This document shows, piece by piece, positions 1-64,000 of a stretch of 64,000 nt of DNA. The stretch is from Sanghuangporus weigelae. Its lineage: Eukaryota > Basidiomycota > Agaricomycetes > Hymenochaetales > Hymenochaetaceae. The stretch lies in NCBI GenBank assembly GCA_033182465.1, contig CP137322.1, forward strand, positions 1,984,001 to 2,048,000, given 5' to 3'. Every line of letters starts with the position of its first letter. The stretch's first letter is position 1. The notes beneath the pieces were generated by a model that did no database searches, had not been told where the DNA came from, and saw only the letters and a program-made list of their open reading frames with translations. Both the position numbers and the translations under genes were made by a program.

Positions 1-1697
1 TGCGAGCGTGTCCGCGAATCCGTGCTCGATGCTGTCCTGTGGCTGTCTCCTGAAACATCAGAACGTGGTCCTCGGCCCATCATGGTTCCCCGTAAAAGAT
101 CTGATAACGAACTCTGCCGTATGGTAACCTGCGATGGAAGCGAAGGCTGATCGATGTCGAATGATTCAAATACAGATGGATCCGTTTTTCTTGAAACTAT
201 CGCAACACGTCTCCTCCGCCTGATCCACAAAAATACCGCCACCAACAGTGTCATCAGGAAAGCCAGAGCACCGCACAAGCCGCCTATCAGAGCCTTGTTT
301 AAGCTATACGAAGTGTCAGACGGCACCCAAAGATGTAGAATGTGTAAGTTCACCTGTGACCGGGATTCCCGTTATTATTCGACGACATTCCGGTAGCAGC
401 GCTAAATCCCAATGTCTCAGCAAAAGCAGACAACATCGTCGTTCGGTGTCCAGCAGAACTTACCTTGTTTGCGCGATATGTGTTCGGGCGTGATCAACTA
501 CGAGGGTCCCGTTACTAAGTTCGCTGTTTGTGAGCTTGAGAGTATGTTGTCCCGAGCCCAGATTCGCGCCGTAGAACATAAGCTGATTCGTGAAATCTTT
601 ATGAGTGGACGCGTTATATATGTTTAAGATGCCGTCGTCTATTTGAACACTAAATAAGCCACAAGCCTGCCCGGTAGATCCGTACAATTCCAGGGCATCG
701 CCTGTAGGCATTGGTAACATGATACGAGATCAATCACCGGTGTTGCAAGGAAATGGTGAAGGGTTTCAATCACCCTGATGCAGAATGGAACCTATTTTCA
801 GCACAGTGCTCATCAAAAGTGATGTGGCTGTACGTACTTCGAAAACGATCTCTAACGAGTCACCTGGCACCGTCGTGTATCTAGTCTTGTAAGTTCTCGG
901 TCCAACGATCGTTCGGGCAACGAATAAAACTCACATTCCCCTTTTCGTGCCCAAATTGTCGGTTTCAGCTGCGCTCCGCCAACCCGAGCCTGAGGTCTTG
1001 AAGTTACTCGAATCCAGCGTTACTGAAGTTAGTGTCGCGTTCTCCGAACCGATATCAGATTCCCAGGTGATCTAGATGGATGAGAAGCGAGATAGCTCAG
1101 AACAGTGGCCCTGCAGATCAGTGAAATTCGCCAGTACGAACATAGTCAATATCTACGTAATGCGCCTCCGAAGCAGAGCCTTGGGCGCCCTCGTTTGTGA
1201 AGATGATATCGTGCTCGGTCAGATTAAGGTCGAACGCACTAAACAAGAGTGCATGATACTCATTGCCTGGAACGCGTATACCGGTTCAGATCCGTTGTGC
1301 GCACGAACAAGACAATAGAAAAAGAGATCCACTCACCATAGCTATCCAGATCTCTTATACCATCACTCCTTCGTCCGGAAATGAGATCAGATTTCTCTCC
1401 GTCAACCGTGACCGAATAGTATCCATGATTAGGCCTCTTTGCACCCCATATCCAAATTCCAGTTCCATGAAAAGATATTTTCATCGTGGCGCCGACCGTG
1501 ACCGTTAGGGTGAAAGTACCATTGGCATAGCTATTCATCCAAGGAATTTCAGATGAAAATGATACATCGAGATGAAGCTATGCATGTACTCACTTGTCGA
1601 AAAAATTATCATTAGACTCCGTGCCATACGTCCATACTTCCACGGGAGAATAGGTTACGAGTGGGCTAGTGTCATCTATAGTCGTGTTGAATTTCAT
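1..1697 (-). CDS. Galactose-binding-like single-pass membrane protein (partial, cut by left edge)
   Basis: Exons (minus): 1697-1594, 1530-1337, 1266-1142, 1071-935, 880-834, 701-464, 401-354, 303-<1; phases agree at every junction. There are two beta-sandwich modules: the first carries GTGIWIWGAKRPNHGYY and ends in a Tyr-Val-Asp-Ile-Asp-Tyr strand, the second carries ALELYGSTGQACGLFSVQIDDG-like sequence and ends in LVVDHA. A short Ser/Asn/Gly linker follows, then one hydrophobic segment (GGLCGALAFLMTLLVAVF) closed by five arginines, then a Ser-rich cytoplasmic tail that runs past the window. This layout is common in Agaricomycetes proteins usually annotated hypothetical; carbohydrate binding is inferred from fold resemblance only. 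The start at 1697 gives MKFNTTIDDTSPL with no clear signal peptide, so an upstream exon is possible. One intron uses a GTTCGT donor. Confidence 0.75.
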
Positions 1698-2327
1698 TTA
1701 TGCCAAGGTCCGTACTGGCCTTGTCCTGCAATGTATAGGTATGGACAGTGCGTTGTTGGTACTGTGCCCGTCAGCGTTTTGTGTTTCAATCAATGCGAAG
1801 AGATCAAAGGACATTTCCAGAGTTTGAGGCTGCACATACTGTTATATCCGGTGTTGTCGAGCATATGCGACAGGATGCCCATATTCATTACTGCACAGCC
1901 AGCCGGCCGAGAAATGGATCTTGTTCCTCTTGGAGAAGATGTGCCGGAGTAAAGAAATAGAAGTTGTTTTCCCTTTACGACCGGAGAACATCGCGAACTA
2001 TTCGGGGTTACGCTCAGTGACGGAGCATGGCCACAGTGATGCAGATCGGATGGGGACTAGAATGCCGTTATTGCGACGAACGAATTGCCCACACGAATAC
2101 CCGAGTGATGATTAGAAGGGTCGCGATAAATAATATTGAGTGGTAAGGAAAAACACAATGCAGCACGACAGACAAGACGGAGAAAAGAGTGAGAGAGGAA
2201 GTCAGAGGAAGTCAGCACAAACATCAAAAGAGAGACGTGCAAGAATATGTAAATAAGCAGAAAACAAAGTGAAAAGAGCCGAGGAGCAAGCTTGGCTAAA
2301 ATAAGCCCATTTTGTTCGAATCTCCGG
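1698..2327. other. Intergenic, no gene seen
   Basis: This is the upstream region of the left-edge gene and the 3' flank of the caprin-like gene. Only short chance reading frames are visible. Confidence 0.5.
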
Positions 2328-4444
2328 TCATACATCGTTGTTACCACCTCCGCGACCGCCACGAGGGGCTGTGTAAGTATAGACAGAATCAGTCAGAGAG
2401 ATTGATCAGTTCAGAACAGGTTTTTGATCTGCAAGTTTCAGGAATTGTCCTGTTACGTACCTCCGCCACGATCACGATCATAACCACCTCGTCCGCGTCC
2501 ACGACTACGCGGGCCTCGTTGTTCACCTCCTTCAAGGGGAGTTCTCCAATTGTTGCTCTCGCTCCCTTGATATGGACGACCGCGACCACCTGTGACATCA
2601 GACATCAGAAAAGGCGACTCCGGAGACGATCACTACAAGGAAAAGAGAAGACTGACCCCGACCGCGGAATCCTCCTCTGTCACCACCCCGGAACCCACCA
2701 CGGTCACCTCGGAAGCCCCTTCCCCGACCTCGAATACGGCCACCTCTCGCTTGCGTGAAACCGTCATCTTCGCTTGCAACATGGCCGTTCGGAGCAGCGG
2801 CAACCGCCTCGCTAGACTGTGCCGGTTCCTTTGTAGGTCCCGCTTGCTGCTCGGTAGACGCGGGTGCATCTGCTGGAGTTCCAGAACCAGACGTGCCGAA
2901 CGTCCTGTGCAAGCCAGCAATTGAGGGCAGTTCACCCTCGTCGTCTGCCCAATTGAGACCACCATTATCTGCACTTTCGGGCACTTCGGGCTACAAAGAA
3001 TTGTCGTCAAAATCAATACTCAACAATAAAATGTTTGGGGCACATACCTCAGCGGGTTGATCGCCGATATGAGTCTCCTGAACTACGGTCACGTTCACTT
3101 CAACAGTTTCTGGAAGAGCTTCTTCCTTCTCCACCCACTCTGTTCCGGTTTCAAGTTCAACAGGATCATTTTCTAGTTCGCTCTCCTGTACAAATCGGAA
3201 GCTCAGTCCTCCAGAGGTATTGGGGATACCAGATACAGCCGGCGAAATGCTGTCAGCAACAGCTTGTTCTACTGCGTCAGCTTCGGCCTCTGCAACGACT
3301 TCTGCAACAGCTGCTGCAACATCCTCGGCAACATCCTCAACTGTTGGATGTGAATGTGCATCCAGAATCTCAAGGAGGCGCCCATCTGATTATGCCCACG
3401 AGTTATCAATGTATGTCTTGAAAAAAAAATAAACAGAAAATATACGCACAAGCGACACCTTCGATTTCGCCCTCCCCGTGGAGGAGACCATGGAGGACGG
3501 CATGCTTCGACTCCACCTCCTGTGAGAGGAGAGCATTCGCTGACGCGTAAATCGCGTTAATTTCCGCTTCGACAAGATTCAGAGCTTGTACAGTTGGGTC
3601 AGCGTTGGAAAGAAGAGAGTGGAATCTAATGAAGTCCACGATCTGAGCAGTGCGCTCCGCATGTGCTCTCTGGACAGGAGATATTTGAATGATTGGCTCA
3701 GCACAGAGTTTGAATAATAATGAGAGAAACGAATCAGACCTGCGTTTCTGCCACAGTTTCGGCGATTCTTTGTCTCTCAGCTTCCTCAGCTGCAGCTCGT
3801 GCAACTGCTGCATCCCTTGCGTTTTCCGCTTCGAGCGTCTAAGTAAAATTTTCGTTAAAAATAATGAAGTAAATCAACGCCGTACACAGACCTCAACCGC
3901 CTTCTTGACCTCCTCGAGTTCCTTCCGGACAGCTTCTAACGAAGGCAAAGTAGCCAACATCTTCCTCTGATCGTCATTAAGCTCAGATTGTGGTTTGCCC
4001 GAATACGTGTGTATGCGCGTCTAAATTTTTTCGGATACGTGTAAACAGGAATACACTACGCAATGTCATAAGAGAACTCACAATTTTCTTCCCCAACGCC
4101 TTCATCCTCTTATTCAAAAGGTCAACAACAGGACTCGGTTTTACCGACCCAGGAGCGGCATCACCACCCGCCTCAGACTTGGGCGCTTCAGGGGGTTTCG
4201 CGACCAGCTCCTCTGCAACAGCACCGCTCTTCACGTCCTTCTCTTCGGGCGTCTTCTCCGTCAGTGCAGCCGCATGCGCATCAGGGAGCTTAACCGAGTT
4301 CGTTGCGGGCGTCTCGGGCTCACTTTCCGCCCCGCTGTCCTTCTTGACTACACCCCGGCGTTTCTTCTTCTGTGTCTTGCTCAAGGGCGCTGGAGGTGGT
4401 GCACCCGGGACGAATCGTTTGTTAGTAGCAGCTTCGCTCGACAT
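2328..4444 (-). CDS. Caprin-like RGG-box RNA-binding protein
   Basis: Eight exons (minus): 4444-4082, 4020-3892, 3838-3740, 3669-3450, 3385-3048, 2990-2657, 2589-2461, 2368-2328; 550 aa with all phases consistent. Residues 1-120 are Pro/Ser/Glu-rich and basic near KTQKKKRRG. A helical Lys/Glu-rich stretch follows (LNKRMKALGKKI, then QSELNDDQRKMLATLPSLE and VRKELEEVKKAVE), resembling the start of the caprin HR1 coiled coil. A second conserved block runs from HAERTAQIVDFIRF to LLSQEVESKHAVLHGLL. The middle is acidic, Ala/Glu/Val-rich. The C-terminus is a run of RGG/RGRG repeats ending GGRGGGNNDV. Caprins bind mRNA and act in cytoplasmic RNP granules; that role here is inferred from architecture. 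The call rests on the coiled-coil resemblance plus RGG tail, so it could instead be another RGG protein. Confidence 0.7.
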
Positions 4445-4693
4445 TTTTTAATGTCTGTTCTACTGAGTCGGATAATTTCTTGCTTGATTTTCTTGTGAGG
4501 TCGATGGCGGGATGATGCTTGGAACGCGTTCGGGTTCGTTTAGGGTGGAACAGAAAAAAGTTCAGTGTGTCGGGTGACGCGTAGTGTTCTTAATATGGCA
4601 TTCAATTCTCATCTCATCACCACCGAAACTTTATTTTCACAGCGCATACAATCACAGAGCAACCCGTTAATTCCATTGAATATTTCTCCCCCC

Positions 4694-5822
4694 TTACCAA
4701 GTACTCGGGAATAATCCGAGACGCCCTCCGTCCGTTACATGAACACCTCCATTCACATACGCTCCGGCTTTGCTCGCCAGGAAGAGCACGAGTCCACCCA
4801 TGTCCTGAGGTTCTCCCCAGCGCTCCAAAGGAACTTCGGTCGGTGGAACAGGCCTGCCAGTGTCAACAACACCCGTGGTCATTTCTAAATAACACGTTTT
4901 TCAAGTTCAGCATCGGGGGCCTGCTCCACAGGGACGGAATTAAGATAACATACCGGATGGGAAGATTCCCGGACAGATCACATTGCTACGAATTTTCCAC
5001 GGCTTGAGCGTGTTGGCGAGGATCTTCCCCATGTGAAGCACAGCAGCTTTGCTCGTCGAATACGAAATACTGTAAACCTTCTCGTCTCGCCTCAGTCCAC
5101 CGATGCTGGCGATCGTGATGATTTGACTTGCAGGCTCGCCTACTGGGAGGGAGTGCTTGTTGCCTTCATCTAGAAGCTCTAGGAATGCGACGGAGGTGTA
5201 GTACACGGCTGCGACGTTCACGTCATACGTCTTGACGAACTCTTCCTGTGTACCTGCGTTCCATAGCTTCTCTTGCATCGCTTTAATGTCATCGCCTGGC
5301 GCGAGGGGCTTTGCATTGTTGTACATCACTCCGGAGTTATTAACGAGGACATTGACAAAGCCCTGCTGTTGTTTGATAGTCTCTACAACCTGTTCACAAT
5401 GCAGGTTTGACGAGGTTCGCATAGCATATGACGCGCATCTGACTCACGGAAAGCAAGTTCTCTCTACTGGAAACATCGCATCGAAGCGGAATTATTTTGC
5501 CATTTTTCTGCATATGAAATCTTGAGTTTATGTGGTTCGGAACGGAACTATATAGGGACACTCACGGCGTTTTCCTTTGCCGCTTTCTCAAGTACTTCTA
5601 GACGTCGGCCTAGGATATATACGATAGCTCCGTTGTTCTCCAGGACGGTGGCCATCATAAGGCCGATGCCTTCGCAAGTTGTTCGTCAGCACTATCTACA
5701 TTTCCATCCAGAGATAACGCGTAGCACAGCCCGCCGACTCGGAGTTACACACCTGTGCCACCGCCAGTGATTACGACGACTTTTCCCTCGACGTTGAAAA
5801 GCGAGCTGACTTGGTACGACAT
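4694..5822 (-). CDS. Short-chain dehydrogenase/reductase (SDR)
   Basis: Five exons (minus): 5822-5753, 5669-5566, 5507-5448, 5389-4954, 4884-4694; 286 aa, complete. The N-terminal nucleotide-binding motif TGGGTGIG is at residues 19-26, NNSG (variant of NNAG) at 95-98, the structural Asn at 136, ASIGG with a candidate catalytic Ser at 173, and YSTSK at 188-192 giving the Tyr/Lys pair. The C-terminal part has the usual PG...ERWGEPQDMGG-type segment and a G-G-x-H-V-T-D-G-G ending, as in classical SDRs that use NAD(P)H. Substrate cannot be read from sequence. The stop lies 249 bases beyond the caprin-like start; no cluster of biosynthetic genes surrounds it. Confidence 0.9.
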
Positions 5823-6251
5823 GGCGGGAGAGAGGATGATGGTACAGATCTTATCCATGTATATGTAGTTCACTGTCCGACATGTCCGTGATAGGTTACA
5901 AATTCACATCTGGACGAGGAGCATCAGAGCCTGGGTGTATGCGCACGCCGATCCTTGATTAGACTTATGTAATGCGGATCTCCTAACGCTTGTGTACGTC
6001 TGTCTTAACTGCTTCAGCCTCTCCTCGGTCCGTGACACTGCCCTCACCACGAAAATAATACTCTGGCCTTGATACTAGACGATAGGAAATCAGGCGAATA
6101 CTAGAAGTGGTGTGCAATTACCCGTGACGTACTCGTCCTGAACTAGGCTCCCAACAAGCCGGCGCACGGCAGCGCATTACTTGGCTTGGGTGCATTCTCT
6201 CAAATACCCACTACACGCTCTTTCATCTCGACTTTTGCTCTAAAAGTCACT
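5823..6251. other. Divergent promoter region between SDR and RING genes
   Basis: The 429 bases separate two divergent starts. No further gene is seen. Confidence 0.5.
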
Positions 6252-8720
6252 ATGGAACCTGACATACGGCGTGGTTCTCCATCTCATTCTCCAGCACCTT
6301 CTCCCTCGGCGTCGCGACGGCGCTCAGTTGCCAGCACTATTTGCTCGACTGCTCGTCCAGCGTCTACAGCCGAGAGCCGTCAGTCTGACGAAACAGCTCC
6401 TATATCAGACTCGGCCTTTCAGACACCAGATCCTGGCGTCAGTGCTTTCTCTCTTCCTCCACTAGCGTTGCCCACGTCAGCAGACGTTCGGGATCATGAC
6501 GACCCGCGACAGCCGGAACAGAATCAGTCCCGCCAGCGCCAGCAGCTTCGCGATTCGGGAATCGATTCATCTACTTCCTCTAATCGAATCAGCAATCGCT
6601 ATTCGCAGTCCATGCCCAACCTCCCGCCTCTCATGCCCACAGGCGAAGACCGTCCGGATCTTTGGCAGAACGAGCTTCAACCACCAACATATAGGCCGCG
6701 CACGAGATCGAGAGATGCTATTGCCCAGGGCGTAGCTACGAATCGCCTTGCTGGCGTGGGCTTGTTTGATGACACGCGAGACCCACCTCCACCTCGACAG
6801 CATGGTGTTAGGAGAGTATTCGCATTTCTGGGATTTGGGACGAGTGATAGGCATAGAAGGGAGTTGGTGGGTTTGGTTTGGAATTTGGGATTTGGCTTTG
6901 TACAAGTGCGTCTCTCTTCAACGTTTATACCATGTCAGGAGCTTAACTTTACATTACGAAGGTCGCTATAACATTGGGAGTAATCATCTACTCTAGCGTA
7001 CATCACAGTCCACGACAGCCTTCCGTATCCGAATGGACAGCTTGTGACAAGCCATTAGGGCTCTGGTCGTGTTTCTGGATCGTCAAGGTTCTCTTAGATT
7101 CTGGTATGACTTACTGGAGCTGGCGACGAGATTGGAAAGGACCCCATCGCAGACAGAATCGGCCAGAAGGAGATGCCGAACAGGGTGCTACTCCTGCTCC
7201 TGCTCCTGCTCCTGCTGATGTGCCTTCTGGCGTGATTCCTGATGGTCGTGCTCCGGTTGATACAAATTTGGATCCGCCGGCCATCGGCACTGTCGAACGG
7301 CAACGCCTTCGAATCGACGCTGGCTCGCCACTATACTCTAGGTAAGTGCAAGCTGAGACATCATTTGACCATCGTTGAACTTACTGATTCTGCAGACTCT
7401 CACTGCTCTTGTCACTGATTATTGTATCATGGTTCCTCACCTCAAATATCCTCGTTTTCACTTCTCTTCATACCTGCCGGTTTGCAGCGCCGCATCTATG
7501 GTGGTTGGTCTTCAGTCTTCTCTGCCTCCAGTATCTAGTCATTCTGGAGGTCCTCGCAACGGCCATAATCGTGTTTATTATCGGCCCTCTCATCTTCGTG
7601 AGTCCTGTTTCTGCAATGGGGATTGTTTGCTTCTATTACTCATCCAACATTCCTTCTATAGTTATTCTGGAATATCATACTCATCTGTCTCGGTCGACAT
7701 CCAATACAGAACCCGCATTACATCAGTCCCGAAGTCAACAAAGTATCAAAAAGCATAGTCGAGCAAATCCCTCTCGTTCTCTACATCCCCACACCTCCAG
7801 GCGAAGACGAGAAGAAAGAAGGTGTTACCGACTCGGGGTTGACAACACCCAAACCCGAGGTTGTAAGTAGACGCAAGCAAGGTGCAGAGCACACTTACCC
7901 TCCGAAACAACCTTCTCCCAAACGACGGTTCACTTTCCTAAGTCGCAAATCTGCCAAATCCGCGTCGGGTTCTGCGAATGTCGGGAAGGGCGTTACTGCA
8001 GCCGTCGATAATGAAAAGACCGCTGAGGTTTGGGAAGACTGTTGGGAGAGTGGGGAGTTCCCTTTTGTGCGGCTCGATCCCAATCGGGCGTCCTGTGCGA
8101 TCTGCTTGCTGGATTTCGAAGAGCCGAAGAGACGTGTTGCACGAGATGTGATCCGGTCGTGGGCGCAGAAGAATAAGGAGCGTCTGTCTTCGGAAGAACA
8201 AGGGAAGCGGGATGGTGGGTCCGAGTCTGCAGAAGGGAGGAAGAGCGAAGATAAGAAGCGGGAAGAGGAGACGCGAAATGCGGATGCGGATACAAATACG
8301 AACGCAGTTGGGGCTTCATCATCTTCGGATCGACCACCTCTACCTTTAACACCAAGTTTACCCGAAGCCCGGCGACAAACTTCGAATAGATCAAGCTCAG
8401 ATGAAGATGAAGACGCTTTTTCGATACGACTCGAAGATGCAGGCGAGGGCGCTCAGCCTCTCCGATTATTACCCTGCGGGCACGCTTTCCACGTATGTGA
8501 CTCACATCTCGTCATCTCTTCTTTGTTTCTTTGTCTTCAATCAATATAACTCACTATGCATTTTTTTCTCTCTCTCTCGTAGAAAACATGCATCGACCCG
8601 TGGTTGACAGGCGTTTCGGGTCGATGTCCGACTTGCCAGCGACCTATCCTCCCTCCTGATCCTCCAAAGAAGAAACAAGGTAACCGGAATCCGCCACCCC
8701 GACCGCCGCCTGCGCCATAA
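6252..8720 (+). CDS. Multi-pass membrane RING-H2 E3 ubiquitin ligase
   Basis: Exons: 6252-6905, 6962-7341, 7396-7597, 7662-8492, 8583-8720; 734 aa. Residues 1-200 are Ser/Pro/Gln-rich and probably disordered. Several hydrophobic segments follow between about residues 205 and 430 (e.g. VAITLGVIIYSS, LGLWSCFWIVKVLL, LSLLLSLIIVSWFL, WWLVFSLLCLQYLVI, IIVFIIGPLIFLFW), so it is a polytopic membrane protein. The C-terminus is a C3H2C3 RING: Cys557, Cys560, Cys684, His686, His689, Cys692, Cys704, Cys707. The spacing C-x-H-x2-H-x2-C is canonical, but about 123 charged, disordered residues separate Cys560 from Cys684. An Ala-Pro repeat encoded by a hexamer lies near 7190-7216. The protein probably ubiquitinates membrane substrates; organelle and targets are not evident. 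Confidence 0.88.
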
Positions 8721-9989
8721 CATCATGATATATTCACCTTCACATGGCTTACCCCGCAAATTATTATCTTTTGTAATAATTTTCTCCTGCGATATCCTAT
8801 CCTCTCATGTATCCATCCCATCCCTTGCCCTCCCCCTACTCATAGCTTTCGCCGTAGTCGTAGTCGTATTCGCACCAATGTTCATACATTCCGCATTCCG
8901 TGTCCTTCTCATCAAGTATCCTTTAATGATCGCATTATCAATGTCTGCTCTTCGTTTTATGTCTTCTTCTTCCTCTTCGTCCATCATCTTTCGACATGTT
9001 TTTTCCCTTCTCATCATTTTTGCACAAGCCGTCTTGCTATGCGATTGGACTATAGTATGTAGTGGTTCGACTTACCCACTTCGTTTCGCGCTTCTTTTTC
9101 ACTTTTCCCCTCCCCCCCCCCCCTCTTCTGGGTTTCTGTATAGTTTGTATCAAGTTTTCTCCGCGTTCCGAGTGCTATGAAAGCACATACATGCACAAAG
9201 ATTGTATTTGAAAGCATCGAGAGTGAAGAATTCAAAAAAGCACGGACTATGGCTTTTCCACCGTCGGTCTCACCGTCGTATCGTACTCATGTCGGCTTTA
9301 TTCACACTCGTCATGCTATTGAATGCACGCCCACCACTACGCACGCTCTTTTGCTTCGACAAACATACTTTTGTTATAAATTCTGATCTGTACAAAGGGT
9401 AAAAGCAGTCAATGAACGAACTATTACCAAGGAGAAGAAAGATGAAAAAGAAAAGAGATGGAAAAAAATAGTTGAAGTAATAGACAAGTGATAATTGATT
9501 GATATGTTGAGTCCACGACGTATGTACTGTATGCAACATATTGTATGGGTATCTTTGCCATTAGCAAAGGAATGAAAATAGCAAGTCGATAGCGACGATA
9601 GCGGGAATCCAGCTGGATAACAAGACCTTTTTAGGGGTTAATGTACAGAATAAGAGAGAAAGGACAGGCATGGAGTGGGTTTATAAATTGTTTGAGGAGT
9701 GTCAATGCGAGTTGAGAGACCGAAAGCATAGCGTGAGCGACCGTGTGCTGTTGCACGTTGCTAATGATACATATAGCTGAATATCTGCACTGTTTATGCG
9801 GGCGGAGGGACCTTATGTCGTGGCACAGGTCCTTCCTATTGTCCTTGGTTTGCTTGATTGAATGAGGTCCTTCCAAAATGCGAATTGCGTTCGAGAGTAA
9901 TAGTCTGAGTCCTTCCAGGCTAGTTTGAGCGACGGACATAAAACGTAATCTTAGATATGATTTCGAGAAGATGGTTCCGATAAGTTCCT
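8721..9989. other. Intergenic between two convergent genes
   Basis: The 1.27 kb holds the 3' flanks of the RING and HPD-motif genes. A CT-rich stretch and a run of about a dozen C near 9112-9123 are visible, but no supported gene. Confidence 0.5.
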
Positions 9990-12298
9990 TTAATGACGTC
10001 CCGTCACATCCTGCCAAATAGGAGTAAGAGCCTGCGAAACGGTGATCGCAGCAGCCTCAAGGCACTCCCTTTCTTCCTCCTCCTCAACGCAGTGCAAAAC
10101 ACGTCGGGAGTGCCACCGATCCGGATGGAATCGCTTGTGGCTCTTTTCTACGAGCGTCTGATAATCGGAAGTTGACAGGAAGGGCCGTATGCGCCGGAAG
10201 AATGCCTCGACGGATGTCCAATCGATATCCTCCACGGCATATGTTCCGGGCCGCATGAGGACTGGCCAAGGCACGGTCTCGAAGACGATGACATCACCGT
10301 CAGAGAACCGCAGTGCGTCGAAAGCCTCGGAGAGCTTGAGGTAACGATCAAGAGCCACCGCGGAGTCCCAATGTCTTGTCATAGAAGTGCGAGCTTCACG
10401 GTCAGCAGTATCCTTGACTCGTCTGCGCTTCTCACGGAGCTCAGCGGATTTCGTTTGTTTGGCACGCTGCTCTTCCTCGGTCTTCCGACGGGAGGCATCT
10501 TCTTCCGCCCTAATGCGTTCTACGTCGGCGGACTGTTTAGCAGCACGAGCTTTGCGCGCAGCCTCAGCACGAGCGTTCTCCTCCGCCTCCTCTGCAGCAC
10601 GCTTTCGAGTCTGCTCTTCCCAAAATGGCCTATCTTTCTCCAGTTCTGCGATCTTCCTCCTTGACTCCTCGATCGCAGCCCGTCGAGCATTCTCCTCCCT
10701 GTCCACGAGCGTCTCCTGGCTTGATTGCTCCGACCGGGACTGATAGAACGCGGACTGGGACGAAGACGGGAGCGTCTCCGTGCCGGCGCTTGAAGGAGCC
10801 TCGTCATTTTCTGGCGGGAGACGCTGAGAGTCTGTCGACTCAGCATTAGTATGTGCTCCAGAGGACCCTGATGGTGCTTGATCCGGGAAGAATTGCGGTT
10901 GCGTCGATGTTGGCGGTGCGTCCGCGTTTGTACCTGCACGCCTTTGTTAGTGACACGATATATTTCAATTGTGAAGAGACACACCTGGCGGCGGGAAGGA
11001 TTTTGCCGCGTCCTCGTAGATAGCTTGCATCATTTTATCAAACATCTCCTTGGACCGAGCTTCTTTGCGTCTATCTTTCTCGCTTTGGCGAATCTGGATG
11101 CGTTTCATCCTTTTCGCCTCCGCCGAGCGCCTGCAGACACTAGGCGAGACGGTGCGCGTTCGCTTGGTCTGACCGGACCATTCATAAACTTTAAAGCGAG
11201 GATTTTCATCGTCTGTAGAGCGGTCAAACGGATCGTTGCCATCATCACTGAAGCACTCGACTGGATATACGTATATATGTGTATCAGACAATCGGTAGAG
11301 ATGGTCAATATGGCTTACCTTTTCTCTTTGCAAAGGGCGGGCTTCCAGATTGAGGTTGAATTGGAGAACTTTGGACATCCTCGGGAGGAGGACACTCGGA
11401 CCAGGACATCATGTCCTCTTCGTTGTAAAACAGTCCAGACCTTTCCAACCTCGCTTTGGTGGCCTCTCGTCGCTTTCTGCGGGCTTCGTCCTTGTTCGCC
11501 CGGACTTTCCGCAGACGTTCACTTATTTTGTAATGACGAGAGCTACTGTCCTCGTCAACGACCATCTCGCTAACCTCGTCCTCCTCAGCATCATCTTCTC
11601 GGACAGTGTCACTTTCCGAAGATGAAGAAGATCCATCGATGTATGGTCGTGCCTTTTTACGCTGACCCAAGGAATTGCTGCCAGAGGACCGGCGACTGAG
11701 AACGCTCCCAGAAATGCGCCGTTTGGGATTCGGGGTCGGCGTGGACGGAGGTTGCATATTAGACAATGGCGGATTGGACGTCATCGATGGTCCAGAACTA
11801 GGAGGCGGTGGAAGGCGCTTTACTATCTTCGTGAGGAATGGGGGACGACGAACAAGGCATTCGTATTCCTTGTCGAGCTTGAGCAGGTCCCATTCGTCCT
11901 GCGTCAAAGTCGCGTATTGGCTAAAGGGATATCAGTTTACGAACGGACGCGTAGAAGAGTCAGGTATACCCGCAAAATTCTACCACTCGCGGCCATTCGC
12001 CCTCCCCGTCGACACCTTGCTCCCAGCGCGCCTTTGGTACGAATCGCCATGTGCTCCACTCGTTCTCCTTGTACTCAAGGACGATCCGCTTTTGACGGTA
12101 AAGTTCTTGATTCAAGGTGAGCTTTTGAAGGCCAAACGCGTTATTTTCAGAGCGGTCTCCGGTCGCGGTGCCAGCATCATATGACGCAAAACAGAGAGAA
12201 GCAGCAGGATGTCTTAAAACTCTGGCAAAAGACGCGGTAATGAGGTCAGCCGGCAGGCCCGGAGGAGCCGTGCTTTGACCGACTGGCTCTCCCGACAT
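9990..12298 (-). CDS. Coiled-coil protein with C-terminal HPD (J-like) motif
   Basis: Four exons (minus): 12298-11970, 11920-11319, 11260-10985, 10933-9990; 716 aa, phases consistent. A conserved N-terminal part (about 1-140) contains LNQELYRQKRIVLEYK and RWEQGVDGEGEWPRVVEF, then Pro/Ser-rich sequence, basic and acidic patches, and a long Arg/Glu/Ala-rich coiled coil (about 480-600). The last 110 residues hold a compact region with FHPDRW (HPD at 672-674) inside helices, reminiscent of helix II-III of J-domains and of the NFKBIL1 C-terminal domain. The flanking J-domain hallmarks are weak, so co-chaperone activity is not claimed. No signal peptide or membrane segment is seen; the basic stretches suggest a nuclear or cytosolic protein. 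Confidence 0.78.
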
Positions 12299-12660
12299 AG
12301 AAAGGAGGATTAGAGGTTACCTAGAATCTGCTTAGACCACCTAAATATTTAAACTGATTTAGAGCATAAAGAAGAAGGGACACATGGTGAAGGAAGGTGG
12401 AAAGGATGCGGATGGTCGTTCGCGGCTAAAACGCGTCCTGAGCTGAGGTTCGTGGCCTGAGATCACGGTGTGATCGACTTCCTTCTATATCCGGTACTTC
12501 CCACACACGCTCCGTTCCTTTGTTTCGATCGATAAGAAGCCACCATCGAGGCCACTGACCTCATACCTGCGCAGCAGCAATATGCAAAATGTATTATATA
12601 TACTAGTCCACGATAATTTCTCTACTCTGAAATAGCTACAGACAGAACACTTTTTCAAGT
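12299..12660. other. Intergenic, no gene seen
   Basis: This holds the upstream region of the HPD-motif gene and the 3' flank of the small orphan gene. Nothing else is visible. Confidence 0.45.
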
Positions 12661-13196
12661 TCATACTCGAAACAGATCCCTCCAATGCATTCTGTAAGTC
12701 ATTCTTTTCGTCAGAAACTATTACATCGTTGTTCATGTATTTGTGGACTCACGCGGGATTTGGATAACTAGTCAGGTCATCTACCTCTTCATCTTCTACT
12801 GTCGGTGAGGTCAAGGCCTCTTCTTCGTCAGACTGAGATGGGTTATAAAGCTTCAACGAGGCTTGAGGTCCTTTAGCTGCGCTTTGGTTTGAGTTTCTCT
12901 TCGTGCTCCTATGCATCTCACAGTCTCCGGAGTCTCCTTGTGCTTTAAGTCTAGAGAGGGTACATGAAATCCACGATTTCCGGGCCGGGACCTGATGCTT
13001 ACCCTGAAAGATCCAGGTTTTCAAGTTCTCTGTAGGATGACCGTGCTCCTCTTATGTCAAGGCAGGGGGAATGTGTTCCGTTGCTCCATCGGGAGAACCG
13101 ATCAGCAATAGGAGATGCAAAAGATGGTGGAAGCGCCAGCGAGTCGCTCCTCTTCGGAGTGACTGGCGTAAGTGTCTCTGGCAATATTCCGGACAT
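12661..13196 (-). CDS. Small hypothetical protein, Ser/Glu-rich
   Basis: Exons (minus): 13196-13003, 12950-12753, 12691-12661; 140 aa. I do not recognise the family. The protein starts MSGILPETLTPVTPKRSD and is Ser/Pro-rich with several S/T-P sites. It has an acidic patch (SDEEE, VEDEEVDD) and ends MHWRDLFRV, encoded by a tiny 31 nt last exon. No signal peptide, membrane helix or known domain is seen. Splice sites are good (GTAAGC, GTGAGT; CTCTAG, TTACAG) and phases fit, which is the main support for a real gene. Phosphoregulation is a guess from the S/T-P content. Confidence 0.55.
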
Positions 13197-13936
13197 GTTA
13201 CAAGAGGGTTTTGACGAGAGTAGGATCAGATTTCTGAGAATTGCTTGCGAGGTGAAGAGTGTTCGACACGCTCGACAAAACTGTGCTGTATTTATCACAA
13301 ATGATTTCTGCACCACCTCCTGAACTCTGGGCCGTTGGCCTTGTCACAAAGCTCGTATCGATGCATCATGGATTGACTAGCTCAGTGCTTAGGTCGAACG
13401 AGGCCTTAGCAAGCCTGGCCGCACTGCCAGTGCAGAATTAGACTATGCAACTTGCTCTTCTTGAAGTTCTTGCCCGATGCAAGTATGTATTTTGCGTTGT
13501 TAGTCAACTCTAGCGACGGGCCCGATCTCCATTCCGATTTCTCCTGTTGCGACAGCTGGTCTCATGGACTTTTGAAAGTGACATTGCTCAGAATTAGAAC
13601 GAGGTTGGTCTATAGGACAAGACAAGTAACCAGCTCTTCAAAAAAAAAGAAGATCGCGTACCTTTTGGAGGCTTCTATCCTTAAGTACTAGTACATATAT
13701 GCTAATTAAGAGAGTTTCACCCAATGATTTGTTCGAAATAATGCTTTTGAAAAACTATTTCAAGTTGCACTCAGAATTCGTTATCTTCCTCTCAGATGAC
13801 ATAGGATTACGCACCAACTCAGCTGCAAAGTATAGAAGCCAACCCACTAAAAGGCGACAAAAAAAAGGAATAGTCTTAAATTCTCGCTTCATTCCGAGCT
13901 ACAGGGGGATAGAAAAAAGTACTTTCAAGGAGATAT
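13197..13936. other. Intergenic with a weak plus-strand reading frame
   Basis: This is the divergent upstream side of the small orphan gene. A 46-codon frame at 13301-13441 (starting MISAPPPELWAVGL) looks codon-like, and in the same frame after its TAG stop another coding-looking stretch follows (TMQLALLEVLARC). I cannot join these into a convincing gene. Confidence 0.3.
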
Positions 13937-14028
13937 TGACTCACCCTGGAATCGAACCAGGAACCTTCTGTGAACTACTTACATGAATAAGTGTTAGACA
14001 GAAATCATAACCGCTAGACCAGTGAGTC
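13937..14028 (-). tRNA. tRNA-Val(AAC) with 19 nt intron
   Basis: Read on the minus strand from 14028. The acceptor stem GACTCAC pairs with GTGAGTC, followed by U8-G9 and a D-arm of the GGTCTAGCGGTTA type. The anticodon stem TCTGT/ACAGA encloses loop C-T-AAC-A plus the base after the intron. The T-arm is CCTGG-TTCGATT-CCAGG and the discriminator is A. The intron occupies 13991-13973, just after position 37, the canonical site for eukaryotic nuclear tRNA introns. The mature length without CCA is 73 nt. Anticodon AAC reads Val GUU and, after A34-to-inosine editing, GUC. Internal A and B boxes are contained in the D and T arms. Confidence 0.92.
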
Positions 14029-14287
14029 ATGTCATTATTTATTTAAGATCTAATCTTCATATACACCTCGAGGGATGGTGGCACCACGCCGCCGGAAACA
14101 ATTCATGTGAAGCGTACCAAGTGAGCGACTACTGTCCTAATAAGAACAAATGTTTGTTATTCTTCGGAATTTCGTCAGACTTATGTTTGGGAACGGACAT
14201 GTGACTTGAAATCCACACTGCCAGTGAGCTGGAAAGCGAGGAGACCTTTCGTACTGGTATGCTGCACTCAGACGCGTCACAACCAAC

Positions 14288-15622
14288 ATGGTCTCTCATA
14301 TCAGCGTTCTTCCAAAAGGTACGAGTGCCGTTAACCTTGTAGCCGGCGTGAAACTCATCGTTCGGCGTGTAAGCTTTGCTCGACGTGCTATTTGCAGAAC
14401 TCAGCCAAGGGAGCGACGCGACTACTCGATCACATCTCTGGTTTCTGAGACTTCCTCATCCTCGCACTGGTATGGACATCTTCAGATAGTAAGCTGACAC
14501 GACACTATAACTACTCTTCGTAGGGCTTCTGTCTTTGTTTCTGCCGACTTTGTCTCCCAATGGCTCCTCCATTCTTGAGTTTCAGAGCGTGGCTCCGAAC
14601 TCGGGTAGAAGCTGGTTCAACGGTGGAGAGATTCTATCAGGCGCGTTATCACTCACCAATCCCAAACCTTCATTGCTGAAGAAGCTTGCAGATGGCAGTA
14701 TGCTTCTGATGACACCTATTGACCCTGTTTTCCTCTTGGTGCCGATTCTGAAAGCTGCATCTCCGGTACGTGTCTACGGCCATTTTCAGTCCTGTGATGA
14801 TGACGCTGAGCAAATTCTAGCAAGATGGGTCTCTAGGAAATTTTCGGACCCTTGATGACATATTAGAAGGTGCTTCGACGAATTTAGCGAAGGATGAGAA
14901 TGCAGAAGAGCTGAATCCCGGAGATATATTGAAGTTTGGCAGACTGCCGTGCGTGCAGGAGGGTATGCGAAGGATATGTGATACTAAAGGCAAGTTTGTT
15001 GAGCCCTGTGCCTTTCTGAATACTAATAATCAACTGGCCGGTGCAGATATTGCCTCCGATCTCGTCGTGTTTCGGTATTCCCATTCTAAGTTACTGGAGT
15101 ATCTCATAAAGAAAGCGAACCGCCTTGGGAAAGGACCTACCGTCCCAGAATCACGAACGCTCGAACGTGAGTTGGCCAAAGACGGACTCATGGACGATGG
15201 AAAGGAGGAACTCCTTATATGTATGCATATTAACTTCTATCTGGCTTCAGTACTCATTCTCCTTATAGCTGGTCGCTTGAAGCTTGCATGCGACCTAATA
15301 TCGCAATATGTCTCTCCAGGAATTCATGAAGAACTACTAAGTAAATTTAAGTACGTACCTGCTTTGCCTGACAGCTTACCGATCTCACAGTCCTGACAGC
15401 TTCTCCGCACTCACAAAGCACGTTGCTTCGCTGGAGCAAATGGATCTCTCGAATAATACCACAACTGCTAGCGGGAATGCACAGAAAGCACAAGTAAGTG
15501 GGGACAAGAATGGGAAGAAGCGTAAGGTTACTGGTCCAGAATCAGCTGGGGTGTCGAAGCTTAAGAAGGCTAACACCAAAGGTATGGCGAAGCTATCTTC
15601 CTTCTTCCAGAAAAAGTCATGA
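14288..15622 (+). CDS. Ribonuclease H2 subunit B
   Basis: Seven exons: 14288-14318, 14398-14469, 14524-14765, 14821-14989, 15047-15220, 15269-15350, 15391-15622; 333 aa. Family features in order: WFLRLPHPRTG near the N-terminus, the triple-barrel segment with LLMTPIDPVFLLVPIL, NFRTLDDIL, the winged-helix part (FGRLPCVQEGMRRIC, VVFRYSHSKLLEYL) and a basic C-terminus. The last residues, KLSSFFQKKS, form a PIP-box-like motif (M322..L325..F328F329). RNASEH2B is the scaffold of the RNase H2 trimer that removes ribonucleotides from DNA; the PIP box tethers it to PCNA. The intron 14990-15046 is GC-AG, 57 nt and stop-free, so retention would insert 19 residues. The start is chosen at MVSHISVLPK. Confidence 0.88.
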
Positions 15623-15859
15623 TGCTCTGTTTATCCTGTACTCTTGTATGTATTGTGTATTGTGCGCGAATGATTTTTTGGCTTGTACTTAATTCTGTCG
15701 GATATCGTAGGCGTGAGCGTGAGAATTGTGTGGCATGATCGACCGACATAAAATCTATCAGTGCCACTTTCTCAACTTGATCTCGTACTTCCACCATCGC
15801 GACGCTGCTCGTCGCCAGAGTAGTGGTTGAGGCGTCCGTCGGGTTGGATTGTAGGCAAG

Positions 15860-18459
15860 ATGGATGCCTGTCATACCAAACAATACTCTGATGTTTGTGT
15901 GCAAACGTCGCCAATTCGTTCTGCCACCTGCGATTCGAAAACCGTGATCACAACTCCAATTCCTAGTCGTCTGAAACGCGTCGCCTATGTGGATCAAGCA
16001 GCTTCTGGATCTTGCTATGATGACTCTCACTCTCGTCGTGTTTATCCGAGAACCCCTATAAGCCGTTCGAAAACTCAGCTGCCACTCAATCTTCCGAAGC
16101 AAGTGCTCAGTCCATCTATTACTCTCGAAGAACAACGTAGAGTAGTTTCTCTTCCAGAACAACTCAACGCCGAACTACTGTCCCAGAAGCTAGCGAAATC
16201 TCTGGTCGTGTGTCCTCGAAATGTTTCAATGCCTGCCGTCATCCAACACTTCCCTCAAACAGAACTGGCTTACGAAGAATCACCTTCAGTGCATGTGTCT
16301 CCTTCCGTCTCGTACGAAGATCACTCTGATCCTCAAAATTATGCTCAAGCAAGCGATTTCCCGCATACTCCTTCGTTTGATTCGTCCTCTACTTCCATAG
16401 AGATCATAGATGACAGTCTTCATTTCTCGGTCCCGGAAACCTTCCTTCAAGCGCATTATAGCCGAGAAAAAGACCTGCATAAAGGTACGTATTCCATCTT
16501 GCCCGCCAAAGCACCTGATGTCAATCGCTAAATGCCTTTCAGACTGGCTCACTTGGAACAGCTCCCCGCCTCGTCCGATCCCTGCATTACATGGCCCTTC
16601 TTCTCTTCCCTACGCTCGCTGTCCTTCGTGAGTAACTGACTCCTTGCATCAGCTGCCACTGACGACCGCGTAGAGGAGCTGAAGGGACCATTATCGAACA
16701 ACCGTCGAATGTCCCTGGCTTGATCTGGGGCTTGAAAGATTCGGCGGCGCTGAAGGCTGTGCTGGAAAGGAGTACGGTCGAACATACGTCCAAAGGCACA
16801 CCTTCAGTCTCAGTTGCAACCCAAGACCATTCAAAAACGCATGGGCGCAACTCTTGTAGCAGCAACGCTCACTGTGCGCAGGAACAATCTATCACGAATG
16901 CAAGACAGGATCTGGAGCTGTCGAGAACAGAGAACTACGTGCCTCATCCTGAGCGACCAGCATATTCACGCCCTACTCCGTGCGAAGGCTCACCTCCAGA
17001 ACAGCGTGAACCAGTGAAGCATGTGCCTTCGAATGAGGAGTTCGAGACTTGCAGCCCACACTCTCCTGATAATTCCGGCGGTAGCCCTCAGACGAATGAT
17101 CGAGCCATCGTAGATTCCGTAAAGATGGGAAACCAATGTGAACAATCTTCCGATACTTTCACGCAACGGCGAATCAGCGAAATGCCTTGCTCTTTACCTC
17201 GTATACTTCTTCATGAGGATGGGCAAAATGGAAATCCTGTCTATCTGGACGAATCACCCCGAGGTCTTATCTTCGCGCGTGAACCACTTTTGCGATCCAA
17301 CATAACGAATGGACCTTCCAAACTGCGGCTCCAAACAAAGACGATGGCTCAGATATCTGAATTCGATGAGAGAGACACCGACATGTGTTCTCCTTTCCGA
17401 CGTTGCATATGCTTGCAAAATATGCCACTTACTCCTCCGGACTCTACGTCACCTCTCTGGTCATCTGGGTTTTCATCGTTGGTGGTAGATGAGCCTTTAG
17501 CCCTCCTTCACGAAGGCATTGCCCGGCCACCTGTCTCACAACTACGTGGTTTGAATTTACGTACATCAGAGGGACCAGCTGGAAGTGATGAAAGCCTCTC
17601 TGACCAACTCAAACGACTCATTCTCCGGGAGCAGATTGGCTCAGATCATGGGTGTGACCCCACTCCTCATCCAACTCAGGAACGAGCAGGCCAGCAGCAC
17701 CATTTTGCTTCGTCTATAATGTTTAATATGCTTTCATCAAAACCGGAAATGCCAATTAATCTGCACGATTTGGTCACTCAACATGCACATGGACATTTTG
17801 CAGCGGAAACAGGGGTTACCAAATACGCAAGCGCTCCTCAACTGACGCTCACGAAACCCGATTCCACAGCAACACACCAGAAGTCGTACCCTGCCGGAAA
17901 TGGCGATGGTGTTGACCTACTGCCATCCTACCGGGAGAATCGAATGGGACGCGGAGACGTTCTCTCCGGAATGTGCCACCCGAAATCCATTCCGCTAACT
18001 CGTTTACTCGAAAGAAAACTCGCACCAGTGCCCGAGGAGACAAGTTTCGTCAGTTCAGGATCGGAGGGATCAGTGCCGAAAACCCGTGCTTCGCTTCCTC
18101 CTATGTTAACCTCAGGTCAAACCGAGAAAGACTATGACTTTTCAGAACTCCGCTTGCCACTTAAGGAAAATCCGGTGGAAGAAATGCTCACATCCGAACA
18201 TGAAGAGCTTAATCAATCAATAAAAGAGCGTAGGATCCTACAACCCGTAAGGCAAAGGAAGCGCTATATCAAACACAAAGAGTCTACGGATGCTAAATCG
18301 ACTCGTTCGAGGACAACGGATCGCAGAAATGAGCGAAACGACGAAAATGTCCATGTTATTGTGCCTCCCTCAGCTCCGAGGAAGAGGTCAAAGGCCAATA
18401 AATCCAACGCATCTTCCGAACGGAGCTTTGGCTCTCAGAAACCTCGTTGCGACAAATGA
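15860..18459 (+). CDS. Large disordered hypothetical protein
   Basis: Three exons: 15860-16484, 16543-16627, 16674-18459; 831 aa. I do not recognise it. The composition is Ser/Pro/Thr/Glu-rich throughout, with many S/T-P sites and short conserved-looking islands such as SDQLKRLILREQIG and INLHDLVTQHAHGHFA. The C-terminal 90 residues are strongly basic (QRKRYIKHKE, APRKRSKANKS), resembling a nuclear localisation signal. No catalytic domain, zinc motif or membrane segment is visible. The first ATG in the open frame is at 15860. Intron 16628-16673 is only 46 nt but joins phases perfectly. A regulatory or scaffold role is possible but unproven. Confidence 0.72.
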
Positions 18460-18843
18460 AATCTGATATCTGGAAAATTATGCTTTCAATAATATGACAC
18501 CCGAACCTTGCTCTATTAATTGCGTCTTTAAATACTTCATCGTGCTATCAATACCTTCCGCATTTCACATGATACACGTACGAAGGCGACCTCATCATTT
18601 GTTTTCTTGTCGAGTCTATGCGAAATTTCTCGTGTTTTACTTCTTGCTCTCTTCTTTGATGGTTTAAAAGATATGTTCTTCCTCGACGGAAAGTGCGCTG
18701 TGTTCGTTCTTCATTTTAGCTCGATATTTCGAGTTCTTAATTGCGGTATTCTACATGCATACTTCGTATTAGCTGTATCAATTCGTCGAGTCGATAGAAG
18801 AGCATAATCAATTGCGAATATAGATATTTATCGCTCTTCTGAA
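18460..18843. other. Intergenic between convergent genes
   Basis: AT-rich 3' flanks; no gene is seen. Confidence 0.5.
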
Positions 18844-20799
18844 TCACGCTTTGACGAACAAGTCGGTGAACTTGTCGACAGGAAGCTTGTAGAATTTCTC
18901 CGGATCAGATACGATTTCCAAGATTCTAGCAAACGGAAAACAACGTTAGACTAAATAGCACAAAGTGTGATAAGATACAAGAGCGTAGATACGTACTGTT
19001 TCTTGCGCGCGTCATCGAAGTGATGGCTGATATGACGCTCGAACTTGCGCATGAGGAGCGGGGTCCCCTCCGCACGGCGGCGTTTATGGCCAACTGGATA
19101 CTCGACGACGACTTCGTCTAGGACGGTCCCGTCGTTGAGGGTGACGGTAAGTGCGTTCCCGATGGAGCGCTTGTCTGGGTCGTGGTAGTCCTGGCTGAAT
19201 TGGGTGTCCTGAACGCAAGTGATCTTGGCGCGCAGCTCGTCAATGCGGGGATCTGCGGCCGCCTCGTCCGAGCTGCGACGAAAAGACTTTGGTTATGAAG
19301 TGGAAAGAAGGAAGAGAGGGGCGCACGTACTAGGATTCGGAGGTCAGCTCGCCGAAGATGAGTGGGTAGGCGATCATGTAGTTAATGTCATGGCTATCGA
19401 AAACCGAAAATAAACCAGCATGAGAAACGAAACACGTTATGACACAGGAGAAATTCTGCACGCACTCCCTGTCGGCAAAGTTATTCAGCTTTCCCTTCTT
19501 GTTAATAATCCGCATAGCAGCCTCCTGAGTGCGGACTTGTATGCTCCTGATATCATCGGAGGACAGTCCACGCGCCTCGAGCTGCTCGTGCAGGATGAGG
19601 GAGGCTTCTACGGCAGTCTGAGCGTGGAACTCGGCAGGGTAAGAAATCTTGAACAGGACGTTCTCCATGATGTAGTTCCCATAAGGTCTCGCGAAGTCGA
19701 ACGGATGGCCTTTGAAGAGGACGTCATAGAATCCCCAGCCTTTTGCGGTGAGGACACTCGGGAGGCCCATCTCGCCGCGCTGGACGAGATACGCGAGGTG
19801 GACGGCGCGCATGCACGCGTCGCCTGCTGCCCACGACTTGCGCGAGCCGGTGTTGGGCGCATGACGGTACGTCCGGAGCGACTGTCCGTCGACCCATGCT
19901 TGGCTCACGACGTCAATCGTCTGCTGACGCGAAAGTCCCAGGAGACGCGAGACGACCGCAGCTGACGCGACTTTGACAAGGACGACGTGATCCAGCCCAA
20001 CGCGGTTGAAAGAGTTGAGGAGCGCGATGCAGCCTTGGATCTCATGTGCTTGGATCATGCCTTTTACCAGGTCGAGCACTGTTAGATGTGCCTGGCGCGA
20101 GCGGGTGAGATGGTCCGCGACGGCTAGGATCGCGCCAAGGTTGTCGGATGGATGGCCCCCTTAATGACCGCATCTTAGCATTGCATTCATAGGTAAGTGA
20201 ATATCGGGATGAGCATACATTCAGCTGCCAAGAAGCAGTCGTTGAAGTCGAGCCATCGAATCATGGTCCCGATGTTGAAAGCACCTCGAACAGGATCGAG
20301 CTGGTAGTTCGTTCCAGGAACCTTTGTACCTGCGCGTGTCATCGTCAGTCAACGATGTATTCCAAGCACATACACGATTCCTTTCCTCACCATTCGGGAC
20401 GACTGTACCCTCAACGACAGGACCCAGTAACCTCCTGCAATGCTCAAACCTCAAACCCTCAAGGCCACATCCAATCGTGTCAATCAAGCAGAGACGAGCA
20501 GTCTCAATGGCAAGCGGAGAGTAATCCGTATAGTTTTGGATATAGTCAGCGATGTCGATGAGAACTTTGTCGGGGTCTGGGCGCTCTGCGCTCTCAGCTG
20601 CCATCCCGCGGGTTCCGGCGATCCTTGCTGGGTTTTGGAGTGACGAAAGAGGAGATGAAGCTGCAGGGGAAAGGGGACGAGTGCGAGAAGACGCGTGTAA
20701 GGATGCAGAACATGCAGCAGGTGATACTACAGGCACGCGTCCGAATCTCCGAGCGGAGGAGAGGAGGGACGCTTTGGGGACACGCGAGAGCGATAACAT
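18844..20799 (-). CDS. 2-methylcitrate dehydratase, mitochondrial (PrpD family)
   Basis: Six exons (minus): 20799-20391, 20329-20219, 20159-19466, 19393-19331, 19272-18997, 18925-18844; 544 aa. The N-terminus is rich in Arg/Ser/Ala without acids, as in mitochondrial presequences. MmgE/PrpD features: [25 protein letters not shown], the [25 protein letters not shown]-type active-site region, [16 protein letters not shown], a K-S-W-AAGDA segment, [30 protein letters not shown] and [13 protein letters not shown] near the C-terminus. The enzyme dehydrates 2-methylcitrate to 2-methyl-cis-aconitate in the methylcitrate cycle, which disposes of propionyl-CoA. Length and motif order match the family and no residue loss is seen. 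Confidence 0.93.
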
Positions 20800-21345
20800 C
20801 TCTTCAATACGGACTCGTTCGAGAAGAGACCCGAGATGAACGAGTTGAGATGGTGGTGGTACGAGTCCAAGATGGTTAGGAGCGGGACCACTACACTAGA
20901 ACTGAGGAATGACCCAATAATATCGTATTTTCTATACTACTTATAAAAAGCCAGGTAACGCCCAATCCGGCACCCGTACTTCCGGTTCCGGTCTATACTC
21001 ACGCTCTTTCCTCAAAGTTTGGTTTGACCACCTCCGCTCACGACGAGCCAGCCAAGACGGCCAGACTGTAGTTTGGCGTCAGTGGGGATACCCGGAAGAC
21101 CGTGCATCACGATATCATGCATTTACTATTTAGTTCCGTTCCAATCCAAATTTACTGCTGGACTAGATCCAATGAAATAAGCTGAACAGAAACTACGGCC
21201 CCTCAAGTTACAAGTCCAGCAAAGGAGCAGTACCAATCGGGCAGATGCACATCTATACTCCCTTTGGCCGTATAATCCACCCCGATCGATGTCATCTTTA
21301 GGTTATATTATTATCAATGCTCTTCGTCTTTATAGACCCGTTCCT
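20800..21345. other. Intergenic, no gene seen
   Basis: Upstream region of the PrpD gene and 3' flank of the GFA gene. Confidence 0.5.
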
Positions 21346-22051
21346 TCACTCATCTTCCGGTCCAGGCCTACCAGGTTTCGTCCAAAACTGCGCAGCGCCC
21401 TCCAAAGGCTGCACCCATTTCAACCTATCCTTCACATGAAACTCCAAAGCCGGCGGATCTTCAATCTTCTCCTTCACTTGCTCCTCCCCACTATCCGCTC
21501 CTCGAACTTTATAATCCAACGCGCTATAGAACACCGCCGCCATACCTTCCCCGGCCTGTTCAGAGTAAGCCGAGATAGATCCGGTGTCGGGACGATACGA
21601 AACGAACAAGTGCGATCCGCAGGTCTTGCAGAAATGTCGGTACCCGATGTTCCCTGAGGTCTGCGCGGCGTCGCGATACACTTCACGCTTCTCCTCGCCC
21701 TTCGTAAATCTTATTGCCTGCAAGGGAATACACGTCGGAAAAGACACATCAGCGATAGCGTTCAACTCGTAAGTGACGAAAGAGATGGAGAGGCATCGAC
21801 TATTTTTTGTTTTGTTCGGAATGTCAAGGTACCGCATCTCGGAACACCAAGTTCGGCTGGAACGCGCAACCCGTCTGCTTGCGACAGTTGAAGCAATGGC
21901 AGCGAGTAATCCTAATATAACCAACGATAAGATGTTTGCTATCTTGTTCGGATTTGCAACGGAGGACTACTTACACGCTTGGTTCCCCTTTTATCTCGAA
22001 TTGTATCCCCTCGCAAAGGCAGGATCCAAAGTACGTCGTTGTCTGTAACAT
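21346..22051 (-). CDS. GFA domain zinc-binding protein (CENP-V/GFA family)
   Basis: Three exons (minus): 22051-21975, 21911-21833, 21717-21346; 175 aa. Zinc ligands: Cys11 and Cys13 (GSCLCEG), Cys30/Cys32/Cys35 (CHCFNCRKQTGCAF) and Cys82/Cys85 (FCKTCGSHLF). The final residues include WVQPLEGAAQFW, also typical. Length fits the family. GFA proteins are named for glutathione-dependent formaldehyde-activating enzyme, but most members have no proven activity, so no reaction is assigned. The gene forms a two-gene unit with the secreted-protein gene at 22306-22989 on the same strand; that unit is repeated about 2.7-2.8 kb further right, where the GFA copy is broken. Confidence 0.9.
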
Positions 22052-22305
22052 TCTATGAGCGAGGTATGTCTGATAATTTCGTCGCCTTCTGACATACGCT
22101 TAATGAGTTGCTTTATACACCAATGAACAACGTCTTATCATGCAACCTTAGTAATGTTGATAACCTATCGGATGTGCTTACATTAAACGATCTTCCGGGG
22201 AACAAGCATATAATGCACATAGATTCTCAATCGAAGGAACTGCTACAGCCACCAGAGAAAGAAGAAAGAGGACGACGAAACTCTATGGGATACGGGCGAA
22301 ACAAA

Positions 22306-22989
22306 TCAACTTCCTCCAGTGGTGGCATATCTATTATTCAAAGCCTCAATGTCGAGTACCGGTGCCACTAATACCATCCCAGTGGGATCTGCGTGAGCGA
22401 CTTCTAAACCTTGAATAACGGCAATTGTCGGGGCCTCTTGGCGCTTGATGGGAAGGACGAGAGCAGCCCCATTTACCGCCGTAGCTACAGAGCTGGTAGC
22501 CGTAGATGTCTGTGTGGCGGTCGTTATCGTGGTAGTTGTAGTCGTCTCCGTGATGATTGAGGTCACTGTAGACGTCGTGGTGGTCACATCTCCCGAGGAA
22601 GTCGAGTTGCTCGAGCCCTATCGAGTATAATCAGTATACTTGCCCTTTATTGCATGCTAACAGTAAGTCCACGAACTATACCGGGAAGGATGCTTGGGAT
22701 GCCTGGGATACCAGCGCGTGGAACGTGCGGCTGTATGAGGTGTTCGACAAATGTCAGTTATATTCTTCGGCTGACACTGATGAATATATTACAGTGTGAC
22801 TTACAGTAGCCGCAGTGACAACATTGACGGCACTAGGTTTGCTGGGCTACCAATGGATACATATACATGAGTACGCGTAAGCGACACGAAGTACAAGAGA
22901 GCAGAGCTTACCGGGGGAGCTGCGAGTGCAGGAAGGCCAGTCTGGAGGAGTGCAAAGACGCAGGCAGCGAAGATGTAGTAGGATCGCAT
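22306..22989 (-). CDS. Small secreted Thr-rich protein with Kex2-like site, paralog 1
   Basis: Exons (minus): 22989-22912, 22846-22805, 22730-22662, 22617-22306; 166 aa, phase 0 at every junction. A classical signal peptide starts MRSYYIFAACVFALL and probably ends at LAA-PP. A short Pro/Gly/Ile segment (PHVPRAGIPGIPSILPG) is followed by a Thr/Ser-rich stretch likely to be O-glycosylated, then LPIKRQ with Lys121-Arg122, and a 44-residue C-terminal part (QEAPTIAVIQGLEVAHADP...). There are no cysteines after the signal peptide. Function unknown. It is paralogous to the gene at 25054-25658: same four-exon layout, same KR-Q site, same tail length. The last intron uses a GTTAGC donor and is 44 nt. 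Confidence 0.72.
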
Positions 22990-24324
22990 GCTGAAGGAGG
23001 TCTGGGTGCGGGTGGCTAGGGAGTAAAGGACTATGTCTTGTGATCTGTTTGAAGGAGTGTATAGGGTAGGTGTGGAGATGGATGAAGGAAAGTGAGGGGA
23101 GTGGCTAGAAGACAAGGAGGGAGTGTGGAAGTAGACGCTAGAGGAAGCGATTGGAGAGAGAACTCCTGTCGTAGGCTGGCGCGTGTTTATAACATTTTGA
23201 GAAACTGTCAGCCTCGTCTTGAACGTTAATCAATTTGCAGATCGACACACAACCAAACCCGGTCTGGCTGACAGCCTTGCTGAGTTTTAGAAAGAAACAG
23301 AGAAGAAAAGAGTCTAAGAAACTGAGCAAAATGAACGAGGAGGGAAGAAGCGCACATGGACACGATACATCGTGGCACACGCAGCAAGGAATGCCCCAGG
23401 GGTATTGCCGTCGCGTTCCATCCGAGAACTCTGAGTATAGGAAACAGAGTTATGCTTATAGATATACGTAGGATCGCCAGGCTCTTCGATTACACTGAGC
23501 TTGGTTACGCATGGTGAATAGAAGATAGGCAAGAAATCCGTTAGAAGACAAGCAGAACTTCAAAAGATGCACAACAAGAGGCGGACACTATAAAGAAGTC
23601 TACATCCACCAGCAGTCATTTTTCAGGCATAATGAGCGTAGGAAGTGCAGAAGAGGATCAGGTAAATCCGAGTCAATGGGGAGTGAACTCAGCACGGACG
23701 AAGAGAAGTACGAAGAAGATTTGTAGTCCGTTCGCCCGTTGGCAGACAATCCTCACCGAAACTCCGACGTCCACAAAGAGAATAAACGCATATATTAAAG
23801 TGTGTGTCAATGCAGAACGTGAGTCGCTTAGTCCATATCCATTTGAGGAGGTGCCAGTGCTCGTTGGAGGTGAGTTTTTAAGTTGTTTAAGATTTGTTCG
23901 AGAGTTTGTTTATGTTTTGTTTGGTAAGTACTACTGTACCTCTCAAAAAGGAATCATCAATCGGGATTTTCCGGTGCCCTTCTAACTTCGGCTCCTCATT
24001 CTTACTCAAACAGAAACCAGCGTACGCCTCCCTGATTATTCTATTCTACGCAAGTTATCCTCCAACTAGATTAACAGACCATTTTATGCGAAGCTCAACA
24101 TCTGCTCCGATTGAATCTCATTTTCTCTCGTCCAGAGCCATTCTGTGACCACTCCGAATAACAACGCGATAAAGAACCTGAAATCGGAGTATCTACATGC
24201 TTTGTTACAAGTTCAGGCTCTTCGAATGTAATAATTGGCGCACGGCTATACTTCCGACTCGTTCGCATGTCTCCCGACTTAAATAGCGCATCTGGAATAA
24301 ACACGCGCCCTCATCACTTTTGTA
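22990..24324. other. Intergenic within the duplicated block
   Basis: This contains the promoter of secreted paralog 1 (conserved block at 23186-23224) and about 1.1 kb of sequence in which I see no supported gene, only short frames. Confidence 0.45.
23186..23224 (-). promoter_or_regulatory. Conserved core-promoter block of secreted paralog 1
   Basis: This 39 nt block is nearly identical to 25834-25872 upstream of paralog 2. Read on the minus strand it has a CAGTTTCTCAAA-type core and ends in a TATA-like GTTATAAA, about 200 nt before the ATG at 22989. The same relative position in both paralogs suggests a kept core promoter. Confidence 0.55.
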
Positions 24325-24840
24325 ATCCTTTATAATCCTCCTGTCCAGGATTTCCCCCCAGAACTGCAGCGCCGCAACCTCAAGAGCATCAAGCGGAGCA
24401 TATTCCTCTTCCTGTTGCTGGCAATAAAGACTACAACAACCGGTGGGTCCTCGATTCTCCTCTATCCCTCCTACAATACCCATCCAGCGAGCTAAAACCA
24501 GGTCGCAACCACTTTCGACGCTTCAAAGCATTTCTAGTGAACTCAGGTCATTAATATTGCAACGCAACCTGCTTCTAGATTTCGCGAATGTTGTTCGAAT
24601 CGCGATGAAAGATAATTCCTCTTATAGGGAGCTTTTTTTCTGGACGAATATCTGAGCGTATCAGATCATGACTAGAAGGTGCATACACCCATACTGTTTC
24701 CGACAGTTTGCAAGCGAAGCAATGGCGGGATGCTATCTTCGCTAACGCCAAGCTGATTTTCCCATTCTGCAACTGGCTCGTATGTCTTCCCCGTCAGCCT
24801 TGAGCGAGACCACATCGAAGTCGAATGCAGTGTGCGCAAT
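24325..24840 (-). pseudogene. Decayed GFA gene copy
   Basis: Two islands match the intact GFA gene. At 24700-24726 the plus-strand string cgacagtt + gaagcaatggc of the intact gene (near 21883-21900) is interrupted by a 7-base insertion tgcaagc, which shifts the frame inside the CHCFNC zinc motif. At 24345-24385 the stretch encoding LEGAAQFW is recognisable as ALEVAALQFWG. The central zinc-site region is shortened and stops are present. Position and orientation relative to secreted paralog 2 match the intact pair. I infer a nonfunctional relic; borders are approximate. Confidence 0.65.
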
Positions 24841-25053
24841 AACTCTTAGTCGGCACATAACAAGTTTCTTCAAGCTACTCCACACGTTTATTACTGGAAG
24901 CAGATCGCTGCCACACAAGGTAGTGTATCACCGAACAAAAAAGCCATTATATGCATCGACACGACCAATATAACTATCACATGCAGCAAGAGAGAAAGGG
25001 ACCACAGAATAGACAAGGAGACAAAAGATGAAGAACTTCGAATCTGAAGGCTC

Positions 25054-25658
25054 CTAGGAGCTATTGATAAGGACGACATTGGCAGACGGCTGCACATTGC
25101 CGCTCGGCTGCGCATTTGCACTAGGCTCAACCACTGGGTCTACATGGACAACAGCAACACCAGAAGTGGGTGCAGCTTCTGTCGCCTGACGCTTGACAGG
25201 AAGGAATGCGGCCACATTTGCAATCGTAGCTCCGGAAGTGGGCGTAATCGTCTCTGTAGACGTCGTGCTCGTTGCGCTTGCATGCGAGCTGCCAGAACCA
25301 CTCGCGGCCTTTTTGAAAGGTTAATTAGCGGAAGAGATTTAGATTGCGTGATACTAGTTGCTCACCGCCCCCAATATGAGATCCAAGGGAAAGACGCGAG
25401 GAGGGTGAGGCTAGAAGAAAGTAACATTTAAAGTCAGTGTATGTGCCCAGGTAGATCAAGGCGAATTCATTACAGCGTGACTTTCGGCAGCCTTAGCAGC
25501 GGCAGTGAAGGTGCCAGGAGCTTGAGGCTTGTAATGATGCGCATCGGTAAAGATTCAAGCGAGGGAAGAGTACCGGAGCTTACTGAGGGCGCTGGAGGAG
25601 CAGCAAGCGCAGGAGCAAGAAGAGCAAGGACACATGCCGCGGCGACGAATGAACGCAT
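25054..25658 (-). CDS. Small secreted protein with Kex2-like site, paralog 2
   Basis: Four exons (minus): 25658-25584, 25527-25474, 25410-25366, 25308-25054; 142 aa, all junctions phase 0 as in paralog 1. The signal peptide is MRSFVAAACVLALLAPALAA. A short segment PHPPRVFPLDLILG corresponds to PHVPRAGIPGIPSILPG of paralog 1. A Ser/Thr-rich stretch, shorter than in paralog 1, leads to FLPVKRQ with Lys97-Arg98, then 44 residues (QATEAAPTSGVAVVHVDP...) containing the repeated motif QPSxNV. The shared parts (signal peptide, KRQ, V-x-H-x-DP) are better conserved than the rest. Secretion and KR processing are predictions; no function is known. Confidence 0.72.
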
Positions 25659-26324
25659 TTTGGCTTGTTTGTAGGAAAAAAGGTGATGTGGTTATAATAG
25701 TGATGTGCGTTGTTCAAAGGAGTGGATAGGGTTGGTCTAGAGGTAGAGAAGGAAGCTGGGGAAGCGAAGAGAGAGGAGTGTGGAAGTGGGAGCGAAAGGA
25801 GCGACTGGGTAGTGCTTTCGCCGGAGGAGGGCTTTTATAACTTTTTGAGAAGCTGTCAGCCTCGTATTGAACATAACTTGAATAATTACTCAACTTGGAT
25901 ATTGGATGGATCGTCGCGCGTCACTCATTGGCTCATGGACTTCAGAACCGGTCCTTCTATCTCCCAAATCACCGGAAGCTATCGTTAAGGCTGACTATTA
26001 ACCATCCATTGAACATACATAAGTAATTTGTTACAAATATATGCGGTGTGATTCATGCTGATCCAATGCAGAGAAATGGTAATTGCAGATCGAGTCGTGA
26101 AGGCGAGTATGGATATTTTAATAACGAGAATCACGCAGGTATCGCAAAAGAGAGTTGTGTAGCGGGAACTCGCGAGATCTAAGAAGAGGGAAGGCAGTTG
26201 GGAAAGGAGATGAATGGGACCTACGAGCAAAGGAAACGCGGTTGTCATTCCCCTCGTCAGCCTATCGGTGAAAAGACGTTACTCACCGGTTAGTGTTCCT
26301 TTGGGAGAAGGGTTGACCATTTGA
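25659..26324. other. Intergenic with promoter of secreted paralog 2
   Basis: The conserved block 25834-25872 lies here. Upstream to 26324 no gene is seen. Confidence 0.45.
25834..25872 (-). promoter_or_regulatory. Conserved core-promoter block of secreted paralog 2
   Basis: Near-identical to 23186-23224, with a TATA-like TTATAAAA on the minus strand about 180 nt upstream of the ATG at 25658. Confidence 0.55.
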
Positions 26325-27504
26325 TCAAGCGTAAGCTTTGCTCGTCTGCCACCCGCTATCAAACGCAAAGCCGTTGGCATCTGGAGGATCTGGATATCGC
26401 ATTGGTGCCTTCCCTTTGATGCTATTGAAAAGAAACCTCAGACTACATCATCAATGAACAAAATGAAACTGCTCACTCCTTCCGTAGCTTATTCATGTAG
26501 TCTGGATAAGGTACTTCGCTTGCTCTGTGTCCATTGGCAGACGGGACAGGATCAAGCTCGACTCCGTAGTAGGGATTGGCTTGAGTCGGTGTCGATGCTG
26601 CGGCAGCGGATAATTGGCCAGGATGGTTCGCTCGAGTTGCCTCGATAATCTTTCGGTCCGCCTCGCGAGTATAGCTCTCCGCCATTGCTGCATATCTTTT
26701 GACCTGCCAGGCAAGCTGCTTTGCTCGCACCTTGTCACCTTGTGCAAGTGCCCATTTCCTTTCTTCTTTGCATCGCCGTCGGTCTGCTTCTGCCGTAGCA
26801 GCCTTCTTTCGCAAGTTCGCGAGCTCGAGATCAAGCAGACGGCCTAAGCCAGTGTATCCCATTTGGTCCATGGTGAGTGTTGTGGACGTCGTTTCGGTGA
26901 TTAGAGTCGGAGGTACAGCCGTGTGTTCGGTACGGGGCAAAGAGGCAGAACGCGCTCGCGTGACATATGAACGACGCGGTGATACACGCTCAAGAGAGCG
27001 GGATCGTACAGAAGGTGAACGAGAACGATCTCTATCTCTCTCGCGCGCGTTGATTTCTCGCAACCGAGCCCGCATGTGCTCCTTCCGCGCCTCCCTCGCC
27101 AACTCTCGTGCCAGCTCCCGTTCTCGACGTCTCGAATGCCGTCTGTCGACCGAAAGCTCGTCTTCGTCCATCCATTCGTCCGCAGCCAGAGAGAGAAGCT
27201 GCATAAGTGCAAAGCCGACAACGGCAACAATTCCAGTAATACCAACTATCTGCATGTCTGGAGGGGCATCCGCAAAATAGAGTATACTCGCCATCCGTCC
27301 GACGAACGCAAGCGCAAGCGCTGGTGCAAAGACGGGATGCTCTGAGGATACATACTGAAGAAGTACGCCTTGGAAAGCTCCTTGCACAGCACCGTCGATG
27401 AGCTCCTCGCTCGGCGACGGAGGTGTGAGAGGAGGATTCAGCAAAGTGAATGCGATGCGTGCACCGAGCGCACAAAGAATAGGCAAGGTGACAGCTAACG
27501 GCAT
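26325..27504 (-). CDS. Membrane protein with DUF1771-like helical region, lacking a Smr domain
   Basis: Exons (minus): 27504-26477 and 26421-26325; 374 aa. Three hydrophobic segments lie in the first 125 residues (PLAVTLPILCALGARIAF, FAPALALAFVGRMASILYF, IVGITGIVAVVGFALMQLL). A strongly Arg/Glu-rich and Arg/Ser-rich stretch follows, then a helical region ALAQGDKVRAKQLAWQVK ... YTREADRKIIEATRANHPG, close to the DUF1771 pattern that normally precedes a Smr nuclease-like domain. No LDLHG Smr motif follows; the protein ends in a conserved-looking GKAPMRYPDPPDANGFAFDS tail. The start at 27504 is preferred over an upstream in-frame ATG because it opens directly into the first hydrophobic segment. 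It is divergent from SLU7, 272 bases apart. Confidence 0.72.
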
Positions 27505-27776
27505 GAAGATTGTCAGAGTATCATAGACAAGCAGAATAATGTAGCGACAAGTAAAAGAGATAATATGAAAGGAAAGGAAAGATGCAGGAGTTGTAGCAGC
27601 CTGGCCCTGGCCTGGCCTGGTGCTAATTTTGAAACGTTGCAACTGTTTGGCCGTGTTTGTCTAATAATGTAACGCAGGCTTCCCAAACGAGCGTGACATC
27701 GGCTTTGTCATCAACATTGTCACTACAGTGTACTGTCTTCGCCGTGCACTACTCATTGACATCTTCAGTAACTACC

Positions 27777-29670
27777 ATGTCTTCTGCAGTCGGCAAAGTC
27801 TCTCGCGAGGAGTTTCGAAGACAAAAGGATCTTGACGCCGCTCGAAAGGCGGGTACTGCTCCCGCTGAGCTCGACGCGGAAGGAAAGCCTATCAACCCTC
27901 ATATTCCTCGTAAGTCCCTCTCGGTCTTTCTTATGCATACTCATATATTAACTCCAGTACAGAGTACATCTCGCAAGCACCATGGTATCTCGACACTGGA
28001 AAGCCTTCTCTGAGCCATCAACGCAAAAATGAAGCCCCAAAGGCTTCCGATATTGACAAGTGGTATGAACGTGGAAAGAAGGGGCCTGCTGCAACGAAGT
28101 ACCGCAAGGGCGCATGCGAGAACTGCGGCGCTATGACACACAAACGTCAGGACTGTCTCGAGCGACCCCGGAAGAAAGGCGCAAAATACTCGGGAAGGGA
28201 CATTGTTGCAGATGAGATCGTCCAGGGCGATATTGCGGATGGCTATGATGCTAAACGGGATCGGTGGAATGGATATGATGCCTCGCAGTACAAGAAGGTC
28301 TACGACGAGTTCGCAGCTGTGGAGGCTGCCCGACAGCGATTACGTGAGCAGGAGATTGACTCGCAAACGACAACCGATCTTGCGGCAGTGCGTAAGGTTG
28401 CGAAGGCCGGCAAGGGTGAAGGCGAGCAGGCAGATCCCGACTTCGGTTCCAGCGATGAGGATGAAGACGATGAAGAGAAGTATGCTGATGCAGCCGACCA
28501 AGTCGGACAGAAGCTCGATACCAAAACGCGAATCACTGTTCGCAACCTGCGAATTCGTGAAGACACCGCGAAATACCTGATTAACCTTGACCCGGAAAGC
28601 GCATATTACGATCCGAAGACCCGTTCGATGCGTGATGCACCACGAAAAGACATTCTTCCTGAAGATTCCAAGTTTGCTGGAGATAACTTCTTTCGCTTTT
28701 CCGGCGACGCACCAGAAGTACAACAACTGCAGCTGTTTGCTTGGCAAGCCGCTGCCCGAGGCAATGACTTGCACTTCAACGCTAACCCGACTCAAGGAGA
28801 GATTCTGCATAAGCAGTTCCAAGAGAAGAAGGAAGAGCTGCGTGACACGCAGAAGGTTGGCATTTTAGCCAAGTATGGGGGCGAACAGTACTTGGAGAAG
28901 GCTCCGAAGGAACTCTTGCAAGGCCAGACAGAGGAATACGTCGAATACTCACGTACCGGACAAGTCGTCAAAGGTCGGGAACGCGTTAAGGCTAAGTCCA
29001 AGTACATGGAAGATGTATTCATTAACAATCACACCGCGGTCTGGGGATCGTGGTATGATTTGTCTACTGGGTCATGGGGTTATGCTTGCTGTCGCTCGAC
29101 CTTGCATGTTTCGTATTGTGCTGGCAAGGCTGCTATCGAGGCTGCACAGTCTAGCAATGCGCAATCAATGCTCGCCGGTCCATCTTCGTCTACTTCAGAC
29201 GCTACCACTACCACCGCGCCAACCAAATCCCTTGTTGAATCCCATCAAGAACGTCTCGAGTCCGAAGGCAAAGGCAAGGGCAAAGAAAGCGCCTCCGATG
29301 CGGATCGCAAGGGCCTGGGTGTCGGCAAGCGGACGCTTGGTGAAGGCGAGCTCAATCTTGACGAGTCCAAGCTTGCGGAGGCGTTGGCTGAGGAGCGCAA
29401 ACGGAAGGCTCTCAATGACGATGATCTGGATGATGTCCGTGGGCGAAAGAAGAAATACAATAGTGCTTATTCCGGTGGCAAGGGAACTGATAACGTCGAA
29501 GTTACAGAAGAGGAGCTCGGTGCGTATAGTCTCCTTTTGAATTGACTTGCTTTACCCATCAGATATTGATTTGTTTCACCACAGAGGCATACAGGAAAAT
29601 CCGCATTGCCGGGATGGAAGATCCTATGTTCAACTACAAAGATCGAGAAGGCGACTACGGGTATGTTTGA
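27777..29670 (+). CDS. SLU7: Pre-mRNA splicing factor SLU7
   Basis: Exons: 27777-27909, 27963-29519, 29585-29670; 591 aa. The CCHC zinc knuckle [14 protein letters not shown] is at residues 96-109, preceded by [14 protein letters not shown] and followed by [19 protein letters not shown], all SLU7 signatures. Further conserved blocks are [43 protein letters not shown], and the C-terminal [23 protein letters not shown]7 acts in the second catalytic step of splicing, helping choose the 3' splice site. The 3' end has two options: stop at 29670 (ends GDYGYV) or a further intron 29661-29768 giving GDYGHL with stop at 29778. It shares a 272-base bidirectional promoter with the membrane protein gene. 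Confidence 0.93.
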
Positions 29671-32600
29671 CTTGCCTATTGCCGTCACACCTTTATCTGC
29701 TTGTCTCTCTCCACTATTTATCTTTGCATTGTTATGTAGCAGTACTACTTGATATATTCACTTCTCAGGCACCTCTAAAAAAATCCCAAGGCTATTGTTG
29801 GTCCATCTTTAGGAACATCTGGCATATATATAGACGAAACGATAAACCCACACTTCCGCTACCCTTCTCGACTTCCCTAAGCATTGATGTAGAATGGTAT
29901 CATTCCGGACGGCTGTGTTCATCCATGAGCCCTGGATCTATTGGCTTGATTCTGATTCTCCGAAGGAAGATCGGAGAGAACTCGTTTTGGTCTCAGTTTG
30001 TTCGGAGGAATCCGAAGCTCAAAAACCTTTATCAAACAATGGAAGCCCAGTGGACAGAGACAGGAGAAGATAATTTTCTGAGATTGTAAGGCTCCGATGG
30101 AGATGGAGAAGCAAGAAGGCTGTGACGCTCTCTCGCTGAATCAATCGGAGCGAGCCAAATTTCTGCCGAGATGAGAACGTTTTAATGGTTCATATCTGTG
30201 TCTGCAGAGATTGAGGTATGTCCCGTCCACCCGCGTCGCTTGACTTATCTCGGGACTTTATCAAAGTTCTTTTTTATTGTGCTATATTGCATACAATATG
30301 AAATATATTTGTCGGCCTATGGAATCGCTATGGAGCCACCTTAGGCGACAATATTAATTTAGAGCCATTCATTTGCCGACAAACGTCTCGCCGAGTCGGT
30401 GGAACGCTAATGTCTAAACCGTCGGCCTCCTTGATACTCTACGGAAGTGCTCTTGGACCCGCGAGTATCGGGAAAGGCATCTTCCAAACTTTCGCTTTGA
30501 ATTCAGTCCTCGTATCGAATGCGGGAATGAATCACAGTGCCTCAGAGATAGCAGACCGAAAGTTGCGTTGTTAGTAAATCATAAAATGTGGGTCGTTTTC
30601 AATTACATGTGTGCTGACGCCTCCACTTCTGGTGGTTTGGTCGGTTTTCTGACCCCAGTTTTTACTTCCCGCGATGATCAAATTTGTATACGCGTATAGT
30701 TTAAATGATAACCGATCCTTCTGTGACTAGGCAAAGGTATTGGCGTAGGCTGTGGTATGTTGATTCATGTATCGAATAACGTGTCCTTGCTAGTGGCACT
30801 GCCCAAAGTACTTCACATAGTTCCCGTGTTACTGAAAGTGCACGAACGTGTCGGCCATTTGTTCCAGGACCAACCCTGGCTCAACAAAACTGCCCAAATA
30901 ATTTTGAAGCGCCGGTCATGCACTTCTGAGGCATATATAGTACTTATTAGTAAAATGCAAAGGCAACATGCAAAACCGATATGCCCTGAATCCGAAAACT
31001 AATTTAAGCATGGCAACAAGACAGTGGAGGTTTTAGTTGTCGAAAAGCCAAGTTCTTCATATCTAGATCTATCCATGATTCGAAGGTGTAGATCGGAGCA
31101 TAACCGACGCTTATCGTTGTTCTGGCTTTCCCGTGTATGAGCTTCTTATGGACCGATCACTCCTAGAGCAACATCGCCGCTGTGCGCCATAAACTCTACA
31201 CATAATTTACTAACGAAATTTCCCGATAAATGTATTACATGAGTTTTACGTCTTGCGCGTGCATGATCGAATTGGTGATGGATATACATCGGACTGCTCT
31301 GATTGTAGTGAGGGGGATCCACCCTGATCCAGCTTTCTGAAATAATTCCGAGTCGGTGAAACAAACAACCACAAGCAAGTACAAATACGAACTGTTGATC
31401 GTCTATTGACTGTTTCCTTCTTGCTTCAGTGATCATCGGCGATTTAGTTCACAGCCAACTAAAACCACAAATGTCTTGTTCAACTTGAGGTCAACACATG
31501 TCCTGACCTTGTGTTTCCCATTAGAAAGGAACCTAAAGGAACACGATATCGAACACGCAGGTGTACCCTGATCTTTCAAATGGAAGCATCTCTTTTCATC
31601 GAGCTCCGTGCCTCGCGACTGTAGCATGGCAAAGTCTATGTACTTTCTACTGAGAAAGCTATAGACAACATAAACTCCCGTTATAGCGTTTTTATTTTTC
31701 AAGATGCTTCGCTTCTTGCTAATGGAGGTACATGTATTATGTGTAGTCCGACTATACTCGTGTAAACCGACCTGTGGTATGACTTCATGCTCCTCGATTG
31801 CTCCGAAGATAATCAATTTGAAGTATCGACGCATGTAGTCTATGCAGACGTCTGATTAGATGCTCCTATGGACGAAGACATGATCTTTAATTTCGGGCTG
31901 TTTCTGTGAATGATCGAATATTATCACGGAGCTCCAGACTTTGAAAGGAAATAGGCCTCGGATCTCCTTTCCGAGATTCATTGAATCCCAGACCCAGAAC
32001 ACTCGTAAGTTGAATTTGGTAAACGATCCTTCAAATCGCTGAATACATAGTCCTTTAGACTTCGTGTTTGATGGTCGAATTTGAGAGAAATCGGGCAGCC
32101 ATGCGCCTCCATGCGCCCAGCTTTTTGAGCTAAACGGATGCGTGGCAGAGGTGGCACGATCAAAGGAATTGACTTCTCAAAATCGTGTCCCTTTGGTACT
32201 AGTATCGGCAGTCCATGGGAGTTCAGAGATGCTATTTCATCAGATAGAATTTGCTTTTCGGTTGGCGGTCCATATCAGTGGCTGTCCTGATTTTATGCAT
32301 CTGATTCGCTAGGGCAGGATTTTCTGCCAGCAGTAACGCTATTCCCATTTCTGTCCAGATAATTCCTGATAGCGGGTGGTTTGGCTTTGCGCCAAGAAAC
32401 ATCGATGCATGAGAATTATGGCCTTTCCTAAAGTCCTTGACCAGACACGATATCAAATATTATCGGACAAATAGCTAATCAAGTACTAACGAAGAAGCAT
32501 GTACTACACGTGTGAGTCGTAAATTCTACTGCGGCCATACTGACAGCAATTATTCTATGGCGCAGTGACGTTTCGCTGCCATGTTTCAGCTGTTCACAAT

Positions 32601-34725
32601 CACCTTTCCATTCATCCTGAAGATTGGCCTGAAATTGACAATAGATCGAGATAAGGGTGCACCGTGCGCGACATATTTACGTGGACAGGGTGTGTGCTAC
32701 CCAATGCACCTGCCCAGAAGGATCTCCAGTGGTGTCATTCGTGGCGCACTTTGCGGTGCTGGCGGTTCCCGATGCTGATAACCGGACATTAGGAAAAACC
32801 GTCTTCTTGGTGTGCCCTTGTGGTTGTGCAAGCAAACCTCCTTCGAAGCATGCAGTCTTCAGTTATTTGACATTCATACGCCGGATGTTTTCCGCTTTTG
32901 GTGATGATTCACACATTGAACGGCCCCCTACCCCATCTAGAGCCTGAATTTTGGCGTGTTTCTGCCACCCATTGGAAGACCAACTTGATTCAGATGCATT
33001 GCTCGGTTCAAGCCTGTGTCAAGGTTCACTCTTGTTCCCGGGGTGCAAATCTTTTTCGCCTACGAGTCCGAGGCGAAACTGTGTCTCATGAAAATCCTAT
33101 GTGGGCGCACCATCAACTCCGCAGATCAGTGCGAAGTACGAGTCGTATTGACGGAGAGCCGTCTACGCCATCGAGGAGTGGATTTTCTCGGTCGTCAGAT
33201 GCTGCACTCGTTTGATGGCCCTGCTTACTGAGCGGATGCTGCACGAGGCGCTCTGCTGGACGGAGAACTTGAAGGAAGAGTTCGTAATCTTTGCAAATTG
33301 AATTTAGTGAACCATGGACCTTTTAGAACGGAGTTCATCTAGGTGAGCACAGGCAGCATTTCATTCTTCGGAGTCGAAAATGCGCTCTATTAGTCATTTG
33401 ATGCGGTTGTGCTGAGACTCGCAGATATTCTTATTGACGATATCTCCACGGCGAACGTACTTTGAAACGACCGATTTCAATGGCTTTGACGCGCGAAAGA
33501 TGCGCTCTCGGCATTGGTATAGCGCAAAAGGAAGAATTTGCTCACACCGAAAGAACAAGTTTTAGGTGAATCGACAGAACGCCGCCGTGATGATGAAATA
33601 CAATATTTCACACAACAGAGACGTCCAATTACGCAAATATTTTACTCTACGTTCTGTCTAACTCTGTATCTAGGTATCATTGCTTGGTAGGAGTATCTTA
33701 GCACAATTCAGCAGAGATCTCTTCAAACTGACAACGCCGATGGAAGGAGGGGTATTTAAGGCCATCACGATGTGTCTCTTTCGACCAACAAACAATTAAA
33801 CTCGAGTCCATTGAATTCGTTTTCACGGCGACTGTTGCTGAATGGACTGATTGGATCAAAGCTTTCAACTCAAACCAGTGGCTCACAAGCCTCTTACAGC
33901 TCATCGTCACTTAAGTCCGCCGACTGACGTGTCTGCATGCCACCAGCGTGTGCTGAATGCATTCTACAGTCGCTGATTTAAGGCCGCTTTTTGAGCATTT
34001 CTCATGATCAAGCTTCTCAGAAACGGAGAGATTCCAGCGCAATGCCGTAATGAAGTAGATAGGGACAATATTCGAGGAAACATGTGGAAAGACTCGCAGT
34101 TGTGAGACTCAAAGAAAAGTACGTCCTAAATTTACTGTTCTTACGTGGGTGACTTGGACTAATATGGCGCTTCCACCTTATGCACATTTACATATACTCT
34201 CTCTCTTTCATGATGCTTCCTTTTCCATAGCAGCCAGCTATTGCAATCGGTTGCTGATGATCTCTCTTTCGTGACGGGAAACAGCGCGGTGGGATCTAAA
34301 TTGTTCGTTTACATAAACATGAAGAGGAAGATACGCGATCTATACGGAAAAGGTTTTAGCACCGTAAAATGACCAGCCCCTTCCCCCCCGAAATTCCAGA
34401 AAACGCCCTCGTCGTGCGCAACCAGTGATCCGGCTCACCGGTCGCTTGCCTTAATTAGTTTCGGCTATGAAACAAAAATCCTAACATGGGGACATCAATT
34501 TTGCTTGCATGAAACTTTTCCTGTAGAAGAATATGAAGAGGAAGAATCCAACCCTGAGTTGTTACATATACGATCGACCCTCTGATGTTCGGTTTCATAT
34601 AAACCTTTGTTCATCTCAATCGCCGTCGTGGTGCAAGCGAGCTTTTTAAATCCTACCATCCATCTTCGTTCGCCTCTACAGGACACCCTCCGAGTCTCCG
34701 CCTCGCTAGTCTACACGCCGACACT
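29671..34725. other. Gene-poor stretch of about 5 kb
   Basis: I searched both strands and found only short frames without splice-consistent continuation or recognisable domains; the longest is about 180 codons from 29547, overlapping the SLU7 end. No transposon ends, long repeats or tRNA were seen. It includes the upstream region of the Zn2Cys6 gene. Confidence 0.5.
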
Positions 34726-35837
34726 ATGTCTCATTCGCTTCCGTAGTAAGTGCCTTTCTCTAAAGACTCTCATCGGCATTCATGCTCATTGTGCATTTAA
34801 GTTCGATCCCATACATCACAGCTCCACAATATATGTTGCCGTCGCATACTACGCACCATACCCATATGCCGAGCGTCGTACATATGGTTTCACCCGCTCA
34901 GATACGCGCTGATCAACCACAGCGCAAACGCCCAAAGTACACGCGCAGCAAGACGGGCTGTCTTACTTGCAGAGCCAAAAAGATAAAGGTAAAGCACGAT
35001 GCCTGCGTGAGTTGCCGAGCCAAACGTACTCAATTCACTTCTCCAAGTGTGATGAGGGGAAACCAAATTGTCACCGTTGTGAACATGCGCACCGCGAGGT
35101 CAGTCTCCGATCTGAGTTTGACGGCCCGGGTTGCCCTTCTCCCTCTAGACTGAATCCGTTTTTTTTTTGTAGTGCACCTGGCCGAGTCCCGCACCCCTAA
35201 AGAAGAAGCCCGTAGCGCGCAAGAGTACAGCCGCCCAAGATAATGCGTCAGGTCTGGAGACAGCTTCTCGCGCTTCGGGCTCCTCTGCGTCCCGCGACGC
35301 GACGCCAAGCACTCGTGACATGGACAACAATGCAAGCCCGGCTGCCGTGCCAGACTCTGGCCGCCGATACAGGTCTGCATAATTCTCTACCATACAATTT
35401 TGGGTTTGATCGATACTGAAATGTGACTATTGAAGTGGCTCACAGAGCTATTCCTATTTGGAATCATCCGCTCCAATGAACCGCCGACAAACGTAAGCGG
35501 ATTCATTTCATTACTACCCATCTACTTGACCATAACCAACGATGGCTCACAAAGGCTCAGAGATATTCCTCAATACGGTGCACAAACAGAAACCATGCCT
35601 TCGGCGTCGTTGAGCTCTGGCACGAACCTTTCTTCCTCCTATTCATATGAATTCCACCACTCCCCCGGTTCTATCTCCTCACGCAGCAATTCCCGACCTT
35701 CTACGGCGAACTCTCTCCCGCCCACGCACTTCAACGGATCCACGAACCTCGCTTCGATTGATACCAGGGAATATCGCTGGGAGACGTTACCTGCTCATCG
35801 TGCCGAGGCTTCCTACACGTACTATCCCACCGCTTAG
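34726..35837 (+). CDS. Short Zn2Cys6 transcription factor
   Basis: Six exons: 34726-34745, 34802-34988, 35048-35098, 35173-35372, 35448-35492, 35555-35837; 261 aa. The binuclear zinc cluster is complete: Cys60, Cys63, Cys70, Cys77, Cys80, Cys87 (C-x2-C-x6-C-x6-C-x2-C-x6-C), preceded by basic KRPKYTRSKTG. An intron falls between Cys63 and Cys70 and another right before Cys87, so the zinc cluster is assembled from three exons. The rest is Ser/Pro/Ala/Tyr-rich and probably disordered; no fungal-specific regulatory (MHR) domain is present. The protein is a sequence-specific DNA-binding regulator by family; targets are unknown. The first exon codes only MSHSLP plus two bases, which makes the start less certain. 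Confidence 0.85.
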
Positions 35838-36590
35838 ACATGATACTTATGACAAGACTTCCGCCTCCATTTAATCATTACGCTTTCCATACGTGCTTTC
35901 TAACACTTCTTGCGCTTAGAGATGGGGCGTACTGCAATGCATAATATTGGTTTTTCCTTCATTGTATTTTTGTAAAAGCTATCTAATTATACCCATCGAC
36001 CGCATGGAGCACAATTTCGTACATAATGATTATTGTTTTCCTCTACTGGCATAGAATGTATTAATGTTGGATGGCCAGGTCTGCCTTTACTATAGAGTGT
36101 GATCGCTTTCAATGAAAACGTAGTCTGTCCAACTAATCTGTATCTAGGGTTGGTTTGGTGACTTACTCTGCTATTGATATTGCTCTCAAATTGTCGAAAG
36201 TCGAGAAGCACGTTGTGCTCCAAATTCTCACGTTTGCTGCATCCAATCACTCAAAGCAGTGGTTAGAAACTCTATGCGTTTATCAAAAGAACACTTGTGA
36301 AGGTAAGATATGATGAAGAAAGGAAGAAGTGAATGACAAGGAGTGCGACAAACTGAATGCGCCGATCACTGAAAATAGGTTAAAACGCCGATCAACTAAA
36401 GAAATGAGGAGAAAAATGATAAAAAAAAAGAATACAATGAAAGAGGAAAAAAGTTCCGTGAAATGTTTCGCAAAAAAGCACACACAAGTGTCTAGTTACA
36501 TGTGCCATATACATATGATATGTGACTTGGTTGTGGGGCCAAGAAGTGTTGTTCTGTCTCCGCAAGCCAGAGAGGGAAAGAGGGTTCGCA
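35838..36590. other. Intergenic between convergent genes
   Basis: AT-rich 3' flanks of the Zn2Cys6 and cyclin genes, with purine-rich stretches at 36310-36470. No gene is seen. Confidence 0.5.
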
Positions 36591-38364
36591 CTAAAATATA
36601 GAATTTTCGATTAGAATCTGATGCGATGCAGATGATGACATGGCACTCACGAGGCTCGGGGTCATGTAACTTGGCGTCTGGCATTGCTGTTGAGACAGTC
36701 CGATGACTTGAATAGGAGGACACGCAAATGAAAATGGCAGAGATCCCGGTGATTGATAGCGAAGCGGCACGCTTCGCATAGCAAATTCGTCTGGTAAAGT
36801 CGTCGCTCGTCTAAGAGCTCTGTTCGCCACCACCGCCTTCCCAGATTGTTGCTCACATTCAGGACTAGAGCCCGCGTCTGACAACGGCGGACTAAGGAAC
36901 TGCGTCACACTCCGTGTTCCAGTTGGTGTCGGACCGCACATAACGGCACCTTCACTTCTCGTTCGCTGAATGTTACGCTTTTCGTCACGTGGAGAGGGCG
37001 CTCCCTTGCCAACCCATAGACGCCAACCAAGAGCGTCGCCGAGGGCGCGTTCGCAACGTCCAACTTCCCGAGGAGGTAAACCTGAGAGCTTTGCCCATGC
37101 CCGATTGGAATAGCATCGATCCTGTAGAAATTTGGATGCGAGTATTAGAGCAGCAAGGAAAGTCCTCCGAGGACAGAGGAGCGGTGAAGGCAGTGGTGGC
37201 AGAGGAATTAACGGCTTCGGCGGAATCTTTCGGCGTTTCTCATTCGAATGAGAATTATTACTCGTTGACTGAGCAGAAGGAAACGATGTATCATTCTGTA
37301 AAACGGTCGGAGCATCCGAAATGTCAAATGACATCAGTTCTGTTTGTATGTCATTCACGACAGACGAATCCATGGTGAACTTGAGCTTCAAATCATCCAT
37401 ATCCTCGTTTGAAATTCTTTCATCCGACGTTAGTTCGCGTTGCGCTCCTAGACCACGCTTCTCGTTTTCTACAAGCTCTGGCACCTTGCCCCGAACCGCT
37501 TCGATATAGCAGAGCGCCGACTGCAGGACGCTGCATGTTGTTCGCGAACGGCGGAGCACTTCCTGGACAAAAGTTCTTATAGGAACGAGGTCTTTTTCGC
37601 AGACGATGGTGGAAGCGTTGCTGCCGAAATGCTCGGCAAGAAAGGCAGATGGTAAAATTGCTGACGTCGACGAAGACGTAGGAGGCATCTCCGCGGAAAA
37701 CGCGGGAAGTGGGGACGGCAAGGTGCTGGGTGAACGTGGCGAAGGAAGTTGATTGACCGGACGCTTCAACGTCGGATATTGAGGAGCCGTCAATGATGAT
37801 GGCTGTTTCGCCACCACTGTGATGTCGGTTTGAGTCGAGAAAACTGCAGGGATATTTTCGGGTCGCCATATGTCTGTCAAGCTTTTTACGGCTTGATCTG
37901 AAAAAGTGGGACGTCAGAATATGAACCAGGAAGGAAAATTCTAACAAATTTATCGCCTTTGCATGCATGCGTCTTGCAAAGTTGCCTTAAATGGAAATTC
38001 TTGACTCACCGACGAGGGACGCCACGTAGTTTGCTTTCGTTAATTGTGTCTTCTGGGCTTGCGGCTGTTTCAAGCAGGAGGGTGCCGTCTGGTGCAGTGT
38101 GGAGGCCAGTGGGTGTGGAGAATGCGAAAAGGTTGAGGTGGGTGAGATAGAATACACGGATGGAGCCGGGGTGATTAAATAAGACTCTTGTGGATTGAGA
38201 TGATGATGAGGTTGTTGGCTGGACGAAGAAGATGAGAGGAGTGCATAGTTGGGTGTAGCAACGCCCGTAACTGGGCAACGAGGAGGGGTGTAGGGATGCC
38301 ATCGAGCGTTTGTTCGAGTCGCCCCTGCGCCCCGGTGGACCATAGAATGGGGAATTGATTGCAT
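36591..38364 (-). CDS. Pho80/Pcl-type cyclin
   Basis: Exons (minus): 38364-38010 and 37897-36591; 553 aa. The N-terminal 120 residues are Ser/Pro/His-rich. Then come KSLTDIWRPENIPAVF and the cyclin box: LVPIRTFVQEVLRRSRTTCSVLQSAL, the Y-I-E motif, and after an insertion PRRTFLAALILASKFLQDRCYSNRAW, L-P-P-R-E-V-G-R-C-E and LGWRLWVG, which are hallmarks of Pcl-type cyclins that partner Pho85-like CDKs. About 95 residues, Ser/Asn-rich, interrupt the box between residues 260 and 358. The C-terminal tail is Ser/Pro-rich. A GTGAGT donor near the 3' end (in the codons for LVSAM) could alternatively start a last intron. The start could also be the second Met at 38343. Confidence 0.87.
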
Positions 38365-41300
38365 ATGGATCAGGAAAGTAAACCGATAATAAGCCTTCAC
38401 GAGAGATGCAGAAGAGTTTAACGCATAAAAAGCACAAAGAAGCAATGAAAAGTTTGGGAAATTGGATATAGTGAAAAAGGCTGAGCTGGGAGTATACGAG
38501 CAGATCAAACGCGCGCACTTCACAGATCAGATGAGCAACTCGCGCTCGCCGCGAACATCGATGGGGTGGGTAATAGTGGATTTGGTAGCGTAGAATACGA
38601 GTCCTGAAGTAAAGTATGTGGCAGAATCGACGTTGGCGGAGCAGAGTGCGAGCGGGCAAAAACGGTTTATCTTTAAAGTATACATGTTGACTCCGGTGAG
38701 TCTAGTAGGACGTTCCGAAAGTCTATCGACCTCGGGCCAGTCCTCGTGAGAGAGCCTCGCAAGAGTCGCGATTAGGCTCTAATAGACCTTGAGAAGGGGA
38801 CAGACGAGTGGAAACGGCGAGGCAAGCAGTGGAGAGAGAGCCTGTAGATAGGCAAGAGCGGGTCAGCAGGCGTAGGTTCAGAGTCGTGGGCCAGTTGACC
38901 CAGTGCGTTTAAGGAGTCAGGAGCCAGGTGTGACACTTGCCTAATGCGGTGAATCACCACGAGTCACACTCGATCGCAACGGGATTGGCCGATCACTTCT
39001 CCTCTCCTCTCGGCCTTTCTCGGCTCATCCATTCTTTCTTTCTGACACAGCTCGTCTTATTTTTTTTTCTTTGTTTCGCTTTTGTTTTGAGCCGTGCAGT
39101 AACAAAATCTTCTGCGTGCTTAAGCTTATCGCGGTGGTTGTTAATCCACATCCACTGATCCATCACTGATCACGTCTTGTCCGACTTTCCAAATACCTCT
39201 TTTCACGCACGCACACGCCATCTAATGCACATCAACCCCCTAAGTTTGCGTTCCTTTCCATCATTGCGCTCCTGTTTTGTCCCCTTTGTCCACCTCGTTC
39301 GGAAGTACCCGCTTGCCGCATCTAAGACATGCAACTTGCATTTCAGGATCTTGCCTCGACCAAAGAAGATTCGTTATTGCGATAATATTAATACATGAAT
39401 CATGATACGTCTATTTGTCGCGATGGCTGTGAGATGGAGACGTTGTTGCTGTCAGGTGTTGTTCTTGTTCCGTCAATTGACTGAACGATGGCCTGAACCG
39501 GAAACACAAACGAAATTGTTGTGTCACGTCGCCACCGGTGTGACCGGGAGCGAGTCAGGGAAAAATTTTAGACCGCCGTGACTGCACCGGTTTCCACTTT
39601 TGCACCCGTGCCACATGAGATATGACTCGACTGCGCGCCTCCGTTCGGCCTGGCTTTGCTTGCCACTTTACCTGGCACTGCACGCAGTCAACTTGTGCCA
39701 AAAAGTCGTGCAATGGTGTGTCAACGACATGGAAGATGAAAAACGCAGCTCTCTCATGTTCAGACTCCAGCGCTTTACTATCTCCATGTAACGTAACTGC
39801 AGAAAATATACGAGAAGGAAAAATGGATCACCGTTTGAATCTAACAGCCATCGGGAATCGCGCAATCGTGCTAATGCTAGTTCTCCTGCCTATCCTAGTG
39901 CGGAGCTCCTTCTGATAGCTATACTTTACCTGGCTTCGCGATATCTATCTGTATTTCACCGCCGCATCTTTGACTATCTTGACGCATCTATTCTATTCGC
40001 ACTCCTTTTCTAGCGCTTCTCGATGGATTCACAGCCTTCCTCTGCCCATTTGAGCATTGCAGTCCTGCGGACGGTATGCTACCTAGATGATCTATCAGAC
40101 GGAGTGTAAAGCACGTTCCTCATTCCTGACGTCAGTATCACGGTAGCTACCTCTCCTTTGTGGGTCCCTTGACTGCAAGAACTTCATTAATGATGATGAT
40201 AATGTGAAATCTAGACGAACATGGCGTAGGGTTGCCAATATAAAATCCGCGCTTGTTCAACGTGGTTCCTGTCCTATTCTCATCAGTCGAAGGGAAGCGG
40301 ACTGGCGGTACGCAGATACGTACATCTTCCTTCGTATTTGAGACGCTCTGCGCTGTCTTTAGTAGAGTCTTCCGACTAGAAGTTTGGCATATACAAGAAA
40401 ATTTCGCGCAAGAAGGACGCTCTTCTAGTGATCGTCAAACTTAAATACAGTGCAAGTAGCTATTCTTTCCTTCATACATACAGACATCCTCATGCAGTAC
40501 ACACTTCGAGTCTACCACGCTTCAACGCCTAAAGAGATGCGGCATGCACACACTTCTTGCGGAGAAAGAACGGCTTCATAGAAAGATTGAAACCCACCGT
40601 TCTTACTCCTTTCTTCTTCATGCCCAGACTCCTCCTAATCGGTGTGGCTCACCCTTTATTCTTCCTTCTTTGACCGTTGTGCAATACCCGATGATCGCTA
40701 TGCTCACGCTATGGCCCGCGGGCGCCTCACTCCTGTGTCAGTATTAATGCGGCGCTTCTCGCTCGCTTGTTTATTTGATTCGATTCGATTTGATTCATGC
40801 ATATAGATCTCCATACCTGTTGCCTTTATTCGGTATTCGCCTTCAAATATGATGGATGAGCTCCTTGTGTAGGCCGGAAGAGCCATCACGCTCAGGCCAT
40901 CGAATTTGTTTTCTCGAGGCAATTGCTGCAATGAAAGGCGAAGAGCGGCTCCTTGTAATTCGGGTTTTTGTCGCAAACGCTCACAAGCGAGACACCACCA
41001 GAAGCAAACTGCTGACTAGGCGTCACGGTGGCGACCTATCGTGTACGAAACTTGCGATGTGCTGATCCACTCTCCCTTGGAAACCTAGGTACGAAGAGGC
41101 GTCTGCTCACGAGCTCTTTCGTCGCCGAGGCTCACGCGTCTCGACGCCCATATGCCGGGCCCTGCGCGTCATTGCGCCCATGGTCAGGCATGATATCAGC
41201 ATACGGATGATAATGATTCCGATAACCGAGTGACCGACTAACGCACGTCTTCCTCGCCGTATACGCGAAGGCGATGACGGCCACCGTGTGTAGGTAAGTT

Positions 41301-42983
41301 AACTCATACATCCAGTGCTGAAATCATGTATTGTGTGTGGATACGCTCTTTTTTACTCATTCATGCGTATTGCCTTACTCATGTTCATTCCTTAGACATT
41401 GTGTGTTGTGTTCGTATGGAATGTGTAACGGAATGAGTCCTTTGTTTCCTGGAGTCTGGCGGATCTGAATAAGCTACCTCGCTCTTTGGGCCCGAATGCT
41501 GTAATGAATGTGACTTGAGAGAGTCCGACCCACCGGGTTTCATCACTCAGCAAATGCTTGAGGTCTGCGGCATTTCTAACTAACAGGTCCGTTCTAATAG
41601 GTTATTCCTTTTTCAAACTCAGCGAGGACGACGGTAATGAACGGAAGAACAGCTTGAATAGCTAGTCAATCTGGGTTTGGAAGAACGCTGTCTGTGCCAG
41701 GTTTCCGAGCTCAAGCCATCATCATCATCTTCGTGTTCATGTTCTCGTAGACATGGTCATCTCTATGGACAGGCAATCTAACGTCCCGTCGGTGTCCTAT
41801 GTTGGTCCATATTATTTAGTCACCCTCATCTCGACGGTGCGTCGGACATGTCTTCCTGTGCACCAAGACATCATTCCACTTGCGATGACTTCCTTCCATC
41901 GAGGCAACCCGCCCCCCTCGGACTCTCCTGTGCTTCCGCAGTTGGAGCATCGCATTGGATGTTCTTGCAACATCTCATACAATGTGTTCCCGGAGCTCGA
42001 TGTCCGAGATCCATTCTCTGCTACTCGTCTCACTGTGAGATTGAGAGTAGTCGCACACCGCTCAAAATCGAAAGTACACAGCCATGGAGTTGGATCCGTG
42101 CTGCGGAGACTTGGTGGCTCAGGTCGGCTCCTATTCTCATTCATCCATTATGAGTCTGGGTGAGTAAGTGAAATCCGCCAGATCGACAAAAGTAAATCAC
42201 TTTGTCATCAAGCTTTAGCATCGGAAATCACATCACTATAATTGTGGTAGTCCACGTGAGTATTAGTGGCTCTGATCAAGTCATTATTTTTCTTGTCTTG
42301 TACGTCGCTTACCCACGTTATAACTCGAAAGTGCGATCATTAAATTGATGGTCAGGTCATACGTCGCAGAGTAACGCAACAATAGGACGATAGAAGGCTT
42401 TCAACGCTCGATATCGTCAGGTTTTGTCCCCAACTAAGCGGCTATATCTCATCTCGATTGACATTGACTCGCACTTTCTACAGAGTATCACATTAGTGGC
42501 CATAAATATCCTTGAACGGCGAAAAAATTAGCTTCAGGTGGGACAGCTAATTTGGAGGAATCAAAATCGAGATATTCACTTCGTTTTTGCGATCCAATCA
42601 GGAGCCGTGCTCATTTCCCTCTTTGAAGTCTAACGTCACTTGCTAAAGCCATCTCGACTAGGATCTTAGAAACAACTGCTACCTGAGGAGTCGCAAGTCA
42701 CAGAGTACGAATGTATCGTCTCTTAAACTCAGTCATAGTCAGAATGTACCAGAATTTTGTCCTGCTGGTACAAGACTTATATCAGGTAGGCTTGCATTCC
42801 TAGCCTAAACATCAGCGTCGCTACGACCCCAAGCACAGCATGGACATGAAGGCGACTAATAGTGGAATGGTTGTAACTTGTAACCGGGTGGAATAAAAGG
42901 AAGGGTATATTAGAATCCCATCAAGGAGAGCGGGAAGATGTATGAAAGGAGGGGAAGGGAGGCCCTAGCGTTATAATGGCTGC
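38365..42983. other. Gene-poor stretch of about 4.6 kb
   Basis: This is upstream of the cyclin gene. Pyrimidine-rich plus-strand sequence at about 38995-39090 and overlapping frames on both strands at 41753-42163 were examined; none shows a recognisable domain or good splice continuation. No repeats or mobile elements were recognised. Confidence 0.5.
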
Positions 42984-44311
42984 TTAATGACAGACGTTCA
43001 AATTGAAGAATTTTCCCAGAGGCGGGTTGAACGTATAGGCATCGATATTCTGAAGCCAGCCGTTGACAAATTGATGCAAGCTGGAAATACAGTCAGGCCA
43101 GGGAGGAGAGAGTAGTTTAGGAAGGCGACATACTAATCGCAGTTGTTCTGGCATCTGCAACAATTAGTATTTGCGGCAGCTGTCGCTCGGTCCTATAACA
43201 TCAGAAAATCAGTTTATCAGATCTCAAGGTCATACGGAGATTGCGGTGGCTACTCACGTAGGTAAGGCCTCTAGTCCAGCCATTGTACTGTCCAATCGTT
43301 AAAAGAACATCGCCGTTATTCGCAGACAAAGTGTCAGCAATGTATTTCGCGCCAGTCCGGATGTTAAAGTCCTTTCACATCGTTCGTGAGATACTGACTC
43401 TCGATATAATGACAATAAAGATCGTAACACTTACGGGATCTTTGCAGTTCCCACCAGGGGCACCCCCACACTTATCCCGTGTAAGCTGCATGAGACCTTG
43501 CTCACCCGCTCCACCGACTGTATCCGGCCTGCAAGAACTCTCCTGCATGGCAAAGGCGGCAAGCATGATCGGAGGAACTGTCAAAAAAGGCGAGCAGAAT
43601 TAGAATTTCTGCACGGAATGAAATTACCAAGAAAGACTAACTATTGAACTGCTGTCCGTATTGGTAGAACAGACCAATGAAGTCGGAGCAAGCAGCGAAA
43701 GGACCATCAGTATTGAGATCGGCGGTGACAAGGTTATCAATGCTGATATACGGCGGGTTCCAACCATTACCAGTCAAACCGCAATTAAGCCAGTCAATAT
43801 TACCATTCGGACCGCTGGTAGCAGTAATCTCCCCTGGAGGAAAATTGAATAATGAGCGCTGAAGGTAAACATTCGCAAGAAAAGACATACTAGTTGCGCC
43901 GATATCGCCGCAATTGGACTGTACGTTAATGAGACCAGGGATGACATTTGCATTGACCGGCTTAGCATGTTCCGGAGCAGGCGGATTGTTGTTCTGTTCT
44001 GGCTGTGCTTGAGGCTGGTCGGGGGTAGGAGCTTCCGACCAAGTGGAGGAAGTTGATGTAGACACCGCGGTAGAAGACGAAACAGGACCTGAGCTTGCGT
44101 CTCGGTCCTTGCACCTCCTGGAATCTTTCGTTTGGCGCCTCACTTTCGCGGGACTCACGCTGTTCGCAGCGGATCGACGTTGAGCGAGGCGACGGTGTGA
44201 GGTAAGATGAGCTAAATTGGCTGGTGGCTCATCGAACGCCAGTGATGCCTGAACATTGACTGCAAGGAGGCAAGCCAGAACGAGAACGGAGAGTGTACGA
44301 AAAGGCGTCAT
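42984..44311 (-). CDS. Secreted lytic-transglycosylase-like (SLT/GH23-type fold) protein
   Basis: Exons (minus): 44311-43891, 43833-43642, 43577-43435, 43371-43258, 43192-43134, 43080-42984; 341 aa. The signal peptide is MTPFRTLSVLVLACLLAVNV. A pro-like region with three Arg-Arg pairs (40-41, 45-46, 58-59) and a Ser/Thr/Pro/Gln linker follows. The core begins NIDWLNCGLTGNGWNPPY and contains the SLT-like segment LAAFAMQESSC (Glu217, candidate general acid), GAGEQGLMQL, DFNIRTGAKYIADTL and IGQYNGW, then a Cys-rich C-terminus (NCCRCQNNCDY). Bacterial SLT enzymes cleave peptidoglycan; secreted fungal homologues may act on bacterial walls or chitin-like polymers. That activity is inferred, not shown. 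Confidence 0.87.
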
Positions 44312-45262
44312 TGCCGGAGAACAAAAGGAGTGTAACGATTCAAGCGAGTGTAAACAAAATGCTGACAGGAACTAAAAGAGAAATCCAGGCGGGATTGAAA
44401 TGAGAGAGTTGGAGGATGAAGGCGGAAAACAAAGGTCGTCTGCCAGTGAAGACACAGGGCGGAGAGCACAAGCCGCTGAGGACTTTTCGGCTCTAAAGCC
44501 AAGGTCTATGTTGATGGCCAATGACCAGGGCGCGCCTGCTGCTTTGTTGTCGCCAAGCTAGCCGTGATTCTTTGGACACACTAGGACGAATCTGAATGAT
44601 TTCTAGATCATCATTTTAGATCATCAGTCCTTACAATAATCGCTCGATCGAGGCGCTTTATCATGAGCATCTGATCCGTCCCTTGAGGGTAGGAATTAAA
44701 AGAGCACAACACAATCAGGATGGAAATGAACAATATTACAGTATTTTTACAGGATTCCTCTCCACGCAGAGGTGGTAGGAGAATAACAGAAAGATGCCAA
44801 GGCTTTGACATGCGATCGAAGCGGCGCATGATAATCGGGATAGAACAGCCATGCGTGTTCCGAACGATCGATCAATACCGCACGCTAGAATATTATCATC
44901 ATAATTATACTCCATGCCCGCTTGGCCAAATTGAGATTTTTCAACGCAACTGATGAAACAGAAAATATCAAGTCTCAGGTTTGCATATGTTTGTGCCCGA
45001 GATCATGACGATTTTTCCTCCTTTGAGGGAGTGAAGAAGAGGACGCGATCGGGTAGCGGTTGATGTCGGGATCGGCGCGACGGAGAAAGTGTACTGCACG
45101 TGATCCGAATAATCCTACGTCGACGTGTCCTTTGCCTAAAATTAAGTAGTTATACCCATCCTCTGCAGTCGTTCCCATCTTGCACTCGACCACCACCTGA
45201 ACAATATTAGAGCGCTACGCCTCGTCCTAGGGATTGAACCCTGAGATCTCGTTCTGCTTTGC
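44312..45262. other. Intergenic, divergent promoters
   Basis: The 951 bases lie between the SLT-like and ERO1 starts. A T-arm-like string near 45228-45242 was tested as a tRNA and rejected. No gene is seen. Confidence 0.5.
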
Positions 45263-47461
45263 ATGCTGGCTTCGAGCCGCACAATGTTACCTACCTTGCT
45301 TCTTGTTCCACTTGCGAGCATTGTATCCGCTCAGTCTTCGGACAAATCATTTCTTGGCGAGTCGATATTAAGAGAAAATCAGGTTCAAAATGTGCTTGAG
45401 CATCAACTTGCGAGCGAAGCGGAATGCAAACATATAGTGCGTTCTTGTTTTCTTTCTGTTCGCTTGCCTGGACCTGACGGTGTTCACGTTTCGCATAGCC
45501 CACAGGACCTATCGAAATGACCCAGTGCAACTACGAATCTATAGAGAGTGTCGAGGAAGACCTTTATAAAAATCTGCATGAGCTTGTCACGACGCCCTTC
45601 TTCCGTCATTTCAGGGTGAGTTCAGATGTTGCACACGCCCCGAAAAGTAAACTGACGCACATTAGGTTGACCTGTACCGGGAGTGTCCTTTCTGGGAAGA
45701 AAATGGATTTTGCATGAACCGGGAATGTGGAATAACTACTGTTGATGAGGTGTGTTATCCGCTGATAATATTATTTTACCGAAAATTATCAATTGTATAG
45801 AGCGAGATTCCAGAGAAGTGGCGAGCTGCAAGTCTAAGCAAAGTAGAATTACCACCGGAAGAGCTCGTGCGCCGTTTCTATCCGATGTTGCGTTTGAATC
45901 TATATCAATGCTTAATTAGCGTAATTCACTTCCCGGATGTTACTATAAGGAGTCGGATTATTGCTTTTTGGATGATCATACAGGTAAGTAGTCTTACACG
46001 CCCGATTTAGATTTTCTCACTGAATGGTTTTTGCTTTAGAGGGGGATCATGTTGATTTAATCGCAAATCCCGAGCAGTTCACAGGTTATTCGGGTTTTCC
46101 TGCGAATCGTATTTGGAGTACCATTTACAACGAGAACTGCTTTGGGATCTCCGAATTGGACCTCAAGGCAAAAGCCGATAGCGATAACTCTCCACAAAGC
46201 ACTAATTCTCTGACCAAATCTTCCCTGAAGGAGGCTCAACAGTGCCTGGAGAAAAAAGTGTACTACAAGATTATCTCCGGTGAGTATTTTTCTTATCTTT
46301 GCGATGTCAAAAGTGATAATCATCGATGTCCCAAGGCCTGCACGCTTCTATCTCGATTCACTTATGTCATGACTGGTTCAACCAGACCAGTGGTCAATGG
46401 GTAAGTTTCGATATTTGAACATTTGGTTCCGTGCACTGAGGTACAGTTGATAGATGCCAAATCTTGAATGTTTTGTATCTCGCGTTGCTTCCCATCCTGA
46501 ACGACTGAAATACGTCTACTTCAATACGGTTCTTGTGCTGCGCGCAGTCGCTCGTCTTGGTCCTTACCTCTCGGCGTATGACTACTGTTCATGCAACTCT
46601 GAGACCCACGAAGAGGACAGATTCACTCTCGACAGACTGAACAAGGTAATCGAAATTGCTCAGAATGTGGGCCAGTTCGATGAATTGTCTCTATTTAAAG
46701 GTGAAGATGCCAATGTGAGTTGTGGCCTTATCGGAATGCCAACCATTCGTTTTGACTTGTCGTAAAAGATCGTGAAGGAAGAGTTCAAGGCGCATTTCCG
46801 TAACGTTTCGCGCATTATGGACTGTGTTGGCTGCGATAAATGCCGCTTATGGGGTAAAGTCCAGACGACCGGTGTCGCAACCGCATTGAAAGTTCTGTTT
46901 GAAATGGATGAGAAAGCCCTTGAGTAAGTAGACCGGTGTGCACTTTCATGCATGCAATCCGATTGATAAAAATTTGTTGCAGTCCTTCTACGAACTCGAA
47001 TCTCCTTACTCGGTTGGAAGTCGTAGCCCTCATCAATACTCTTCATCGCTTCACCGAAAGTCTCGTGTATGTAAACGATTTCCGTAGGATGTGGGCTCAA
47101 GCTCCAGATGATGAGTCTCAAAAACTCATCAAGGAGGCAGAGAAAGCTCTGACTGATGCTGTAAGTTTCTCTTGTAGAATATCGAAGAACATCATAACTG
47201 ACGTTCCTGAAGCCTCAGATTACGCCATCTCCCGATCCGCTGCTTCTCCGCACCCCTGGCGCAACAGAAACTCCGAGCCAGCGCGACCTTTATAGATTAT
47301 GGAAGGAGCGTTTCTGGAGTTTTATCTCCTTATGTAGACAGTGCACGAGCAATTGTCTAAGCAACTGCCGGCGAGTGGTCGACTCAATTCTTGAACTCGT
47401 GCGCTCCTCCTTCCAGTCTTTTAAGACTGATAAGAGCGCAGTTCCGCACAGCGATCTCTAG
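45263..47461 (+). CDS. ERO1: Endoplasmic reticulum oxidoreductin 1
   Basis: Eleven exons: 45263-45436, 45499-45615, 45666-45749, 45801-45866, 45920-45983, 46040-46279, 46336-46400, 46454-46714, 46769-46923, 46983-47160, 47219-47461; 548 aa with every phase matching. The signal sequence is [17 protein letters not shown], downstream of an alternative Met. ERO1 hallmarks: [89 protein letters not shown], the active-site [25 protein letters not shown], and [19 protein letters not shown]1 passes electrons from protein disulfide isomerase to oxygen through FAD in the ER lumen. The C-terminal tail contains hydrophobic and Cys residues, suggesting membrane association. Confidence 0.95.
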
Positions 47462-47766
47462 ATTAGAATCCCCTTAATTACATAGCTGTTTCGATGCTGT
47501 CGAAAGAATCTCAGCTCATTTGTAGATTATGTAGACATACAAACACGTATATTGTTATTGAAAAAATAGTGATTTGATGTGAATTGTAAAATCTGGTTTT
47601 CACACGGTCATCAACGTGTCGATCGCCAAAATTCCAGCTGGATTGCACACTCATTCTCTTTCCACATCTTGCGAACGTCTTCATCTGCTCATCAAGAGCG
47701 GTTTGGATTTTCGCTTAGGTTTTTACCGTCAGGTAACTCGTATCAAGGACATTCATCGCTGCTATT
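47462..47766. other. Intergenic between ERO1 and the KH protein gene
   Basis: About 305 bases serve as 3' flank and promoter; nothing else is seen. Confidence 0.5.
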
Positions 47767-50700
47767 ATGGCTACGCTTTCTGCTGCAGAGCTCCAGGCAA
47801 GTCCCAGCCCAGCATAATCTGCTGCGGTCACATTCACTTCAGTGTAAACTGACACGTATTGGGCGGTGTTACAGAGGAAACATGAGCTCGAGGGAGCCCC
47901 GGATCCGTTTCCCTCTCTCGGCGGAGACTCGTCGCCTGCGACGCCAAAGCAACGCAATGGTACAAGGGCTGCTGAAATTGACAACTCGGAGCTCGCCTTC
48001 CCTTCGCTCATGCCCACCATGCCTTCGAAGCAAGCAGTTTCTGCATGGGGTCCATCTCCTACCAGTCAACGTATTGCGCCTGCGGTCTCCGCGCAGTCAT
48101 TGCACACGGAACGGTTCACACTCACGGGGGCAGACATTGACCTCTCAGGCCGCGATGGTCGTCCGGCGACGATCCATGACGCGCTAAAACAGATGTCGAC
48201 TAGACACCCTAAGGTCCGTGCGGAGGCGAGCTCGGCGAGCGGAAGCGGTGTACGCCAGACGGAGTTCTTTCTCAAGTCGGAGTCAGCGAAGGAACTCGAG
48301 CGTGCAAAGCGGACGCTCTATTCTATTATTAGCCCTCAGGTCAGCAGAGCTGGGACATAGTCGCGAATGGGTAGTGCTTATTATTGTTCACAGGTTTCCG
48401 TCATTCTGAATGCTCCAGCGTCTACGATCGCTACGGTTATCGGTCCCAAAGGTACGACTCAAGCTTTCAATTTTCGTACGGGCATCTCAAAACTTGCATT
48501 TTAGGTGCTACTCTCAAGCGCATCCGTGACCAGACGAATGTTAAAATCGATATCCCGCGCAAGGAAGAACTGCCTCAGGTTCACGTCAATGGTAACGGTA
48601 ACGGTGCTGCGCATCCGACAGACGAAGACGAGGAAGAAGAGCCTACTGTACCGATCACGATTACTGGTTCAAAGCCCATGGTTCAAGAGGCCCAGATTGA
48701 GCTGAAGAAGATCATTGCCACCAAGACCTCAAAGACTACCCAACGTGTTCGTGGTATCCCTGAAAACATACTTCCTTTCATCAAGGCACGTCGCTCGGAG
48801 TTCTTAGCCGAAGCGGAGAACGACCCAGACTTCAGACTCTCTATGAATGCCGCTGCTTTTGAAATAACGGCATCTGGAGATAGGGAAGCGGTTGTACATG
48901 TCGTGGAGAAAATCAAAGCTACCATTGAACTCTTGAAAGATGACCTCACTACGTTCTCTATCACACTTCCAAAACGCCAGCACAGGTTGTTGATTGGTGC
49001 AGCGGATGAGATCATGGCAACGAGCAGATGCGCGGCTGTTGTTCCTCCTCCCGAGGATCCCAGTGAGCAAATCATAGTATGGGGAAGCCGCAATGATCTT
49101 CCGACCGGCATGGCGACTATAATGCAAAAGGCAAATTCACAATACATTCACGAGTTCCCGCTACCTGGTCCGTTTGCATTCTCAAAGCAAATAGTCACAT
49201 ACATGAAAAGAACGCAGTACACGAAAACGCTGGCAGAGTCTCACGATGGTGTCTCAATTTACGCTCCTCCGGCGGGAGTTTTGAAGACTGCTAAGTCTCT
49301 GAACATCGATATAGTTGGTGATAAGCCGAAAGTCGATGAGACAATCCAGGACCTCTCTCTTTTTGTTGCCAACTTGCTGGGTGCCACAAAGGAGGTAGAG
49401 ATTGACTGGGTTCTTCATCGTGTGTTGATCGGAAACTACGCGAAGAAGTAAGTTATCGAGCCTTCTTTAAGACTTGGCATTAATTATTTCTATAGGATTA
49501 AGCAATTTCAGGACAGCCATAACGTACGACTATTCTTCCCTGAGGAATCTCAGGAAGAGTCCACCGTCCTACTTGTTTATGACCCCACTAACCCGTCTGC
49601 CTCCCGTGACATGGATGAGAAAAGCAAGCATCTTGCTGAGGTCGAAAGGGAACTCGTTAAAATAGCTCGCGATGTCGCTGACGTCAAGAGCGAGCTGATT
49701 CCTGTCGAAGCAAAATGGCATTCATACGTTGCTGGTAAGGATGGAACTACTCTCAATGCGTATGTCGTGTTTTTCTCCGCTTTTCATCTAGTAATCTGAA
49801 ATTATATTCTGGGCAGGATTATCGGCGAGGATAAGACTTTGTCAATCAAGATCGGCCAAGAGGCTGGTGGCGAAACTCCAGACTTCATCCTCGTTCGTGG
49901 TATAAGTTCCGATGTTGACCGGGCTGCCAAAGAAATCTATAGCATCATTGAAAATGCAAAGAACGAACTGATCGACAACAGCTATGTACGAAATTTGGCA
50001 ACTGCACGAGCATTTTCTCTGTTGATACTTTCTGCAGTCTACGGAATTTGACGTCAACAAAGACTACGTTGGTCGGATTGTTGGAAGCCATGGTTCAGCC
50101 ATAAACAAGCTTCGGGAGACTCTTGGCGTCAAGATCGACTTTTTCGATGAAGTCGAAGAGAAGGAGAAGGATGCCAGCAAAAAAAAGAAAGGAACAACTC
50201 AGAAAGCGAAAGTCAAGGTCGGTCATAACGAATATTTTTGAAAAAGCATCGAGACTAAGTATGTCTTCAGATTGTCGGCCGCAAAGAGAATGCTGAGGAA
50301 GCAAAGAGACGCATTCTCAGTCAAGTCGAGAGGCTTGTGAGTGTCTGAACATGCCTGCTTTTGAGAATGGATCTGATTCCTAGTACGAAGGCCGATGAAA
50401 CGTCCGAGATCCTTAAGATTCCCGCCCAGTATCATCCTTCTCTTATCGGTCAAAGCGGCAAATACGTTATTCGTCTCGAGGAGAAGTATTCTGTGAAAAT
50501 TACTTTTCCTCGCGAGGCGGTAGAAAATGCAGAGGGGAAGACCAGGGAGTCGCTCAAACCTGATGAAGTCCTGATTAAGGGCGGTCGTAAAGGCGTGGCT
50601 GGTGCGAAGTCGGAGATCCTTGAGGTGAAGTAAAACCTACGGATGTTCGACGAGGAAGCTGACTTGATATCGGTAGGCCGTGGAATTCGAAAAAGAGTCG

Positions 50701-52228
50701 AATAACGTTGTGAAGTTCACTGTACCGACCAAGTCTGTTGCTCGCATTCTGGGCCGAGGTGGTGCGAGCATTAACGCGATCAAAGACGAGACCGGTGCCC
50801 AAGTTGATGTCGACAAGAGCTCTGACAGTCCGGATGTCGCAAACATCACATGTCGTGGGACTAAGAAAGCTATTGCTGCTGCGAAGGCTTCCATTCTCGC
50901 GATCGCAGAACAGGTTGGCCAAGAGGTCACTGTCGTCCTAAACATTGAAAGAAGATTCCATCGTTCGATTATCGGGCCTCAAGGACAGGGATTACGTGAT
51001 CTTATCCTTCGTTGCGGAGGGCCCATTGATCCTAAACAGCAAGCGAGTCTTATTCGATTGTGAGTTCAACTACGGTGTCGCACCAACGGGAAAATTCATA
51101 AACAAATTTCCAGTCCCCATCAGTCTGAGCCATCTGACGAAGTTCGATTACGAGGCGACGCCACGATTGTCAATAAGCTTAAGCAGGAGCTCGAGAAGCT
51201 TGCGACTTCTCTTCGTGATCGTGTTGTACTTTACGTTGAAGTGCCTCATGTTCAACATAGGGCTCTAATCGGCAGAAACGGCCAGCACCTCAACGAACTG
51301 CAGCACCGGACTGGAGCGCAAGTGCAGTTTCCTGGATCACGCTCCTACAATCAGGTTGGCGAGGCTGAGAATGCGGCAGACTTCAAGGATGTCGATCCTC
51401 AGAATCTCGTAAAGGTGTCTGGCACTCGTGCTGCTTGCGAGAAGGCTATTAAGGAACTTTCGGTAAGAGAATTGCATTTCATCTTTAGAAATAAGTTCTA
51501 ATGTGACAGTAGTCAAGTGTCAAGGCGGCTCCTTCTCCCTCCTACGCTTCCGATCCGATTGTCGACACAATGAATGTTCCCTTGAAATATCATCATTTCA
51601 TTACCCAGCAGGGAGGCCTTTTCCGTACGCTTCGCTCGTTTGGTGTGAATGTTGAACAATCCGGTACCCCGGCGAAGTCGGCCCTTCCTGCTAGGCCGCC
51701 GAGCGAAAACGCTGCTTCTGCCCGCATTGATGATGCAGAAGAAGATACTGCAGGCGTTGAATGGCACGTGGTTCCAAATTACCAGGATGCTGAGGAAGGA
51801 GAATCCGTTTGGACGCTCAAGGCCCGCGACGAGGCAGGACTTCAGAAAGCCAAGAGCTACATTGCCGATGCCATCAAGCAGGCAGAGGAATCCTCTTTGG
51901 TTGGATTCCTTACTCTTCCTGATCGCACTGCTTTCCCTCGCATCGTTGGTAAGTTGTCATATACATTGCTGGGAAATTTCATGTTCATGTGAACTTCTAT
52001 AGGTTCCAAGGGGGCCAACGTATCTCGTCTTCGTAATGAGACTGGGGCTGACATTACTGTCAGCAGAGAAAACAACACTATTACTATCATTGGTACGCTT
52101 CTCTGCTTTTCCTATATGACCTGGAATCTCATCGTCAATCTTCTTCAGGGTCCGAATCTGCTATCGACGCTGCAAAAGAAGCCATTCTCCGTATTTCCTC
52201 CAGTCGTGGCGGTCGCCGCGGCGACTAA
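47767..52228 (+). CDS. Vigilin/Scp160-type multi-KH RNA-binding protein
   Basis: Fourteen exons: 47767-47796, 47875-48339, 48394-48451, 48505-49447, 49496-49759, 49817-49985, 50038-50217, 50271-50336, 50391-50624, 50677-51059, 51114-51462, 51513-51948, 52003-52092, 52149-52228; 1248 aa, close to Scp160 length. At least seven KH GxxG loops are visible: VIGPKG, IVGSHG, LIGQSG, ILGRGG, IIGPQG, LIGRNG and IVGSKG; other repeats are degenerate. The C-terminus is SSRGGRRGD. Vigilins bind many mRNAs at the ER membrane and on polysomes. The first exon codes only 10 residues and is followed by a GC-AG intron (47797-47874). Acceptors at 50390 (AAG) and 51512 (tandem AG) are the only ones that keep the frame open. 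Confidence 0.93.
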
Positions 52229-52539
52229 ATGACCTCTTCTTCTGGTTTTTAGTATTGCATATTATGCAGAATCGTGGATGGACGGGTTCAGTTTTTTTTA
52301 TTCTTTCTTAGTTTTTCCTCTCCAAAGATGAAATCTGCATCTCGCTATGTCGCGTGCTTTCCAAAAGTATATCCGCAGGTCAACAGTATATTCGCATATC
52401 TATAGGGCAATGAGATACTGCCATACGGCATTTGATTTATAGAATATACGTCTGATATTGCGAACAAAGGTTTATGATAGATTGCGCATGTTGCAAGTAC
52501 AAAGCAGGAAATAATCATTGTTAATCAAAAATATTAATG

Positions 52540-55478
52540 TCACAATGGAACGCCGTCAATATCATCGTCAGGTATGGGCTCGCCGTCAATATCGTCAATG
52601 GGCTCGCCATCAATGGGTTCACCATCGATAGGCTCACCGTCAATAGGTTCACCGTCAATATCGTCAATAGGTATGCCGTCCACATCGTCCTCATCTTTCT
52701 TTTTGTCTTCTTGTTCCGCATCGCTGTCGCCCATGTCCATATCTGCTTCACCCTCCTCATCTGGTGGGGCCGATGAGGCCGAAGCGGCGACCGCAGGTGT
52801 CGTGGCAGAAACAACCTCGGCAGGTTTGAAAGAGCTCTTCTTAAACTTGCTCGCGAAGGCTTGACCTTCGTCACTCTTCTGCCCTTCTCCATGCTCAGCA
52901 CCATCTTCATCTGCCTTCCCATCTTTCGTCTCCGCGCTTCCGTCAAGGCGCGACCTCAGGGTCTCGATGTACTCGGGAGGAAAAACAATCCAGTCCTCCC
53001 ACATGTCCAACACAACTGTAATTTGCTTCTTGAACGTCTCTGCTGTTATCCTACCCGGGAAGGAGTGATATATGCTTGAGAGATGGTCGAAGACAATACC
53101 GAGTCGCGCTTGAAATTCTTGTCGGAACTTCCAAGCACTAGGGATGGCTGCTGCTGAGTTGTGCAGAATATCACAGATGAGGTGAAGACGCGCGACCTTG
53201 CGCGGAACGGGTGTGCCGTCTACCAGAAGAGACGCAACGATGATATCGCTGACCTATTCATATGAAAATCAGTATTCCTTCATGTACAAGCGCTGATTGA
53301 TATGATGAACAGACCTCTGAAGCTGCTTCCGCGTGTTCAAGGCTGAATGCCATACAGCGCGCGAGCTCACCACGTTTTCCGGTCAATGCACGGAGGATGG
53401 CTTCGAACCTCTTTCGTGCAAGTCTACCCAATCTGTTCTTGAGGCCTCGCTCACGCTCGGATTCTTCCGCTGAATCGGTGGAATAGACAGAATTGTATCC
53501 CTGCAGATAGATTTAGTAACGGAACCTTGTAGAATGCAATGAAAACTATACCTCATCATCAAAGCCTTCCACAAGCGCCTCACCTCTGACCAAGGCGCGG
53601 TATAAGCGGTTCTCAGGCGTCTGTGCAAGTTGCCTACATTTGGATCATCCACAACATCTGTGAAGGAGACAGTACTCACAGCAGGATCAAACAAGAACTT
53701 GAACTTAGGGTTCTGCCGTTCCTTGTCGCGGAGTAGATTCTCGAACTTCTCACCATTGTCCTTCACTTTTAGCGCTACAGTCCGGATGAATTTCTCGGTA
53801 TCAGGATCTACGCCTGTACGCCCTAATGGACTACGAGAAGAACGGCGTCTACTTCGGCTCGGGCTCCGACTGCGACTCCAGCCGCGGCTATATCTCCTCC
53901 TCGATCGATCGTGAGAGTGAGACCGGGATCGAGTACGAGAATGGGAACGGGAGCGATAGTATCGCCGCCTGCTGCGACTGCGCGAAGGAGAACGAGAGTA
54001 ACTCCGCGCGCGCTTGTATCTACGTGGAGGCGAGAGTGAACGAGATCGATAGCGAGGTCGTTCTCGAGAATAACTTCGACTGCGGCCTCCGTCCCGCTCT
54101 CTAGATCGCGAGGGAGAGCGTGAGAGTGAATCCTTACGTACTGGGGAGTGGCAAAAGATGTCGTCAGAATTACTTCCCATCCAGTAAAGCAAGGACATAC
54201 CAGCGTAAGCTGGTTTCGCAGCTACTGGCACCGCCTTGCTCCAGCCTACTCTCAAGACCGATCCTCCCCAGTCAAAACCGTCCATATCATGTACGGCAAT
54301 CTCGGCGTCCTTGCGCTTCATAAACGACACAAATCCAGTGAGTCCAACTGTGCGATTGCTCCGTGCGGCAGTAATGTCTGCTCCCGGACCAACTGAGGGA
54401 CCACCACGAGGCCACATAATCTTGACCTGTGAAACATAAAAACTGTTCTGTTAATACGGTACAGAGATGCTGTAGTTCGACCACGAACCGAGCCGACGGG
54501 CCCACAGTGTTGCGCAAAGAAGTTTCCAAGGACCACCTCGTTGACGTTAGCAGGCAGGTTCGCGACGAAGACGTTTGATGTCTATACAATCGCATCAGCA
54601 TACAACTACTTTCTTGCTCAGATATTAGGAGGCAGATTGAACGCACCAAGGGATCGCCACGATCTTTGCTTCCGCTTTGTCCTTCATATGCTGTATAACC
54701 AATCAGAATGAGACACACGTTACCGCATCCCGATACCAAGAGCGATGGCCGAACTCACCTGCAAGCGCCGTTACAGACCTTCCTTGCGCTTTAATTAAAT
54801 TAATATACGGCCTCAAACATAATAACCACATCATGCTAACCTCTGCTGCTTCTTGCAAGCCGAGCCTCCCGCTCAGCTTGTTCTCTATAGTTTCTATAAG
54901 TGGACAGTTCGAGAAAGAAGTGAAGAATCTGATGAACACCTCTTAATTTCCTCCAAGAAGTGATCCATTGCACGTTTACCCTTCGGCCTGGGTGGAGGAG
55001 CTGGAGGAGGAGACGGGCGACGCTATCGATAGCATTAGCTCAACCATGCAAACGTCTGACAGGGAAGGGACGTACAGCCAGTTCATCGTCTTCAAAGGCT
55101 CTCATGCCTTCATGTTGCCTCCGTCCTCCTCTCGGATGGTATTCTGCAGGCTCTCCGCCAGCTCGCACAAACCCACCTTTCTTTCTCGCTCCTTCGCCCT
55201 CAAAAGCATCGAGGAATTCGGCATACGTTTTAGCTGCGAGCTCTTCTTCCTCTCTCCTTTTGGCCTCTTCCCGTTCCCTTTCCTTCTCGCGTTTGGACTT
55301 GCGTACGGTGCCTTGAGTATACTGCGAGAGCTTTTGGTCGTCTACTGCTTTTTGCTATGGACATGACAGACTTAAGCTCTTAATTACGATAGTATGCTGC
55401 TCATGGACGACTTACAATAATTGGTTCTTCGTCGTCATTATTGAAGAAGGTGGCTAGTTTTGTCTTTGTCCTATCCAT
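52540..55478 (-). CDS. U2 snRNP-associated RRM-SURP-CID protein (SR140/U2SURP family)
   Basis: Twelve exons (minus): 55478-55416, 55354-55076, 55022-54940, 54884-54841, 54788-54759, 54690-54647, 54581-54489, 54426-54201, 54140-53680, 53620-53552, 53500-53315, 53253-52540; 763 aa. Domain order: an N-terminal basic helix with TYAEFLDAFEG, an RRM (SNVFVANLPANVNEV, LTGFVSFMKRKDAEIAV), a long Arg-Ser domain, a SURP module (EKFIRTVALKVKDNGEKFENLL, NPKFKFLFDP), a CID-like region (RKRFEAILRALTGKRGELARCMAFSLEHA, LHLICDILHNS) and an acidic tail with DGEPI repeats ending DGVPL. This order defines U2SURP. It acts with the U2 snRNP in pre-mRNA splicing. Two introns use weak donors (GTTCGT, GTCTGT). Confidence 0.93.
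52577..52672 (-). repeat. 15 bp minisatellite encoding Asp-Gly-Glu-Pro-Ile repeats
   Basis: The core at 52601-52660 has four 15-base units (variants of GGYTCRCCRTCRATR on the plus strand), flanked by related units. On the minus strand they encode tandem DGEPI pentapeptides in the acidic tail of the U2SURP protein. The unit length is a multiple of three, so copy-number change keeps the frame. Confidence 0.85.
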
Positions 55479-55736
55479 GGTATTGGCAAGAGGCAGAGCA
55501 TGCGCAAGTGGACGCAGACCACGTCCTTGCAGATCGTATACTCGTTTTGGATGAAACACATAGAAGCACACAAGACCAAACAAACTTCTGGACTGGAAAA
55601 TTCATTCATAGCTCATTAAGTAGAGTAAACTAAAACACAACCCTCCATGGTATATGCCATCAGAATTCATCACCGGGATCAAGGATAGAAAAGTCATTAA
55701 GAGTATAATCAACGAAACACTCGATAGAATCCGGCC

Positions 55737-56843
55737 TCACAAGCTCTTCGGTTTCCCGCCGAGCTTCTTTCCGAGTCCATTTCCGAGAACCTTGCGACGC
55801 TGTCCAAGCATGTACGTGTACATGAAATAGAGGCCTGCCAGATCTTGCTCAACACATAGAATAAACTAATTGATATCTGATTGAACTCACCAGGCCACCA
55901 AGCCAAGAACAACAATCCGCGAATGTAGTCATACGGGGACCACAAGTTGCCTTTCAACCACGCACTGAGACTCGAAGTAGGGATGGGAGAGGAACGAGGA
56001 AGGGTAGCGAAGTTGACGAACGCCTCTGAGCTTGCACCCAAAGGATAGAGGACGAAGAAGGTCGTGTAGCGCAACCACAGGAGAGGGTGGGGCGGGGCGG
56101 AGGTTGAGATCAAGGAAAACGCGTAGAATGAATAGCGGATGACTTCGGTGAGAGACCAGGCAAAGACCATGGTCGCGTATAACGGGGAGCTTCGCGCCTG
56201 CATTTCAGATAGCCCCAGTGTAGAAGTCAGATCAGGATCATAATCGACAAAAGCACGTCATACATACACTTTCAAACCTTTCAACGACACCCCAAACCAA
56301 GAAAATCCGACTTGCTACTTGCGCAGCAGTAGTCTGAATTGGGCTACGAACCCATCCAAGACCGGCATGCAGGACCTCAAGAAGTGCTAGAGTCTGGACA
56401 AGCGTCGTCTCGGGGCCAATCACAGCATACGTCGTACTCGCACGGTGCAGCAGAGGCTGAAGAAGCTTCTCTTGCACGCGTGCAGCAGCGCTGGCTCGCG
56501 CCTTTGTGCTAGCGGCTTTAGAGAAGGGACGAAGGAAAGACGCGACGCGCGCAGATGCGGAAAGCGGGCGTGCCGTAGCTGCTGCCGTAGATGAAGATGA
56601 GACGAAAGATACGCCGAGAATGTGCAGTGTTAACACGATAAGAATATATGCCCATGAGAGCGCAGAGACGACATTGTACACGATGAGATAGTATTTCACT
56701 GCTGGAGACGCGCCTACAAAGGCATATAAAACCGTTCTTGAGTAACTAGCTATAGAAAACTGAGTAAACAACTTACCCTTCTTTGAGGGAACCTCAGCTT
56801 CCTGGGCTGGGACGGCTGGTAATTGTGTCTTCCTTGGTGCCAT
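55737..56843 (-). CDS. PHS1: Very-long-chain (3R)-3-hydroxyacyl-CoA dehydratase (HACD/PHS1)
   Basis: Four exons (minus): 56843-56777, 56713-56268, 56197-55891, 55834-55737; 305 aa. Several membrane segments are visible (YYLIVYNVVSALSWAYILIV and others). Family motifs: TLALLEVLHAGLGWVRSP, QVASRIFLVWGVVERF, WSLTEVIRYSFYAF, LRYTTFFVLYPLGASSE (the conserved Tyr and Glu are the catalytic pair in HACDs). The C-terminus GLYFMYTYMLGQRRKVLG ends in a lysine-rich tail consistent with ER retention. It carries out the third step of very-long-chain fatty acid elongation in the ER, feeding sphingolipid synthesis. A loop of about 50 residues, Ala/Ser/Arg-rich, after the first membrane segment is longer than usual. 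The stop is 258 bases upstream of the U2SURP start on the same strand. Confidence 0.93.
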
Positions 56844-58160
56844 GTCGTAGAAAATAACCAAGTTGGTGGACGAAAGAATTCAAATTGGGTGAGCATATTG
56901 TTGCTATTTCCACATAAGGTAAGTTCATTCACGTGCTATGCTATTATGTAATCGAGTTTGAGTCTGAGTCGATGATCCTTGAGTTTCCTCTCATCTCGTA
57001 TGCACTAGAAAGTCTGATACGTATCAGAGTCCAGTCATGACAACCCATTGGCCAGTTTCCCCCTTTCACTCCGTGGGACGTGCTATTCAGATTCTCTCTG
57101 TCATCGAAATTACGACGAGTGAAGCATTACCGGTGCTTTGAATCGTTGTGAAAAGGAATGACTATTTTCATGGCCACCAACGACTGTCATCAACATCCTA
57201 TATTTCAATTTTATTTCTGATTCGATTGCTTGAGAGCAATCTACTTACCATCAATATTTCAGCAATATCATTGTTCTCGTCAATACGTTGAACTACTCGT
57301 CGAAGTTGTCTTCGGCCTGCCCACCCTCTTGTGCATCATTAGTCTCAATTGCATGGGAGTCGAGAGGGTCGTAGACGGATTGCCTGCACAAGTCTGAATT
57401 CCTATGATCGAAATAAGCGATGTCTATGCGAGGATTGAACCATTTATCAAGCAACTTGCGAGGCTCTTTCTTGAACCTCCTCACCTAACATTATCACCAG
57501 GATCGTAGGTGGCGGTACCATGGTGTGTCACAGCGCGATTAGCTGCAAAGGACCGCGAACGGTCTCTGGTAGGGCGGATCTGATCAAATTACATAGAGAG
57601 CGAAAGGTGTAAATAATAACGAAGAACTTTATTATGACTAACATACATTTCGTTCTGAATTCTGATGCATTCTCGTCGGCGAAGGCTACTGTTGTGAGGA
57701 TGATGCTTGTCCTCTAGGATTTACGGATTGGGTGAGACTTTGTAGACCTGGAATGACACGGAAATACCCTCTGACGGAAACTAGTACTGTGGCTTTAATA
57801 ATTGTTCTAATCAACCATCGGATGTTTTGACGCTCTTTAATGCACGATAGTTCAATACATGTATACCATATATGTTGCAGACAATCTTCGCCGAGAACCC
57901 AGAATGCGACTATGTACGAGTCTCGACCTTACATAAGAATAATATAAAACACAGAGCATAACCTGCGTACGAGGAAAGAAGTACAGGGAATGACGGCGTA
58001 CTCAACTGACAAGATGGAGTGGATAAATCTTCGTTGAGAGGACTATGGCAAACGTGCAACAGAGTTCAGAGTTAAGCCAATTGCGTGAAGCATAGACTCC
58101 GAGTAAACAGGTATAACAGGCAATAGCCGGACGACCCATGGGAACACACCATAGCTTTCT
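56844..58160. other. Intergenic, with a possible gene fragment
   Basis: A minus-strand frame at 57293-57484 (RRFKKEPRKLLDKWFNP...) with an acidic end, and an upstream coding-like stretch near 57490-57590 (TRDRSRSFAANRAV), look codon-like, but I could not join them in phase. Otherwise no gene is seen. Confidence 0.3.
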
Positions 58161-58814
58161 TCATGACGCCTGCTTCAGGTCGGTATTCGGTGAGTCATCC
58201 GGGGAATCCTCATTCCTGAAGTAAGAACTGGGAATGCCATCGAACGAGAATCGGAACGTGCGATCTTCTTGAGCAAATGTCGATCCGTTGGGTTTGAACA
58301 AACTTATGGCGTCCCTTAAGCGTTCCTTTATACAAGCTGTGTTCAGACGTATTGCATCTTGCCTCAGAGACGTTGCGAGTTCGTCCACGATTTCTTCATC
58401 GTTCGGTTCGATGCCATCTTCCACGATAACAACGTCCATGCCGACGTTTGCGGCTGACGGACAAGACAAGAACGCTGACTTGAAGTGCCCCCAATGCTCT
58501 GCAAAGTCGCCGAATCCCTGAGGTTTTGGTGCAGCAGTGCCGGCCACAAGATGCGAGTAGTTGAGTGCGGACAAGAGATGAGTTTCGGACTGAGAGTCCG
58601 TATAGCCTGTTCCTGACAGCGCACGTAGGAATATGAATAACGCGCTAGAGTGTTGCACAATCAGTCATACGAACAGCAGATTCGTCAGAAAACTCCGGGT
58701 TGTGAAGCCCCCAGCCTGAGCTGTTCCCAAAGTGATGTTGACAAATAAGACTCACCTCGCGAAGGCGATCGTGAAGGGCAGGTTCGCTGCGCTAAGCCGT
58801 TGTAGAGAAAGCAT
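58161..58814 (-). CDS. Small membrane-segment hypothetical protein, tandem paralog A
   Basis: Exons (minus): 58814-58756 and 58644-58161; 180 aa. Not recognised. The start MLSLQRLSAANLP leads into a hydrophobic stretch FTIAFASALFIFLRAL, then LSGTGYTD, LNYSHL, F-A-E-H-W-x-x-F-K-x-A-F-L-S-C-P, an acidic stretch, CIKERL and EDRTFRFSFDGIP. The same motifs in the same order occur in the gene at 59265-59976, with an intron at the identical place (after the codons for AFA). Upstream sequence stays open in frame without ATG and contains a TATA-like string near 58868, supporting the chosen start. Confidence 0.65.
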
Positions 58815-59264
58815 ACTGAGACTGTCCAAAGGTAAGCCTCCGAGAGAATAAGACCGAGCGATATTTATAGATATGGTCAGCCTGAGGCCATTCAAAAATG
58901 GGCTGACGTAGTCATTCAGTATAGGCTAACGGTCTGGATTGCAACCAAGTTCCATATCCCTTAGATGGCTTGCAGGGCAGCAGAGGAATGTGCGCAAGAC
59001 CAATAATTGGATGACCAGTTTCGCACATGTACGGGATGGATCACACAGAGAAGATGAGATATAAAATAATGTAAGAAAGCTATCATGATAATGCCATGAG
59101 ATGATCTACTGGAGGAAGGTCTTGTAAGCTATCAATGAGTATCTCGTTGGATAAACAATGCAAGGACGATGCGGAGAATGCGAATGAGCAGAAGGTAGGA
59201 ACAACGGAGCCTGAAGTGTTGCGGGATCACGTACATTGAAGGGAAACTCCACCTATCAACGTTA
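58815..59264. other. Intergenic between tandem paralogs
   Basis: Promoter region of paralog A and 3' flank of paralog B; nothing else is seen. Confidence 0.45.
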
Positions 59265-59976
59265 TCAAGGCGTCCGTCGATGTAAATTTGTATCCGGTGC
59301 CTCGGCGTCACCCTTTCTCCGCAAAGGAATACCATCGAGAGAAACTTCGAAGGTACGATCTTCTTGCTTCACCGTCGGACCACTGGGCTCGCGTAGACCC
59401 ACCGCGCCGCTCAGACGTTCCTTTAGGCAACTGATGCCAACTTTTAATGGCTTTTTCCGTATCATCGTCGGTGAATTCATAGCTTCCCTATCGACCCCAT
59501 AGGCATCTGAATCCGACCCGTCCCCCCCTACGCCAACAAACCCTGTGTCGTCGTCGCTGCTAGAGTCGTCTGGGCAAGACAGAAAGGCCTCTTTGAATCG
59601 TGCCCAGTGTTCTGCGAAGCCAGCGTATCCGTGAGTGTCAGGAACAGCGAGATGCGTGTAGTTGAGTTCCGTTGCAGGCGTTAGCTGAGCGTGAGGGTCT
59701 ACGTAGCCCGCCCCGCTCAGAGCACGGAGGAACATGAATAAGGCGCTACAACGGGGAAATAATTAGCCATCAGCAATGTGCTTCTCCTCAAAGACAGACA
59801 AACATGATCTAGAAGGTCTTTGAAGAGTACAGAAAACTGGCGCGCGCAACTCACCTCGCGAAGGCGACCAACAAAGGCAGGTTTGCTCGTCTGAGTCGTT
59901 GCTGAAGGACATGTAGAGTATAGCCCACGCTGCGCGACACTGACGAATAGATATGATGCTCTAACGTTACGGGCAT
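59265..59976 (-). CDS. Small membrane-segment hypothetical protein, tandem paralog B
   Basis: Exons (minus): 59976-59855 and 59745-59265; 200 aa. Paralogous to 58161-58814: RRANLPLLVAFASALFMFLR, LSGAGYVD, LNYTHL, GFAEHWARFKEAFLSCPDD, CLKERL and QEDRTFEVSLDGIP. It has a longer acidic Asp/Ser/Gly-rich middle and a different basic end. The extra N-terminal residues (MPVTLEHHIYSS...) follow the first in-frame ATG; the counterpart in paralog A lacks that ATG. One hydrophobic segment near residues 33-52 may be a membrane anchor. Function unknown. Confidence 0.65.
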
Positions 59977-60289
59977 GATGGGTGGTCTATTCTGAATGCA
60001 ACGATGCAATCAGATAAAGTAGGCGGTAACTGAGAGTTGAGAGAAGTGGAAGGATCAAGAATTATATATGGTGGACAGAGACATAGATGTGACTTTCTGT
60101 TTGTAAACGAGAACATGAGATTAGGCTTGGCAAGGAGTACAGTACTACCGATCCGATCAAATATCATTGAATCGTCATCACGTTCATCTCATCAATGGTA
60201 AGGGAGAGGCACGTGTCAAGTTTTTCATCCCGACAACTCTTCAACTTGAAGTATACTCGTACAATCTGAAGTGCAGTTGTCTTCTGTTC
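59977..60289. other. Bidirectional promoter between the two tandem gene pairs
   Basis: The 313 bases separate paralog B (minus) from the first TPR gene (plus). No gene is seen. Confidence 0.45.
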
Positions 60290-62322
60290 ATGCTTTACTT
60301 TGGAAACCTTTTGAAAGTGCCAGCGACAAAAGGAATTCTATCCGCTCCTCTTTCTCATGCTATTTGGTGTCGATATGACCTGAAGTTCACGACGACGACT
60401 CTTATTCAACAACGTCGCTCAATACATCGATTATTAACCCATGCACACCGTCATCGCGAAAGCTCAGCACTTCAATCGTCCCTCCAAAGGGCCGCCTGGA
60501 GAAGCTTTTCTTCGAGCTCGAGGAACCGAGCTCGCAGACTTGGTGGCTTCATCGTGAAAGTGTCTTTGACGGGTGCAGCTATCTATTTCTCTTGGTCCGT
60601 TGCTACCCTCGGCTTATTCTACTGGCATAAGTAAGAGACGATTCATTCATTCAACTGTGTGTAGGTAACAAATAAGAAATGATTTTTTAGCTTGAATCCG
60701 CCGCGACTTGCAGGCTGGCCGGAAGAAGTTCGCGTACCTTTGCTCTACGCACGAGCTGGAATCTATCTTGGAATCGAAGAAGAAATCTTGGACAATCTTA
60801 AAAAGTAATTTCTCTGCATACGAGTTCCTCCAACGATCGATAATTCACTGGATATTCTCTTCCGACCTAGAGCCTGGATCGCTGCACAGAATATTCCAAG
60901 AGACCTGCTCAATCCAGACCCTTCCGTGAAAATGTTGAGCATTGCTATCTGGTTTTCCGATCAACTTGAGAAAGCCGGGCAAGCATACAGAGCATACGAA
61001 GTCCTATGCGATGCAGTCGATTTGTATCATTCACAGTTTCAGACTCATTGTCTTCCTCGTAAGTTGACTGGAGCGAAAGCCATCATGAATAGATTATATG
61101 CTAACTTTACATGGAAAGTTACGAGCAGTTCTGCCAACACGCTCAGTTCAGCGGACTGTGAGGAAAGGCGCTACCTCATCTCGGTGTTAACGAAACTTGC
61201 AAGCTTGGCAGAAAAGTGTGAACCGGCAGCCGAAGGGAAATGGTTATCTCATGCACTTCGCGAGATTATACCACTGCTTCCACTTTGTCAGGGTCTTCCA
61301 GAGGCAGTATACAACGTGATGACTTCGATCGAGAAACTCGCAGCTGTTGACCCATGCTTCTCTGGCATCTCACACCTCGTGGATTCCAGTCGCGATCTGT
61401 CAGCTTGTTCTGCAGAGTCCCAGCAAATCGAGAACAATTCGACTCCTAGCCATGGCATCCCTGAGGATGAAATTATCCCGGAAGACGAATTGCTTTTCCT
61501 TCCATATTGGTGTTCACCGGATCTAGTTTCTTCGATTGCAACTCCAATCGAGCACCTTGGAGTGTACGCTGGCAAACACGGTGACCGGAAGTACGTGGAT
61601 TTTGAGTCTCTGCAATCAAAATACTGAGGTTCTGCTCAACCAGAATTGCAGTAGGCGCATTTCGTGCTGTGATTGAATTATTCGCACAGCGACTTTCTCC
61701 CACTGCCGATAATAATGGACAGTTGACAGTAGCGGAAGTGCTCTTGCGTTTATTGAAAATAACGAATCGTCGGATGGAGTATTTCCTACGACAAATGGAG
61801 ACTGCGAATGATCCCGCGGAATGGACTACCTGTCTAATGCTCGCAAAGCTTGATGCTTCTTGTACACCAAAGTACTTAAGGCTAGTCGAAATTGAAAGGC
61901 CTGACGCCAAGACTTCCGTCAGGAAAGTGTACGACAGGAATAATATCCGTTTGGCAGAATTTGCACTGGCGGTGAAACACTCGGCGATTGTTCATGAGGT
62001 GAGACGATATAATGGCCCAAAATGATTATTTACTCACAATTTCTCACTAACACTGCACTAGAAATCTGGCAAAGCTGATTCTGCTCTAGGTCTCTATGAA
62101 ACGTCATTGGCATACTGGAAGCTATCTGAGCACCATGCGAAGTACCAGGGAATGAAGGATGTACAGGAGCATATCGAAACGTTGAAACAGATTATCGCGG
62201 AAGAGAAGACATCTATGGAGGATCAAATGAAATCAATGCTTTTGAAAGCGTCGAAGAGAAGGATGGAAAAGGGATCCCGGGATAACAGCTCAGAAAATAC
62301 AGATTCGACTACATCGACCTAA
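60290..62322 (+). CDS. Mitochondrial-type TPR protein (Mgr3-like), copy 1, with a frame break
   Basis: Exons: 60290-60630, 60691-60804, 60871-61590, 61629-61998, 62062-62322; 601 aa if a 38 nt intron (61591-61628) is real. The N-terminus is rich in Arg/Ser/Thr without acids (presequence-like), followed by a membrane segment (FIVKVSLTGAAIYFSW). Then come LNPPRLAGWPEEVRVPLLYARAGIYLGIEEEILDNLKKAW and helical repeats typical of TPR proteins (MLSIAIWFSDQLEKAGQAYRAYEVL, ADSALGLYETSLAYWKLSEH). The layout resembles Mgr3-type adaptors of the mitochondrial inner-membrane i-AAA protease; that assignment is tentative. At 61591-61628 the frame changes: either a very short intron or a small deletion making the copy defective. 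It is paralogous to the next gene. Confidence 0.65.
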
Positions 62323-62792
62323 TTTTCCTTGAATATCAGTTTTTTTGGGGAATCGCTTGTGTATGTTTGCCTCTCTTGTATGTTCCTGTCGTATCTTGCT
62401 TTGCATTTTTACTTCCTGTTCACGAGGAACAAAGAATTCTAATTATATAGATCCTATGCGAATTCAATTTCCATGAAATTCTCTTTGTCAACTGATATGA
62501 CTGTTCGAAACAACTCCTGGCATTTATCCACTGAGTTTTATTCTGATGAATATCTAAACTTCCACTTGTTACCCCTGCTAATTAGGGTTGGGGAAATGGC
62601 CACGTAATTCACTATATTCCTTGGATGCCGCTGGCGAAAGGTACACTACTAATTCGAATTCGGCACGTGCCAAGCTTCTATATTTGATCATCAAAAGGTA
62701 CTTATCGATCTGCTAAGTGTGGACCGTCACGTTCGACTTGAAGTTCACGCGTAAAACCTGAAGTGCAACGTCTTCCACTTGACATTATTTCT
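62323..62792. other. Intergenic between tandem TPR copies
   Basis: The last about 70 bases before the second ATG resemble the sequence before the first copy (shared cttgaag...acctgaagtgca-type strings), so the duplication includes 5' flank. Confidence 0.45.
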
Positions 62793-64000
62793 ATGCGATA
62801 TTTCGTGAATCTTCTGAAAGCACCGGTGACAAAGCGCAACCTTTCTCCTCATCCGCTAGCATCCCATGCTAGTACTGGTTGGTCTCGATACGACCTGAAG
62901 ATTAACACGACAACTTTTACCCAACAACGACGCTCAACGCATCGATTATTAGCGCCTACACGTTGCAATCATGGAAGTACGACAACACTTCGATCACCAT
63001 TTCAGAAGAATACCTGGAGAGGCTTCTCTGCGAATCCGAGCAGCGGAGCCCGTAAATTTGGTGGCTTCATCTTAAAAATGTCTTTGACGGGTGGTTTGCT
63101 CTATGTCCTCTGGGTCGGTGCTTCTTTCGCCTTAGCCATTTGGCATGGGTGAGAGACTGTTCACTAAGCTATTCGCGGGAAATAGAGAATGAACTACTTT
63201 TCAGTCTGAATCCGCCTCTACTTGCAGGCTGGCCCAATGAAGTTCGGGAGTATTTGTTCGAGGCACGAATTGGAATCTGGTTGGGAATCAAGGATGACAT
63301 CCTAGATAATCTTCAAAAGTAATTCATCTGGTTATGAGCTTTTGTATCGATCAATCATTCACTGTACGTTCTCTTCCGATGCAGGGCTTGGACAGCCGTA
63401 CAGAACGTTCCAATTGAACTGCTCAATCCAGACCCTTCCGTGAAGATGTTGAGCGTTGCTATCTGGTTCTCCGATCAGCTCGAAAAGGCCGGACAAGCAC
63501 GCAGAGCATACAAAGTCCTATGCGATGCAGTGGATTTGTATCACTCACGGTTTCGAATGTGTTCTCCTCCCCGTGAGTTGCCCAAACCTGGAACTGTTAT
63601 GATTAGCGCACATACTCATTTAGCACGGAAAGTTGAGAACGGTCCTGCCAACATGCTCAGCTCAGTGAATACTGAGGAGATGCGCTACTTGATATCAGTG
63701 TTGACCAAGCTTGCAAAACTGGCGGAGACATATGAACCGACGGCCGAAGGGAAATGGCTATCACATGCACTTCACGAAGCGATACCGCTGCTTTCGCTTT
63801 ATCAGGACGTTCCGAAGGAGAAAATATACGACGTATTAACTCGGGCTGAGGACCTCGCAACTGTCGATTCGTGCTTCTCTGGCATCTCCCTCCTCGTGAA
63901 CTCCGGACTGAATCAATCAGACAGCTCTGCCGAAACCCGAAAAATGGAAGACGATTCGTCTCCCAATCATGACATTCCAGAGGATGAAATTACTCCGGAA
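62793..64000 (+). CDS. Mitochondrial-type TPR protein (Mgr3-like), copy 2 (partial, cut by right edge)
   Basis: Exons: 62793-63148, 63205-63318, 63385->64000. Intron positions and phases are identical to copy 1. A presequence-like N-terminus and a membrane segment (FILKMSLTGGLLYVLWVG) are followed by LNPPLLAGWPNEVREYLFEARIGIWLGIKDDILDNLQKAW, NPDPSVKMLSVAIWFSDQLEK and PEDEITPE at the edge. By eye roughly two thirds of residues match copy 1. The frame is intact as far as the window goes; the region matching the copy 1 frame break lies beyond the edge. Confidence 0.7.

Follow-up and report, generated by a model that had tools for sequence, protein, structure and literature searches.

A probable old tandem duplication of a secreted-protein gene and a GFA-domain gene in Sanghuangporus weigelae, with one GFA copy reduced to a relic

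Two secreted-protein genes of Sanghuangporus weigelae, one followed by an intact GFA-domain gene and the other by a GFA relic, probably derive from a two-gene unit that was duplicated in tandem long ago, after which the surplus GFA gene decayed into a pseudogene and the secreted-protein genes stayed open and diverged; we put the probability of this reading at about 0.8. The locus lies in a stretch of 64,000 nucleotides (C5:1984001-2048000, called the window below) of a genome that was searched over 33,870,148 bases in 13 contigs. A preliminary description of the window had proposed a two-gene unit duplicated in tandem, with one GFA copy decaying, and had placed the parts of the two-unit locus at the correct coordinates, on the correct strand and in the correct order. 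The proposal itself is borne out by a nucleotide match between the two secreted-protein genes, A and B (E 3e-28), and by a collinear chain of GFA-like pieces in the relic (score 140.6). The genes and promoter blocks of both units are all on the minus strand:

22306..22989, minus strand: secreted-protein gene A, predicted splice model of 161 aa with four exons (22989-22912, 22846-22805, 22730-22677, 22617-22306)
21346..22051, minus strand: intact GFA-domain gene, 175 aa, three exons (22051-21975, 21911-21833, 21717-21346) separated by introns of 63 and 115 nt; from the gene model, Pfam PF04828 and a C4 paralogue with common exons
23186..23224, minus strand: promoter block of gene A with the TATA-like sequence TTATAAA, from block comparison
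25054..25658, minus strand: secreted-protein gene B, predicted splice model of 142 aa with four exons (25658-25584, 25527-25474, 25410-25366, 25308-25054)
25834..25872, minus strand: promoter block of gene B, matching the block of gene A at 36 of 39 positions
24335..24724, minus strand: GFA pseudogene, made up of collinear GFA pieces over three frames, with the centre shortened

The intact GFA gene lies 254 nt downstream of gene A, and the spacing from gene A to gene B is about 2.65 kb. The offset of 2.65-2.83 kb claimed for the repeated unit holds for the promoter blocks (2648 nt) and the zinc motifs (about 2.83 kb), but the C-terminal pieces of GFA are offset by about 3.0 kb. The locus is flanked on one side by an MmgE/PrpD gene (Pfam PF03972, E 1.4e-55) and on the opposite side by a gene with a sub-cut-off DUF1771 match, followed by Slu7 (E 9.4e-103). 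A search for RNA families between positions 18000 and 30000 gave no matches, a tandem-repeat search returned no rows, and nothing in a plasmid collection matched.

The splice models of genes A and B are predictions that draw on the homology of the two genes and on the reading frame rather than on transcripts. Both genes have three introns of phase 0 in matching places, and their exons differ in length by 3, 12, 9 and 57 nt, each divisible by three. For intron 3 of gene A (22676-22618) the frame needs an atypical donor, GTTCGT, and use of the nearby GTATAG donor would lead to a frameshift. The secreted proteins start with a hydrophobic, signal-like N-terminus ending in ALAAPP, as read by eye; in both this is followed by a Pro-rich part, a Ser/Thr-rich part, a dibasic site (LPIKR/Q in protein A, LPVKR/Q in protein B) and a tail of 44 residues. 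Each protein has one such dibasic (Kex2-type) site, with LP[IV]KRQ common to both. No Pfam family above its cut-off was found for gene A, and gene B matched nothing in Pfam up to E 10. A match of gene A to New_glue was rejected, as it had an E value of 6e-4 but only 20 bits against a cut-off of 31, lay on the Ser/Thr-rich part and was put down to composition.

Comparison of the two halves by BLASTN gave a match of 62% over 512 nt (E 3e-28; 22715-23224 against 25395-25872), which runs from the promoter block as far as exon 3. Within exon 4 a further 92 nt matched (E 7e-6). For the proteins beyond exon 1, neither the local nor the global score was reached by any of 1000 shuffles, so the pair is homologous outside the signal peptide, a point on which the preliminary description had made its reading depend. 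Exon 4 is significant by itself (0 of 500 shuffles). The scores of exon 2 and exon 3 were reached by 25 and 92 of 500 shuffles, respectively, and these short exons therefore prove nothing by themselves. The likeness of the tails past the KR site, taken alone, is weak, with the local score reached by 19 and the global score by 31 of 1000 shuffles. The 39-nt promoter block, with its 36 identical positions, is the best conserved part of the duplication among the stretches measured. A 29-position pattern of this block, allowing up to three mismatches, occurs at two places in the genome, both in the window, and the reversed pattern, used as a control, at none. The BLASTN match stops at the block, and no likeness is seen in the 150 nt above it, where 109 of 300 shuffles do as well.

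In the sequence of the intact GFA gene one can read the cysteine motifs GSCLC, CHCFNC and CKTC, which form the pattern CxC, CxCxxC, CxxC and whose cysteines are presumably the zinc ligands. The final 175-aa model matches PF04828 with 78.3 bits against a curated cut-off of 24.3 (E 6e-22), a provisional model having given 69.5 bits, and solved relatives were found by phmmer (PDB 8ajq, E 2.2e-7; 1x6m, E 0.0038). In its motifs and its Pfam match the gene thus resembles the GFA / CENP-V family, although activation of formaldehyde by its product does not follow from the Pfam match. A Pfam search of the genome found GFA exons at three other places, on C4, C6 and C13; as this search ran exon by exon, it missed the intron-split GFA gene of the window, and the GFA counts are therefore lower bounds. 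A protein search of the genome gave a close paralogue at C4:398215 (48% identity over residues 53-170), which shares the exons of the intact gene, and a weak match at C6 (E 0.22).

In the relic, the zinc end is represented by HCFACK for HCFNCR (24724-24707) and NCRKQYGC for NCRKQTGC (24708-24685), and the later part by RIEDPP... (24458-24408), ALQFW (24372-24358) and GNPGQED (24355-24335); the relic may extend to about 24880. The 7-base insertion reported for its zinc motif was found as seven extra bases between CATTGCTTC and AACTGTCG, and because these separate the first two pieces, the pieces overlap in the query. The centre is indeed shortened, GFA residues 42-135 (94 codons and the 115-nt intron, about 397 nt) corresponding to about 226 nt. 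The first Cys of CxCxxC is replaced by Arg and the insertion breaks the frame; of the pieces, the final three, which belong to one exon in the intact gene, sit in three different frames, and over 549 nt the three frames of the relic contain 8, 5 and 9 stop codons. Unlike members of the GFA family, the relic has no open frame with the zinc motifs, and no second CxxC was found in it. The relic is dead as a GFA protein.

Whether this stretch derives from a GFA gene at all was judged on a collinear protein-level chain of GFA against the relic. Its score of 140.6 was reached by none of 1000 dinucleotide shuffles (mean 68.7, maximum 113.8) and by none of 378 real pieces (mean 72.2, maximum 122.8), which were 756 nt each, half-overlapping and from both strands, 306 from the window and 72 from three other genome regions. 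A smaller first control run (150 and 150) had the same outcome, and the reversed GFA protein scores only 70 on the relic. At the protein level the relic therefore aligns to the intact GFA gene beyond chance, and a chance resemblance is scarcely credible to us. Speaking for chance, the BLASTN match of the intact GFA gene to the relic region that the preliminary description had looked to did not appear, even at word size 7 and E<=10, and a loose-gap Smith-Waterman score was marginal, being reached by 2 of 300 shuffles and by none of 98 window pieces; this last comparison was dropped as uninformative, since it aligned nearly everything. Long wrong-strand stretches also come near the score of the relic (137.6 and 127.9 for 8 kb opposite the C6 and C13 GFA, and 121.4 for 1.4 kb opposite the C4 GFA), so that the result is valid for pieces of equal length and a site fixed in advance, and does not extend to a multi-kilobase search. 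The chain includes two noise-level pieces (scores 20 and 22). When the zinc and tail segments were shuffled separately, the score was reached in 0 of 300 shuffles for each, which is optimistic given that the segments were picked after the alignment.

Alternatively, the tandem duplication could have comprised the secreted-protein gene and its promoter only, the relic being a separate GFA copy that lies behind gene B by chance. In agreement with this, the spacer between the secreted-protein gene and GFA is not clearly alike in the two units (24 of 300 shuffles), and GFA exon 1 is not detectable in the relic, where 220 of 300 shuffles score as high. Since the spacer, exon 1 and the 150 nt above the promoter block are all unlike, the case for a single event involving the complete unit is built on order, strand and spacing. 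However, order and strand are equal and spacing is similar in both units, and the relic is nearer to the adjacent GFA gene than to the C4 paralogue, which scores 96.2 on the relic, within noise, against the 140.6 of the window gene; this is what descent from the local unit predicts. We consider a separate GFA copy unlikely. In the tandem duplication of the whole unit, which we prefer, an ancestral unit of promoter, secreted-protein gene and GFA gene would have been duplicated long ago, as homology, order, strand and spacing suggest. The GFA gene behind gene B lost its function: its zinc motif took up a 7-nt insertion, its frame changed at other points too and its central part was lost; a single GFA gene was probably sufficient. 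The suggestion of the preliminary description that GFA is needed only once, or not at all, is an inference. Both secreted-protein genes kept open frames, and the promoter core, the intron phase and the one Kex2-type site are conserved. One partner dead and the other open after a tandem duplication is ordinary genome evolution.

The claim that the secreted-protein gene beside the relic stays open was confirmed, as its frame is stop-free and its introns match those of gene A in place and phase. Neutral copies simulated at the observed identity (52%, 130 codons) were stop-free in 100 of 5000 cases. A DNA-guided alignment of the two coding sequences stays in frame over 330 of its 416 columns, the shuffled mean being 35% and the maximum 58%. 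Retention of the secreted-protein genes is supported by the open frames, the matching intron places and phase and the frame-keeping alignment. Selection on the residues of the proteins is likely and weakly shown. By the method of Nei and Gojobori (NG86), dN is 0.59, dS 1.76 and dN/dS 0.33, and by YN00 the values are 0.72, 1.12 and 0.64, dS being above 1 by both methods and too high for trust. In the protein-guided alignment the first, second and third codon positions are identical in 77, 77 and 48 of 130 codons, a contrast equalled in 60 of 500 codon-shuffled controls; the DNA-guided alignment gives 69, 73 and 60 of 110. The preliminary suggestion that selection keeps the secreted product thus stands as far as frames, introns and frame-keeping alignment are concerned, and at the level of residues only weakly.

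GFA adjoins the secreted-protein gene in both units, the intact one and the one with the relic, and this could mean that GFA and the secreted protein act together, GFA for example handling a peptide-linked reactive compound and one GFA serving both peptides. A title describing a GFA and secreted-protein unit was absent from the literature matches listed. The unit DNA, searched against the genome, matched itself alone. A translated comparison of the unit with the 8-kb regions around the C4, C6 and C13 GFA (E<=0.1) gave matches at C4 alone, namely to the exons of GFA, to the antisense shadow of these exons and to a single arginine-rich stretch (E 0.007, not credited), and no relatives of the secreted-protein genes in any of the three regions. 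The neighbours of the C4 GFA are WD40 frames (E 1e-11 and 3e-9) and an open frame with a weak, below-cut-off F-box-like match (E 0.003), so that at least one GFA gene of this genome lacks a partner of this kind. In addition, the N-terminus of the GFA protein is not signal-like, as judged by eye, and the products of the two partners would therefore occupy different compartments. Both the setting of the C4 gene, together with the lack of secreted relatives at C4, C6 and C13, and the separate compartments argue against joint action, which we regard as decidedly unlikely. Protein searches of the genome with provisional and final models of the secreted proteins gave, outside the window, just two matches on C7 with E values of 0.92 and 0.24. 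The final models of A and B do not find each other at E<=1 (a provisional B query reached A, E 0.22), so this absence is weak and equally diverged relatives would be missed.

As both genes are open and the promoter core, intron phase and Kex2-type site are conserved, both probably still make a precursor. Proteins A and B would then be secreted, Ser/Thr-rich precursors, each with a single Kex2 cut that may free a 44-residue C-terminal peptide. The freed peptides would have diverged between the copies, either by relaxed constraint or by adaptation. In their signal-like N-terminus and KR site the proteins resemble Kex2-processed repeat proteins (KEPs), from which they differ in having one dibasic site each and no repeats that we could see. 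One published KEP screen requires at least three tandem repeats of at least 8 aa each between Kex2 sites (PMC7329392); with one site per protein nothing lies between two sites, and A and B do not have repeats of the kind described there. The single dibasic site and the 44-residue tail behind it suggest single-cut peptide precursors outside the repeat-based class. No particular difference was seen from orphan-type fungal small secreted proteins, for which a size limit of under 300 aa is given (PMC7105643): both proteins are below 300 aa, with a signal-like N-terminus and no Pfam family over cut-off, and two copies were found in the genome, where diverged ones would be missed. It is highly unlikely that A and B encode signalling or defence peptides of an undescribed single-cut family that have diverged, the duplication having allowed one peptide a new role while the promoter core stayed the same, with GFA as an accessory enzyme required once per locus.

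The locus offers a clean small example of what can follow the duplication of a gene pair, with one partner lost and the other kept open, and the orphan secreted pair is the part of it that may merit further attention. If the secreted-protein genes are peptide precursors, they would be of a non-repeat kind that is overlooked by repeat-based screens, such as the one in PMC7329392.
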